Source: Burkholderiales bacterium
GTDB lineage: Bacteria > Pseudomonadota > Gammaproteobacteria > Burkholderiales > UBA6910
Assembly: GCA_026005015.1 (NCBI GenBank)
Contig: BPKG01000001.1
Location: 1,183,501 to 1,247,500, forward strand
Length of the DNA: 64,000 nt
Reading direction: 5' to 3'
Shown: positions 1 through 64,000 of the stretch, piece after piece
Numbering within the stretch: position 1 is the stretch's first letter
Layout: each line of letters opens with the position of its first letter
The notes under the pieces: model-generated
Databases searched by the model: none
What the model saw: only the letters and a program-made list of their open reading frames with translations
What the model was told of the DNA's origin: nothing
Program-made: the position numbers and the translations under genes

Positions 1-792
1 GTCGTACACCTCGTAGGGCTGTTTCTTGCGCAGATCCCAGGCGACACCCGAGCCGCGCAGCATGGGGCCGGTGAAGCCCAGGGCCAGCGCCCGCTCCGGG
101 GATACCACCCCGATGCCCACGGTGCGCTGCTTCCAGATGCGATTGTCGGTGAGCAGCGTCTCGTATTCGTCCACGCACTTGGGGAAGCGCTCGGTAAAGT
201 CCTCGATGAAGTCGAGCAGCGACCCCTGCCGGTTCTCGTTGAGCTTTCTCACCTCCGCTTCGCTGCGGATGCTGGACGGCTGGTACTGGGGCATGCGGTC
301 GGGCAGGTCCCGGTAGACGCCGCCCGGGCGGTAATAGGCCGCGTGCATCCGAGCCCCGGACACCGCCTCGTAGCAGTCCATCAAATCCTCGCGCTCGCGG
401 AAGCAGTAGAGGAACACGGTCATGGCGCCGATGTCCAGGCCGTGGGCCCCGAGCCACAGCAGGTGGTTCAGGATGCGCGTGATCTCGTCGAACATGACCC
501 GGATGTACTGGGCCCGGATCGGCACTTCGATCCCCAGGAGCTTCTCGATGGCCAGCACGTAGGCATGCTCGTTGGCCATCATGGAGACGTAATCCAGGCG
601 GTCCATGTAGGGCACCGACTGGATATAGGTCTTGTGCTCGGCGAGCTTCTCCGTGGCCCGGTGCAGGAGGCCGATGTGGGGGTCGGCCCGCTGGATCACC
701 TCCCCGTCCAGCTCCAGGACTAGGCGCAGCACCCCGTGGGCGGCCGGGTGCTGGGGACCAAAATTGAGCGTGTAGTTCCTGATTTCGGCCAT
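1..792 (-). CDS. nuoD: NADH-quinone oxidoreductase subunit D, N-terminal part (runs off the window)
   Basis: This is the 49-kDa subunit of the peripheral arm of respiratory complex I, which lines the quinone-binding pocket and passes electrons from NADH to quinone. The first 264 codons are present out of roughly 417 usual for the family. The N-terminus reads [20 protein letters not shown], followed by the [12 protein letters not shown] segment, both typical of NuoD. The ATG is preceded by AAGGA at about 9 bases. That Shine-Dalgarno lies inside a short upstream reading frame that repeats the first ten codons of nuoD (annotated separately). It is the fourth gene of a nuoABCD order on the minus strand and continues beyond the left edge. 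Confidence 0.97.
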
Positions 793-794
793 GC

Positions 795-854
795 TCAGTA
801 ATCCTTCCCCGAAAGCACGGCTGAATTCAGCGTGTAATTGCGAATCTCAGCCAT
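795..854 (-). other. short upstream reading frame duplicating the nuoD N-terminus
   Basis: Between nuoC and nuoD lies a 19-codon frame, [19 protein letters not shown] plus TGA, ending two bases before the nuoD ATG (TGAGCATG). Its first ten residues are identical to those of NuoD, yet six of these ten codons differ, and every difference is synonymous (for example GCT/GCC, GAG/GAA, CGC/AGG). The AAGGA that serves nuoD lies inside its last codons, so translation of the two could be coupled. A GAGGA stands about 13 bases upstream of its own ATG, which is rather far. It may be a relic of a partial tandem duplication or a translated leader. Function unknown. Confidence 0.6.
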
Positions 855-869
855 GGGCCGCCGTTATCC

Positions 870-1505
870 TCACTGGGCACCCGGCGCCCGGGGCGCTTCC
901 TGGTTCCCGCCGATGTCCGCGTAGGTCTCTTCGCGGACGATGCGCGGCACGATCTCCCGCGGCTCGATGGTGACGGGCTGATAGATCACCCGCTGCAGGT
1001 CGGGGTCGTAGCGCATCTCCACGTAGCCGGACAGGGGGAAGTCCTTGCGGAACGGATGGCCGATGAAGCCGTAGTCGGTCAGGATGCGGCGCAGGTCCGG
1101 GTGGCCGGTGAAAACGATGCCGTACAGGTCGAAGGCCTCGCGCTCGTACCAGTTGGCTGCGGGCCACAGCTCCACTACCGAATCGAGCACCGGGAATTCG
1201 TCGCTCTCGGCGAAGGCGCGCACCCGCAGCCGCCAGTTGTGGGTCAGGGAGAGGAGATGATAGACGACGGCGAAACGCTGGCCCTCCCACAGGCCGTTCT
1301 TGTAGTCCCGGTAATCGACGCCGCACAGGTCGATCAGCTGCTCGAAACGCAACCGCGGATCGTCGCGCAGCGTGCGCATCGCTTCCAGCAAGTCCGTCGC
1401 GACGACGGTGAGGGTTAACTCTCCCAGCGCTCTTTTCAGGGACTTGAGCCTCGCCCCGAGGACATCCCGCAGGGCCTGGGCAAGCGTGTCGAGCCGGGAG
1501 GTCAT
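870..1505 (-). CDS. nuoC: NADH-quinone oxidoreductase subunit C
   Basis: The 30-kDa subunit of the hydrophilic arm of complex I. The 211-residue protein carries the family signature around residues 119-158: [12 protein letters not shown], then [14 protein letters not shown] and [10 protein letters not shown]. The length is normal for a stand-alone NuoC, so it is not the NuoCD fusion seen in enterobacteria. It starts four bases after the nuoB stop, and its own stop is followed after 15 bases by the duplicated nuoD start. It is co-transcribed with nuoA, nuoB and nuoD. Confidence 0.97.
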
Positions 1506-1509
1506 AGGC

Positions 1510-1986
1510 TCAGCGGGCGATGGTGTTGGTGCGCTTGATCTTGTTCTGCAACTGGATCACGCCGTAGAGCAGCGCTTCGGCGGTGGGCGGGCAGCCGGGA
1601 ACGTAGATGTCCACCGGCACGATGCGGTCGCAGCCGCGCACCACCGAATAGGAATAGTGGTAATAGCCGCCGCCGTTGGCACAGGACCCCATGGAAATCA
1701 CCCAGCGCGGCTCCGCCATCTGGTCGTAGACCTTGCGCAAGGCCGGGGCCATCTTGTTGCACAGGGTGCCGGCCACGATCATCACGTCCGACTGGCGCGG
1801 GCTGGGTCGGAACACGACCCCGAACCGGTCCAGGTCGTAGCGGGAGGCGCCGGCGTGCATCATCTCGACCGCGCAGCAAGCGAGCCCGAAGGTCATGGGC
1901 CACAGGCTCCCGGTGCGGGTCCAGTTGATCAGCTTGTCCGCCGTCGTCGTGATGAAGCCCTTCTCCAGCAGGTTCTCAGCGCCCAT
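1510..1986 (-). CDS. nuoB: NADH-quinone oxidoreductase subunit B
   Basis: The 20-kDa subunit that holds cluster N2, the last iron-sulfur centre before quinone in complex I. The four expected ligands are visible: the adjacent pair Cys37-Cys38 in LACCAVEMM, Cys102 in MGSCANGGG, and Cys132 in [10 protein letters not shown]. At 158 residues it has the usual bacterial length. It lies 83 bases downstream of nuoA and 4 bases upstream of nuoC on the same strand. Confidence 0.98.
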
Positions 1987-2069
1987 GGCCTCTTACCTCC
2001 GGATCGCCAGTGGGAAGCGGCCCGCCGTCTGCCCGCGACTCCGGGCCTTTCCGCTCGTCACCGCACCGC

Positions 2070-2438
2070 CTACTCCCATTCCAGCGCGCCCTTCATCCAC
2101 TCGTAAACGAACCCCACGACGAGGATTCCCAGGAACAACAGCATGGCGACGAAGCCGAACATCCCGATCTCCTTCAGCACCACCGCCCAGGGGAAAAGGA
2201 AGGCGATCTCCAGGTCGAACAGGATGAACAGGATCGCCACCAGGTAGTAGCGCACGTCGAACTTCATCCGGGCGTCCTCGAAGGCCTCGAAGCCGCACTC
2301 GTAGGGAGAGAGCTTCTCGCTGTCCGGGCGGTTGACGCCGAGGGCCGTGCTGGCGAACCAGCCTAGGGCGATGGGCAGCACGCCCACCGCGAGCCCCACC
2401 AGGATGAACATCAGGATCGGAAAATAGTTTTCGAGCAT
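2070..2438 (-). CDS. nuoA: NADH-quinone oxidoreductase subunit A
   Basis: A small membrane subunit of complex I at the junction of the two arms. Its 122 residues contain three hydrophobic segments (about 6-30, 64-88 and 95-115) and the conserved loop [13 protein letters not shown] with Cys48, which lies near the quinone site in the family. It is the first gene of the nuo cluster. The gap upstream holds only the tRNA-Leu gene, so the nuo operon may share transcription with tpiA-secG or use a promoter in that gap. I could not identify one with confidence. Confidence 0.97.
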
Positions 2439-2572
2439 CCGCTTCCGCTTCTCGCCGCCGCACGGGCCCGGCGCGCCCTACCGTCCGGCGGCAAGGCCGC
2501 AGAGCACCACAGCATCAATTTAGAGCCGCGCCCGCACCCGGGAAGTTCCGAGGAACGCCGGGGAGAAACCTG

Positions 2573-2657
2573 TGGTGCCGACGGTGAGACTCGAACTCAC
2601 ACGGCTTTCGCCACCGCCCCCTCAAGACGGCGTGTCTACCAATTTCACCACGTCGGC
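2573..2657 (-). tRNA. tRNA-Leu (anticodon GAG)
   Basis: An 85-base tRNA on the minus strand. The acceptor arms GCCGACG and CGTCGGC pair perfectly and are followed by A and an encoded CCA. The anticodon stem CCGTC/GGCGG closes the loop TTGAGGG, giving anticodon GAG (reads CUC/CUU leucine codons). A long variable arm and the GTTCGAGTC T-loop are present, as expected of a class II tRNA. It sits between secG and nuoA, a familiar position in betaproteobacteria. Apart from this gene, I see nothing I can name in the roughly 300-base stretch between nuoA and secG. Confidence 0.96.
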
Positions 2658-2741
2658 GACATTGTTATTCGTAGGCTGGATGGGGACCCGCCCGGGCCAG
2701 GAATCCCGGCAACCGGCACCGTTGCCCGCCACCGGCGACCC

Positions 2742-3089
2742 CTATTTCGGTATCTCCTTCGCCTTGGACGCCTCCGTGCCCGGCGCCGGCACCTCGGACG
2801 GCGGCGCCACCGGCTTGCTCTGCATCGGCTGGTCGGCCATCACGCCCTGGCGTTCTGCCTTCTGACCGCTGAGATAGGCAAGCCCCATGCTGGTCAGAAA
2901 GAAAACCACCGCCAGGAGCGCGGTGCTGCGGCTCAAAAAATTGGCCGAACCGGTGGCGCCGAAGAGGCTGCCCGAAGCACCGCTACCGAACGCCGCGCCC
3001 ATGTCCGCGCCCTTGCCGTGCTGGAGCAAAACCAGCCCGATGATACCCGCCGCGGCGAGCACGTGAATGACCAGGATCAAGATTTTCAC
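2742..3089 (-). CDS. secG: protein translocase subunit SecG
   Basis: An auxiliary membrane subunit of the SecYEG preprotein channel. It has two hydrophobic helices (about residues 3-20 and 52-70) around a conserved glycine-rich loop that includes GLVLLQHGKGADMGAAFG. The C-terminal tail from about residue 80 is rich in proline and alanine. It begins with GTG, preceded by GAGGT at about 6 bases. It starts 11 bases after the tpiA stop, so the two genes form a unit, an arrangement common in proteobacteria. Confidence 0.95.
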   Translation of the reverse strand: MKILILVIHVLAAAGIIGLVLLQHGKGADMGAAFGSGASGSLFGATGSANFLSRSTALLAVVFFLTSMGLAYLSGQKAERQGVMADQPMQSKPVAPPSEVPAPGTEASKAKEIPK

Positions 3090-3100
3090 GCTTTACCTCT

Positions 3101-3856
3101 CTACGCCTGGGCAGCCCGGCAGATGGCGACGAATTCCTCGCTCACCAGGGACGCGCCGCCGATCAACCCTCCGTCGATGTCCGGCATGGAGAACAAGGCC
3201 CGGGCGTTCGAGCCCTTCACGCTGCCGCCGTACAAGATGATGAGGCCGGCGGCCACCGCGCCGTCACGCTCCGCCACCCGGCGACGCAGGTAGGCGTGGA
3301 CCTCCTGGGCCTGCTCGGGCGTCGCCGTCCTGCCGGTGCCGATCGCCCACACGGGCTCGTACGCCAGGACGCAACCGCTCAAGGCCGCGACGCCCAAGCT
3401 GTCCATCACCGCCTCGAGCTGGCGGGCCACCACCGCTTCGGTCTCACCCCGCTCCCGCTCCTCCAGCCTCTCCCCCAGGCAGACGATGGGGGTCAACCCG
3501 GCTTTCAGCACCGCCTCGCCCTTGGCCGCCACCAGGGCGTCCGATTCGCCGTGGTAGGTGCGGCGCTCCGAGTGGCCGACGATCACGTAGCGGGCACCAA
3601 ACTCGGCGATCATCCGGGCCGAAACCTCGCCGGTGAAAGCCCCCCTCGCGTGCCGGCTGGCATCCTGCGCCCCCCACAATATGTGGGTGCCAGACAGCAG
3701 CTCTTGGGCCTGCTGGAGGTAGGGGAACGGAACACAGACGGCCACGTCGACCCGGCTGAGCCCCCGGGTCGCGGGCACGACGGCCGTCAGCAGCGACCGG
3801 TTCTCGGCCAGGCTTCCGTGCATTTTCCAGTTGCCTGCAACGAGCTTTCGGCGCAT
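3101..3856 (-). CDS. tpiA: triosephosphate isomerase
   Basis: Interconverts dihydroxyacetone phosphate and glyceraldehyde 3-phosphate in glycolysis and gluconeogenesis. All catalytic residues of the TIM barrel are visible: Asn9 and Lys11 in the first strand, His95 in VIVGHSERR, Glu167 in the flexible loop EPVWAIGTG, and the phosphate-binding YGGSV near 209. At 251 residues it has the standard length. A good sigma-70 promoter lies just upstream, so this is the first gene of the tpiA-secG unit. Confidence 0.98.
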   Translation of the reverse strand: MRRKLVAGNWKMHGSLAENRSLLTAVVPATRGLSRVDVAVCVPFPYLQQAQELLSGTHILWGAQDASRHARGAFTGEVSARMIAEFGARYVIVGHSERRTYHGESDALVAAKGEAVLKAGLTPIVCLGERLEERERGETEAVVARQLEAVMDSLGVAALSGCVLAYEPVWAIGTGRTATPEQAQEVHAYLRRRVAERDGAVAAGLIILYGGSVKGSNARALFSMPDIDGGLIGGASLVSEEFVAICRAAQA

Positions 3857-3883
3857 TCGGACCCGATCCCTTAAAACTAAGAA

Positions 3884-3912
3884 ATGTTACCCGCTCAGCT
3901 ATATAGGGTCAA
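3884..3912 (-). promoter_or_regulatory. sigma-70 type promoter for tpiA-secG
   Basis: On the minus strand TTGACC and TAACAT are separated by exactly 17 bases. This places the transcription start about 20 bases before the tpiA ATG. Only the match to consensus and the position support it. Confidence 0.6.
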
Positions 3913-4049
3913 CCGAAAAGCCGGGAGGTCGCCGTCCGCGGTCCCCAAAGTTCTTCTCCCGAGATCGGGACAGGGCGGCGCATGCCTCGGCGGCGCCGCC
4001 GGGATGCCGTAGGGGAGTGACCTCCCGCTGCGGAGCGTGGGCGACCGGT

Positions 4050-4841
4050 TCAGCCGAACCGGCCCGTGATGTAGTCCTCGGTCTGCTTGTTCTTGGGCTT
4101 GATGAACAGCTCGTCGGTCGGGCCGAACTCGATCAGCTCGCCCAGGTACATGTAGGCGGTATAGTCGGAAATGCGGGCCGCCTGCTGCATGTTGTGGGTG
4201 ACGATGAGGATCGTGACCTTTCTCTTGAGCTCGGCGGTCAGCTCTTCGATGCTGGCGGTGGCGATGGGATCCAGGGCGGAGGTGGGCTCGTCGAACAGAA
4301 GCAGCTCCGGGTTCGTGGCCAGGGCCCGAGCGATGCACAGGCGCTGCTGCTGGCCACCGGAGAGGTTGAAGGCCAGATCGTCCAGGCGGTCCTTCACCTC
4401 CTCCCACAGGGCCGCACTGCGCAGCGCCTCTTCCACCTTCTCGTCCAGCACCGCCTTCTGCCGTACGCCCCTCACCCTCAGGCCGTAGGCGACGTTTTCG
4501 TAGATCGACTTGGGAAAGGGATTGGGCTTCTGGAACACCATGCTGATGCGCATCCGCACCTCGATGGGGTCCACCTTGGGGCTCAGGATGTTCACGTTGT
4601 CCGGGTGCAGGTGGATCTCGCCTTCGTACCGGTTTCCGGGGTAGAGGTCGTGCATGCGGTTGAACGACCGCAGGAAAGTGGACTTGCCGCAGCCGGATGG
4701 GCCGATCAGCGCTGTGATCTGGTACTCGGCGATCGGCATGTTGATGTTCTTGAGGGCGTGATAGGTGCCGTAGTAGAAGTTGAAATTCCGCACCTCGGCC
4801 TTGATCGGGGTGCCGGCGGGGGGCGGAGTCATGACCGTCAT
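4050..4841 (-). CDS. pstB: phosphate ABC transporter ATP-binding protein
   Basis: The ATPase that powers high-affinity phosphate import by the Pst system at the inner membrane. The 263 residues show the complete ABC set: Walker [10 protein letters not shown] (47-55), Q-loop Q104, signature LSGGQQQR (160-167), Walker B LLLFDEP, D-loop SALD and H-loop His216. The start was set at the ATG giving MTVMT, because AGGAGG lies at the right distance. A longer in-frame version would run deep into pstA. It follows pstA after 17 bases. No phoU follows, which is unusual. An inverted repeat spans the stop codon but has no T-tract. Confidence 0.97.
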
Positions 4842-4858
4842 CGGGGCGTTCCTCCTGC

Positions 4859-5791
4859 TTACCACTTGATCTTCTGGCGGATCCGGTAGCGCAGATAGAT
4901 CGCCAGGGCGTTCATGAGCAAGGTCATGACGATGAGCACGACGCCGGCGGCCGCCGCATTCACCAGGAACGCGGATTCCGGTCTCGTCACCCAGTTGAAC
5001 ATCTGGATCGGAAGGACGGTGAATGGGGAAAACAGCCACTCGAAATTGATGAACGGCGGCTCGCTAGAGATGGGCGATGGGGGCAGGAAGGCGATGAAGG
5101 TGAGCGCACCGATGGTGATGACCGGCGCGGTCTCCCCGATCGCCCGGGCGAGCCCGATGATCACGCCGGTGAGAATCCCCGCCGACGAATACGGCAGGAC
5201 ATGGTCCGACACCACCTGCCACTTGGTGGCGCCCACTGCGTAGGCCGCCTCCCGGATGGCTTGCGGGACGGAGCGGATCGCCTCCCGCGTGGCCACGATG
5301 ACCACCGGGAGGATCAGGAGCGCGAGGGTCAGTCCGGCAGACAGGATACTCTGCCCGAATCCCAGCGCGTAAACGAAGAGCCCCAGCGCGAGCAAGCCGT
5401 AGACGATGGACGGGACTCCGGCCAGGTTGGTCACGTTGATCTCGATCAGGGCCGTGATCCAGTTCTTGGGCGCGTATTCCTCTAGATAGATTCCTGCTGC
5501 GACGCCGAGAGGGACCGCGGCGAACAAAGTGACCAGCATCACCAGGGAGGTGCCGACCCATGCCGAAAGGATGCCGGCCTGCCCGGCCCGGCGCGACGGA
5601 AAGCTGGTAAGAAAATCCCAGGAAATCCTTGGCACCCCGTCGATCAGCAAATCGATGAAAAGCGCCAACAGGGTCAGCACGCCCACCATGGTCGCCAGGA
5701 TTCCGAGCAGCACAAACAGATGATCTCCCAGCTTGCGGCGGCCGATCATCCGGCGGATGGCTTCCAGGTCTCGCGGGTGCGGATGCGCCAT
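4859..5791 (-). CDS. pstA: phosphate ABC transporter permease PstA
   Basis: One of two inner-membrane permease subunits of the Pst phosphate importer. The 310-residue protein has about six hydrophobic helices. The cytoplasmic loop [20 protein letters not shown] is the EAA motif that contacts the ATPase PstB, and the end [10 protein letters not shown] is basic. The start codon overlaps the stop of pstC (TGATG), which implies translational coupling. It is the third gene of pstSCAB. Confidence 0.96.
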
Positions 5792-6753
5792 CAGTAGGCC
5801 TCGCGGAAACGTTGGCGCAAAAGGTGTCCAAGCACGTTGAACCCGAGTGTCAGCACGATCAGCGTCAGCCCGGCGGCGAAGATGGTCTGGTATTCAAGAG
5901 AACCGTGGGGGAGATCGCCAAGGCTAACCTGCACGATGTAGGCGGTCAGCGTCGCCGCCGGCTCCATCGGATTCCAGGTGAAGTTGGGCTGCTGCCCGGC
6001 GGCGATGGCGACTACCATGGTCTCCCCGACCGCCCGCGATATGCCGAGCACGAATGCGGCAACTACTCCGGAGGCGGCCGCCGGCAGCACGACGCGCAGG
6101 GCCGTTTGCAGTCGCGTCGCCCCCATGGCGAAGCTGCCCTCGCGCATGGCCATGGGCACGGCCCGCATGGCGTCCTCGGACACCGACGAGACGTAAGGGA
6201 TGATCATGATCCCGATCACGATGCCGGGGCCGAGCATGTTGAACCCCTGCAGGTCGGGGATGAACTTCTGCAGCAGCGGCGTCACGAACAGCAAGGCGAA
6301 ATAACCATACACCACGGTCGGCACGCCCTCGAGCATCTCGAGAAAAGGCTTTACCACCTCCCGCACCGAATGCGGCGCGAACTCGCTCAAGTAAAGCGCG
6401 ATCACGATCCCGAGGGGAACCGCCACCGACAGCGCCACGCCCGCCACCACCAGCGTCCCCGAGAGCAGGGGGAGGATCCCGAAGTGCTTCTCGGTGAAAA
6501 GCGGCGTCCATTGGGTATCAGTCAGGAATTCAACGATGGAAACCTGCTCGAAGAAGCCGATCGATTCGTAGACCAGGATGACTACGATGGCAATGGTGGT
6601 CGCAACAGCCGAGAACGCCGCCAGGAAGAGCGCGGATTCGATGAGTCGCTCCTTGATGTTCCGGAAGCGCCGGTGCATCAGGCGATTGTTCGCCAGGGCA
6701 GCAGCCGTCTGTTCTGACGTCGCGGGGACCACGGTGCTCATGGGGGATGACAA
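5791..6753 (-). CDS. pstC: phosphate ABC transporter permease PstC
   Basis: The other permease subunit of the Pst importer. The 320 residues have a long cytoplasmic N-terminus, about six membrane helices and the EAA-type loop REGSFAMGATRLQTALRVVLP. It is separated from pstS by a strong stem-loop terminator, so it probably receives only read-through from the pstS promoter. This is a familiar way to make more binding protein than channel. Confidence 0.96.
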   Translation of the reverse strand: MSSPMSTVVPATSEQTAAALANNRLMHRRFRNIKERLIESALFLAAFSAVATTIAIVVILVYESIGFFEQVSIVEFLTDTQWTPLFTEKHFGILPLLSGTLVVAGVALSVAVPLGIVIALYLSEFAPHSVREVVKPFLEMLEGVPTVVYGYFALLFVTPLLQKFIPDLQGFNMLGPGIVIGIMIIPYVSSVSEDAMRAVPMAMREGSFAMGATRLQTALRVVLPAAASGVVAAFVLGISRAVGETMVVAIAAGQQPNFTWNPMEPAATLTAYIVQVSLGDLPHGSLEYQTIFAAGLTLIVLTLGFNVLGHLLRQRFREAY

Positions 6754-6789
6754 GCGAAGTCGTTATTATGGCAGACGGCGCGGGGTAGT

Positions 6790-6820
6790 AAAAAGCCGGG
6801 GGATGCTCCCCCGGCTTTTT
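6790..6820. terminator. symmetrical intrinsic terminator between pstS and pstC
   Basis: Two 14-base arms, AAAAAGCCGGGGGA and TCCCCCGGCTTTTT, surround a three-base loop. The GC-rich core ends in an A-tract on one side and a T-tract on the other, so it can act in either direction. It lies 11 bases beyond the pstS stop codon, inside the operon, and would reduce pstCAB expression relative to pstS. Confidence 0.88.
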
Positions 6821-6831
6821 GTCACTGGCAG

Positions 6832-7839
<1,008 letters not shown>

Positions 7840-7896
7840 GAATCGTTCTCCTCGTCTGGTTACGTAAACGTGCAAGCCGAATCCTACGCCTGCCCG

Positions 7897-7914
7897 GTTA
7901 CAGTTTCGTGACAA
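7897..7914 (-). promoter_or_regulatory. Pho box (PhoB binding site) upstream of pstS
   Basis: The minus strand reads TTGTCAC-GAAA-CTGTAAC, two 7-base direct repeats 11 bases apart centre to centre. It is a close match to the PhoB consensus CTGTCAT-AAAA-CTGTCAT. Its position before the operon's first gene fits PhoB-dependent activation. No phoB or phoR lies in the window. Confidence 0.8.
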
Positions 7915-7994
7915 ACGGAGAGGCCCGTAGCGTCCAGCGCCCGGGTGTGTAGATAAGCTATTGATTTAAATTTAGACTTTTTATGATGGGGGCT

Positions 7995-9350
7995 TCAGCC
8001 CGCCGCTTCCCGCACCGCGTCGGCCAGGTTCTGGGCGAGCCGGGCCACCTGCTCCCGGGAGCGGCCCTCCACCATGACCCGGATGACGGGTTCGGTGCCG
8101 GAGGCCCGCAGCAGCACCCGGCCGTCCCCGTTCAGCAGCCGCTCGGTTTCCGCCACCGCCGACTGGACCCGGGGGTCGCGGCGGAAATCGAACCCCCGCT
8201 CCACTCGCACGTTGACCAAGACCTGGGGATAGAGGAGGAGCTCCCGGGTCAGCTCGGCCAAGCTTTGTCCCCGCCCGCGAATCGCGTGCAGCACCTGCAG
8301 GGCGGAGACGATGCCGTCGCCGGTGGTGTGCTTGTCCAGGCAGATGATGTGGCCGGAATTCTCGCCCCCCAGCTCCCACCCTTCCCGCAGCAAGAGCTCC
8401 AGCACGTAGCGGTCCCCCACGTTCGCCCGCTTGAAGGGAACGCCCCGCTCGGCAAAGGCCCGCTCCAGGGCGTAGTTGGTCATGAGGGTGCCCGCCACGC
8501 CCCCGTCCAGGGTCCCCAGCGCCCGGCGCAACAGGGCGATCACGTAGAGGAGCTGATCCCCGTCGTAGAGTCGCCCTTCCGCGTCCGCCATCACCACCCG
8601 ATCCCCGTCTCCGTCGAACGCGATCCCCAGGTCCGCCCCCTGGTCGCGGATCGCCCGCTGGAGGGCCTGGGGGTACAAGGCACCGGCCTCCTGGTTGATG
8701 TTCAGGCCGTCCGGCTCGGCGCCGATGGCCACCACGTCGGCCCCCAACTCATGGAACACGTGGGGGGCGACGTGGTAGGTGGCGCCGTGGGCGCAATCCA
8801 CCACCAGCCGCATCCCCCGCAAGTCGAGCCGGGAGGGGAAGGTGCTTTTGCAAAACTCGATGTAGCGCCCGGCCGCGTCGTTCACCCGCCGCGCCTTTCC
8901 CAGGCCCGCCGAAGGCATGGTGTCCAGGGGCTCCTCCAGTGCGGCCTCGATCGCTTCTTCCGTCTCGTCGGCGAGCTTGAAGCCGTCGGCGGAAAAGAAC
9001 TTGATGCCGTTGTCATCGTAGGGATTGTGGGAGGCGCTGATCACCACCCCAGCCTGCAAGCGCAAGGCCCGGGTGAGGTAGGCCACCGCCGGCGTGGGCA
9101 TGGGGCCGGAGAGCATCACGTCCACTCCCGCGGCCGAGAAGCCCGCCTCCAGGGCAGCCTCCAGCATGTAGCCGGAAATGCGGGTGTCCTTGCCGATCAG
9201 CACCGCCGGCCGCTCCCCCTTGGGGAGGGAAGAGCGGGCGAGAAGCGTTCTTCCCGCCGCGTAGCCCAGCCGCATCACGAAATCGGGGGTGATGGGCGCC
9301 TCCCCGACCCGTCCCCGTATTCCGTCCGTTCCGAAATACTTTCTTTTCAT
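7995..9350 (-). CDS. glmM: phosphoglucosamine mutase
   Basis: Converts glucosamine 6-phosphate to glucosamine 1-phosphate for UDP-GlcNAc, hence peptidoglycan and lipopolysaccharide. The 451-residue protein starts [13 protein letters not shown]. It has the phospho-serine loop SASHNP (Ser107), the metal loop DGDGDR near 245 and the phosphate-binding loop [13 protein letters not shown] near the C-terminus, the three hallmarks of the alpha-phosphohexomutases. The length is normal. It is downstream of folP and ftsH on the same strand, the classical order ftsH-folP-glmM. Confidence 0.98.
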
Positions 9351-9572
9351 ACGCCGCGCCGCCCGTGACTGACGAACGGCATCAATCTACTCCACCCGCC
9401 TTCCGGGAACAATCGCCTGACTTCCCCGGCGAGCCGCCGTCAGGCGCAAGGGCCGGTCCGCCCCATCCCGGCCTGGCCCGGAATTCATGCCGGCTGGGCC
9501 CGGGGCGTCCCTTCAAGACCGGGCGGGAAATGATGGGGAGGTAAGGGAAAGGCGGCTGCGGATGCCACTTTT

Positions 9573-10406
9573 TCAGGCAGCGCCGGTAACGGCCGCCAGG
9601 ACCGCCAGGGCGTCCCGGGTGGCGGCCACGTCATGGACCCGCACGATGTGGGCGCCCCGCTCCACCGCCAGGACCGCGGCGGCGAGGCTCGCGGCCAGGC
9701 GCTCGTTCACGTCCCGGCCGGTGAGCCTGCCCAGCACCGACTTGCGCGACAGCCCCACCAGCACCGGGACGCCCAGGGCGGCGAACACCGGCAGGTCTGC
9801 GGAATAGCGCCAGGTTGTGGGAGCGGTCCTTGCCGAAACCAAAGCCGGGATCCACCACGATGCGGCTGCGTTCGATGCCCGCCGCCTCGGCGGCCGCCAC
9901 CGTTCGGCCAGGAAGTCCCGCACCTCCCGCACCACGTCCCCGTAGGTAGGGTTCACCTGCATGGTGCGCGGCTCGCCCTGCATGTGCATGAGGCACACCG
10001 CCACGTCGCTTCCCGCCACCGCCTCCAGCGCCCCCGGGGCCCGCAGCGCCAGGATGTCGTTCACCATGGCCGCGCCGACGCCGATCGCGGCGCGCATGAC
10101 CTGGGGCTTCATGGTGTCCACCGACACCGGCACCCCCAGGGCCACCACCGCCTCCAGCACCGGCATCACCCGCCGCAACTCCTCTTCCACCGGCACCGGT
10201 TCGGCCCCCGGCCGGGAAGACTCCCCGCCGATGTCCAGGAGATCGGCCCCCTCCTCCACCAGTCGGCGGGCGTGGTCGATGGCGGCCTGGGCCGACAGGT
10301 ATCGACCGCCGTCGGAAAAGGAGTCGGGGGTGACGTTGACCACCCCCATGACCAGGGGGCGCGAAAGGTCCAGGGTGAACCCGCCGCAGCGCAGGAACCG
10401 GTTCAT
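9573..10406 (-). CDS. folP: dihydropteroate synthase, with a compensating pair of frameshifts
   Basis: Joins p-aminobenzoate to the pterin pyrophosphate in folate synthesis, and is the sulfonamide target. The N-terminus has MGVVNVTPDSFSDGG, DIGGESSRPGA and SVDTMKP, and the C-terminus GLSRKSVLG and RVHDV, all family signatures. Between about residues 165 and 205 the open frame loses similarity. The expected RIVVDPGFGFGKDRSHN segment reads in another frame over roughly 9800-9903. One missing G near 9903 (CGGTGGCG for CGGGTGGCG) and one extra base near 9801 restore the frame. As written the protein would lack its conserved pterin-site loop, so the indels are probably sequence errors. Confidence 0.9.
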   Translation of the reverse strand: MNRFLRCGGFTLDLSRPLVMGVVNVTPDSFSDGGRYLSAQAAIDHARRLVEEGADLLDIGGESSRPGAEPVPVEEELRRVMPVLEAVVALGVPVSVDTMKPQVMRAAIGVGAAMVNDILALRAPGALEAVAGSDVAVCLMHMQGEPRTMQVNPTYGDVVREVRDFLAERWRPPRRRASNAAASWWIPALVSARTAPTTWRYSADLPVFAALGVPVLVGLSRKSVLGRLTGRDVNERLAASLAAAVLAVERGAHIVRVHDVAATRDALAVLAAVTGAA

Positions 10407-10497
10407 AGAGAGGAGAGCGGCGGGAGGAAGGAGGAACCGGGCTGGAGGCTCGAGTTCATGCCACCTTCCCTTCTTGGCAGCCGTCGCTTCCCGGCGC

Positions 10498-12393
<1,896 letters not shown>

Positions 12394-12453
12394 AGCTGCT
12401 CCTGAAAAAGATGCTTAAGGGCCCATCTCCGGGCCCCAAGCGCTATTTTAACC

Positions 12454-13101
12454 CTAAATGCCCCCTTCCGTGGTTCGCAAGAGCCCGCCGAAACCCCTCG
12501 CCAGCAGGTACACTTCCGCCGAGCGGTTGCGGGACGCGCCGGGTTTGCGAACGGCCACCTTCAAGAACCGCCGCCGCAACCCCGCCGCGAATTCCTCGAA
12601 CCCAGCCCCCTGAAACACTTTGACTAAGAGGGTGCCGCCCGGTTTCAGATGGCCCTCGCAGAATTCTACCGCCGCCTGGGCCAGCTCCAGGCTGCGGGCC
12701 TGATCCACTTCGGCCATACCGCTTATGTTGGGGGCCATGTCCGAGAGCACAAGGTCCGCCGGGCGGCCGCCCAGGGCGCCAGCGAGCCGATCCAGGGTCG
12801 CCGGGGCGCGGAAATCCCCGAGAATGAACTCCACGCCCCGGATCGGGGCCATCTCCAAAAGATCCACGGCCAGCACCCGGCCCGCGGCCCCCACCCGGGC
12901 GGCCGCCACCTGGCTCCAGCCCCCGGGGGCCGCCCCCAGGTCCACCACCGTGAGCCCGGGCCTTAGCAGGCGGTCCCGCCGGTTGAGTTCCAGGAGCTTG
13001 TAAGCCGCCCGCGAACGGTAGCCTTCGGCCCGGGCCCGCCGGACATAGGGGTCGGACACGTGCTTCTGCATCCACGCCTTGCTGGTCTTGGAGCGGGCCA
13101 T
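12454..13101 (-). CDS. rlmE: 23S rRNA (uridine-2'-O)-methyltransferase
   Basis: Methylates the ribose of U2552 in the A-loop of 23S rRNA using S-adenosylmethionine (also called RrmJ or FtsJ). The 215-residue protein has the SAM motif [15 protein letters not shown] (52-66) and the catalytic residues Lys35, Asp121 in SDMAPNISG and Lys161, with a glutamate in SAEVYLLA near the C-terminus. It precedes ftsH on the same strand and is divergent from yhbY, the standard arrangement. Confidence 0.96.
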
Positions 13102-13143
13102 GGGCTAAGATCGCGCACCTTCGGCGAAAGAAAAGAAAGCGTC

Positions 13144-13524
13144 ATGCCAGAGCTTACCCCCGCCGAGCGGCGCTCGCTCAAGGCCCGGGCCCATAAGCTC
13201 AAGCCGGTGGTGCTCACGGGCGAGGCCGGGCTCTCGGCGGCTGTGGTGGCGGAAATCGACCGGCAGCTCGCGAGCCACGGGCTCATCAAGGTGCGCCTCG
13301 CCGCGGGGGACCGGCGGGAGCGGGCCGCCTCGGCTGCGGCCCTGGGCGCCGCCTTGGGCGCCAGCCTGGTCCAGCAGATCGGCAGGATGCTGGTGCTCTA
13401 CCGGCCCAAGCCGCAAGCGCCGCCCGCCGCCCCGGGGAAAAACCCTCGACGGGAGCCGCGGGCCCGCCGCGCGCCTTCCCGGAGCGGAAGGCTCCCGGGC
13501 AAGGGGAAAACGCCTCAGACGTAG
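13144..13524 (+). CDS. yhbY: CRS1/YhbY-type RNA-binding protein, ribosome assembly factor
   Basis: A small KH-like RNA-binding protein associated with large-subunit precursors. Residues 1-95 match the YhbY fold, with [26 protein letters not shown], and LYRPK at the end of the domain. The final 30 residues form an arginine- and proline-rich tail longer than in the usual 97-residue proteins. Start: the ATG after GAAAGC; an upstream in-frame extension runs back into rlmE. The gene is divergent from rlmE, and its last ten bases overlap the end of greA on the opposite strand. Confidence 0.9.
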
Positions 13525-13991
13525 CGCACGTCCAGGATCTCGTATTCCCGGATTCCCCCGGGAGCCAGGACTTCCGCCACGTCTCCCGGACGCTTGCCGA
13601 TGAGGGCCCGGGCGATGGGGGAGCTGATGGAGATCTTGCCTTCCTTGATGTCCGCCTCGTCGTCCCCCACGATCTGGTAAGTCACCACCTCCCCGTTCGC
13701 CATGTCCTCCAGGTCCACGGTGGCGCCGAACACGCAGCGGCCGTCGGCGTCCAGCAGGGCCGGGTTGATGATTTGGGCGTTGGAGAGCTTCGCCTCCAGC
13801 TCGTTGATGCGCCCCTCGATGAAGCTCTGCCGCTCCTTGGCGGCGTGGTACTCGGCGTTCTCCGACAGGTCGCCATGGGAGCGGGCTTCGGCGATCGCCT
13901 GGATGATCGCCGGCCGCTGCACCGTTTTCAGGTCGTGGAGCTCGGCGCGCAGCTTCTCGGCGCCGGTCACCGTTAACGGAATCTTGTTCAT
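13515..13991 (-). CDS. greA: transcription elongation factor GreA
   Basis: Rescues backtracked RNA polymerase by stimulating transcript cleavage. It has 158 residues: an N-terminal coiled coil ([24 protein letters not shown], containing the acidic tip [15 protein letters not shown]) and a C-terminal FKBP-like domain ending [14 protein letters not shown]. The start [14 protein letters not shown] was preferred over 20 additional in-frame codons because it matches the family N-terminus. It follows carB on the same strand, the common carAB-greA order. Confidence 0.96.
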
Positions 13992-14072
13992 GCCTGCGAA
14001 CACTCCCTCCATGGAATTTTTAGGATAACGAGATGCGGCCGGACCCGCCAAGCCAGGGGAAAAGCCGGCGGG

Positions 14073-17293
<3,221 letters not shown>

Positions 17294-17296
17294 GGC

Positions 17297-18478
17297 CTAC
17301 CGGCAGGCCCGCGCCCCGGCGGGGGCGGCGGCGATCTCCCGCTTGCCGCTTTTCCTGAGCGCCATGAGGGACACGAAGCGGTCGAAGAGGTAATCCACGT
17401 CGTGGGGGCCGGGGCTCGCCTCCGGGTGCCCCTGGAAGCAGAAGGCCGGCCGGTCGGAAAAGGCGAACCCCTGGAGGCTGCCATCGAACAAGGACACGTG
17501 GGTCACCTTGCAATGCTCCGGCAGGGTCGCGGCATCCACCGCGAACCCATGATTCTGGCTGGAAATCATCACCCGCCCGGTCTCCAGGTCCTGCACCGGG
17601 TGGTTCGCCCCGTGGTGGCCGAACTTCATTTTCACGGTCTTCGCGCCGGCGGCAAGCCCCAGGAGCTGATGCCCCAGGCAGATCCCGAACATGGGGATGC
17701 CCGTGTCCAGGAGCCGGCGGATCGCCTCGATGGCGTAGGTGCAAGGTTCCGGATCGCCGGGACCGTTGGAGAGGAACACCCCGTCGGGCCGGAGGGCAAG
17801 CGCCTCCGCCGCGGGGGTGCGAGCCGGGATGACGGTCAAGCGGCATCCCCGGGCCGCGAGCTTGCGCAGGATGTTGCGCTTCATCCCGTAGTCGTAGGCC
17901 ACCACGTGGAACCTGGCCTCGGGCGCCTTGGCGTAGCCGGCGCCCAGGAACCACTCCCCCTCGTCCCAGGAATAGGCGCTCTGGCAGCTCACCACCTGGG
18001 CGAGGTCCATGCCGGCCAGGCCCGGGAACTCCCGTGCAAGCCGCAGGGCTTCTTTCTCGTCCACGCGGCCCGCCATCAGGCAACCGTTCTGGGCCCCCTT
18101 CTCCCGCAGGATCCGGGTGAGCTTGCGGGTGTCGATGCCGGCGATCGCCACCACGTTCTGATCCCGCAGGTAATCGGGCAAGCTCTGGGTCGCCCGGAAA
18201 TTGCTGTAGGCGACCGGCACGTCCCGAACCACCAGGCCGCTCGCGTACACCCGGTCCGATTCCACGTCCTCCGGGTTGACTCCGGTGTTGCCGATGTGGG
18301 GATAGGTGAGGGTCACGATCTGCCGGCAATAGGAAGGATCGGTCAGGATCTCCTGGTAGCCGGTCATGGCGGTGTTGAACACCACCTCCCCGCTCGCCGC
18401 CCCTTCCGCGCCGATGGAGAGCCCCCGGAATACGGTCCCGTCGGCGAGCACGAGCAAGGCGGGCGGACGGTCGGACAC
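17297..18478 (-). CDS. carA: carbamoyl-phosphate synthase small (glutaminase) subunit
   Basis: Hydrolyses glutamine and feeds ammonia to CarB. The 393-residue protein has a CarA N-domain ([31 protein letters not shown]) and a class I glutamine amidotransferase domain with Cys267 in GICLGHQ, His351 and Glu353 in [11 protein letters not shown]. The GTG start giving [14 protein letters not shown] was chosen; the open frame extends 106 codons upstream through the promoter and hairpin, which cannot be coding. The carB start follows after three bases. A promoter and a leader hairpin precede it. Confidence 0.96.
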
Positions 18479-18514
18479 TGGCAATTCCCAGGGCACGGCG
18501 TGGAGGATACAAAG

Positions 18515-18546
18515 AAACGGGACGAGCGCAGCGCCCATCCCGTTTT
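18515..18546 (-). promoter_or_regulatory. 5' leader hairpin of carA, possible attenuator
   Basis: On the minus strand AAACGGGATGGGCGC and GCGCTCGTCCCGTTT are complementary over 15 bases with two G-T pairs, and are followed by CTTTG. With the promoter just upstream, the transcript would begin at about the first A of the stem, so the RNA would open with this hairpin. It resembles an intrinsic terminator with a poor T-tract, or a 5'-end stabiliser. Its role is an inference. Confidence 0.6.
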
Positions 18547-18553
18547 TTGGCGC

Positions 18554-18582
18554 ATTATACGGGAAGGGGGAGACGGCTTCAA
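18554..18582 (-). promoter_or_regulatory. sigma-70 type promoter for carAB
   Basis: TTGAAG and TATAAT are spaced by 17 bases on the minus strand, with a perfect -10 box. The start site falls about 70 bases before the carA GTG. Confidence 0.75.
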
Positions 18583-18632
18583 TCGAGGCCCCGGGACGGG
18601 GACGTCCGGTGAGGTCCCCGCGGCGGAGCTTT

Positions 18633-19830
<1,198 letters not shown>

Positions 19831-19844
19831 CGATCGAGGTGTCG

Positions 19845-19873
19845 TTTTCAACGTGACGTGAACGTTTTATGAT
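19845..19873 (+). promoter_or_regulatory. probable sigma-70 promoter for fur
   Basis: TTTTCA and TATGAT are separated by 17 bases, 32 bases before the fur ATG. The -10 matches five of six positions and the -35 four of six. No clear Fur box was seen over it. Confidence 0.42.
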
Positions 19874-19905
19874 ACCCGAAAGGACGCTTGCACCGAGAGG
19901 ATGCC

Positions 19906-20349
19906 ATGAGCACGCCCGACGCGCTGAAGACCATGGGGCTTAAAGCCACCATGCCGCGGATCAAGATCCTCAACCTGTTCGAGACCAGCAAGGTGCGGCA
20001 CCTCTCGGCCGAAGACGTGTACAAGCAGCTCATCGCCGAGGGCATCGACGTGGGCCTCGCCACGGTGTACCGGGTGCTCACCCAGTTCGAGCAGGCCGGG
20101 ATCCTCATGCGGCACCACTTCGAAAGCGGCAAGGCCATCTACGAGCTGAACCAGGGCGGGCACCACGATCACCTAGTCTGCCTGCAGTGCGGGCGGGTGG
20201 AGGAGTTCTACGATCCCGAGATCGAGCGCCGCCAGGTAAAGATCGCCAAGGACCGGGGATTCACCATCCACGACCATTCCCTGCACATCTACGCCGACTG
20301 CACCAAGCCAAACTGCCCCCACCTGAAGGGGGCGAAGCGCCCGGGGTGA
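19906..20349 (+). CDS. fur: ferric uptake regulator Fur
   Basis: An iron-sensing repressor that binds DNA as a dimer with Fe2+. The 147-residue protein has the winged helix ([34 protein letters not shown], seen in segments) and the metal-binding histidine cluster [11 protein letters not shown], with the two CxxC-like pairs CLQC and CTKPNC. The ATG is used, with GAGAGG five bases upstream; a TTG six codons earlier is open but less likely. The gene ends 16 bases from the convergent recN. Confidence 0.97.
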
Positions 20350-20365
20350 GGCGAGCTTTCCCCCC

Positions 20366-22036
20366 TCAAGCCCCGTTCCGCACGGCCTTGAGCATTTCTT
20401 GCGCGTGCCGACGGGTGGTCTCGGTGATTTTCATGCCCCCCACCATGCGGGCGATCTCGTCGATCCGCTCCTCTGCTTCCAGCCGCCGGATGCGGCTCAC
20501 CACCGCCCCGTCCCGTGCCAGCTTGGTGACCTGCCATTGATGGTCCGCGGCGGCGGCCACCTGGGGCAGGTGGGTCACGCACATCACCTGGTGCAAGGTC
20601 CCCAACTGCTTGAGGAGCCGCCCCACGATCTCCGCCACCTTGCCGCCGATGCCTGCGTCCACCTCGTCGAAGATCAGGGTGGGCACCTGGGCCACGCGGC
20701 TGGCGATCACCTGGATCGCCAGGCTGATGCGGGAAAGCTCCCCTCCTGAGGCGACTTTCCCCAGGGGGCCCGGCGGAGTTCCCGGATGGGTCGCCACCTG
20801 GAACTCCACCTGCTCCAGGCCGAAGCTGCCTCCCGGATCCGCCGGGTGGAAGGCGACCGTAAAACGGCCGCCCCCCAGGGCTAGGTCCCTGAACGCCCGG
20901 GTGACCGCCTCCGAGAGGGTCTCCGCGGCTTTTCTCCGGCCCTGGGAGAGCCGGCGCGCCCGCTCCAGATAGGCCTCCCGCGCTGCCTCTTCCTGGGCCA
21001 TCAGGGCCTCGAGGCCCGCCGCCCCGCCGATCTCGTCCAGCCGCTCCCGTACCCGGGCTAGCCGCTCCGGCAGCTCCTCCACCGTCACCCGGTGCTTGCG
21101 GGCGCAACCGTGGATCGCCGCCAGGCGGCTCTCCACCTGGGCGAGCCGGTCCGGGTCCAGCTCCAGGCGGGAAGCGTAGCGGTTCAGGCTATAGAGCGCC
21201 TCCTTGAGCTGGATCTCCGCCGGCTCCAGAAGCTCCAGCGCCTCCTTGAGCCGGGAATCGTAGTCGGTAAGAGCGGAAAGGCGCTGGATCACCCCCCGGA
21301 CTTGGGCCAGCACCGCCCCATCCGTCCCCTCGAGGGCCTCTCGGGCCCCTTGAGCGCCCTCCAGCAGGGCGGCGGCGTGGGCAAGCCGCTTGTGTTCCGC
21401 CTGCAGGGCCTGCCACTCGTCGGGGGAAAAAGCGAGGGCCTCCAGCTCCTTCAGGTCCCGCTCCAGCTCGTCCCGTTCCCGGGCGAGGGCCTGCTCGTTT
21501 TTCTGCCACTCGATACGCCGGGCGCGCAGGGTCTGCCACTGGCGGTAGGCCGCCGCCACTTCCTGGGCCAGGGCCGTCTGCCCGCCCAGGGCATCTAGCA
21601 GTTCCCGCTGGTAGTCGCCGCGCAGCAGGGACTGGTGGGCATGCTGGCCGTGGATGTCCACCAGGCGCTCCCCCACCTCCCTAAGCTGCTGCACGGTGGC
21701 GCTCGCCCCGTTGATGAAGGCCCGGGAGCGGCCGGAAGACTCCACCACCCGGCGCAGCAGGCAGCTTCCCGGCTCGGCGTCGAAGCCCCCCTCCGCCAGC
21801 CAGGCTTCAACCCCGGGGAGCCGGGAGACGTCGAACTCGGCGGCGATCTCCGCCCGCGCCGCGCCCCTTCGCACCACTCCCGCGTCCGCCCGCTCCCCCA
21901 GCACCAGGGCCAGGGCGTCGATCAGGATGGACTTGCCGGCGCCGGTCTCTCCCGTGAGGGCGGTGAAGCCGGGGGCGAACTCCAGCTCCACCTCTTGCAC
22001 GATCACGAAATCACGGATACGCAGGTACCGCAGCAT
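20366..22036 (-). CDS. recN: DNA repair protein RecN
   Basis: An SMC-like ATPase that acts in double-strand break repair. The 556 residues have Walker A GETGAGKS (29-36), a central alanine-, arginine- and glutamate-rich coiled coil (about 150-380), the ABC signature SGGELSRISLA and Walker B TLIFDEVDAGIGG in the C-terminal head. Length is as expected. It lies 21 bases downstream of nadK on the same strand and converges with fur. Confidence 0.97.
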   Translation of the reverse strand: MLRYLRIRDFVIVQEVELEFAPGFTALTGETGAGKSILIDALALVLGERADAGVVRRGAARAEIAAEFDVSRLPGVEAWLAEGGFDAEPGSCLLRRVVESSGRSRAFINGASATVQQLREVGERLVDIHGQHAHQSLLRGDYQRELLDALGGQTALAQEVAAAYRQWQTLRARRIEWQKNEQALARERDELERDLKELEALAFSPDEWQALQAEHKRLAHAAALLEGAQGAREALEGTDGAVLAQVRGVIQRLSALTDYDSRLKEALELLEPAEIQLKEALYSLNRYASRLELDPDRLAQVESRLAAIHGCARKHRVTVEELPERLARVRERLDEIGGAAGLEALMAQEEAAREAYLERARRLSQGRRKAAETLSEAVTRAFRDLALGGGRFTVAFHPADPGGSFGLEQVEFQVATHPGTPPGPLGKVASGGELSRISLAIQVIASRVAQVPTLIFDEVDAGIGGKVAEIVGRLLKQLGTLHQVMCVTHLPQVAAAADHQWQVTKLARDGAVVSRIRRLEAEERIDEIARMVGGMKITETTRRHAQEMLKAVRNGA

Positions 22037-22057
22037 GGCTAGTACGGGTGGCGCGGG

Positions 22058-22949
22058 CTACGACTGGGACTGGAAAAAGGGCTGCTCGCTCCAGCGCAGC
22101 TTCTCCCGCAGCATGTGGTAGTAGCTGTGCCCCACCGGGTGGAGGAGCCTGACTGGGCTAGGCGAGCGCTTCACCACCACCCGGTCGTTTTCCCCGCAGC
22201 TCCGCGTGGGAGTGGCTGTCGAAATGCACCCGAGAGCTGTTGGTCTCGTGCATCAGAATCTCCACCACCGAGTCCGCGCCGATCACGATGGGCCGGTTGG
22301 AGAGGGTATGGGGGCAGATGGGCACCAGGGTGATGAGCTTAAGCCCCGGGTGGACAATGGGGCCGCCGGCAGAAAGGGCATAGGCAGTGGAGCCGGTGGG
22401 AGTGGCCACGATGAGCCCGTCGGAGCGCTGGCTATAGACGAACTGGCCGTCCAGGCGCACCTCGAACTCGATCATGCTCCCCTTGGTGCCCCGGTGCACC
22501 ACCACGTCGTTGAGGGCGAGCCCCTGGAACACCACGGCTTGGGACGAGACCACCTCTCCCGCGAGCAGCATGCGCTCCTCCACCACGTACTGCCCGTCCA
22601 GCATGGCGCCCAGGGTTTCCAGCATGGTGTCCACCGAGATGTCGGTGAGAAAACCGAGACGCCCTTGGTTGACGCCCACCAGGGGCACTCCGTAGGGCGC
22701 GAGGGTGCGGGCGATGTTGAGCATGGTGCCGTCGCCGCCCAGTACTACCGCCAGTTGCGCCCGGCGGCTGATCTCGTCCAGGGTGAGGGCCGGGTAGCCG
22801 GCTTGCCCCAGGTGGGTCGCGGTCAGGCGGTCTACCAACACCTCGATGCCGCGCTCTTTCAGGTAGGCGCCAAGCTTGAGGAGCGGCCCGGCGATCTCGG
22901 CGCTCTTGAACTTCCCCACCAGGGCGATGGTCTTGAAGGACTCGTTCAT
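22058..22949 (-). CDS. nadK: NAD kinase, C-terminus displaced by a one-base frameshift
   Basis: Phosphorylates NAD to NADP. The clean frame gives 263 residues with GGDGTMLN (71-78), LNDVVVHRG and TPTGSTAYALSAGGPIVHP, the family motifs, but ends abruptly after SHSHAELRGKRPGGGEALA. In the next frame the sequence continues as GENDRVVVKRSPSPVRLLHP... to REKLRWSEQPFFQSQS and a TAG, exactly the missing NadK tail. The total of 892 bases is 297 codons plus one, so one base is in excess, most likely in the run GCGGGGAAAAC near 22196. Annotated to the true stop on that basis. The gene is divergent from hrcA. Confidence 0.92.
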
Positions 22950-23045
22950 CGCGGGGATTAAACCACAAAACGACCGGGCGAAGCGGGGCCGGCGCCCTCA
23001 GGGCTGCGGCTGGTGCCGCCGGAGGGGCGGTTGTAGAATTTTCCC

Positions 23046-24065
23046 ATGCTGAGCGAGCGGGCCCAGATTCTCCTGAAGACCCTGGTGGAGCGCTACATCG
23101 TGGAGGGCGATCCGGTGGGCTCGCGCTCCCTTTCCAAGTACTCCGGGCTGGACCTGTCCCCGGCCACCATCCGCAACGTGATCGCCGACCTGGAGGATAT
23201 GGGCCTCGTCGCCAGTCCCCACACCTCGGCCGGCCGGGTGCCCACGGTCCGAGGCTACCGGCTGTTCGTCGACAGCCTTCTGGTGGTGAAGCCCCTGGAG
23301 GAGCGCCAAGTAGCCGAGCTGTCGGAGCACCTGCACCCGGATAACCCCCAGCGTCTGGTGAACGCCGCCTCCCAATTGCTTTCCCAGCTCACCCACTTTG
23401 CCGGCGTGGTGATGCTGCCCCGGCCCGACGTCCCGGCCTTCCGCCACATCGAGTTCCTGAAGCTCTCGGAGCGGCGGCTGCTCCTCATCATCGTCACGCC
23501 CGAAGGCAGTGTCCAGAACCGGGTCATCGTCCCGGAGCGCGGCTACAGCGCTTCCGAGCTGGCCGAGGCCTCTAACTACCTCAACCAGCACTACGCCGGG
23601 CTCACCTTCGACGAGATCAGGGGGCGCTTGAAGCAGGAGCTTACCGATCTGCGGCGGGAGATGGTCGAGCTCATGACCTCCGCCATTGAGGCGGGAAGCG
23701 AAGCTGTGCAGGACACCCGGGACGCGGTGGTGGTCACCGGAGAGCACAACCTGCTGGACATCCGCGATCTGTCCTCCGACAGGTCGCGGCTGCGCCAGCT
23801 CTTCGATCTGTTCGAGCGCAAGACCGACCTGCTCCGGCTGCTGGAAGCGAGCCGCCAGGCCCAGGGAGTGAAGATCTTCATCGGCGAGGAGTCGGGGGTG
23901 GTACCCCTGGACGAATGCAGCGTGGTCACCGCCCCCTACGAGGTGGACGGCCGGGTGGTGGGGACGCTCGGCGTGGTGGGCCCCACCCGCATGGCCTACG
24001 ACCGGGTGATCCCCCTGGTGGAAATCACGGCCAAGCTCCTCTCCGGGGCCCTGTCCCAGCAATGA
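23046..24065 (+). CDS. hrcA: heat-inducible transcription repressor HrcA
   Basis: A repressor of chaperone genes that binds CIRCE operators and is itself tuned by GroEL. The 339 residues start with a winged helix ([49 protein letters not shown]) followed by the GAF-like domain and end in LLSGALSQQ. The length is standard. I found no CIRCE sequence in this window, so its targets (perhaps groESL) are elsewhere. It is divergent from nadK. Confidence 0.96.
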
Positions 24066-24141
24066 GGCGACGTCCACCGCAAGACGCCCGATCCGGGCGG
24101 CCAGGGGGCGGGCGCCGCGGTACGTCCTCCCTCCGGCAAGC

Positions 24142-25242
24142 TTGAGCCCCGTGCCCTATTCCCCCGAGCCCCCTTTCCAGCACGGACGCCCGATCCGAGC
24201 CGGGGTGCTGCTGATCAATCTGGGCACGCCGGACGCCCCCACGCCCGCCGCGCTGCGCCGCTACCTCAAGGAGTTCCTGTGGGACCCGCGGGTGGTGGAG
24301 CTTCCCCGCCCCCTGTGGTGGCTGATCCTAAACGGCTTTATCCTCACCACCCGTCCCAGACAATCCGCCAAACGCTACGCCCAGATCTGGACGCCGGAGG
24401 GCTCGCCCCTGCGCCTCCACACCGAGCGGCAGGCGAAGCTGCTGCTGGGCACCCTGGGGGAGCGGATCAAGCCCGCCCCCGCGGTGGAGTACGCCATGCG
24501 CTATGGCACTCCTTCCGTGGCCCAGGCGCTCGCACAGCTCAAGGCCCTGGGCTGCGATCGGGTGCTGGTGCTGCCCCTGTACCCCCAGTATTCCGCCAGC
24601 ACCACGGCGAGCGCCTTCGACGCGGTGTTCGCGGCGGCGAAGTCCATGCGCAACGTGCCGGCCCTGAGGCTCGTCAAGCACTTCCACGACCATCCCCGCT
24701 ACATCGCCGCCCTGGCGGGTCGGGTGAGGGACCACTGGGAAAAGCACGGCCAGGGAGAGCTCCTCATCATGAGCTTCCACGGGGTGCCGCGCTATACGCT
24801 GGACAAGGGCGACCCCTATCACTGCGAGTGCCAGAAAACCGGCCGGCTGCTGGCGGAGGCCCTGGGCCTCAAATCCGACCAGTACCGGGTCACCTTCCAG
24901 TCCCGCTTCGGGCGGGCCGAGTGGCTGAAACCCTACACCGCCGACGTGCTCGTCGCCCTCGGCCGGGCTCGGACGCGCCGGGTGGACGTGATCTGCCCCG
25001 GCTTCGTGGCCGACTGCCTGGAAACCTTGGAAGAAATCGCCATCGAGGGCAAGGCCCTGTTCCTCGGCGCCGGAGGTGGCGAGTTCCACTACATCCCCGC
25101 CCTCAACGACCGGCCCGACTGGATCCACGCCCTGGCCGAGCTGGCCCAGGGTCACATGCAGGGGTGGCTGGAAGGAGAACCGGGGCCCGAGGCGCTGCAA
25201 CGCTCCCGGCAGCGGGCCCTGGCCCTGGGGGCCCAGGCCTGA
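24142..25242 (+). CDS. hemH: ferrochelatase
   Basis: Inserts Fe2+ into protoporphyrin IX, the last step of haem synthesis. The 366-residue frame contains [24 protein letters not shown], the metal-site SFHGVP (His213), [14 protein letters not shown] and DCLETLEEI. The start is uncertain: TTG at the first codon or GTG three codons later; no ATG precedes the conserved region. It follows hrcA after 76 bases. Confidence 0.95.
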
Positions 25243-25336
25243 TCTTTCCCCCGCAGGTCCCCGGGCGCGGAGGCCGATGCCGTTCCGGCGCCTGCCGCCT
25301 AACACAACCCCCTTTCCTCTCCCGACGGAAAAAACG

Positions 25337-25641
25337 ATGGACCTGTTCATTCTCGGAAGCCTCATCCTTCTGAACGGCGTGCTGGCCATGTCCGAGCTGG
25401 CGATCGTCACCGCCCGCAAGCTGCAGCTGCGCCAATGGGCGGACCGGGGCGACCCGGCCGCCGCCGCCGCGCTCCATCTGGCCGAGCAGCCGGGGCCGTT
25501 CTTGTCCACCATCCAGATCGGCATCACGGCGGTGGGCGTCTTCGCCGGCGCCAGGTGGTGGACAACGAACGCAAGCGGGTGGACCGGGTCCTGATCACCC
25601 CCATCGCCAAGCGGGAGGCGGAAACGACCCCCGCGGAATGA
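25337..25641 (+). pseudogene. internally deleted HlyC/CorC (CNNM-domain) membrane protein remnant
   Basis: The ATG-initiated frame encodes about 70 residues of a DUF21/CNNM domain (MDLFILGSLILLNGVLAMSE, LSTIQIGITAVGVFAGA) typical of proteins of about 430 residues with a transmembrane domain, CBS pair and CorC domain. It then breaks. Directly after GVFAGA another frame resumes as QVVDNERKRVDRVLI and ends 15 codons later. This is the usual very C-terminal end of the family (VVD.....VDRVL). So about 1 kb, covering most of the DUF21, CBS and CorC domains, is missing and the junction is out of frame. Either a real deletion or an assembly collapse. Confidence 0.8.
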
Positions 25642-25647
25642 AGGGGC

Positions 25648-26367
25648 TCAGCCGGGCGGTTCCATCCAGGGCAGCCGGGCGAGCAGGTCGTCGAGCAGGC
25701 GCCGGCGCTCCGCCGGGGGGAGCCGGTCGAGGCCCAGGCGCCAGAGTGGAAACAGGTGGTTTTCCTCCCGATGCTCGTGCTTCGCCAGGGTTCCCGAGAG
25801 GATGGCGCAGAAGGCGCCCACCTCCGCCCTGTCGGGGGGCTCTTGGGCCAGGCACTCCTCCAGCAGGGCGAGCTGGACGAGGATTTCCCGGTGTTCCCGC
25901 AGCATGATGGACAAGGGGTCGTCCCCCGCCGGGCTGGCGGGAACGGCGAGCCTCAGGGCGAGAACGCCGTCTTCGAAGGCGATGTGGGCCCGCAGCCCGG
26001 CCGCAAAGGAAGCGAGCAAAGGGGCCGCCTCCGCCACCGCCCCGTCGTTTACCCGCTCGAGCGCCCGGACAAAGAGGCGGTCGAGGGACGCGTGGTGCCG
26101 GGTGAGGAGATCGATCGCGTCCTGGGGCGGGGCATCCTCCTTGAGCCCCACCTCGGCCCGCCAGGCCCCCCCTTCCGGGAAGACCCGCCAGGCGAGCCGC
26201 CCGCGCAACTGCAGGTTGACCGCCTCCAACACCAGGGTGGGCTCCTCCCGGGTCAGCACCGTGGCCCGTTCCCCCCGGGCGAGGTCCCGCAGGGCATAGA
26301 AAGCCGCGGTGCGCACCCGACTTTCCGGCTCGCCCTGCAAGTCGATGATTTTGGCCGTCTCCGCCAT
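25648..26367 (-). CDS. hemerythrin-like (HHE) domain protein with an N-terminal TusA-like/DUF2249-type region
   Basis: Residues 1-75 (AKIIDLQGEPESRVRTAAFYALRD...) resemble the small TusA-like alpha/beta DUF2249 fold. Residues 90-210 carry the spaced histidines of a hemerythrin di-iron site: LLTRHHASLDRLF, AHIAFEDGVL, REHREI and HEHREENHLF. Such proteins bind O2, NO or take part in iron-sulfur repair, but the function here is not known. The ATG giving MAETAKII is preferred; a GTG six codons earlier is open too. The gene is divergent from grpE and converges with the CorC remnant. TATATT lies just upstream of the longer start. Confidence 0.75.
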   Translation of the reverse strand: MAETAKIIDLQGEPESRVRTAAFYALRDLARGERATVLTREEPTLVLEAVNLQLRGRLAWRVFPEGGAWRAEVGLKEDAPPQDAIDLLTRHHASLDRLFVRALERVNDGAVAEAAPLLASFAAGLRAHIAFEDGVLALRLAVPASPAGDDPLSIMLREHREILVQLALLEECLAQEPPDRAEVGAFCAILSGTLAKHEHREENHLFPLWRLGLDRLPPAERRRLLDDLLARLPWMEPPG

Positions 26368-26419
26368 CTTGAAAAAGATTAGCACACTCTAATATAGCGA
26401 AGAAAACGCGTCCACAGCC

Positions 26420-26448
26420 CTTGAAATCCCCGGCGGGCGCCGCCATAG
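26420..26448 (+). promoter_or_regulatory. sigma-32 (heat-shock) promoter for grpE
   Basis: CTTGAAA is a perfect sigma-32 -35 element. CGCCATAG, 14 bases further, matches six of eight positions of the -10 element CCCCATNT. It ends 37 bases before the grpE ATG. Confidence 0.75.
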
Positions 26449-26485
26449 CAAATTTAATTCTTCAGTTCACTGGAGGAACGTGCCT

Positions 26486-27097
26486 ATGCAAGAAATCGAG
26501 CGGGACAAGGTCCCTTCCCCGGAGCCGATGGGCGCCCCCGCCGTCGAGGGAGCCACGGAAGCAAGGGAGCCGGCCCCGTCCGGCGCTCCTGAACAAACCC
26601 TAGCCCAGGCGCCGGAGCCCGACGTGATCGCCAGTCTGGAGGAGACGCTGAAAAAAGCCGAGCAAGCCGCCCAGGAACACTACGACGCCTGGCTGCGGGC
26701 GAAGGCGGAGGCGGACAACCTCCGCAAGCGCGCCGAGGCGGAGATCGCCAACGCCCACAAGTACGCGGTGGAGAGCTTTTCGACCCAGTTGCTGCCCATC
26801 AAGGACAGCCTGGAGACCACCCTCACGGTGGAGAACGCTTCCTTCGAGCAGTTGCGCGAGGGCGTGGCGCTCACCCTGAAGCTGCTCGACCAGTTGTTCG
26901 AGAAATTCGGCATCCGGGAGATCAACCCGGGCCAAGGCGAGAAGTTCGATCCCCATCGCCACCACGCCATGACCACGGTGGAGTCCGACGGCCCCGCCGG
27001 GCTGGTGATGCAGGTGATGCAGAAGGGCTATATGTTGCACGATCGAGTGATCCGTCCCGCGCTGGTGGTGGTGTCCAAGCCCAAGGCCGAGGCTTGA
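26486..27097 (+). CDS. grpE: nucleotide exchange factor GrpE
   Basis: Releases ADP from DnaK during the chaperone cycle. The 203 residues have an acidic, proline-rich N-terminus (1-50), a long coiled coil with AEADNLRKRAEAEIANAHKY, and the beta domain with DPHRHHAMTTVE and VMQKGYMLHDRVIRPALVVV. The ATG is used, with GGAGGA nine bases upstream; a GTG two codons earlier is possible. It is the first gene of grpE-dnaK-dnaJ, led by a sigma-32 type promoter. Confidence 0.97.
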   Translation: MQEIERDKVPSPEPMGAPAVEGATEAREPAPSGAPEQTLAQAPEPDVIASLEETLKKAEQAAQEHYDAWLRAKAEADNLRKRAEAEIANAHKYAVESFSTQLLPIKDSLETTLTVENASFEQLREGVALTLKLLDQLFEKFGIREINPGQGEKFDPHRHHAMTTVESDGPAGLVMQVMQKGYMLHDRVIRPALVVVSKPKAEA

Positions 27098-27165
27098 AAT
27101 AGGGCAGCCGCGCCCGCATTTACCACCTACGGAAAAATCCAGACTTTTCAAAAAGGAACAGGCTT

Positions 27166-29072
<1,907 letters not shown>

Positions 29073-29090
29073 GCAGCCCTGACGGACGGA

Positions 29091-29143
29091 AAGGCGCAGA
29101 GACGCTGAGAAGGCGGGTCTTCTCGGCATATACTCTGCGCCTT
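29091..29143. repeat. two-tier palindrome between dnaK and dnaJ
   Basis: Outer arms AAGGCGCAGAG and CTCTGCGCCTT are perfectly complementary over 11 bases. Inside them GAGAAG and CTTCTC form a second stem around GCGGGT. There is no T-tract, so it is not an ordinary terminator. It looks like a REP-like interspersed palindrome and would separate the dnaK and dnaJ messages. Confidence 0.75.
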
Positions 29144-29171
29144 GTCGTCTTATGCGGTCCGCCACCGAGCC

Positions 29172-30293
29172 ATGGCTAAGCGAGATTACTACGAGGTGCT
29201 GGGCGTCAACCGGGACGCCTCCGACGAGGAAATCAAGAAGGCGTACCGGCGCCTCGCCATGAAGTACCACCCGGACCGCAACCCGGACAACCCCCAGGCG
29301 GAGGAGCGTTTCAAGGAGGTCAAAGAGGCCTTCGAGGTGCTCTCCGATCCGGACAAGCGGGCCGCCTACGATCAGTTCGGCCACGCCGGCGTGGACGCAG
29401 CCGCAGGCGCCGGGGCCGGGTTCGGCGGTTTCGGCAGCTTCGCCGACGCCTTCGGCGACATCTTCGGCGACATCTTCGGCACGGGCGGGCGTACCCGCGC
29501 CTCCATGTACCGGGGTGCGGACCTGCGCTACAACCTGGAGATCACCCTGGAGCAGGCAGCGCGGGGCACCGAGACCAAGATCCGGGTGCCCACGCTAGCC
29601 ACCTGCGAAGCGTGTCACGGGTCGGGGGCTCGGCCGGGAAGCGGTCCCGTCACCTGCCCCACCTGCCGCGGCCACGGCCAGGTGCGGATGCAGCAGGGCT
29701 TCTTTTCCATCCAGCAAACTTGCCCCACCTGCCACGGCACGGGCAAGCACGTCCCCCATCCCTGCGGCAACTGTGGCGGCAGCGGCCGCGTGAAGAAGCA
29801 CAAGACCCTGTCGGTGAAGATCCCGCCGGGGGTGGACGACGGGGACCGCATCCGCCTCTCCGGCGAAGGGGAGGCGGGATTCTCGGGCGGCGGGCCGGGG
29901 GACCTCTACGTGGTGATCCACATCGCGCCCCATCCGGTGTTCACCCGGGACGGCAACGATCTCCACTGCGAAATGCCCATCAGCTTCGCCACCGCCGCCC
30001 TGGGGGGCGAGATCGAGATCCCCACCCTGGAAGGGGCGGCCAAGATCCGCATTCCCCCCGAGACCCAGTCGGGCAAGGTGTTCCGGCTGCGGGGCAAGGG
30101 CATCAAGGCCCTGCGCTCGAACGCCGTCGGCGACCTCCTGGTTCACGTGGTGGTGGAGACCCCGGTCAACCTTACGCCCCGGCAAAAGGAGCTGCTGGAG
30201 GAGTTCGAGCGCCTTTCCCGGGAGGGGGGCGAGCACCACAACCCTCGCCACAAGAGCTGGATGGACAAGGTGCGGGAGTTTTTCCAGCCCTGA
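29172..30293 (+). CDS. dnaJ: chaperone DnaJ
   Basis: The Hsp40 co-chaperone that stimulates DnaK ATPase. It has 373 residues: J domain with HPD at 33-35, a Gly/Phe-rich stretch (about 70-105), four zinc repeats [24 protein letters not shown] and CGNCGGSG, and the C-terminal peptide-binding domain. The start [11 protein letters not shown] was chosen over ten extra codons. It lies 99 bases after dnaK, across a strong palindrome, and converges with the peptide transporter gene. Confidence 0.97.
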
Positions 30294-30320
30294 TCCTGCC
30301 CTGCTCCCCTTGACGTCCCG

Positions 30321-31700
30321 CTACAGGCGCCCGTGGCCCAGCCGGCGAAGACAAGGCGAGAGGGCCGCCAAGGCGAGCCCCGCCCCGAGGGAGGTGACCA
30401 CGAAGATCAGGAAGAAGTCCGCCTGGCCGCCCAGCAGCCGGAAGTATTCGCCGCTGGCTACCCGCTCCAGCATCCCGGCCAGATAGCCTCCGATCAGGTT
30501 CGCCGCGAAGTTGGAGAGGAACCACACCCCCATCAGCATGGACGCGAAGCGCACCGGCGCGAGCCGCGTCACCATGGAAAGCCCCACGGGAGACAGGCAC
30601 AGCTCCCCCAGCGTGTGGAGCAGGTAGGCGGCCACCAGCCACCCCGGACCCACGAGCCCCGGCCCTCCGCCCGCCGTGCCCACCGCCAGGACGGCGAAAC
30701 CCGCCCCCAGGAAAAAGAGGCCCAAGGCCATCTTCATGGGGGTGGACGGTCCCCGGCCGCTCCCGTCCAGGCGCCGCCACAGGACGGAGGCCACGGGCGC
30801 CAGCACCAGAATGAAGGCCGGGTTGAGGGCCTGGAACCAGGCGGCCGGAATCGAGGTGAGGGGCACCAGCGGGGCGAGCCATTCGGGGATGCTACGGTCG
30901 GTGGAGCGCTCGGCGAATACGGTCATGCTAGAGCCCGCCTGCTCGTAGGCCATCCAGAAGAAGACCACGAAGAGCGACGTAAGGCACAGGGCCAGCACCC
31001 GATGCCGGTCTTCCGGGCCGGAGGGGGCGCTCGCCGCCGAAACCGCAACGGCCCGGACGGGACGGCTTCCCACGTCCCCGAGCCACCGGGGGCGGCCCGC
31101 CAGGTAAGCCGCCAGCCCCAGCACCATGCCGACCCCCGCCGCGGCGAAACCGTAACGCCAGCCGAAGCGGGGACTTTCCGCCAGGTAGCCGCAGACCAGG
31201 GACCCGGCCAGTCCCCCCAGATTGATCCCCATGTAGAACAAGGTGAAGGCGCTGTCCCGGCGGGGGTCCTCGGGCCCGTAGAGCTGGCCCACCATGGTGG
31301 AGACGTTGGACTTGAACAACCCGGTGCCGGCGATGATGAGGGCGAGCCCCAGGTAAAACGAGGCCGGAGTCTCCAGGGCTAGGCAGAAATGCCCCGCCGC
31401 GATGATGCCGCCGCCCGCCACCAGGGCCCGGTGGGTGCCCAGCCACCGATCGGCCAGGTAGCCGCCGATGACTGGGGTGAGATAAACGAGGCCGGTGTAC
31501 CAGCCGTACAGCCGGCTCGCCTGCTCCACGCTCCAGCCGAAGCCGCCTGCCTCGGGGGCCGCGATCAGGAACAGCACCAGGATGGCCCGCATGCCGTAGT
31601 AAGAGAAACGCTCCCACATCTCGGTGACGAAAAGGAGGGCGAGCCCCGGCGGATGGCGCGCCGGGGCGGCCCCAGACGGGAATGAAGGGGGGGCTGGCAT
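30321..31700 (-). CDS. POT-family proton-coupled oligopeptide transporter
   Basis: An inner-membrane symporter for di- and tripeptides. The 459-residue protein has about 12-14 hydrophobic segments. The POT signature is present in full: EMWERFSYYGMRAILVLF at the first helix, then GGYLADRWLGTHRALVAGG and GTGLFKSNVSTMVGQLY. The start MPAPPSFPSG was preferred over 32 extra codons that contain no membrane or signal feature, but it has a weak Shine-Dalgarno. It is a single gene between dnaJ and the glutathione transferase. The substrate is inferred from the family only. Confidence 0.88.
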   Translation of the reverse strand: MPAPPSFPSGAAPARHPPGLALLFVTEMWERFSYYGMRAILVLFLIAAPEAGGFGWSVEQASRLYGWYTGLVYLTPVIGGYLADRWLGTHRALVAGGGIIAAGHFCLALETPASFYLGLALIIAGTGLFKSNVSTMVGQLYGPEDPRRDSAFTLFYMGINLGGLAGSLVCGYLAESPRFGWRYGFAAAGVGMVLGLAAYLAGRPRWLGDVGSRPVRAVAVSAASAPSGPEDRHRVLALCLTSLFVVFFWMAYEQAGSSMTVFAERSTDRSIPEWLAPLVPLTSIPAAWFQALNPAFILVLAPVASVLWRRLDGSGRGPSTPMKMALGLFFLGAGFAVLAVGTAGGGPGLVGPGWLVAAYLLHTLGELCLSPVGLSMVTRLAPVRFASMLMGVWFLSNFAANLIGGYLAGMLERVASGEYFRLLGGQADFFLIFVVTSLGAGLALAALSPCLRRLGHGRL

Positions 31701-31874
31701 GGGCGCGAATGGAAATGTTAGCCGGGAGGCGCTGCGGCCGGGCGTCCGGTCCGATTCCGTTGGCCGGAGCGTGGAGAGTACAATGCCCCCCACCATTCCC
31801 GGGCTTGCGGACCCGCCGGCGCGAGGCCGCGTCCGTCCTCGAGCTCACCACCGGCCATCGTCGAGGAGGACTCC

Positions 31875-32495
31875 ATGCTGAAGATCTGGGGCAGGGCCAA
31901 TTCCATCAACGTGCAGAAAGTGTTGTGGTGCGCCGAGGAGCTAGGGCTCCAGTATCACCGCATCGACGCCGGCATGGAGTACGGCGTGGTGGACACCCCC
32001 CAATACCGCAGGCTCAACCCCAACGGCCTGGTGCCCACCATCGAGGACGGCCCCCTGGTGCTGTGGGAGTCCAACGCCATCGTGCGCTATCTCGCTGCCC
32101 GATACGGAGCCGGAAGCCTCTGGCCCGTGGATCCGGCGGAGCGCGCCGACGCCGACAAGTGGATGGACTGGCAGATGTCCATCCTGTGGCCGCGGCTGCG
32201 GCCCGTGTTCTGGGGTCTGGTGCGCACGCCCCCGGAGAAGCGCAACGTACAGGAGATCGAGGACGCCCGTAAGAAAACCGTCGATGCGTTCGGCATCCTG
32301 AACGAGGCCCTCGACGGACGCCCCTTCGTGGCCGGCAGCCAGCTCACCATGGGCGACCTCGTCCTGGGGGTTGCGGCCCAGCGCTGGTTCAACCTCCCGG
32401 TGGAGCGGCCCGCCATGGCCCATCTGGACGCCTGGTACCGGCGCCTCGAGGAGCGCCCGGCGTTCCGTAAGATCGTGGACCATCCCCTCACCTAG
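31875..32495 (+). CDS. glutathione S-transferase family protein
   Basis: A 206-residue cytosolic protein. The thioredoxin-like N-domain is MLKIWGRANSINVQKVLWCAEE, with NPNGLVPTIEDG and LWESNAIVRYLA, where the ES pair binds the glutathione glutamyl group. The C-terminal helical domain contains FVAGSQLTMGDLVLG, the N-capping box. A serine replaces the usual cysteine or tyrosine near residue 10. The substrate is unknown. TACAAT at 31779-31784 may be its -10 box. mgtC follows after 32 bases. Confidence 0.88.
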   Translation: MLKIWGRANSINVQKVLWCAEELGLQYHRIDAGMEYGVVDTPQYRRLNPNGLVPTIEDGPLVLWESNAIVRYLAARYGAGSLWPVDPAERADADKWMDWQMSILWPRLRPVFWGLVRTPPEKRNVQEIEDARKKTVDAFGILNEALDGRPFVAGSQLTMGDLVLGVAAQRWFNLPVERPAMAHLDAWYRRLEERPAFRKIVDHPLT

Positions 32496-32527
32496 GTCGG
32501 CCGCGGGAAACCGGACGGGAGAAGCCT

Positions 32528-33220
32528 ATGCCGGAAACCTACCTGACCGTGATCCTGCACCTCCTCGGCGCCGCCGTGGCGGGCGGCTCGATCGGCCTGG
32601 AGCGCAGCTTTCACGGCCGGCCGGCGGGCTTCCGCACCCATACCCTGGTGTGCATCGCCTCGAGCATGCTCATGCTGGTCACCCTCTACCAGTGGCAATG
32701 GCTCCCCGGCGTGCCCCTGGAGACGGTGCGCACCGACCCGACCCGCATGGCCCAGGGGATCATGACCGGCATCGGGTTTCTGGGAGCGGGGGTGATCTTC
32801 AAGGAGGGCTTGACGGTGCGGGGTCTCACCACCGCCGCCTCCATCTGGGCCACCGCGGCCGTCGGCATTCTCGTGGGGGTGGGCTTCTATTTCGCCGCGG
32901 TGCTGGCCACCCTCGCAGTGCTGGGCATCCTGTCGGTGTTTCGCTGGATCGAGCACGCCATGCCGAGCCAGTTCTACGCCCACCATCACGTGCGATTCGC
33001 CCGAGAGGCGGCCATGCCCGAGCAGGAGCTGCGCCGGCTCATCGCCTCCCACGGCTTCAGCATCGCCAACATGAACTATCGCCTGACCGGCGAGGGCAGG
33101 TTCTTCGAATACGGCATGGTGATCCGCACCACTTCCCCCGACAACATGCGGCGGCTCGCCGAAACGCTGCGCGCCTGCGAGCCGGTGCTGGAGTTTCGCA
33201 TCTCTCCGGCCGGGGATTGA
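32528..33220 (+). CDS. MgtC/SapB family membrane protein
   Basis: A 230-residue inner-membrane protein. Residues 1-140 hold about four helices with the MgtC signature GGSIGLERSFHGRPAGFRTH and GIGFLGAGVIFKEGLTVRGLTTAASIWATAAVG (as separate segments). The rest is a soluble ACT-like tail ending EFRISPAGD. MgtC relatives help growth in low magnesium or inhibit the F-type ATP synthase in pathogens; the role here is open. Likely co-transcribed with the glutathione transferase gene and convergent with the depolymerase. Confidence 0.88.
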   Translation: MPETYLTVILHLLGAAVAGGSIGLERSFHGRPAGFRTHTLVCIASSMLMLVTLYQWQWLPGVPLETVRTDPTRMAQGIMTGIGFLGAGVIFKEGLTVRGLTTAASIWATAAVGILVGVGFYFAAVLATLAVLGILSVFRWIEHAMPSQFYAHHHVRFAREAAMPEQELRRLIASHGFSIANMNYRLTGEGRFFEYGMVIRTTSPDNMRRLAETLRACEPVLEFRISPAGD

Positions 33221-33257
33221 ACGCGGAACGATCCCGGAACCGGCGGTCCCGGCCCCC

Positions 33258-34730
33258 TCAGGGACACGGGCCGACCCGGTAGCCCCCGTCCGCCCGCCGC
33301 AGGGTCGTTTCCTTGAAGGGCGACCACAGTCCCATGGGCTCGTGGGACCCCCGGGCGTAGGTCCAGCCCCACGCCACGTAGGCCCGGCCCCGCCGGACGT
33401 GGGTCACGTTGTCGCTGAAATACGGATCGCAGGCGGGCGGCCGAGGCCGGGTGCGCAGGACCGTGCGCCCGACCTCCCGCCGTTCGTTCCCCACTTGGGC
33501 CAACACCCGGTAGACGTACCCGGTCTCGGGCCGAAGCCCGTGGTCGGCGAAGCTCGGTCCCTGCACCGGGTGGAACGCCGATGACGGCCCATCCCCCGAC
33601 TCGCGGATCACCTCGTAGCCGTTTGCCCCGGGCACCGGCGTCCAGGCGAGGGCCACCGCGCCTTCGGCCGCATCCGCCCACAGGGCAGGCTCGGAAGGAA
33701 GCGCGGCCCGGATCTGCGGGCCGCTGGAAGCGCCCTCCGCCAACCGGTCCAGCATGGCCCGCACCGCCTTGATCTGGGCGCCGTCCTTCTGGGCATAGAC
33801 GGGACCGGTGTAGCCCCACCAATCCCAGCACCCCTTGGGATTGAACGGCCAGGCCCAGGTGGCGGTGGTCTGGGGATAGAGCACGATGAGGCGGTTCGCC
33901 TCCGCCCAGGCGTTGTAGCCAGCGTGGCGTGCGTAGGCGTCGCCGATGCGGCCGGCATATTGCAGGCAGCCGTGGAAGGCCACGTGCACCCGGCAGCGGC
34001 CCTCTTCCTCGCACGCCCGGGGCACGTACACGTAGCCCTCGTCGGCGAGGCCGATGCGGCGCGGGGCGCCGCCGGCGAATTCCCCCTGGTCGAAGCGCCT
34101 GAGCCGTTCCCGGGACGCCGCGGTGGGGGGCGCGAGACGCCCGTGGAGGAACTGGAGAAGCGCCCCGGCGCCGTCGTAATCGCAATCGGCCAGGTACTGC
34201 CCGCCGGTCATGGAACAGGCGGTGCCGTAGTCCCGGGTCACCTGGGCATGGCCCGCCGGAAGGGCCGTCTGGTGGAAGATCTGGGCCTGGGGCACGAAAT
34301 GGGCGTAGTAGCGCACCAGGGCTTCGGTCACCGGACGGCGCACCACCCCGTCGTTGTAGCCCGAGAACACCCACACCCGGGCGCGGGCCAGGGGGGCGAG
34401 GGAATCGATCCGGCCCTCCGCCGCCCATCGGCGGGTCAGGGCGACGAGTCGGGGCACGTCCGGCTCCCCTTCCATGCAGGAGAAACGGGCGCTGTCCAGA
34501 TCTCCTTGGGCGCAGGCGTAGGGCCCGGCGGCGAAGACGCCCACCCCCTCCACCAGGGTCCCATGGGCCAGATGGAACTGGACCGCCATGTAGCCGCCGG
34601 AAGAGATCCCCGAGACGGAGGTTCCGGCCAGGTCGGCGCCATAGGCCCCGAGCCGCTCGGCCCCAAGAGCGCAGGCCGTTGCCAGCCAGAGAATCGGCGC
34701 GGCGAGGACACAACGGGAAGGCAAACCCAT
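33258..34730 (-). CDS. secreted short-chain polyhydroxyalkanoate depolymerase (type 2 catalytic domain)
   Basis: The domain order is signal peptide (1-24), catalytic domain, fibronectin type III-like linker (about 335-430) and a C-terminal 60-residue domain. The lipase box GISSG puts the nucleophile at Ser43, very near the N-terminus. FSGYNDGVV, LPAGHAQ and the oxyanion-hole HGC in VAFHGCLQY follow in that order, which is the permuted type 2 arrangement. The last domain has NVTHVRRGRAYVAWG and GSHEPMGLWSPF, similar to polyester-binding domains of these enzymes. It would degrade extracellular poly(3-hydroxybutyrate). The ATG giving MGLPSRC was chosen for the signal peptide; a GTG 11 codons earlier is open. 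Confidence 0.85.
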   Translation of the reverse strand: MGLPSRCVLAAPILWLATACALGAERLGAYGADLAGTSVSGISSGGYMAVQFHLAHGTLVEGVGVFAAGPYACAQGDLDSARFSCMEGEPDVPRLVALTRRWAAEGRIDSLAPLARARVWVFSGYNDGVVRRPVTEALVRYYAHFVPQAQIFHQTALPAGHAQVTRDYGTACSMTGGQYLADCDYDGAGALLQFLHGRLAPPTAASRERLRRFDQGEFAGGAPRRIGLADEGYVYVPRACEEEGRCRVHVAFHGCLQYAGRIGDAYARHAGYNAWAEANRLIVLYPQTTATWAWPFNPKGCWDWWGYTGPVYAQKDGAQIKAVRAMLDRLAEGASSGPQIRAALPSEPALWADAAEGAVALAWTPVPGANGYEVIRESGDGPSSAFHPVQGPSFADHGLRPETGYVYRVLAQVGNERREVGRTVLRTRPRPPACDPYFSDNVTHVRRGRAYVAWGWTYARGSHEPMGLWSPFKETTLRRADGGYRVGPCP

Positions 34731-34872
34731 GCCGGCATAGTAGAGGGGGACTCGCCGGGGCACAAATCCCGCCCCACGGTTTCAAAAATTTCATGAAGAG
34801 GGCTGTAAACTTGGCGGCTCGAGCGGATCCCTCGGACCATTCCTTCATCCTGCACCGGAAGCAAATCACCGG

Positions 34873-36420
34873 ATGAACCTCACCCGCCGCGCCTTTCTCC
34901 TCGGGCTCGCGGGCCTGGCGGCGGCGGGCTGCGCTCCCCGCGTCGTCGCGCCGGCTCCCGCCGGGCGCGACCCCTTCACCCTGGGGGTCGCATCGGGTTA
35001 TCCGCGTCCCCACGGCTTCGTGCTGTGGACGCGGCTCGCCCCGGAGCCCCTGGCGACGGGCGGCGGCATGCCTCCCGCCCCGGTGCCCGTCGCCTGGGAA
35101 GTGGGCACCGACGAGACCTTCGCCCGGGTCCTGGCCCGGGGCGAGGCCGTGGCCCTGCCGGAACTGGCCCACGCGGTCCACGTGGAAGTGACCGGGCTCG
35201 AGCCCGGCCGCTGGTACCACTACCGCTTCCGCACCGGCGATGCGGTGAGCCCCGTGGGCCGCACCCGCACCGCCCCCGGTGGGGCGGTCTCCCGCCTGGC
35301 CCTGGCCTTCGCCTCGTGCCAGCACTACGAGCACGGCCACTACGCCGCCTACCGCCACATGGCCGCCGAGCCCCTGGACCTGGTGGTGCACGTGGGGGAC
35401 TACATCTACGAATCCAGCGGTCTTGCGGCGAACAAGGTACGCTCCCACGGGGCGGGGGAAGCGCTGACCCTGGAAGACTACCGTCGGCGCTACGCCCTGT
35501 ACCGGCTGGACCCCGCCCTCCAGGCGGCCCACGCGGCCTTCCCCTGGCTCGCCACCTGGGACGATCACGAGGTGGACAACGACTACGCGGGCGACCGGAG
35601 CCAGGACTGGGACGAGCGGGAGACCTTCCTCGCCCGGCGGGCGGCGGCCTACCAGGCCTATTACGAGCACATGCCCCTGCCCCGAACCGCCCGGCCCTCC
35701 GGGCCCGCGATGCAACTCTACGCCCAGGCCGGCTTCGGCCCCCTGGCCCGCTTTTTCGTCCTGGACGGCCGCCAGTACCGGGATCCCCAGCCCTGCCCGC
35801 GGCCCTGGCGGAGCGGCGGCAGAACGGTGGACCGGGAAAACTGCCCGCAGCGGCTCGATCCGGCCCGCTCCATGCTGGGGTTGCGCCAGGAGCGCTGGCT
35901 CACGGAGGGTCTCCAGCGGACCCGGGCCAGGTGGAACCTGATCGCCCAGCAGACCATGATGGCCCAAGCGGACCGGCAGCCGGGGCCCGGCCAGGCTTTC
36001 TGGACCGACAGCTGGGACGGCTACCCGGCCGCCCGCAGGCGCCTGCTGGAAACCCTGGCGGCCCAAGGCGTCCCCAATCCCCTGATCTTGAGCGGCGACA
36101 TCCACGCTTTCGCGGTGAGCGAGCTCAAGATCGATTTCGACGATCCCGGCTCGGCCCCGGTGGCGAGCGAGCTGGTCACCACCTCCATCAGCTCCCGGGG
36201 CTTCTCCTGGCGCCGGATCCAGGAAATGGTGGAGGACAACCCCCACATCCTGTTCGCCGACAGCCGCTTCCGCGGCTATACCACCCTGGAGCTCACCCCG
36301 GACCGGGCCGTGGCGCGGCTTAGGGCCCTGCACGACGTCGCGAACCCGGAAAGCCCGATCCGCACCCTGGCGGAATTCGCGGTGGAAAACGGGCGTCCCG
36401 GTCCCCGGCGGCGGGCCTGA
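34873..36420 (+). CDS. phoD: PhoD-type alkaline phosphatase/phosphodiesterase, Tat-exported lipoprotein
   Basis: It has a twin-arginine signal (LTRRAFLLGLAGLAAAGC) whose end, AAGC, is also a lipobox with Cys20, so the 515-residue protein is probably a Tat-dependent lipoprotein. The N-terminal Ig-like domain is followed by the metallophosphatase: FASCQHYEHGHY, VVHVGDYIYES, TWDDHEVDNDYAGD, and SGDIHAF near the end, the metal ligands of the PhoD family. It would release phosphate from phosphate esters outside the cytoplasm. I looked for a Pho box upstream and found only a half-site. It is divergent from the depolymerase and converges with the small membrane protein gene. Confidence 0.88.
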   Translation: MNLTRRAFLLGLAGLAAAGCAPRVVAPAPAGRDPFTLGVASGYPRPHGFVLWTRLAPEPLATGGGMPPAPVPVAWEVGTDETFARVLARGEAVALPELAHAVHVEVTGLEPGRWYHYRFRTGDAVSPVGRTRTAPGGAVSRLALAFASCQHYEHGHYAAYRHMAAEPLDLVVHVGDYIYESSGLAANKVRSHGAGEALTLEDYRRRYALYRLDPALQAAHAAFPWLATWDDHEVDNDYAGDRSQDWDERETFLARRAAAYQAYYEHMPLPRTARPSGPAMQLYAQAGFGPLARFFVLDGRQYRDPQPCPRPWRSGGRTVDRENCPQRLDPARSMLGLRQERWLTEGLQRTRARWNLIAQQTMMAQADRQPGPGQAFWTDSWDGYPAARRRLLETLAAQGVPNPLILSGDIHAFAVSELKIDFDDPGSAPVASELVTTSISSRGFSWRRIQEMVEDNPHILFADSRFRGYTTLELTPDRAVARLRALHDVANPESPIRTLAEFAVENGRPGPRRRA

Positions 36421-36433
36421 GGCGTTCGCCCTC

Positions 36434-36859
36434 TCATCCGCCCAGCCGCGCCACTACCGCCACCGCGCCGAGAAACTGCAGGGCGTTGATCCACACCGAC
36501 AGGCGGTGGAGCCGGTCGAAGCGGGCGTGGGCCTCCTCGTCCCCCGCCGCGGCCGCGTCCCGGTGCCGCTGGATGACCGGCAACAGCCACCGGCGCAGGG
36601 CCAGCGCCGCGAAACCCACTGCGGCCATCACGACCGCCTCCGCCGGGCGCACCCAAGCCAGCGCCCCGGCGGCCGCGAGCCCGCCGATCCCCACCACCAG
36701 GTGGTACCAGGGAAACAGGGCGCGAAGGAACTGGCCCGCCGCGGCAGCCTCCAGCCGGGTGAAGACGAGGGGCGCCACCACGGCGCTGAAGAAGGCCATG
36801 CTTCCCATCACTAGGGCGGAAGCCAGCAGCCCGATCTTGATGGCGATGAGGGATCCCAT
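36434..36859 (-). CDS. DUF4149-like small integral membrane protein
   Basis: 141 residues with four hydrophobic helices (about 5-25, 44-62, 68-85 and 122-138). GSMAFFSAVVAPLVF, FPWYHL and HRLSVWINALQFLGAV recall the DUF4149/TMEM205-like family of unknown function. The start MGSLIAIKIG was chosen; the open frame runs far upstream through the next gene. It lies 23 bases behind the DUF6644-like gene and is probably the last gene of that unit. Confidence 0.65.
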   Translation of the reverse strand: MGSLIAIKIGLLASALVMGSMAFFSAVVAPLVFTRLEAAAAGQFLRALFPWYHLVVGIGGLAAAGALAWVRPAEAVVMAAVGFAALALRRWLLPVIQRHRDAAAAGDEEAHARFDRLHRLSVWINALQFLGAVAVVARLGG

Positions 36860-36882
36860 GGCGAAGCCGGCGGTGCGGGGCT

Positions 36883-37377
36883 CTAAGTGTAGGCGAGGAG
36901 CCGGCCGCAGGCGACGATGGCGATCCAGATCAGGATGGAGGCCCCCGCGTGGAGCCGGGCCAACCCGGGCGCCGGGACGTCCGTGTCCCAGGCCGCCGCC
37001 TGCCGGAAGGGGCCCAGGTGGAACATCAGGGCGTTGATCCCCGCCGCCATCAGCAGGCTCATCTTGAGCAGGAACACCCGGTTCGCGATGAATTCGGAGG
37101 CATGGGCCGAAAACATGAGCAGGCCGCTGGGAACGATGAGCAGCAACGCGGCCAAGCTCCAGGGCAGGAGATGGCAGGCCAGGGCCCCCACCGGTAGGCG
37201 CTTCGAGACGCCCAGCACCCGCAGGTCGAACAGCACCACGCCCCCTACCAGGACGGCGAGGCCGAGCAGATGCACCACCTCCACGATGGGATAGAGCCAC
37301 AGGCTCTCCCGCATCGCTCGGGCGATGGGCAGCGCCTCCACCAGCGCCAGGGGGAGCACTGCCTCCTCCAGCGCCAT
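36883..37377 (-). CDS. DUF6644-like integral membrane protein
   Basis: 164 residues with about five hydrophobic helices. VEVVHLLGLAVLVGGVVLFDLRVLG places a histidine near the start of the second hydrophobic stretch, and conserved-looking HLLPWS and NRVFLLKMSLL follow. I recognise it as the DUF6644 type of uncharacterised membrane protein. Its ATG abuts the stop codon of the DUF6152-like gene, so the two are translationally coupled. Helix histidines of this kind can bind haem or metal, but that is inference. Confidence 0.68.
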   Translation of the reverse strand: MALEEAVLPLALVEALPIARAMRESLWLYPIVEVVHLLGLAVLVGGVVLFDLRVLGVSKRLPVGALACHLLPWSLAALLLIVPSGLLMFSAHASEFIANRVFLLKMSLLMAAGINALMFHLGPFRQAAAWDTDVPAPGLARLHAGASILIWIAIVACGRLLAYT

Positions 37378-37725
37378 TCAGCGCAGCTCCGTAGTCTTGC
37401 CCCCCACGGTGATGCGCTCCGCGCGCATCTCCTGGGGATCGCTGCGGTGGGGATAGCCTTCCACGGTGGCCGGGGTGCCCGGCGTCAACGCGGAGGCTGG
37501 AAGCCCCCGGTTGCTCATACGGCTGGGCGGCGCCAGGACCACCCGCCAGGTTTTGCCCGGCGTCTCCAGTTCGATGAAGCCGTGGGGATGCTCGTAGCCG
37601 GAGCGCTTGATCACGCCGGTGAGGGTGAGCGGGGTCGAGCTGTCGTATCCACTCCAGCCGTGGTGGGCGAGCGTCGGTGTCCCCAAGCCCAGGGCCAGCA
37701 TGAGCGTCAGGATTCGTCTCGTCAT
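37378..37725 (-). CDS. DUF6152-like periplasmic protein, predicted to begin with HHGW after processing
   Basis: A signal peptide (MTRRILTLMLALGLGTPTLA) is followed directly by HHGWSGYD, the characteristic start of the DUF6152 group, then by an about 90-residue beta-rich domain with YEHPHGFIELE and ERITVGGKTTELR. If cleaved after TLA, the mature chain starts with histidine, the geometry used by copper proteins with a histidine brace. The ATG chosen is the one that begins the signal peptide; an earlier start gives six more residues. First of three tightly packed genes. Confidence 0.7.
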   Translation of the reverse strand: MTRRILTLMLALGLGTPTLAHHGWSGYDSSTPLTLTGVIKRSGYEHPHGFIELETPGKTWRVVLAPPSRMSNRGLPASALTPGTPATVEGYPHRSDPQEMRAERITVGGKTTELR

Positions 37726-37753
37726 GAGCTCCTCGTTTCGCAAAGTCCGAGCT

Positions 37754-38182
37754 TCAAACGTTCCAGGAACTACTCAAGCCGGCGATGGAAAAACCCTTGG
37801 CCTGCAGGATCGCCAGCAGGGGCCCCGGATCCCGGGGAAACACCGCCACGTAGCGGGGCCCTTTGCCCGCCCGGGGATAGAAGTACACGCCTTTGCGCAG
37901 GAGCTGGCGCTTGAACTCCACCCGCTCGATGTCGGCATAGTCCAGCTCGGCGCGCATGAGGTAAATCGCCACCAGGAAGTCGTCGTACAGGGCCACCCGG
38001 CCGAATCCGCCCAGGTAGAACAGGGGGCCGATCCCGGCCCTTAAGGGGCAGCGCTGCTCCAGCAGGGGCCGGGCCCTGCGCTCCCGCTGGGAGCGCCTCG
38101 ACGGCGCCACCACCAAGGTGAGATAGCCGGTGGCGGCCAGCACCGCCAGGACCGCCCATACCAGCAGGTCTTGATCCTGCAT
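37754..38182 (-). CDS. conserved-looking membrane-anchored protein of unknown function
   Basis: I do not recognise this gene. The 142 residues begin with one hydrophobic helix (about 7-26, WAVLAVLAATGYLTLVV), then a basic stretch SRRSQRERRAR and a soluble domain. In it FYLGGFGRVALYDDFLVAIYLMRAELDYADIERVEF looks like the strand pattern of a small PH-like domain. Four bases of coding-strand ATG context are unremarkable. It lies 12 bases after the DUF4389 gene and 28 before the DUF6152-like gene, on the same strand, so it may belong to either unit. Confidence 0.6.
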   Translation of the reverse strand: MQDQDLLVWAVLAVLAATGYLTLVVAPSRRSQRERRARPLLEQRCPLRAGIGPLFYLGGFGRVALYDDFLVAIYLMRAELDYADIERVEFKRQLLRKGVYFYPRAGKGPRYVAVFPRDPGPLLAILQAKGFSIAGLSSSWNV

Positions 38183-38194
38183 CCCGGCGGGGCC

Positions 38195-38566
38195 CTATTC
38201 CTCCGGATCGGGCCGCCGGTCCCGGGGATCGGGCGTGAGAAGCGCCGCCACTTTCCGATTTTCCCCCTCGTCCGCCGGGCGCCAGGGGCGGGCGCTCGCC
38301 CCCCAATCCTGGAACGGAAAAGGTTTCTGCTCGGTGTTGAACGTGAGGAACAGGAAGATGTTGTAAGCGAAGGCGGCCAATTGGGCGCCGAAGCGGAGCA
38401 GGTTGCCGTTGGGTTCGCCGGTGACCAGGCGGAACAGGAACTGGAGCACGATCACGGCGACGAGCACCAGCTCGGTGATGGTGTAGACCACCCCCATGAG
38501 CAGCATGGCGAAGGCCCGCAGCCACAGGGTGGAGGAGGTGAGGTTGCGCTTGAGGTTCTCGTTCAC
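38195..38566 (-). CDS. DUF4389 domain membrane protein
   Basis: 123 residues with two or three hydrophobic helices. The segments MLLMGVVYTITELVLVAVIVLQFLFRL and TGEPNGNLLRFGAQLAAF, and especially LTFNTEQKPFPFQDW, are the signature of DUF4389. The last 35 residues are polar and unconserved. Function unknown in the family. It sits between the coiled-coil lipoprotein gene and an unknown gene in a run of minus-strand genes after cysS. Confidence 0.82.
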   Translation of the reverse strand: MNENLKRNLTSSTLWLRAFAMLLMGVVYTITELVLVAVIVLQFLFRLVTGEPNGNLLRFGAQLAAFAYNIFLFLTFNTEQKPFPFQDWGASARPWRPADEGENRKVAALLTPDPRDRRPDPEE

Positions 38567-38608
38567 GGCAATTCTCGGACTCCTTGCCCCCGGACGAAGG
38601 CGCCCGCG

Positions 38609-39061
38609 TCAGGCGGCGCGCTCGTCTCCTCCGCCCAGGCGCTCCATGATTTCCCGGTACTGCTGGCGGGCCCGGGCGACGGCCTCCCTCACCTCCTCCC
38701 GGAGCTCGCGCCAGGCCTCTCCCGCCGCCTCTTTGAGCCGGGCCAGCCGCTCCCGCGCCGCGCGGGCTTGCTCTTCCAGCGCCTGGGCGGCGTTCTCGAG
38801 GGCCTCCCGGGCTTCCGAGCCGGCCCGCTCCGCCCGCCGGCGCAGCTCCTTCACTTCCTTCTCCAGGGCCGCCAGCTCCTCCTCGGTGCGGCGCACGAAG
38901 GCTTCCTTTTCCTCCCGCGCCCGGTCGACCGCCGCCCGGGCCGTCTGCCGCACCTCTTCCTCGAGGCCCTTGCCCGTCCCGTCCCGCCCCCGGTCCTCCC
39001 CGCAGCCGCCCGCCACCAGGAGCAGGGCCAGGACCAGCAGCCAGCTCAGGCGCGGCGCCAC
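38609..39061 (-). CDS. putative coiled-coil lipoprotein
   Basis: 150 residues with a signal peptide ending VAGGC (Cys20), a lipobox-like site. After this, residues 30-140 are almost entirely Ala, Glu and Arg in heptad pattern (for example [21 protein letters not shown]), predicting one long coiled coil. No family recognised. Its start overlaps the end of cysS by 16 bases on the same strand. A low-complexity protein of this composition can also be an open-frame artefact of GC-rich DNA, but the clean signal peptide argues that it is real. Confidence 0.6.
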
Positions 39062-40422
39062 AGGGTACCCTTGGGCGTGTCTTCCAGCACGATGCCCGCC
39101 GCCGCCAGCTCCTCCCGGATGCGGTCGGCTTCGGCGAAGTTGCGCGCCCGGCGCGCGTCCGCCCGGGCGGCGATCAACCGCTCGATGCGTTCCGCGGAAT
39201 AGGCGCCGGCCTCGGCCGCCGGCGCCTCCCGCAGGAACTGGAGGGGCTCCTGCTGCAGCAGCCCCAGCACGCCCCCCAGCCCTTTGAGCAGGGCGGCGTC
39301 CCGGGGCGAGCGGCTGCGGTTCACCTCGTTCGCCAGGTCGAACAGCACGGCGATGGCCTCAGGCGTGCCGAAATCGTCGTCCATGGCCTCGCGCAAGCGC
39401 CGGGCCCGGGGATCATTCCAGTCGACCCCGTCCACAGGCGCCTCCACGTCCTTAAGGGCCGTGTAGAGCCGGGTAAGGGCGGCCCGGGCCTCGTGCAGAT
39501 GCTGGTCCGAATAATTGAGGGGGCTGCGGTAGTGGGCACGCAGGATGAAAAAGCGCACCACTTCGGGCTGGAACTTCTCCAATACTTCCCGCACGGTGAA
39601 GAAGTTGCCCAGGGACTTGGACATCTTCTCGTTGTCCACGCGCACGAAGCCGTTGTGCATCCAGTAGTTCACGAACACGTGGCCGTGGGCGCCCTCGGAC
39701 TGGGCGATTTCGTTCTCGTGGTGGGGGAACTGCAGGTCCTCCCCGCCGCCGTGGATGTCGAAGTGCTCTCCCAGGTAGTGCTCGCTCATCGCCGAGCACT
39801 CGATGTGCCAGCCGGGCCGCCCCGGCCCCCAGGGCGAGGGCCATTGGGGCTCGCCCGGCTTGGCCGCCTTCCACAGGACGAAGTCGAGGGGATCCTGCTT
39901 GTGGGGATCCACTTCCACCCGGCTGCCCGCCCGCAGGTCTTCCAGGGTTTTGCCCGAGAGCTTGCCGTAGGCCGGGAACTTGCGCACCGCGTAATAGATG
40001 TCCCCGTTCGCCGCCTGGTAGGCGAGGCCCTTGGCGAGCAGCATCCGGATCATCTCCAGCATGTGCCCCACGTGCTGGGTCGCCCGGGGCTCATGGGTCG
40101 GCCGCTCGATTCCGAGCCGGTCGGCGTCTTCGTGCATGGCTCGGATGAAGCGCTCGGTGAGCCGTTCCACCGGCTCGCCGCTTTCCCGCGCCCGGTTGAT
40201 GATCTTGTCGTCGATGTCGGTGATGTTGCGCACGTAGGTGACGTCGAAGCCGCAGGCGCGCAGCCATTTCACCACCATGTCGAACACCACCATCACCCGG
40301 GCGTGGCCCAGGTGGCAGTAGTCGTACACAGTCATGCCGCACACGTACATGCGCACCTTGCCCGGCGTGATGGGCACGAAGGGCTGCTTCTGCCGGGTAA
40401 GGCTGTTGTAGATCCTCAGCAT
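39046..40422 (-). CDS. cysS: cysteinyl-tRNA synthetase
   Basis: Charges tRNA-Cys. The 458 residues show the class I motifs: CHLGHARV (HIGH-like, residues 36-43) and [10 protein letters not shown], with zinc ligands Cys28 in [15 protein letters not shown], the cysteine of [13 protein letters not shown] and the following [15 protein letters not shown]. The length is standard. It is divergent from ppiB; the 209-base gap between them has an AT-rich stretch (around 40510-40540) that is a likely promoter area, but I could not fix the elements. Confidence 0.97.
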
Positions 40423-40631
40423 CGAATTTCGTCTTTCGCTGGTCCGCCGGGGAGCAGGTCCGGTATCTTAGAGGAAGCGCATGAGATAGAATTCCGGCTC
40501 AGAAGTAACCGCCGGATAAACAATAAAAAGTATATCACGGCGCCTGCGCCGCCCCGGCACCCCCGGGCCCCCTCCCACCCGGCGCGGGGCTGGGACCACC
40601 GGCCCCGCCCGCGAGAGTAAAGGAGCTTCTC

Positions 40632-41123
40632 ATGGTCAAGATGAAAACCCGCTTCGGCGAGATCGCCTTGGAGCTCGACGCCGCGCGGGCCCCGGCGACG
40701 GTGGAGAACTTCCTCTCCTACGTGCGCAGCGGCTTCTACGACAACACCCTCTTCCACCGGGTCATCGACGGTTTCATGATCCAGGGCGGCGGCTTCGCCC
40801 CGGGCATGCGCCAGAAGGCCACCCAGGCGCCCATCCGCAACGAGGCCGACAACGGCCTCAAGAACGAAACCTACACCATCGCCATGGCCCGCACCTCCGA
40901 TCCCCACTCGGCCACCTCCCAGTTCTTCATCAACGTGGCCGACAACGCCTTCCTCGATTTCACGTCCCCCACCCCCCAGGGCTGGGGCTATTGCGTGTTC
41001 GGGCGGGTGGTGGCGGGCCGCGACGTGGTGGACATGATCAAGGGGGTCGAAACGGGATCCCACGGCCTCCACCGGGACGTGCCGGTGGAAGAGGTGGTGA
41101 TCGAGAAGGCGTGGGAGGAATAA
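40632..41123 (+). CDS. ppiB: cytoplasmic peptidyl-prolyl cis-trans isomerase B (cyclophilin)
   Basis: Catalyses proline isomerisation in protein folding. It has 163 residues and no signal peptide. The cyclophilin core [36 protein letters not shown] and [20 protein letters not shown] (in pieces) is complete. The ATG has AAGGAG nine bases upstream. lpxH follows after 19 bases, a common pairing. Confidence 0.96.
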
Positions 41124-41142
41124 ATCCACCGGCCGCCCCGCC

Positions 41143-41871
41143 ATGGACGCTGCCCTTTTCATCTCCGACCTGCACCTGGCCGAGGAACGCCCCCGCACGG
41201 CCGAGCGCTTCTTCCGCTTCCTGCAAGAGGAAGCCCGGGGGGCGCGCTCGCTCTACATCCTCGGCGATCTCTTCGAGTACTGGATCGGGGACGACGACCT
41301 GGAAGACCCCTTCAACGCCCGAATCACCCGAGCCCTGGCCGAAACCGCCCAGGCGGGCGTCGAGATTCTCTTCCTCCACGGCAACCGGGACTTTCTGGTG
41401 GACGGCCACTGGGCCGCGGCGGCGGGAGCGCGGCTCATCGCCGACCCCACCCAGGTGGAGCTCTATGGCACGTCCACCCTCCTCATGCACGGCGACACCC
41501 TGTGCCTGGACGACAAGCCTTACCAGGCGTTCCGCGCCCAGGTGCGCGATCCCGCCTACCAGAGGGCCTTCCTCGCCAGGCCTCTGGCCGAGCGGCGGGC
41601 GCTGGTGCGCAGCCTCCGGGAAGAGAGCGCCCGGGCGAAGGGGGAGAAAAGCGAAGCCATCATGGACGTGACGCCCGCGGCGGTGGAGGAGGTCTTGAGG
41701 CGCCACGGCTACCCGCGCCTGATCCACGGCCACACCCACCGGCCGGCGCGCCACTTGCACCGGGTGGACGGGCGCTCCTGCGAGCGCTGGGTGCTCACCG
41801 ACTGGGACGAGGAGCGGGGCGGCTTCCTGCGAGTGGATGCCTCGGGCTGCCGGGCGGTCGCCCTCCATTGA
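41143..41871 (+). CDS. lpxH: UDP-2,3-diacylglucosamine diphosphatase
   Basis: Hydrolyses UDP-2,3-diacylglucosamine to lipid X in lipid A synthesis. The 242 residues carry the calcineurin-like metal motifs: ISDLHL (Asp9, His11), GDLFEYWIGDD (Asp41), HGNRDFL (Asn80), HGDTLC and HGHTHRP. The length is typical. It lies downstream of ppiB and converges with the kinase-like fusion gene. Confidence 0.96.
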   Translation: MDAALFISDLHLAEERPRTAERFFRFLQEEARGARSLYILGDLFEYWIGDDDLEDPFNARITRALAETAQAGVEILFLHGNRDFLVDGHWAAAAGARLIADPTQVELYGTSTLLMHGDTLCLDDKPYQAFRAQVRDPAYQRAFLARPLAERRALVRSLREESARAKGEKSEAIMDVTPAAVEEVLRRHGYPRLIHGHTHRPARHLHRVDGRSCERWVLTDWDEERGGFLRVDASGCRAVALH

Positions 41872-41913
41872 GCCTCCGGTAAGCGTTGAGAGGGCGCTCG
41901 CCAAGGACCCGAC

Positions 41914-43500
41914 TCAGGCGCGGATGCGCTCCAGCACTTCCTGCGGATCGGGATCGGGCCGCTCCCCCGTGTCGAAGCGCAGCACCCGGTCCGCCTCCCC
42001 TTCGTCCAGGGGTTCCCGCTGGGCCAGTTGCCTCTCCAAGACCCGTTCGTCCGCCTCCGAGACGTCGGTCCCCTTCGCCAGCCGCCGACGCACCCGCTCC
42101 CGCAAAACTCCTTCCGCCGCGATGAATTCCACCACCACGCAGCGCAGCCCCGCGGCCCGGGCCGCGTCGGTGACGAGGGTCCGCTGCCAGCGCTTGAGGA
42201 AGGTGCCGTCGGCGATGGCGATCCAACCGGCCCGCCCGATGGCGAGGCAAAGCCGCGCCACGTGCTCGTAAACGCGCTGGGTGACCTCCAGCGCGTACAG
42301 ATCCGCCTCCAGGCCGGAGCCGCTTCGGCTCGTGGGCTCGAGGCCCGCCAAGCGCTTCCTCTCCACGTCGGTGCGCACGCGAATGGCGTCGATCAGCGGC
42401 AGAAGCCTTCGGGTGAAGCGGCTCTTGCCCGAGGCCGACACGCCGCAGGTGAGGATCAGCAGCCTCTCCGCATGCCGGCAGAAGCGCTCGGCCAGTTCCA
42501 CGTACGCGGCGCACTCCCCCTGCTGGGCGGCGCGCTCTTCGTCCGGAAGCCCCGGCTGGCGGGCGCGGATCGCGGCGATCTTGGCCCGCACCAGGGCCCG
42601 GTAGACGAGATAGAAGCGCAGCACCGTAACGCCCCCATAGTCCCCCGTCTCCTCCAGGTAGCGGTTGAGAAAGCGCCGCGCGACGCGGGCCTGGCCCCGG
42701 TGGTGGAGGTCCATGACCAGGAAGGCCGCCTCGTTCATGACGTCGATCCAGCGCAGGCCCGGATCGAATTCGATGCAGTCGAAGATGACGATGTCCCCGT
42801 CCACCAGGGCCATGTTGCCCAGGTGCAGGTCCCCGTGGCATTCCCGCACCGCCCCGGCCGCAAGGCGCTGCCGGAACGCCGGGAGGAGGCGCGCCGCCTC
42901 GGCCTCGGTCCAGGCCTGCAGGGCCTCGAGCCGCGCCTTGAGGGCCGGCTCGGGGCACAGCACCAGGAGCTGGGCGAAGTTCTCCGCCGCCGGCGCCACC
43001 ACCGCGGCGGGCGTCCCGTACGGTGCGCCTTCCTCCGCCACCGCGGCCTGCCGGTGGAACGCCGCCACCCGCGCCGCGAGGCGCTCCCCCCACTCGTCCG
43101 CCAGGCCCTCCCGGGCGGCGATCCGGTCGAGCAGGGCCTCCTGGTCGAAGCGGCGCATCTTGACCGCGTACTCGAGGACGGCTCCCTCGCCGGAAAAAGC
43201 GGGCGCTCGTGGATCTCCCCGCACCGCCACCACTTCCAGGTAGAGCTCGGGGGCCAGGCGGCGGTTGAGCCGCAGCTCCTCCTCGCAGTAGTGGCGGCGC
43301 TGGGCCAGGGCGCTGAAATCGAGGAAGCCCAGGTTAAGGGGCTTCTTGATCTTGTAGGCGTAGGGGCCGGCGAGGATGACGAAAGAGATGTGGGTCTCGA
43401 GGAGCTTGAGGTCCGCGGCCGGATGGGGATAGGCGCCGGGCCGTAACAGGGCCTGGACCAGGACCCGCTGACGATGGACGGCGTCCCGCGCGGCGGCCAC
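41914..43500 (-). CDS. fusion of an aminoglycoside-phosphotransferase-like domain and a P-loop kinase domain
   Basis: 528 residues. Residues 30-310 form an APH/choline kinase-like domain with ECHGDLHLGN (222-229 as catalytic loop) and IFDCIEFDP (Asp241 as metal ligand). Residues 345-528 are an AAA/zeta-toxin-like P-loop domain with GVSASGKS (353-360) and the RTDVERKRLAG segment. Proteins of this layout are widespread and conserved in proteobacteria but of unproven substrate; it is not evidence for antibiotic resistance. GTG start, three bases behind the metZ stop, so co-transcribed with metZ. Confidence 0.85.
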   Translation of the reverse strand: MAAARDAVHRQRVLVQALLRPGAYPHPAADLKLLETHISFVILAGPYAYKIKKPLNLGFLDFSALAQRRHYCEEELRLNRRLAPELYLEVVAVRGDPRAPAFSGEGAVLEYAVKMRRFDQEALLDRIAAREGLADEWGERLAARVAAFHRQAAVAEEGAPYGTPAAVVAPAAENFAQLLVLCPEPALKARLEALQAWTEAEAARLLPAFRQRLAAGAVRECHGDLHLGNMALVDGDIVIFDCIEFDPGLRWIDVMNEAAFLVMDLHHRGQARVARRFLNRYLEETGDYGGVTVLRFYLVYRALVRAKIAAIRARQPGLPDEERAAQQGECAAYVELAERFCRHAERLLILTCGVSASGKSRFTRRLLPLIDAIRVRTDVERKRLAGLEPTSRSGSGLEADLYALEVTQRVYEHVARLCLAIGRAGWIAIADGTFLKRWQRTLVTDAARAAGLRCVVVEFIAAEGVLRERVRRRLAKGTDVSEADERVLERQLAQREPLDEGEADRVLRFDTGERPDPDPQEVLERIRA

Positions 43501-43503
43501 GAC

Positions 43504-44685
43504 TCAGGCGATCTGGGCCAGGCCCCGGGCCAGATCCGCCTGGAGGTCGGCCACCGATTCCAGTCCCACCGCGAGCCGCAGCAGCCCCTCGCCGATGCCC
43601 GCCGCCGCCCGCGCTTCCGGGCTGATGCGGCCGTGGGTGGTGGTGGCCGGGTGGGTGATGGTGGTCTTGACGTCGCCCAGGTTGGCGGTGATGGAAATCA
43701 TGCGGGTGGAATCGATCACCCGCCACGCCGCTTCGCGCCCGCCTTTGACCACGAAGGAGACGATGCCGCCCCCCGTGGCCTGCTGGCGCATCGCCAGGGC
43801 GTGCTGGGGATGGCTGGGCAGCCCCGGGTAGTAGACCCGCTCCACCGCGGGCTGAGCCTCCAGCCACCGGGCCAGGCGCAGGGCGTTGTCGGAATGGGCC
43901 CGCATGCGCAGCTTCAGCGTCTCCAGCCCCTTGAGGATCACCCAGGCGTTGAACGGGCTCATGCTGGGGCCCGCAGTCCGCAGGAACGGGTACACGCCGT
44001 CCATCACCAGCTCCCGCGGACCCAGCACCGCGCCGCCCAGCACCCTCCCCTGGCCGTCCAGGTACTTGGTGGCCGAGTGGATGACCAGGTCCGCGCCCAG
44101 CTCGAAGGGGCGCTGCAGTACGGGGGTGCAGAAGCAGTTGTCCACCGCCAGCCATGCCCCCGCCGAACGGGCCACTTCCGCCAGGGCCCGAAGGTCCGAG
44201 ATCTCGGTGAGGGGATTGGACGGCGTTTCCACGAAGAGCAGCCGGGTGTTGGGCCGCACCGCCCGGGCCCATTCGGCCGGGTCGGTGGCCGAGACGAAGG
44301 TGGTCTCCACCCCGAACTTGGGGAGCACCTGGGTGAAGAGCTGCACCGTGGCGCCGAAGATGCTGTGGGAGGCGACGATATGCTCGCCCGAGCGCATGAG
44401 CCCCATGACCGTGGCCAGAATGGCCGCCATGCCGGAGGCGGTGGCGAGGCAGCAGGGCGCCCCTTCCAGGGCCGCCAGCCGCTCTTCGAACGCGGTGACC
44501 GTGGGGTTGGTGAAGCGGGAGTAGATGTAGCCCGGCTCCTGTTGGGCGAAGCGCGCCGCCGCCTGGGCGGCGTTGTCGAAGACGAAGCTGGAGGTGAGGT
44601 ACAGGGCCTCGGAATGCTCGTTGAACTGGCTGCGGTGGATTCCGGTGCGCAGCGCCCGGGTCTCGAAATCGAATTCCTCTGCCAT
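43504..44685 (-). CDS. metZ: O-succinylhomoserine sulfhydrylase
   Basis: Makes homocysteine from O-succinylhomoserine and sulfide for methionine synthesis. The 393-residue PLP enzyme has YSRFTNPTVTAFEERLAALEG, ASGMAAI, VDNCFCTP (Asp182) and the PLP lysine Lys207 in HSATKYLDGQGR. This is closest to the MetZ branch of the cystathionine gamma-synthase family. The ATG giving MAEEFDFETRA was chosen; a TTG six codons earlier is open. A promoter, SAM-II riboswitch and terminator lie directly upstream, so S-adenosylmethionine should shut it off. Confidence 0.95.
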   Translation of the reverse strand: MAEEFDFETRALRTGIHRSQFNEHSEALYLTSSFVFDNAAQAAARFAQQEPGYIYSRFTNPTVTAFEERLAALEGAPCCLATASGMAAILATVMGLMRSGEHIVASHSIFGATVQLFTQVLPKFGVETTFVSATDPAEWARAVRPNTRLLFVETPSNPLTEISDLRALAEVARSAGAWLAVDNCFCTPVLQRPFELGADLVIHSATKYLDGQGRVLGGAVLGPRELVMDGVYPFLRTAGPSMSPFNAWVILKGLETLKLRMRAHSDNALRLARWLEAQPAVERVYYPGLPSHPQHALAMRQQATGGGIVSFVVKGGREAAWRVIDSTRMISITANLGDVKTTITHPATTTHGRISPEARAAAGIGEGLLRLAVGLESVADLQADLARGLAQIA

Positions 44686-44708
44686 CTTGGCACCTGCCTG
44701 CAAGGCAA

Positions 44709-44745
44709 TAAAAAAACCCGCTCAGCCAGCGACGGAGACGGGTTT
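44709..44745 (-). terminator. intrinsic terminator in the metZ leader (expression platform)
   Basis: On the minus strand AAACCCG-T-CTC pairs with GAG-CGGGTT across an 11-base loop and ends in a run of seven T. It stands immediately behind the riboswitch and 23 bases before the metZ ATG. Confidence 0.85.
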
Positions 44746-44747
44746 CC

Positions 44748-44803
44748 CTCGCTTTAGCGGCATTTGTTGAGCGCCCGCAAGCTGACGGTCAAATCGGCGC
44801 TTC
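44748..44803 (-). promoter_or_regulatory. SAM-II (SAM-alpha) riboswitch upstream of metZ
   Basis: The minus strand has AGCGCC pairing with GGCGCT as stem P1 (44796-44801 with 44770-44775). The loop GATTTGACCGTCAGCTTGC is nearly identical to the conserved SAM-II loop GATTTAACCGTATTGC. The 3' part ACAAATGCCGCTAAAGCGAG contains the conserved AAATG..GCTAAA that forms the pseudoknot. It lies just downstream of a promoter and upstream of a terminator before metZ. SAM binding is expected to reduce expression. Known mostly from alphaproteobacteria. Confidence 0.88.
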
Positions 44804-44808
44804 GAGGC

Positions 44809-44837
44809 AAGGTACGCTGGAAGCCACCGCTTGTCAA
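44809..44837 (-). promoter_or_regulatory. sigma-70 promoter for the metZ leader
   Basis: A perfect TTGACA and TACCTT separated by 17 bases on the minus strand. The start site would fall at the first bases of the riboswitch. It shows that metZ has its own promoter although it follows purF. Confidence 0.75.
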
Positions 44838-44851
44838 TCGGGAGCCGGCTC

Positions 44852-46366
<1,515 letters not shown>

Positions 46367-46383
46367 GCTTCCGTCACCCCCAT

Positions 46384-46899
46384 TCAGCCGCCGCCCACGG
46401 GCTCTGCCTCCCGGAAACGGATTTGCTGAGACAGCTTCTGCGGCAGCCAGTTCTTGACGCTGCTCGCCAGTCCCTCCAGCGGGGCGCTCAAGGTCGCTTC
46501 CCGCCAGAACGGCTCCCGCGGCACCGAGGTGAGGCCCGCCAGCAGCACGCCCACCAGCACGATGAGCACGCCCCGGGCCAGGCCGAACAGGGCGCCCATG
46601 CCCCGGTCGAGGAGGGACAATCCCGCCACCTTGACGAGTTCCGCCACTGCCAGGGTGACGAGGGCCGAGAGCACCAGAGTGGCAACGAAAAGCAGCAGGA
46701 ACGCCAGGAGCAGGCGCAGGGACGCGCCGGGCAACGCTACCGGCAACGCCTCCGCCACGGGGGCGGTGAAGGCGTTCGCCACCAAGAAGGCGGCCACCCA
46801 TCCTCCCAGGGCCATCACTTCCCTCACCGCGCCCCGCAGGACGCTCACCAGCACCGACAGCCCGACGATTCCCAGCACCAGGTAATCGAATGCAGTCAT
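46384..46899 (-). CDS. cvpA: CvpA family inner-membrane protein
   Basis: 171 residues with four hydrophobic helices (about 5-25, 28-50, 63-88 and 100-122). The CvpA N-terminus [23 protein letters not shown] and later [18 protein letters not shown] are typical. It is needed for colicin V production in E. coli, but its normal role, perhaps envelope homeostasis, is not settled. It is always paired with purF in proteobacteria, as here. Confidence 0.92.
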
Positions 46900-46953
46900 T
46901 CGCGCCGGCGTAACCCGTTCCGGAAACCCGCACTCATGGCCTTTTCCCCGCCT

Positions 46954-47619
46954 TCACGGGGAAGCGATGATGCCGTTCAGGCCCAGCCGTTCCAGCCTGG
47001 CGAGGGTCTGCTCCGCTGCCTCCCGGGTCGGAAAGGGACCCGCCCGGACCCGCACCTGCTTTCCCTTGGCCGTCGCGACGGTCTCAGTATAGGCCTGGAT
47101 GCCGTTGGCAGAAAGCTTGTCTTTCAACTGCTTGGCATTTTCCGCGCTGGAGAAGGCCCCCACCTGGACCACGTAGGCGCCGGAAATTTCCCACGCCCGG
47201 TTCTCGGCGGTCGCCTTCGTCCTTTCCCTGGATTCTGGCGCAGCGGACCTGGCCTCAGCGGACCTGGCCTCTCGTGCCGGCTCCGGTGGCGCCGGGGCGA
47301 CACCGGCCTGCACCCCGTCCGGCTTCTCCTTCGGGGTGGCCGGCGCGGCGGCCCCGGGCGGCGCAATGGCGGAGGACAAAGCCGCCGGCGGGCGGCTCAC
47401 CGTCCCCGCCTCCTTGGGCGGTGCGGGCGCCACCAGGGGCGGCGCCGTCTCCTGGGAGGGGATGCGGATCTCGATGGATTGGGAGACGGGGCGGGGCTCC
47501 CGCTCGAGCACCATGGGCAGCACCACCACAGCGATCAAGACCAGGGCGATGGCGCCGATCAGCCTTCTGCGCGCGCGCTTCCTGAACTGTAGCTCTTCGC
47601 TGCTGAGCGCTTTCGCCAT
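46954..47619 (-). CDS. SPOR-domain cell division protein (DedD-like)
   Basis: 221 residues with a short cytoplasmic basic N-terminus, one membrane helix (about 18-38, RLIGAIALVLIAVVVLPMVL), a proline/alanine-rich periplasmic linker, and a C-terminal SPOR domain (AYVVQVGAFSSAENAKQLKDKL ... VRAGPFPTREAAEQTLARL). SPOR domains bind denuded peptidoglycan at the division site. It abuts the folC stop and precedes cvpA, as dedD does in other genomes. Confidence 0.88.
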   Translation of the reverse strand: MAKALSSEELQFRKRARRRLIGAIALVLIAVVVLPMVLEREPRPVSQSIEIRIPSQETAPPLVAPAPPKEAGTVSRPPAALSSAIAPPGAAAPATPKEKPDGVQAGVAPAPPEPAREARSAEARSAAPESRERTKATAENRAWEISGAYVVQVGAFSSAENAKQLKDKLSANGIQAYTETVATAKGKQVRVRAGPFPTREAAEQTLARLERLGLNGIIASP

Positions 47620-48948
47620 CTAGGAGGCCGGGATGGAAGGCCTGGGCTCGCCCGCTTGCGCGTGAACCTGCATGATCTCGGCGACGGTGAGAAAGGAGCC
47701 GAACACCACGATTCTATCATCCTCCCTCGCCCGGGCCGAAGCCTCGGCGAAGGCGGCGGCAGGCTGGGAGAAGGCGCGTACCTCCCCTTCCGCCCCCGCG
47801 TCCCGCAGGGCTTGGACGATGCGCTCGGCGCTGGCGCCCCGCTCCCCCGGCAGGGTGGCGGCGAGCCACACGTCCACCCGGGGCTTGAGCGCCCGGGCGA
47901 CGCCCAGGATGTCCTTGTCCTTGAACATGCCGATCACGGCGAAGGTGGTACGGAAGCGCCCCTGGCTCGCCAGGTTTTCCGCCAGGGCCCGGGCCGCGTG
48001 GGGGTTGTGGGCCACGTCCAGCACCACCACCGGGCGGCCCGGCAGCACCTGGAACCGGCCCGGCAGGCGAACCTCCACCAGGCCGCGCCGGATGTCCCCC
48101 GCCGCCACCGGCAGCCGTTCTTTAAGCTCGTCCACCACCGCCAGGGCGGCGGCGGCGTTGCGCAATTGGTAGCCGCCGGCGAGGGCCGGGCGTGGCAGGC
48201 CAGCCCGCCGCACGCCGTAACCCCAGTAGGTCCAGTGGGCCCCTTCCGCGGTGTAGCCGAAGTCGCGCCCGATCTGCAGCAGGTCGGTGCCCACGTCCCG
48301 GGCGTGGGTCTCAATCACGGCCGGCGGATCCGGGTCGGCGCACACTGCCGCGCGTCCGCGCTTGAAGATGCCCGCCTTCTCGAAGCCGATCTCTTCCCGG
48401 GTGTTGCCGAGGTATTCCATGTGGTCGAAGTCGATGCAGGTCACCACCGCGCAGTCGTTGTCGAAGATATTGACCGCGTCCAGGCGCCCACCCAGCCCCA
48501 CCTCCAGGACCGCCACATCCACCCGGGACTCGATGAAGATGAGCATGGCCGCCAGGGTGCCGAACTCGAAGTAGGTGAGGGGCGTCGAGCCCCGGGCCGC
48601 CTCGATCCGGCGGAACGCCTCCACCAGGGCCTCGTCGGCCGCCTCCCGTTGCGCCACCCGGACCCGCTCGTTGTAGCGCAGCAGATGGGGGGAGGTGTAG
48701 AGCCCCACCCGGTAGCCGGCGCAGGCATAGATGGATTCCAGCAGGGCGCACACGGAGCCCTTGCCGTTGGTGCCGCCCACGGTGATCACCGGAAACGGCG
48801 GCACGAGCCCGAGGGTCTTCCAGACCCGGGATACCCGGTCCAGCCCCATTTCGATGACCCGGGCAGTCCCCTGCTCGAGACGGGCGAGCCATTGGGCGAG
48901 GCTCGCCCCGGGGCCGAGGGCGGACATGGAAGGGAATTCGCTGGGCAT
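47620..48948 (-). CDS. folC: bifunctional folylpolyglutamate synthase/dihydrofolate synthase
   Basis: Adds glutamate to dihydropteroate and to folates. The 442 residues have the Mur-ligase-like ATP loop GGTNGKGSVCALLESI (near 58-73), SPHLLRYNERVRV, GLGGRLDAVN, and DVAHNPHAARAL in the C-terminal domain. The length is normal. It lies between accD and the SPOR gene, the usual order. Confidence 0.97.
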   Translation of the reverse strand: MPSEFPSMSALGPGASLAQWLARLEQGTARVIEMGLDRVSRVWKTLGLVPPFPVITVGGTNGKGSVCALLESIYACAGYRVGLYTSPHLLRYNERVRVAQREAADEALVEAFRRIEAARGSTPLTYFEFGTLAAMLIFIESRVDVAVLEVGLGGRLDAVNIFDNDCAVVTCIDFDHMEYLGNTREEIGFEKAGIFKRGRAAVCADPDPPAVIETHARDVGTDLLQIGRDFGYTAEGAHWTYWGYGVRRAGLPRPALAGGYQLRNAAAALAVVDELKERLPVAAGDIRRGLVEVRLPGRFQVLPGRPVVVLDVAHNPHAARALAENLASQGRFRTTFAVIGMFKDKDILGVARALKPRVDVWLAATLPGERGASAERIVQALRDAGAEGEVRAFSQPAAAFAEASARAREDDRIVVFGSFLTVAEIMQVHAQAGEPRPSIPAS

Positions 48949-49000
48949 GGGATTGATCCGCAGGGAAACGGCCGGAATCGATCCGGGACGGGGGAAGGGT

Positions 49001-49864
49001 TCAAACGGCCGGGGCGCGCATGAGCAGGGTGACCAGGCTCGCCAGGGTGTCCCGCATCCGGCGCCGGTCCACGATCAGGTCGATAGCCCCGTGCTCCAGG
49101 AGAAACTCCGAGCGCTGGAACCCCTCGGGCAGGGTCTCCCGCACCGTCTGCTCGATCACCCGGGGGCCGGCGAAACCGATCAGGGCCCCGGGCTCGGCGA
49201 TTACCACGTCGCCGATCATGGCGAAGCTGGCCGAGACGCCCCCCATGGTGGGATCGGTGAGCACGGAGATGAACGGCAGCCGTGCCTCGGCGAGCTTGCC
49301 CAGGGCGGCGTTGGTCTTGGCCATCTGCATGAGGGAAAAGAGCCCCTCCTGCATGCGCGCGCCCCCGGTGGCGGTGAAGCAGACGTAGGGAAGGTTTCCC
49401 TCCAGACAGGCCCGCACCCCCCGCACGAAACGCTCCCCCACCACCGAGCCCATGGAGCCGCCCATGAAATCGAACTCGAAGGCGGCCGCCACCAGGGGCA
49501 CCGTCTTGACGCTGCCCTGGATCACCACCAGGGCGTCGTCCTCGCCGGTTTCCGCCTGCGCCTCCTGGAGCCGCTCGGTGTAGCGCTTGCTGTCTTTGAA
49601 TTTAAGCGCATCCACCGGCACCACTTCGGCGCCGATCTCAAAACGCCCCTCCGGGTCCAGCAGCAGGTTCAATCGCTCCCGCGCCCCGAGCCGGTTGTGG
49701 TGGTTGCATTTGGGGCAGACGTTGAGATTCTTCTCCAGGTCGGAGTAATACAGCACCGCCTCGCACGCCTCGCACTTGCTCCACAAGCCCTCCGGCACTC
49801 CGCGCCGGCCGCCCACGTCCCGGCGCTTGATCTTGGGAGGAAGGAGCTTGCGGAGCCAGCTCAC
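49001..49864 (-). CDS. accD: acetyl-CoA carboxylase carboxyltransferase subunit beta
   Basis: Transfers the carboxyl group from biotin to acetyl-CoA together with AccA. The 287 residues have the N-terminal four-cysteine zinc finger, Cys31/Cys34 in CEAC and Cys50/Cys53 in CPKC, and the crotonase-fold segments [44 protein letters not shown] and [11 protein letters not shown]. The GTG start overlaps the trpA stop as GTGA; the longer open frame upstream overlaps trpA and is not used. Confidence 0.97.
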
Positions 49865-50685
49865 GGGACCCTCCCCGGGGCCGCGGCGCCCTGGTCCATG
49901 CCTTCCCGCAGGCTCGCCACCAGGGTCCGCACCCGGGCCGGCACGGCGTCCCGGGGCGAGTCCTCGATCTCCTGGACGATGCGGCTGCCCACCACCACCG
50001 CGTCCGCCACCTCCGCCACCGCGCGCGCGGTCCGGGCGTCCCGGATGCCAAAGCCCACGCCGATGGGGAGCCGGATGCTCCGCCGCAGGACGGCGATGCG
50101 GGAACGCACGTCGTCCAGGTCCAGGTGGGAAGCGCCGGTCACTCCCTTCAGGGAGACGTAATAGACGTAGCCGCGGGCAAGCCGCGCTACCTGGGCGATG
50201 CGGGCCTCGGGGGTGGTGGGGGAGAGAAGATAGATGGGGTCGACCTCCGCAGCCGTGAGCCGCCGCGCCAGCGCCTCCCCCTCTTCGGGAGGATAGTCCA
50301 CCACCAGCACCCCATCCACCCCGCACGCCCGCGCCTGCTCGACGAAGGCGTCATAGCCCATCGCCTCAATGGGGTTGGCGTAGCCCATGAGCACCACGGG
50401 CGTCTCCCCGTCGAGCCGGCGGAACGCCTCCACTAGGCCGAGCACCTGACGCAGGGTGATTCCCTGCTTGAGGGCCCGCTCGGAAGCGCGCTGGATGACG
50501 GGGCCGTCGGCCATGGGGTCGGAAAAAGGCACCCCCAGCTCGATCACGTCGGCACCCCCCGCCACCAGGGCCTCCAGGATGGGAAGGGTGAGCCGGGGCT
50601 CGGGATCTCCCGCGGTGACGAAAGGGATCAAGGCCTTGCGGCCCTGCCGCTGGAGTCGCTCGAAGGCGGCGCCGATGCGTGACAT
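49861..50685 (-). CDS. trpA: tryptophan synthase alpha subunit
   Basis: Cleaves indole-3-glycerol phosphate to indole. The 274 residues contain catalytic Glu49 ([19 protein letters not shown], with Asp60), [10 protein letters not shown] and [10 protein letters not shown]. The length is typical. It follows trpB by 22 bases and overlaps accD by four bases. Confidence 0.98.
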
Positions 50686-50707
50686 GACGCTTGCGTCCGC
50701 GGCGGTT

Positions 50708-51907
50708 TTAGAGGCTGATTCCGCAGCGGCTGGCCACGGTGTTGATGTCCTTGTCGCCGCGGCCGGAGAGATTCACCAGCAGCAGGGCGTCCTTGGACAG
50801 GGTGGGCGCCAGTCTCGCCGCGTACGCCAGGGCGTGGGCCGATTCCAGGGCCGGGATGATGCCCTCGTACCGGCACAAGGCGTGGAAGGCCTCCAGTGCC
50901 TCCTCGTCGGTGACCGCCACGTACTCGGCCCGGCCGCTGTCCTTGAGCCAGGCGTGCTCAGGCCCCACTCCCGGGTAATCCAGGCCGGCAGAGATGGAGT
51001 GGGTCTCCAGGATCTGGCCGTCCTCATCCTGGAGGAGATAGGTGCGATTGCCGTGCAGGACGCCCGGCCTACCTGCGCACAGGGTCGCCGCGTGGCGACC
51101 ACTATCCAGGCCGTGACCGCCCGCCTCCACACCGATCATGCGCACCCGGGGCTCGCCCAGGTAGGGATGGAACAGGCCGATGGCGTTGGAGCCGCCACCC
51201 ACGCAAGCGATCAGGACATCGGGCTGGCGCCCGAACTGTTCCAGCATTTGGCTTTTGGCCTCCTGCCCGATGACCGTCTGGAAGTCCCGCACCATCATGG
51301 GATAGGGATGGGGGCCCGCCACGGTGCCGATGATGTAGAAGGTGTCGTCCACGTGGGTGACCCAGTCCCGCATGGCCTCGTTGAGGGCGTCCTTGAGGGT
51401 CTTGGAGCCGCTTTCCACCGGCACCACGGTAGCGCCCAGGAGCTTCATGCGAAACACGTTGGGCGCCTGGCGCTTCACGTCTTCCGAGCCCATGTACACC
51501 ACGCACTCCATGCCGTAGCGGGCGGCCACGGTGGCGGTTGCCACCCCGTGCTGGCCGGCCCCCGTCTCGGCGATCACCCGGGGCTTGCCCATACGCCGCG
51601 CGAGCAGGGCTTGGCCCACGGTGTTGTTGATCTTGTGGGCGCCGGTATGGTTGAGGTCTTCGCGTTTCAGCAGGATCTGCGCCCCGCCCAGCTCCCGGGA
51701 CCAGCGCCGGGCGTGATAGATCGGGCTGGGACGGCCCACGTAATGGCGCAGCTCGTCGGCCAGCTCCGCCTGAAACTCGGGATCGTGACGCAGCCGCTCG
51801 TACTGGGTCTTGAGCTCTTCCAGGGCCGCCATCAGCGTCTCGGCCACGAACACGCCGCCGTAAGGACCGAAATGGCCGGCCTTATCGGGCAAGTCGTACA
51901 TCTGCAT
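50708..51907 (-). CDS. trpB: tryptophan synthase beta subunit
   Basis: Condenses indole with serine. The 399-residue PLP enzyme has HTGAHKINN with Lys92 as the PLP lysine, [10 protein letters not shown] and [10 protein letters not shown], with LSGRGDKDI at the C-terminus. Its start lies inside the 3' end of trpF (26-base overlap), with AAAGGG as Shine-Dalgarno; a second ATG two codons in is possible. Confidence 0.98.
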
Positions 51908-52514
51908 TCCGGACCCTTTCGATGAAGGCGGCGATCTTCGCCGCGTCCTTGATCCCCTTGTCCGCTTCCACGCCGCTCGAGACGTCCACGGCCCAGGGCC
52001 GCACCGCCTGGATCGCTTCGGCCACGTTCTCGGGCGTGAGCCCCCCGGACAGGATCACCGGGAGCGGCAACCCCTGGGGCACCAGGGACCAGTCGAAGCG
52101 CTCCCCCGTACCGCCCGGGACGCCGGGCCGGTAAGCGTCCAGCAGAAGCCCCCGAGCCTCGCGATAACGAATGAAATATTTTAGCAGATCGAGTTCCGGC
52201 CGGACCCGCGCCGCCTTGACGTAGGGAAGGCCGAAGCGGGCGCAGAACTCGGGGGGCTCGTCCCCATGGAACTGGAGAAGCTGCAGGGGCACGACGCCCA
52301 GCACCTCCCGCACCCAGGCCGGCTCCGGGTCCACGAACAGCCCCACGCAGGTCACGAACGGCGGCACCGCCCGGGCGATGGCGGCGGCCCGCTGGGGGTC
52401 GATGAAGCGCGGGCTTGGGTCGTAGAACACGAACCCGACCGCGTGGGCCCCCAGGCGGGCGGCGGCCTGGGCGTCCTCGGCCCGGGTGATGCCGCAGATT
52501 TTGACCGCCGTCAC
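51882..52514 (-). CDS. trpF: phosphoribosylanthranilate isomerase
   Basis: Third step of tryptophan synthesis. The 210 residues start [18 protein letters not shown] with catalytic Cys7, then [19 protein letters not shown] with the catalytic Asp, [10 protein letters not shown] and [15 protein letters not shown]. The GTG start overlaps the truA stop (GTGA). A much longer open frame upstream is the shadow of truA. Confidence 0.97.
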
Positions 52515-53329
52515 CCGTCCTCCAGGGCCATCGCTGGGATCGATTCGAAAGGGAGCACGGCGTCTCGCGCCCAGCCCGCGGGCAGGTTCCAGCGCGGCTC
52601 GTAGCGCACACCCGAGAAATACAGGCCATCGGCGGGAAACGTGGGCGCCCCAAGCGCCCGGTCGCGGCCTTTCAGGACCTGGGCCAGCCACTCGGGGGGA
52701 TAGGCGCCCTTGCCCACGTACACCAGGCAGCCCAGGATGTTCCTCACCATATGATGAAGGAATGCGTTGGCCCGGAAGTCGAAGACGAGAAGGGATCCCT
52801 CGCGCCGGATCGCCAGCTGCGAGAGGGTGCGCACCGGCGTGCGCGCCTGGCACTCCGACGAGCGGAAGGCGCTGAAATCGTGCTCTCCGACGAGGTGGCG
52901 GGCCGCTTCCCGCATGCGCTCCAGGTCCAGAGCTTGGTGAAACCAGCCCACCCGGCCGCTTGCCACCCCGGGGCGCACAGGGTGATTCAACAGCAGGTAG
53001 CGGTAGCTGCGCTCCCGGGCGCTGAAGCGGGCGTGGAAATCCTCTGCCACCGGCCGGGCCCACAACACCGCCACCGAGGCCGGCAAATGGGTGTTGGTGC
53101 CCCGCACCCAGGCGCTTTCCGGCCGCGCCGCTCGGGTGTCAAAATGCACCACCTGGGCCAGGGCATGGACGCCGGCGTCGGTGCGCCCCGCCGCCACCAC
53201 CCGCACCGGATGGCCGGCGATGGCGCCCAGGGCCCGCTCCAGGGCGTCCTGCACCGAGCAGCCGTCCGCCTGGCTCTGCCAGCCGCAGAAACGGCTACCG
53301 TCGTATTCCAGCCCGAGGGCGATTCTCAC
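52511..53329 (-). CDS. truA: tRNA pseudouridine(38-40) synthase
   Basis: Modifies uridines 38-40 in tRNA anticodon stems. The 272 residues include the start [20 protein letters not shown], the catalytic Asp51 in [17 protein letters not shown], and [19 protein letters not shown]. The GTG start was chosen because it overlaps the upstream stop as GTGA, like trpF and accD, and matches the family N-terminus; a GTG four codons earlier is open. Confidence 0.95.
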
Positions 53330-53955
53330 GCGGCAAGCCACGCGGAAGCGGCGGCGAGCGCCGCCAGCAGGCAGGCGTCGCGCCAGGAAAACCGCTGGGC
53401 CGGCAGCACCACACGGCCAGGCCCGGGGGGAGCATCGGACCCGGCCGGCAGCCGGGCCAACTCGGCGAAGGGCCGGCGCCCCGCCTCCCCCGTCCCCTCG
53501 GCGTAATGCAGGGTGAGCCAGAGTCGCACCGCGACCCGGTCGGCCTTCGCCCCTACCCAGGACAGGGGCATGAGCAGGACATAGAGCCCGGCGAGCAGCG
53601 CCTCCCAGCTATAGCCGCCCAGCACCAGGGCCAGGAGAGCGAGCAACGCAGCGAGCCGCGCCGCCTGCGCTCCCCCCGCCATCCATCCCGCCGACTCGTG
53701 CCCGGGCACCAGAAAAGCGTAAGCGACGAGGAGCGCCAGCAGCAGCCAGCGGCTGCGCATCAGGAGCGCGAGGAACCGGCGGGGTTGCACGGCGAGGGCG
53801 AGACCGAAGACCAGGCCGCAGCCTGCCGCCAAGGCCGCGCCCTCCAGGCGCTGGAACAGAAGGGCGGCGCCGAGCCAGGCCGCCAAGGCGGTGGCGGGGT
53901 GGATCAGGAACACAGGGTAAGCGTGCAGCACGGGCCGGAAGCGAAGCGCAGGCAA
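53326..53955 (-). CDS. predicted membrane protein, CbiQ/EcfT-like in appearance
   Basis: 209 residues with four or five hydrophobic segments (about 17-36, 40-56, 68-86, 98-115 and 120-137) and a short C-terminal helix. HPATALAAWLGAALLF at the start and the loop SWVGAKADRVAVRLWLTLHYAE resemble the membrane scaffold of ECF transporters (EcfT/CbiQ), but the match is weak and no ATPase gene is near. Its stop overlaps the truA start as GTGA, so it is co-translated. It lies between fimV and truA. Confidence 0.62.
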   Translation of the reverse strand: MPALRFRPVLHAYPVFLIHPATALAAWLGAALLFQRLEGAALAAGCGLVFGLALAVQPRRFLALLMRSRWLLLALLVAYAFLVPGHESAGWMAGGAQAARLAALLALLALVLGGYSWEALLAGLYVLLMPLSWVGAKADRVAVRLWLTLHYAEGTGEAGRRPFAELARLPAGSDAPPGPGRVVLPAQRFSWRDACLLAALAAASAWLAA

Positions 53956-54022
53956 CGGAATCCATCATACCAGCGCCCGCGGACGGACGTTCGCGGGAGG
54001 GGGGCTGGATGGTGCCGCCCCC

Positions 54023-56416
54023 TCAGAGGGTTTCGAGGAGGGCCTGGGCGTCGCGCCGTTGCTGCTCGTCGCCTTCCCGCAAGACCTCCTGCAGGATCTC
54101 CCGGGCACCCTCCTTGTCGCCCATTTCCTTATAGGCCTTGGCCAGGTCGAACTTGGTGGCCACCTCCTGCCAGTGGGCGTCCTTCACCCCGCCGGGGGTC
54201 TCCTGCGCCGGCTCGCCCAGGTCCAGGCTGAAATCGAAATCCAGCTTGGTGGCGGTGGATTCCTGGGGCCCCGCCGGACGGTCCCCCGTGCGGCTCTGTT
54301 CCAGCCCGGAGAGATCGAAGCTGACGCTCAGGCTCTCGTCCACGTCCCGGGCGGCCTTCATCTCCCTCTGATGGCCGGCGGTCACGCCGGAGGTAATCTC
54401 GAAGTCCACCGTGCTGGTGTCGACCCCGGCCCTCTCGCCCTCGGCCGACGGCGCCGGTCTTTGCGGGGGCGTTTCCGCCTGGGGCTTGCCACCCAGGTCG
54501 AAATCGACGTCCATCCCCAAGCTTCGTTCCGTCGCCAGGGCCACCGTGCCCAGCCCCGCGCCGGAAGCGGCCGGAGCGGGCGTGCCCCCATAAAGGGGAT
54601 TGGTCGGATCCAGGGCGAGGCCCATGGCCACGGCCTTTTCCCAGTGAGGGGTGCCTGGGGCGATGGCTTGCAGCCTGCGCGCCGTCTCCTCGAACTGGGC
54701 CTTGTCCTGGCGCATGCTGTAGACCTCCAGCAGCTTGAGGTACAGCTCAGGTCGCTTGGGCGTCTTGGCGAGGGCTTCCTTGAGCACCTCCTCGGCCTGG
54801 GCGTCGCGCCGGTAAGTGAGATAGACCTCCGCCTCCTGGAGGGGATCCACTTCGTCCAGGGTACCCGGCCCGGCCGCGGTGCTCTCCGCCGACAGGGGCG
54901 CCGTAGCTTCCTGGGAAGCCGCGGCGGCGGCCGGAGCCGAGTCGATTCCCGGCTCGGCGAACACCTCCTCGGGCGCGGCCCTCGCGGCCTGCCGCCTGCG
55001 GCTGGCGTATAGCCCCCAGCCCAGGAGCAGCACCACCACGCCACCCGCCCCGGCCAGATAAAGGGGCTCACCTAGGAGCGTCTCCATCAGGGACGGTTCC
55101 GCGGGAGGCGGCGGAGCGGGTTTCGGCGCCGCTTGCTGCCGGGGCTGCTCCGGCGCCGGGGCCTCTTGGGCCGGCGGCTGGGGCGCCGGCGCGGCGGGGG
55201 CGGTCTCGGGCTTCACTTGAGGCTGGGGCGCGGCGCCCGCCTGGGCGGCAGACTCCGGTTTCGCCTGGGGTGCGTCGGTTTTCCCTGCCTCGGAGGCCGT
55301 GGGCACGAGGGGTTGGCCCTTGAGCTCCAGGAGCTTTTGCATGTCCTGGATATTCTTCTCCAGGAGGGCCACCCGCTCCTGGGCCTCCTTGAGGGCCTTT
55401 TCCTTGGCGACGTTTTCCTCTTCCAGGGCGCGGATGCGCTCCTGCAGCGACTGGCCCGCAGGGGCGAGCTCCGCTTCCGCCTTGGAGAGCTTGAGCACTT
55501 CCTTGGGCGGCTCGGCTTGTCCCTTCTCTTCCACCGCCGCCGTCACCTGGCCCGCGGCGGCCTGCCCTTCGCCCGCGGGCGATTCCACGGTCGCCGCGGC
55601 GGCAGCGAGCTGATCCCGGTAGGCTTTCCAGCTCGCCACCTGGGCGCGGAACTCGGCCACCGCCTCCTTCTGACCGATGGCCATCGTCTCTTCCCGGTTG
55701 GGGACACGCAGGATGGGCCCGGCCTTAAGCCGGTTCATGTTGTTGTCCATGAAGGCGTCCGGGTTGGAGCGGAACAGGGCGACCAGCATCTGTTCCAGGG
55801 ACGCCCCCGGGTGACGGGTGCGCTCGGCGATCTGGCTCAGAGTCTCGCCCCGTCGGACGGGCCCGTAGGTTCCCGGAGTGGGCTCGGCGGGTGCGGCCGC
55901 CACCACCGGGGCCGGTCCAGGAGAAGGTGCTGGCGCCGCCCGGGAAGGCGGTGCGGGCTGCGGCGGAGCTTCCTGCGGCCGGGCTTCCTTCACCTCGGGC
56001 ACGGCCGGCTTGGGCGCTGCGTAGGCAGGAGGATCCAGCAGGAAGGTGTACTCCCGCGTCACCGCTCCGGTGGTCCAGGTGAGCTCCACCAGGACGTTGA
56101 GGAAAGGATCGGTGATGGGCTGGGTGGAGGTGAGGACCACCACCGGCCGGCCGGCGCGGGTTTCGATCTTCGCCCGCACCGAGGCGAGCCCCGGCTGGTA
56201 ATCGATGTTGGCCTGCTTATAGGCGGAAGGGGGCGCGATGCGCGCCTGGAGCGAGGCGAGCTCGTCGCTCCGGACGGAGACGATCTCGATTTCCGCCTGC
56301 AAAGGATCGCCGAGGGCCGAGTGCACGGTGAGCTTGCCGAGCCCCGCGGCCAGCGCCGCCACGGGCAGGCCCAGGGCACCCAGCAACAGCCCGAGTCTTG
56401 AAATCAGTTTCACCAC
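54023..56416 (-). CDS. fimV: FimV-type peptidoglycan-binding scaffold protein
   Basis: A large inner-membrane protein with a LysM domain. FimV proteins organise the type IV pilus/type II secretion base and cell polarity. The 797 residues comprise a signal peptide (1-24), a FimV N-domain (LGKLTVHSALGDPLQAEIEI), LysM (YGPVRRGETLSQIAERTR, near 185-240), a coiled coil (about 330-375), a Pro/Ala/Gln-rich linker, one membrane helix (LAGAGGVVVLLLGWGLYASRR, given in part here), a TPR region and the C-terminal FimV motif DLAKAYKEMGDKEGAREILQ. It follows asd, as in Pseudomonas and many betaproteobacteria. Confidence 0.93.
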   Translation of the reverse strand: MVKLISRLGLLLGALGLPVAALAAGLGKLTVHSALGDPLQAEIEIVSVRSDELASLQARIAPPSAYKQANIDYQPGLASVRAKIETRAGRPVVVLTSTQPITDPFLNVLVELTWTTGAVTREYTFLLDPPAYAAPKPAVPEVKEARPQEAPPQPAPPSRAAPAPSPGPAPVVAAAPAEPTPGTYGPVRRGETLSQIAERTRHPGASLEQMLVALFRSNPDAFMDNNMNRLKAGPILRVPNREETMAIGQKEAVAEFRAQVASWKAYRDQLAAAAATVESPAGEGQAAAGQVTAAVEEKGQAEPPKEVLKLSKAEAELAPAGQSLQERIRALEEENVAKEKALKEAQERVALLEKNIQDMQKLLELKGQPLVPTASEAGKTDAPQAKPESAAQAGAAPQPQVKPETAPAAPAPQPPAQEAPAPEQPRQQAAPKPAPPPPAEPSLMETLLGEPLYLAGAGGVVVLLLGWGLYASRRRQAARAAPEEVFAEPGIDSAPAAAAASQEATAPLSAESTAAGPGTLDEVDPLQEAEVYLTYRRDAQAEEVLKEALAKTPKRPELYLKLLEVYSMRQDKAQFEETARRLQAIAPGTPHWEKAVAMGLALDPTNPLYGGTPAPAASGAGLGTVALATERSLGMDVDFDLGGKPQAETPPQRPAPSAEGERAGVDTSTVDFEITSGVTAGHQREMKAARDVDESLSVSFDLSGLEQSRTGDRPAGPQESTATKLDFDFSLDLGEPAQETPGGVKDAHWQEVATKFDLAKAYKEMGDKEGAREILQEVLREGDEQQRRDAQALLETL

Positions 56417-56448
56417 GCCGCGTCTCCCTGGGGGCCTTCTGGAGTTCT

Positions 56449-56476
56449 AGTGTACATCAAATAGTTATGGATTCAA
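56449..56476 (-). promoter_or_regulatory. sigma-70 type promoter for fimV
   Basis: TTGAAT and TACACT are separated by 16 bases in an AT-rich patch on the minus strand, 32 bases before the fimV ATG. In the rest of the 171-base asd-fimV gap I see only a weak CGCCC/GGGCG stem without T-tract. Confidence 0.55.
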
Positions 56477-56587
56477 GTTAAATTGAACTCTCGCTTCCCG
56501 CCCTCACTCGGGCGTTGCCTGAGGAGAATCTCGGCATCCAAGGCGGTGGTTGTCCCGTTGCCGCCCTTCGATGATCGAGCCCAGCTT

Positions 56588-57700
56588 TCAAGCCTGCTGG
56601 AGGATGCGCAGCATCCGCCTCAGGGGCTCGGCGGCGCCCCACAGGAGCTGATCGCCGCAGGTGAAAGCGCCCAGGTACTCGCCCCCCATGTTGAGCTTGC
56701 GCAACCGCCCGACCGCAATGGCCAGGGTGCCGCTGACCGCCGCCGGGGTGAGTTCGCGGATGGAGTCCTCGCGCCGGTTGGGGACGACCTTCACCCAGTC
56801 GTTGGCCGAAGCGAGCATGTCCTCGACCTCGTCCAGGGGCGCGTCCTTTTTGAGCTTCACGGTGAGGGCCTGGCTGTGGCAGCGCATGGCGCCCACCCGC
56901 ACGCAGATGCCGTCCACCGGCACGGGCTCGCCTTCACGCCCCAGGATCTTGTTGGTCTCCGCTTGCCCTTTCCATTCCTCCCGGCTCTGGCCGTTGCCCA
57001 TCTCCCGGTCGATCCACGGAATCAGGCTTCCGGCCAGCGGTACCTGGAAATGCTCCGCGGGAAAATCCGGCCGGCGCAGGGTATGGGTCACCACCCGGTC
57101 GATCTCCAGGATGGAGGAGGCCGGGTCGTCGAGCAGCGGTTTCGCCGCCCCGGCGATGGTCTCCATCTGAACGAGCAGCTCCCGCATGTTCTGGGCGCCG
57201 GCGCCGGAGGCGGCCTGGTAAGTCATAGCCGTCATCCACTCCACCAGGCCGTTGCGGAACAGCCCGCCCATGGCCATCAGCATGAGGCTCACGGTGCAAT
57301 TGCCGCCGATATAGTTCTTGACCCCCCGCGAGAGCGCGTCTTCGATCACCGGCATGTTCACCGGGTCCAGGATGATGACGCTGTCCTTGTCCATGCGAAG
57401 CGTCGAGGCGGCGTCGATCCAGTAACCATCCCAGCCGCCCGCGCGCAGCCTAGGATACACCTCGCCGGTGTAGTCGCCTCCCTGGCAGGTGACGATCACG
57501 TCCATGGCCCGCAGGGCCTCAAGGTCCTTGGCGTCCTTGAGGGGCGGCACGTCCCGGCCGATGGCCGGCCCCTTGCCGCCCGCCTGGGAAGTGCTGAAGA
57601 ACACCGGCTCGATGGCGTCGAAGTCGTTCTCTTCCCGCATGCGCTGCATGAGCACCGAGCCCACCATGCCGCGCCATCCTACGAAACCTACCCGAAGCAT
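56588..57700 (-). CDS. asd: aspartate-semialdehyde dehydrogenase
   Basis: Reduces aspartyl phosphate for lysine, methionine and threonine. The 370 residues have the NADP loop [12 protein letters not shown], the catalytic Cys135 in [16 protein letters not shown], and [14 protein letters not shown] with the catalytic His region. This is the Gram-negative branch of the family. The start was set at [14 protein letters not shown]; the longer open frame is out of register with leuB. It follows leuB after 61 bases. Confidence 0.97.
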
Positions 57701-57761
57701 CCGTCTACCTCTCTCGATCCCGCTGCATCTTCCGACCAGCAAGCAACCATCGACCGAAGGC

Positions 57762-58826
57762 TCAGAGGGCCGCCACCACCGCGTCCCCCATGGCGGCAGT
57801 GCCCACCGGCGCCACCCCCGGCTCCGCGATGTCGGCCGTGCGCACCCCCCGCGCCAGCACTTCCGCGACCGCCCGCTCCACCCGCACCGCCGCCGCTTCC
57901 ATCCCCAGACTGTAGCGCAGCAGCATCGCCAGGGACAGGATGCTGGCCAGGGGGTTGGCGATGTCCCGGCCGGCGATGTCGGGCGCCGAGCCGTGGATGG
58001 GCTCGTACAAGCCCTTGTTGCGGGCATCCAGGGAGGCCGAGGGGAGCATGCCGATCGAGCCCGTGAGCATGGAGGCCTCGTCGGAGAGGATGTCCCCGAA
58101 CATGTTGCCGGTGAGGATCACGTCGAACTGCCGGGGATCGCGTACGAGCTGCATGGCGGCGTTGTCCACGTACATATGGCTCAGTTCCACGTCCGGATAC
58201 TCCCGCGCGATCTCGCTCACCACTTCCCGCCACAGCCGGCTAGTCTCCAGCACGTTGGCCTTGTCCACCGAGCACACCCGCCTCCCCCGCCGCCGCGCCG
58301 CCTGGAAAGCCACGTGGGCGATACGCCGGATTTCCCCCTCGCGGTAGACCATGGTGTCGAAGCCTTCCCGCTCGCCGGCGGCGTTGACCCGGATGCCCTT
58401 GGGCTCGCCGAAATAGATGTCGCCGGTGAGCTCCCGCACGATCAGGAGGTCGAGGCCCGCCACCCGCTCGGGCTTGAGGGCGGAGGCGGCGGCCAGCTCC
58501 CGGTACACCCGCGCCGGGCGCAGGTTGGCGAAGAGCTCCAGCGCCTTGCGGATCCGCAGCAGCCCCTGCTCGGGGCGCTTTTCCCGCGGGAGCCCGTCGT
58601 ACTTGGGCGCGCCCACGGCGCCCAGCAGGATGGCGTCCGCCGTCCGGGCGAGCTCCAGGGTGGACGCGGGCAACGGGTTCCCCTCTGCGTCCACGCCGGC
58701 CCCGCCGATGGGCGCCTCGGCCCACTCCAGAGGGAGCCCGTCGCGGCGCAGCCGCTCCAGCACCTTCACCGCCTGGGCCGTGATTTCCGGGCCGATCCCG
58801 TCTCCCGGGAGGATGGCGATCTTCAT
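57762..58826 (-). CDS. leuB: 3-isopropylmalate dehydrogenase
   Basis: Oxidative decarboxylation step of leucine synthesis. The 354 residues start [15 protein letters not shown]. They include [41 protein letters not shown] and [14 protein letters not shown], the metal and substrate motifs of LeuB. It lies 14 bases after leuD in the leuC-(entericidin)-leuD-leuB-asd order. Confidence 0.98.
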
Positions 58827-58840
58827 TCAGCCGTAAATGC

Positions 58841-59479
58841 TCAACCGAACAGCCATGGCGCCTCGGCCCGCCGCTTGGCCTCGTAGGCCTTGATCTTGTC
58901 CACGTGCCGCAGGGTGAGCCCGATGTCGTCCAGGCCGTTGAGCAGGCAGTACTTGCGAAACGGGTCGATGTCGAAGCGGAACGTCTCCCCGCCCGGCGTC
59001 GTCACGCTCTGGGCTTCCAGATCGATCAGCAGCCGGTAGCCCTCGGTGGCCTCCACCTCCTGAAACAGCCGGTCCACCACGGGGGCATCCAGCACCACGG
59101 GCAGCAGCCCGTTCTTGAAGCAGTTGTTGTAGAAAATGTCGGCGAAACTCGGGGCGATGAGGGCCCGGAAGCCGTAATCGAGCAGCGCCCAGGGCGCGTG
59201 CTCCCGGGAGGAGCCGCAGCCGAAGTTCTCCCGCGCGAGCAGGATGCTCGCTCCCCGGTAGCGGGGCTGGTTGAGCACGAAGTCCGGGTTCAAACGCCGC
59301 CCGGAGGCGTCCGCTCCCGGCTCGCCCGGGTCCAGGTAACGCCAGGCGTCGAACAGATTCGGGCCGAAACCGCTGCGCTTGATCGACTTCAGGAACTGCT
59401 TCGGGATGATGGCGTCGGTGTCCACGTTGGCGCGGTTGAGCGGCGCCACCAATCCTTCGAGACGGACGAACTTTTCCAT
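58841..59479 (-). CDS. leuD: 3-isopropylmalate dehydratase small subunit
   Basis: The swivel domain of isopropylmalate isomerase. The 212 residues have [37 protein letters not shown] and [18 protein letters not shown], all typical. The ATG giving MEKFVRLEG lies two bases behind the stop of the entericidin-like gene (TGAGCATG); a GTG two codons earlier overlaps that stop. No strong Shine-Dalgarno, so translational coupling is likely. Confidence 0.97.
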
Positions 59480-59481
59480 GC

Positions 59482-59613
59482 TCACTTGACCGACTTCTGG
59501 ATCGCCTCGCCGCCCTTCTCGATGTCCTTGCCGAGGCCCTGGATGGTGTTGCAGGCGGCGAGCCCTGCAACGAGCAGTACGGCCATGATGGAAATCACGA
59601 GTCTGCGTATCAT
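59482..59613 (-). CDS. entericidin A/B-like small lipoprotein
   Basis: A 43-residue frame absent from usual minimum-length gene lists. It has a signal peptide [20 protein letters not shown] with lipobox LAAC (Cys21), then [20 protein letters not shown], which matches the entericidin family (NT..G.G.DI..GG..I). GGAGG lies ten bases before the ATG. Such genes are often found between leuC and leuD in betaproteobacteria. They encode small outer-membrane lipoproteins linked to stress lysis in E. coli; the role here is not known. Confidence 0.88.
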
Positions 59614-59629
59614 GATCGAGCTTCCTCCG

Positions 59630-61045
59630 TTAGGAAGAAAGAAGTTCCCGCACGTCAATGAAATGCCCGGCGATGGCCGCCGCCGCCGCCATCTCCGGGC
59701 TCACCAGGTGGGTGCGCCCGCCGGCGCCCTGGCGCCCTTCGAAGTTGCGGTTGGAGGTAGAGGCGCAGCGCTCCCCGGGCGCCAGCCGGTCGTCGTTCAT
59801 GGCGAGGCACATGGAGCAGCCCGGCTCCCGCCACTCGAAGCCGGCCTCCAGGAACACCCGGTGCAGGCCTTCTTCCTCCGCCTGGCGCTTCACCGTGCCC
59901 GAGCCGGGCACGACCAGGGCCTGCTTGATGTTGGAAGCGATGCGGCGCCTTCGCACCACCTTGGCCGCCGCCCGCAGGTCTTCCAGGCGCGAATTGGTAC
60001 AGGAGCCGATGAACACCTTGTCCAGCCGGATGCTGCGGATCGGGGTGCCCGGCTCGAGCCCCATGTACTTAAGCGCCCGCTCGTAGCTTTCCCGCCGGGT
60101 GGGGTTCGGCTCCCGGGCGGGATCGGGCACTTCCCCGTCCACCGGTGCCACCATCTCCGGCGAGGTGCCCCAGGTCACCTGGGGTCGAATCCGGGCCGCA
60201 TCCAGGCGCACCACTTTGTCGAAGCGGGCGTCCGGGTCGCTTTTCAATTCCCGCCAGGCGGCCACCGCCCGCTCCCACAGCTCACCCTTGGGCGCCAGCG
60301 GCCGACCCTTCAAGTATTCGATGGTCTTCTCGTCCGCCGCCACCAACCCGGCGCGGGCGCCCGCCTCGATGGACATGTTGCAGATGGTCATCCGCCCCTC
60401 CATGCCGAGGGCGCGGATGACGCTCCCCGCGTATTCGATCACGTAGCCGGTAGCGCCCGCCGTGCCGATGGCGCCGATGATGGCGAGGATCACGTCCTTG
60501 GCGGTGACCCCGGGGCCCAGGGTCCCGTCCACCACGATCTGCATTGCCTTGGCCTTCTTGGTCAACAGACACTGGGTGGCGAGCACGTGCTCCACCTCCG
60601 AAGTACCGATGCCGAAGGCGAGACAGGCGAACGCCCCATGGGTGCTGGTGTGGGAGTCGCCGCACACCACGGTCATGCCGGGCAGCGTCGCCCCCTGCTC
60701 CGGGCCCACCACGTGCACGATCCCCTGGCGCCGATCCCGGAACGGGAAATAGGCCTTGGCGCCGAACGCCTTGATGTTGGCGTCCAGCGTCTCCACCTGC
60801 AGCCGGGACACGGGGTCGCGGATTCCCTGGTCCCAATCGCGAGTAGGGGTGTTGTGGTCCGCAGTGGCGATGACGGAGTCCGGCCGCCAGACCCGGCGCC
60901 CGGCGAGCTTCAGCCCTTCGAACGCCTGGGGACTCGTCACCTCGTGCACCAGGTGCCGGTCGATGTAAAGGAGCGTGGTGCCGTCGGCTTCCTCGTGCAC
61001 CACGTGGCTCTCCCAGAGCTTGTCGTAAAGGGTCTTTCCGCTCAT
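59630..61045 (-). CDS. leuC: 3-isopropylmalate dehydratase large subunit
   Basis: The aconitase-type [4Fe-4S] subunit that isomerises isopropylmalate. The 471 residues contain [39 protein letters not shown] and GCSMCLAMN with the CxxC cluster ligands. The start [12 protein letters not shown] was chosen over 13 upstream codons. The gap of 78 bases to the MFS gene may hold the leu promoter. No leader peptide rich in leucine was seen. Confidence 0.97.
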
Positions 61046-61123
61046 GACTTCAGGCGTCAAGGAAAGATAAGAATTATGCCACAAAGCCCTGGCCCGCCCC
61101 AGGAGGCGCCCTCCAAGGGCGCG

Positions 61124-62272
61124 CTACCGATCGGCGGGAAAGCGCCGGGCGATGAGCAGTCCCCCCAGCGCCGCGGTGGCGGCACTGGCCATAAAAGTGA
61201 AGCCCGGGCCCGCCGCCTCCCACAGGTAGCCGCTCAAGAGGCTGCCAAGGCTGCCGCCCGCACCGAAACTAACGCTGCTATAGAGGGCCTGGCCCTTGGC
61301 CGGGTGGCTTCCCTGGAACAGGCGGTGGAACGCCGCCACCGCCGCGGCGTGGTAGGCGCCGAAAGTGGCCGCGTGCAGGGACTGGGCGAGCAGCATCAGG
61401 GGCGGCACGGTGGGAAAGGCGGCCACTAGCGCGAAGCGCAGCACGGCGCAGCCAAAGCTCACAAGCAGGATAGCGCGGCCGCTGTAGCGGGCGGCCACCC
61501 GCGGCATGAGGAAGAACACCCCGATCTCGCAGATCACGCCCAAGGCCCACAGCCACCCCACCTGGCCCTTGGTGTAGCCCACGTCCACCAAGTAGATGGA
61601 AAAGAAAACGTAGTACGGCCCATGGGCCGCAGCCATGAGGAAACAGGCAGCGAGGAGCGCGCCCACCTCGGGGCGCCGCACGATCCGCCACAGGGGCATC
61701 ACCTCTTCCGGCGCGCGGCGCACGGGGGCGTCCGGTACCCGGGCCGCCGAAGCCGCCACCGCCAGCTTGAGGGCGAGCAGAACCCAGAGCAACCAGAAGA
61801 TGGGAGCGCCATCCAGCAGGTGGCCGATCCCCACCACCGCCAGGATGAAACCGAGGGAGCCCCACCAGCGGATGCGCCCGTAGCGGGCGGCGTGGGGGCC
61901 CAGGTGGGACAGGGTGATCGCTTCCACCAGGGGCAGCGACGCGCTCCAGAAAAAGCTCATGACCGCCATCACCAGCCACATCCAGGCGAAACCCGCGCCG
62001 AAGAAAACGCCCGCGTAGCTCAGGAGGGCGGCGAGGGCCGCCAGGCGCAGGATCTCCACCCGACGGCCGGTGGCGTCGGCAAGCCAGCCCCACGCCGCGG
62101 GGGCGAGCATGCGCATCACCTGGGGCAGGGCCATGAGCAGCCCGATCTCGGCCGCCACGTACCCGAGGGAGCGCAGGTACAGGCTCCAGTAGGGCGCGAA
62201 CGCGCCCACGAAGGCGAAGTAGAAAAAGTAGAAGCCGGCGAGGGGCCCGTAGGGGAAGGAGCGGTCAGACAT
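61124..62272 (-). CDS. major facilitator superfamily transporter (HcaT/3-phenylpropionate permease-like)
   Basis: 382 residues with 12 hydrophobic helices. FYFFYFAFVGAFAPYWSLYLRSLG and the loop GWLADATGRR between helices 2 and 3 place it in the MFS. HGPYYVFFSIYLVDVGYTKGQVGWLWALGVICEIGVFF (in pieces) resembles the MFS_1-like HcaT group. The substrate cannot be told from sequence. Start chosen at MSDRSFPYGPL. It lies between leuC and aroC on the same strand, an association seen in several betaproteobacteria. Confidence 0.85.
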   Translation of the reverse strand: MSDRSFPYGPLAGFYFFYFAFVGAFAPYWSLYLRSLGYVAAEIGLLMALPQVMRMLAPAAWGWLADATGRRVEILRLAALAALLSYAGVFFGAGFAWMWLVMAVMSFFWSASLPLVEAITLSHLGPHAARYGRIRWWGSLGFILAVVGIGHLLDGAPIFWLLWVLLALKLAVAASAARVPDAPVRRAPEEVMPLWRIVRRPEVGALLAACFLMAAAHGPYYVFFSIYLVDVGYTKGQVGWLWALGVICEIGVFFLMPRVAARYSGRAILLVSFGCAVLRFALVAAFPTVPPLMLLAQSLHAATFGAYHAAAVAAFHRLFQGSHPAKGQALYSSVSFGAGGSLGSLLSGYLWEAAGPGFTFMASAATAALGGLLIARRFPADR

Positions 62273-62402
62273 CGGGGCAGGCGAGGGGGTCCCGCGGGGG
62301 GCGAAGGCCCGGGAGGAGGAAAAGCGCCTCACGGGGGGAAGGCTAGCCAAGCGCCTCGCCTTCCGGACCGGTTAGCCGGTGCGCCGGGGCGGGGCCGGCG
62401 GC

Positions 62403-63563
62403 TCACGCCTCGTCGGGTTCCGGATCCTCCCGGTGCTCTACCGCCGGTTCCCGCGGGGGCGCCGCGGCGACCCGGCCGGGCACGGGGGGCGTGGCGCAGC
62501 GCACGTCCGCGTTCTGCGCCCGGTGGCGCAGGGCGTGGTCGATGAGCACCAGGGCCAGCATCGCCTCGGCGATGGGCGTGGCGCGGATGCCCACGCAGGG
62601 ATCGTGGCGGCCGGTGGTCTCGACGATCACCGGCCTGCCTTCCTTGTCGATGGAGCGCCGCGGCAGCCGGATACTGGAAGTGGGCTTGATGCCGATGGAG
62701 ACCAGGATGTCCTGGCCGGTGGAAATCCCCCCCAATATGCCTCCGGCATTATTGCTGAGGAAGCCTTCGGGGGTGATCTCGTCGGAGTGCTCGGTGCCCT
62801 TCTGCTCCACCGCGGAAAAGCCCGCCCCGATCTCCACCGCCTTGACCGCGTTGATGCTCATCATGGCGTGGGCAATGGCGGCGTCCAGCCGGTCGTACAC
62901 CGGCTCGCCCCAGCCCACCGGAACGCCCTCGGCCACCACATTGATCCGTGCTCCCACCGAGTCGCCCGACTTGCGCAACCGGTCCATGAACGCTTCCAGC
63001 TCGGGCACCATATCCGGATCCGCGGCGAAGAACGGGTTCTCGTTGACCCCGTCCCAGGACCTGAACGGCACCCGGATAGGGCCGAGCTGGGCCAGGTAAC
63101 CCCGGATGAGAACGCCATAACGGCGACCCAGCCACTTCTTGGCGATGGCGCCAGCCGCGACTCGCACCGCCGTTTCCCGGGCCGAGGCCCGGCCGCCCCC
63201 GCGGTAGTCCCGGATGCCGTACTTCTGCCAGTAAGTGTAGTCGGCGTGCCCGGGGCGAAACACGTCCATGATCTTGCTGTAGTCCCGGCTGCGGGCGTCC
63301 ACGTTGCGGATCAGGAGCCCGATGGGCGTGCCCGTGGTCCGCCCCTCGAACACGCCGGAGAGGATCTCCACCGTGTCCGGTTCCCGCCGCTGGGTGACGT
63401 GGCGGGAGGTGCCGGGACGGCGGCGATCCAGCTCTGCCTGGATATCCGCCTCGGAGAGCTCGAGGCCGGGTGGGCAGCCGTCCACCACGCCGCCGATGGC
63501 CGGGCCGTGGGATTCGCCGAAAGAGGTGACGCGGAAGAGCTTGCCGAAGGTGTTGCCAGACAT
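62403..63563 (-). CDS. aroC: chorismate synthase
   Basis: Last step of the shikimate pathway, FMN-dependent. The 386 residues start [20 protein letters not shown] and include [33 protein letters not shown] and GGISTGQDI, with the conserved R-x-S-R-like segment LPRRSID. The C-terminal 25 residues (proline- and glutamate-rich) are an extra tail. It is divergent from the response regulator gene. Confidence 0.97.
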
Positions 63564-63731
63564 CGAAAGGCTCGCAAAAACAAGGGCGCAAGTTTAACAT
63601 AGGTCTGGACCGCGGCTTGTCCCGAACGCGGAGACGCGCAAGGCCGCGGCGGCCCAAACCGGATAGAACCGGCCCCCCCGAGACACCCGGCAAACGGTTG
63701 GCGCCAGATCGACGATCCAAGGGAGGATGCC

Positions 63732-64000
63732 GTGAAAATCCTGCTGGTAGATGACTCGCGCACGGCGCGGGCCGCCCTCACCCGGATGCTCGCCGCCATG
63801 GGGCATGCCGTGACGGAAGCTTCGGATGGAGCGCAGGCGCTCGAATGCCTGCGGCGGGAGCCGGTGGACCTGGTCCTGCTGGACGTGCAGATGCCCCGCC
63901 TGGACGGATTCGCCGCGGTGCGGGAGATGCGCGAGATCCAGGGCAACCGCTGGGTACCCATCATCTTTTTGAGCGCCCGGGAAACGGACGCGGACCTGGA
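63732..64000 (+). CDS. response regulator receiver domain protein, N-terminal part (runs off the window)
   Basis: A GTG start with GGGAGG at about six bases gives KILLVDDSRTARAALTRML, with the acidic pair Asp7-Asp8. VDLVLLDVQMPRLDGFAAV follows with the phospho-acceptor Asp near residue 54, and then IIFLSARE with the switch serine. Only 89 codons are inside the window, so the output domain and partner kinase cannot be told. It is divergent from aroC across 168 bases in which I could not fix promoters. Confidence 0.9.
   Translation, partial: MKILLVDDSRTARAALTRMLAAMGHAVTEASDGAQALECLRREPVDLVLLDVQMPRLDGFAAVREMREIQGNRWVPIIFLSARETDADL

Follow-up and report, generated by a model that had tools for sequence, protein, structure and literature searches.

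DUF6152 and DUF6644, a conserved gene pair for an exported protein with a predicted N-terminal His-His and a membrane protein that is CopD-like by profile

Three genes on the minus strand of the window

The window (the whole stretch of DNA that we analysed, 64,000 nucleotides in length) carries three genes which, read along its minus strand, encode in order a DUF6152, a DUF6644 and a DUF4149 protein. Both the open reading frames and the family names had been proposed in a preliminary description of this DNA, and we recovered each frame where it had been placed, with a score above the cut-off of the respective Pfam model (Table 1). The DUF6152 stop codon lies at 37378 and the DUF6644 ATG starts from 37377, a spacing of zero, and 23 bases separate the end of the DUF6644 gene from the start of the DUF4149 gene. 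Upstream on the same strand are genes for an unnamed 142-aa protein (37754-38182), a DUF4389 protein and an sll1863-type stress protein, and farther upstream an open reading frame (39046-40422) that from its sequence we take to be a putative cysteinyl-tRNA synthetase gene (cysS). We found no promoter or terminator signal at the genes exceeding those in shuffled sequence. Because no promoter match was found and 28 bases separate the 142-aa gene from the DUF6152 gene, the three genes may be co-read with those upstream. We note that the window also encodes an extracellular short-chain PHA depolymerase (33258-34763; NCBIfam NF050059, 371.6 bits against a cut-off of 280), whose gene adjoins a PhoD-type phosphatase gene (34873-36420), and that the same genome encodes a separate short CopD-type protein (L182, G000:C1:478531-478824) and HemJ. 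The CopC model (PF04234) gave zero matches in this genome.

Table 1 Positions of the three genes and of selected features within them (window coordinates)
Feature	Position	Strand	Product or conservation	Pfam model and score
DUF6152 gene	37378..37725	-	115-aa precursor, predicted mature 95 aa	PF19649, 46.2 bits (cut-off 27)
DUF6644 gene	36883..37377	-	164 aa, four-TM, CopD kind (by profile)	PF20349, 53.8 bits (cut-off 27)
DUF4149 gene	36434..36859	-	141 aa	PF13664, 32.2 bits (cut-off 24.6)
DUF6152, predicted signal peptide, 20 aa, cleavage after A20	37666..37725	-	(-3,-1) pattern; Ala at -1 in 75/77	
DUF6152, codons of mature His1-His2	37660..37665	-	77/77 proteins; 45/45 in alignment A1	
DUF6152, codons of mature Pro27-His28, strand 1/strand 2 turn	37582..37587	-	77/77; strand limits from AlphaFold model	
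DUF6644, codon of His36, TM1, aligned with conserved CopD TM1 His	37270..37272	-	70/70 DUF6644	
DUF6644, codon of Lys105, TM3 start	37063..37065	-	69/70 DUF6644, one gap	

Pairing of DUF6152 with DUF6644, and the place of DUF4149

Searches of 249 genomes across the phylum with PF19649 identified DUF6152 in 22, and searches of the same genomes with PF20349 identified DUF6644 in 16, every one of them among the 22 with DUF6152. With a custom DUF6644 model (A3, 42 proteins) DUF6644 was found in 21 of the 249 genomes, all inside the 22 (Fisher p 1.3e-29, the relatedness of the genomes being ignored), and G010 is the only DUF6152 genome without it. Using our own profiles, we found the two genes adjacent on one strand in 17 of the 22 genomes, 15 with the order seen in the window and two (G019 and G246) with the order reversed, and because of these reversals the linkage is not just inherited synteny. 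The nearest copies of the two genes lie within about 4 kb of each other in G127, G131 and G147, and about 31 kb apart in G241. DUF6644 also lies directly downstream of DUF6152 at 42 of 46 genome_contigs loci, which were gathered by DUF6152 words and whose record titles name Rokubacteria, Methylomirabilota, Burkholderiales and other Betaproteobacteria, Alphaproteobacteria, Steroidobacter/Povalibacter, a deltaproteobacterium and a chloroflexote. At the other four (L093, L095, L108 and L109) no DUF6644 gene is directly downstream, and by eye no other membrane protein gene stands directly adjacent in its stead. We note that at L093 (8601-9530) a membrane protein that by eye looks to be of the HupE/UreJ type is encoded about 2.3 kb downstream of the lone DUF6152 gene. 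DUF6152 and DUF6644 are a conserved pair; co-occurrence of all three families had been suggested as a check, and it holds for these two but not for DUF4149, which is not associated with them.

Specifically, of the 89 genomes (out of 249) that have DUF4149, 7 belong to the 22 DUF6152 genomes and 82 to the other 227, and in no locus examined, the window excepted, does it lie beside the pair, in searches that in part had the window protein as their sole query and would overlook a distant DUF4149. The pair itself has a patchy distribution: of 60 relatives, 7 have DUF6644 by PF20349, and G249, a genome of the same genus, is not one of them. In G249 about 150 bases lie between the PhoD and 142-aa genes; in the window this interval is about 1.37 kb and holds all three genes, and for this reason we think that the three-gene block may have been gained or lost within the genus and that DUF4149 may have come along with it. 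We note that the DUF4389 and sll1863-type genes (window 38195-39061) also seem to be missing in G249 (L218), where a putative cysS is followed directly by the 142-aa gene. The proposal of the preliminary description that all three genes form one functional system draws on their tight packing and would agree with their joint absence from that place in G249, a possible gain or loss as a block, but DUF4149 is beside the pair nowhere else and is not associated with it by genome; we therefore reject the proposal, which we regard as very improbable. DUF4149 is a local neighbour, a passenger, and is not part of the conserved unit. A CopD likeness of DUF4149 was not convincing (CopD against DUF4149, E 0.0024, probability 12%).

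Conserved residues, predicted folds and the relation to CopD

That mature DUF6152 starts with HHGW had been predicted earlier, and at the level of sequence this is borne out. Cleavage is predicted between TLA and HHGW, in agreement with the (-3,-1) rule, and in all of 77 distinct DUF6152 proteins a His-His stands in register right after the predicted cleavage point, preceded by Ala in 75, Gly in one and Ser in one, with Ala, Val, Ser or Thr at position -3 in 75 of the 77. These proteins were taken from loci L001-L109 by BLAST against the window protein (E <=1e-3, the window protein itself counted, duplicates dropped), with starts placed at the nearest Met. Forty-six came from a scan of six seed words, including HHGWSGYD and YEHPHGFI, and are biased to HH and PH because the words contain both motifs; the remaining 31 came from profile searches that required no HH word, and since all 31 have HH and PH they are the freer support. 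Seven of 38 DUF6152 profile matches in the 249 genomes lie outside the 77, and the four of these that were inspected all have HH and PH. There is thus strong sequence support for a predicted His as the mature N-terminal residue. Among the 77 proteins the sole other invariant histidine is His28, mature position 4 is occupied by Trp in 63 cases, Phe in 11 and Tyr in one, and 18 have an RR pattern near the start, possibly a Tat signal. The conserved positions include no Cys or Met save Met50, which is nearly invariant in alignment A1.

An AlphaFold2 model of mature DUF6152 (45-row alignment; pLDDT 95.1, pTM 0.86) has strands at residues 13-25, 28-35 and 38-43, a helix at 47-52 and strands at 65-73, 79-87 and 90-93, in the order of an OB fold. 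The N-terminal ten residues have a mean pLDDT of 82, and one residue of the model is below 50 and one at 50-70, probably the first two. In this model His28 opens strand 2 and a 12-residue arm precedes strand 1; the arm could bend back to His28. The top Foldseek matches were OB domains of lysyl- and aspartyl-tRNA synthetases, VIA-align returned PriB (Z 10.5, rmsd 1.8 over 73) and also SSB proteins, and the best 50 structural matches listed are, as far as we recognised them, OB-domain proteins. The OB fold is common, and the fold of DUF6152 is uninformative on function. Sequence searches found no solved relatives; a Pfam scan at E up to 1 listed DUF6152 alone, and so neither CopC (PF04234) nor DUF1775 (YcnI); and the Pfam model of CusF gave no match. 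CusF is absent from the best 50 structural matches, which excludes nothing. The fold of CopC is a beta-sandwich, and we rejected DUF6152 as a CopC homologue on its different predicted fold and on the lack of Pfam support.

The 'histidine near a helix start' ascribed earlier to DUF6644 is H36, which lies eight residues into TM1 (28-54). H36 and R53 are invariant in 70 of 70 DUF6644 proteins, and K105, G85 and G158 are present in 69, with one gap each; the other histidines are less conserved (H120 in 50, H92 in 32 and H69 in 29 of the 70), H36 being the only invariant one. An AlphaFold model (42-row alignment, pLDDT 94.0) shows short helices followed by four long ones. Mean numbers of Lys and Arg (n=42) are 2.24 and 2.45 in the presumed inner loops and 1.17 and 0.31 outside. 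By these charges both ends of DUF6644 are probably outside (N-out, C-out), a topology that would place H36, K105, R159 and Y163 towards the periplasmic side.

Profile-profile comparison of DUF6644 with CopD gave an E of 2.2e-5 (probability 76%), with His36 aligned to the CopD His, and that of HemJ with CopD gave 7.6e-6 (probability 84%); reversed-profile controls gave 0.03-0.22. The CopD histidine in question is the conserved one of TM1 (23 of 24 rows), and YebZ has His154 at this place. A Lys at a place like that of K105 was seen by eye in YebZ and in the long CopD proteins L157, L158 and L161, and not in short CopD rows, and 25 of 28 HemJ proteins fit the Lys pattern there. By profile, DUF6644 is CopD-like. 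Set against a CopD-type partner is the failure of E. coli YebZ, as a single sequence, to match the DUF6644 profile (E 0.66), as well as the lack of a match of this profile to HemJ (E 0.11) or DUF4149 (E 0.13); the window DUF6644 protein has no Pfam CopD match at E up to 1. In Bacillus subtilis, according to excerpts of a study of YcnJ, the mutation H295A in the CopD part phenocopies deletion under scarce copper, and His295 is conserved and matters in YebZ too (PMC13344008). We infer that YcnJ H295 and YebZ His154 are the same histidine.

HemJ (UPF0093, protoporphyrinogen oxidase) resembles DUF6644 in its four-TM size, its TM1 His and TM3 Lys and its profile match to CopD, but has no direct profile match to DUF6644, and the window's own genome has HemJ as a separate protein. 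DUF6644 is a single four-helix unit, whereas CopD is larger, with eight helices; the tandem DUF6644 copies of some genomes recall the two halves of CopD.

Possible roles of the pair

Our leading but tentative reading is that DUF6152 and DUF6644 may hand over a metal, most likely copper, in the manner of CopC/CopD but on another scaffold. The CopC/CopD analogy had been drawn in the preliminary description, and we regard it as better than a guess because of the predicted N-terminal His-His, the invariant further His and the partner that matches the CopD profile; the part that did not stand is a likeness of DUF6152 to CopC itself, since its predicted fold is an OB fold and the CopC model does not match it. 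As in the CopC/CopD systems (fused in YcnJ; YobA-YebZ in E. coli), an exported protein with a predicted N-terminal His adjoins a CopD-type membrane protein in which a TM His is conserved; the difference in scaffold is judged from the predicted fold and the Pfam model. DUF6152 would be exported (in some relatives perhaps by Tat, given their RR signals) and its signal peptide removed, exposing the His-His at the N terminus; His1-His2 and His28 would together form, on the OB-fold scaffold, the binding site of a single transition-metal ion, Cu(II) being the most likely. DUF6644, whose gene usually comes directly after that of DUF6152, would be a four-helix membrane protein with both ends probably outside and with His36 (TM1) and Lys105 (TM3) towards the periplasmic face, where it would take the metal from DUF6152 for uptake or delivery. 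The grounds of this model are the pairing, the invariant residues, the predicted folds and the profile relation to CopD, from which we infer metal binding, the identity of the metal, physical contact and the direction of transfer.

The nearest worked-out logic is that of YcnI and YcnJ, to whose parts those of DUF6152 and DUF6644 are alike, on another scaffold. YcnI (DUF1775) has a conserved His predicted to be N-terminal, is often encoded near CopD genes and binds Cu(II), as described in excerpts of PMC8424229. According to excerpts of three studies, the extracellular N-terminal-His domains of YcnI and YcnJ bind and exchange Cu(II), which is thought to be passed on to the CopD-type membrane domain (PMC8424229, PMC12362106, PMC13344008). 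Excerpts of PMC12362106 describe poor growth under scarce Cu for His mutants in the CopC site of YcnJ and for YcnI Trp137Phe; the effect of the YcnJ His mutants is severe and that of YcnI His27Ala slight, and this small defect for the N-terminal His of the precedent counts against copper handover. DUF6152 shares with YcnI the predicted N-terminal His, the CopD-type neighbour and a conserved aromatic residue (position 4 in DUF6152), but the excerpts describe YcnI as a membrane-anchored, cupredoxin-like protein whose mono-histidine brace includes Glu (PMC8424229), whereas DUF6152 lacks a predicted anchor and has two more invariant His.

Two other known systems are less close. CusF is a periplasmic OB-fold Cu(I) chaperone with His/Met/Trp ligands; it is, like DUF6152, a small exported protein for which an OB fold is known or predicted, but its ligands lie in the barrel whereas DUF6152 has an N-terminal His-His, and no Pfam match links the two. 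The histidine-brace monooxygenases (LPMO), for which PQQ dehydrogenases are electron donors, likewise have an N-terminal and an internal His, and PQQ dehydrogenases are encoded near some DUF6152 copies, but DUF6152 has another predicted fold, 95 residues only and no known activity.

Around loci of the window's type the best recurring cluster apart from the pair is found at 9 of 46, and by eye we saw no copper gene among the recurring neighbours, which are partly annotated. CopC is present in 8 of the 22 DUF6152 genomes (one of the eight, G200, by a weak match in a 3316-residue frame) and in 48 of the 227 others, which is no clear association and shows no mutual exclusion of the kind that would be a sign of replacement. 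In G127, G131 and G155, which represent one family of another class (taken for Alphaproteobacteria from their sequences), we found 7, 4 and 8 DUF6152 matches, at 17 loci, many of them with a TonB receptor, a PQQ dehydrogenase or a member of a secreted family without assigned function nearby; so many copies in such surroundings would be odd for a copper importer. Members of this secreted-looking, unnamed family lie within 4.5 kb of DUF6152 at 13 of the 17 loci against 0 of 9 control regions picked at round coordinates, and PQQ dehydrogenases at 4 of the 17 against 0 of the 9, three of the four looking like one locus in relatives. We note that five members of the secreted-looking family (loci L188, L189, L190, L194, L195, L233-L235, L237-L239, L241 and L242) were scanned and had no Pfam match, and that several have G-x-W near the mature start. 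A tandem DUF6644 pair and one DUF6152 stand among PQQ dehydrogenase genes in G127, G131 and G155, in G147 a nearby PQQ dehydrogenase carries a cytochrome c domain, and a b561-YceI protein is encoded near DUF6152 in L194 and L195. The surroundings of some copies suggest redox or catabolic clusters, not copper genes. In addition, a histidine phosphatase-like gene is near the pair at 7 of 66 loci from different lineages (L197, L202, L099, L080, L081, L075 and L068; PF00300 confirmed for L197 and L202), and CxxCH cytochrome-like genes occur directly before two tandem diverged DUF6644 genes in L227 (3100-4735) and near tandem diverged DUF6644 genes in L228 (3982-7258), stretches in which we saw no DUF6152.

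A redox role, which we consider somewhat unlikely, is a serious rival to copper handover. DUF6644 would here be a membrane protein that binds b-haem or quinone, and it would exchange electrons rather than move copper, its partners being the metal site of DUF6152, or PQQ dehydrogenases and cytochromes c. The PQQ dehydrogenase loci of G127, G131, G155 and G147, the CxxCH protein genes of L227 and L228 and the b561-YceI proteins are consistent with it, but the surroundings of DUF6152 show no enrichment of CxxCH genes (2 of 152, compared with 1 of 77 among control genes), three of the four PQQ dehydrogenase loci within 4.5 kb look like one locus in related genomes, and no PQQ, cytochrome or b561-YceI neighbour was seen round loci of the window's own type. 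The structure model of DUF6644 also bears on this point: its top VIA-align matches are haem four-helix proteins, namely the designed two-haem 4D2 (Z 10.6, rmsd 2.3 over 104), cytochrome b561 (Z 8.0, 3.7 over 130) and Dcytb (Z 7.5, 3.7 over 128), which argues for a redox role and against copper handover. Unrelated bundles, however, score nearly as high (Z 7.6 for a voltage sensor, Z 7.4 for a cytochrome bo3 subunit), and for helical bundles a Z under about 13, as all of these are, may reflect a common arrangement. Foldseek with this model against the PDB returned nothing reaching E 0.001, and a sequence search for solved relatives one chance-level match only (E 0.054). A b561-type two-haem bundle needs four conserved haem-ligand histidines, and with H36 alone invariant we rejected DUF6644 as a protein of this type. 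HemJ, which matches CopD as DUF6644 does, is a b-haem protein, which again favours a redox role; our literature search found no paper on its haem ligand. Handover and a redox role can both be true, if the membrane partner reduces the metal that it receives.

It is improbable, in our estimate, that DUF6152 binds zinc, nickel or another metal instead, or that its His-His is a protein-protein or catalytic motif and the pair a structural or sensing unit. OB folds are versatile, the best matches of the model are nucleic-acid-binding OB domains and tRNA synthetases, and no Cys or Met apart from Met50 is conserved, all of which would suit such a reading, but without a metal it is difficult to account for three invariant histidines of which two sit at an exported N terminus, and the partner is of the CopD kind. 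More improbable still is that DUF6152 carries a histidine-brace-like copper site on its OB fold and forms with DUF6644 a periplasmic copper redox enzyme or electron relay, fed in some lineages by PQQ dehydrogenases; we know of no case of an OB fold as scaffold for such a site. If this were true, the several DUF6152 copies would serve different substrates.

The names DUF6152, DUF6644, PF19649 and PF20349 do not occur in 5.39 million open PubMed Central papers, a collection in which subscription papers and preprints are mostly not included, and the pair is apparently undescribed. How copper enters bacteria and how metals are handed over in the periplasm is poorly understood. A similar argument, a conserved N-terminal His near CopD genes, led to DUF1775 being taken up as a copper protein, as excerpts of PMC8424229 relate. 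The signature of DUF6152 and DUF6644 is as clear as that of DUF1775, with another predicted fold and in records titled from Burkholderiales to Rokubacteria, and it offers two small proteins in which precisely defined residues can be mutated, His1, His2 and His28 in the one and His36 and Lys105 in the other.
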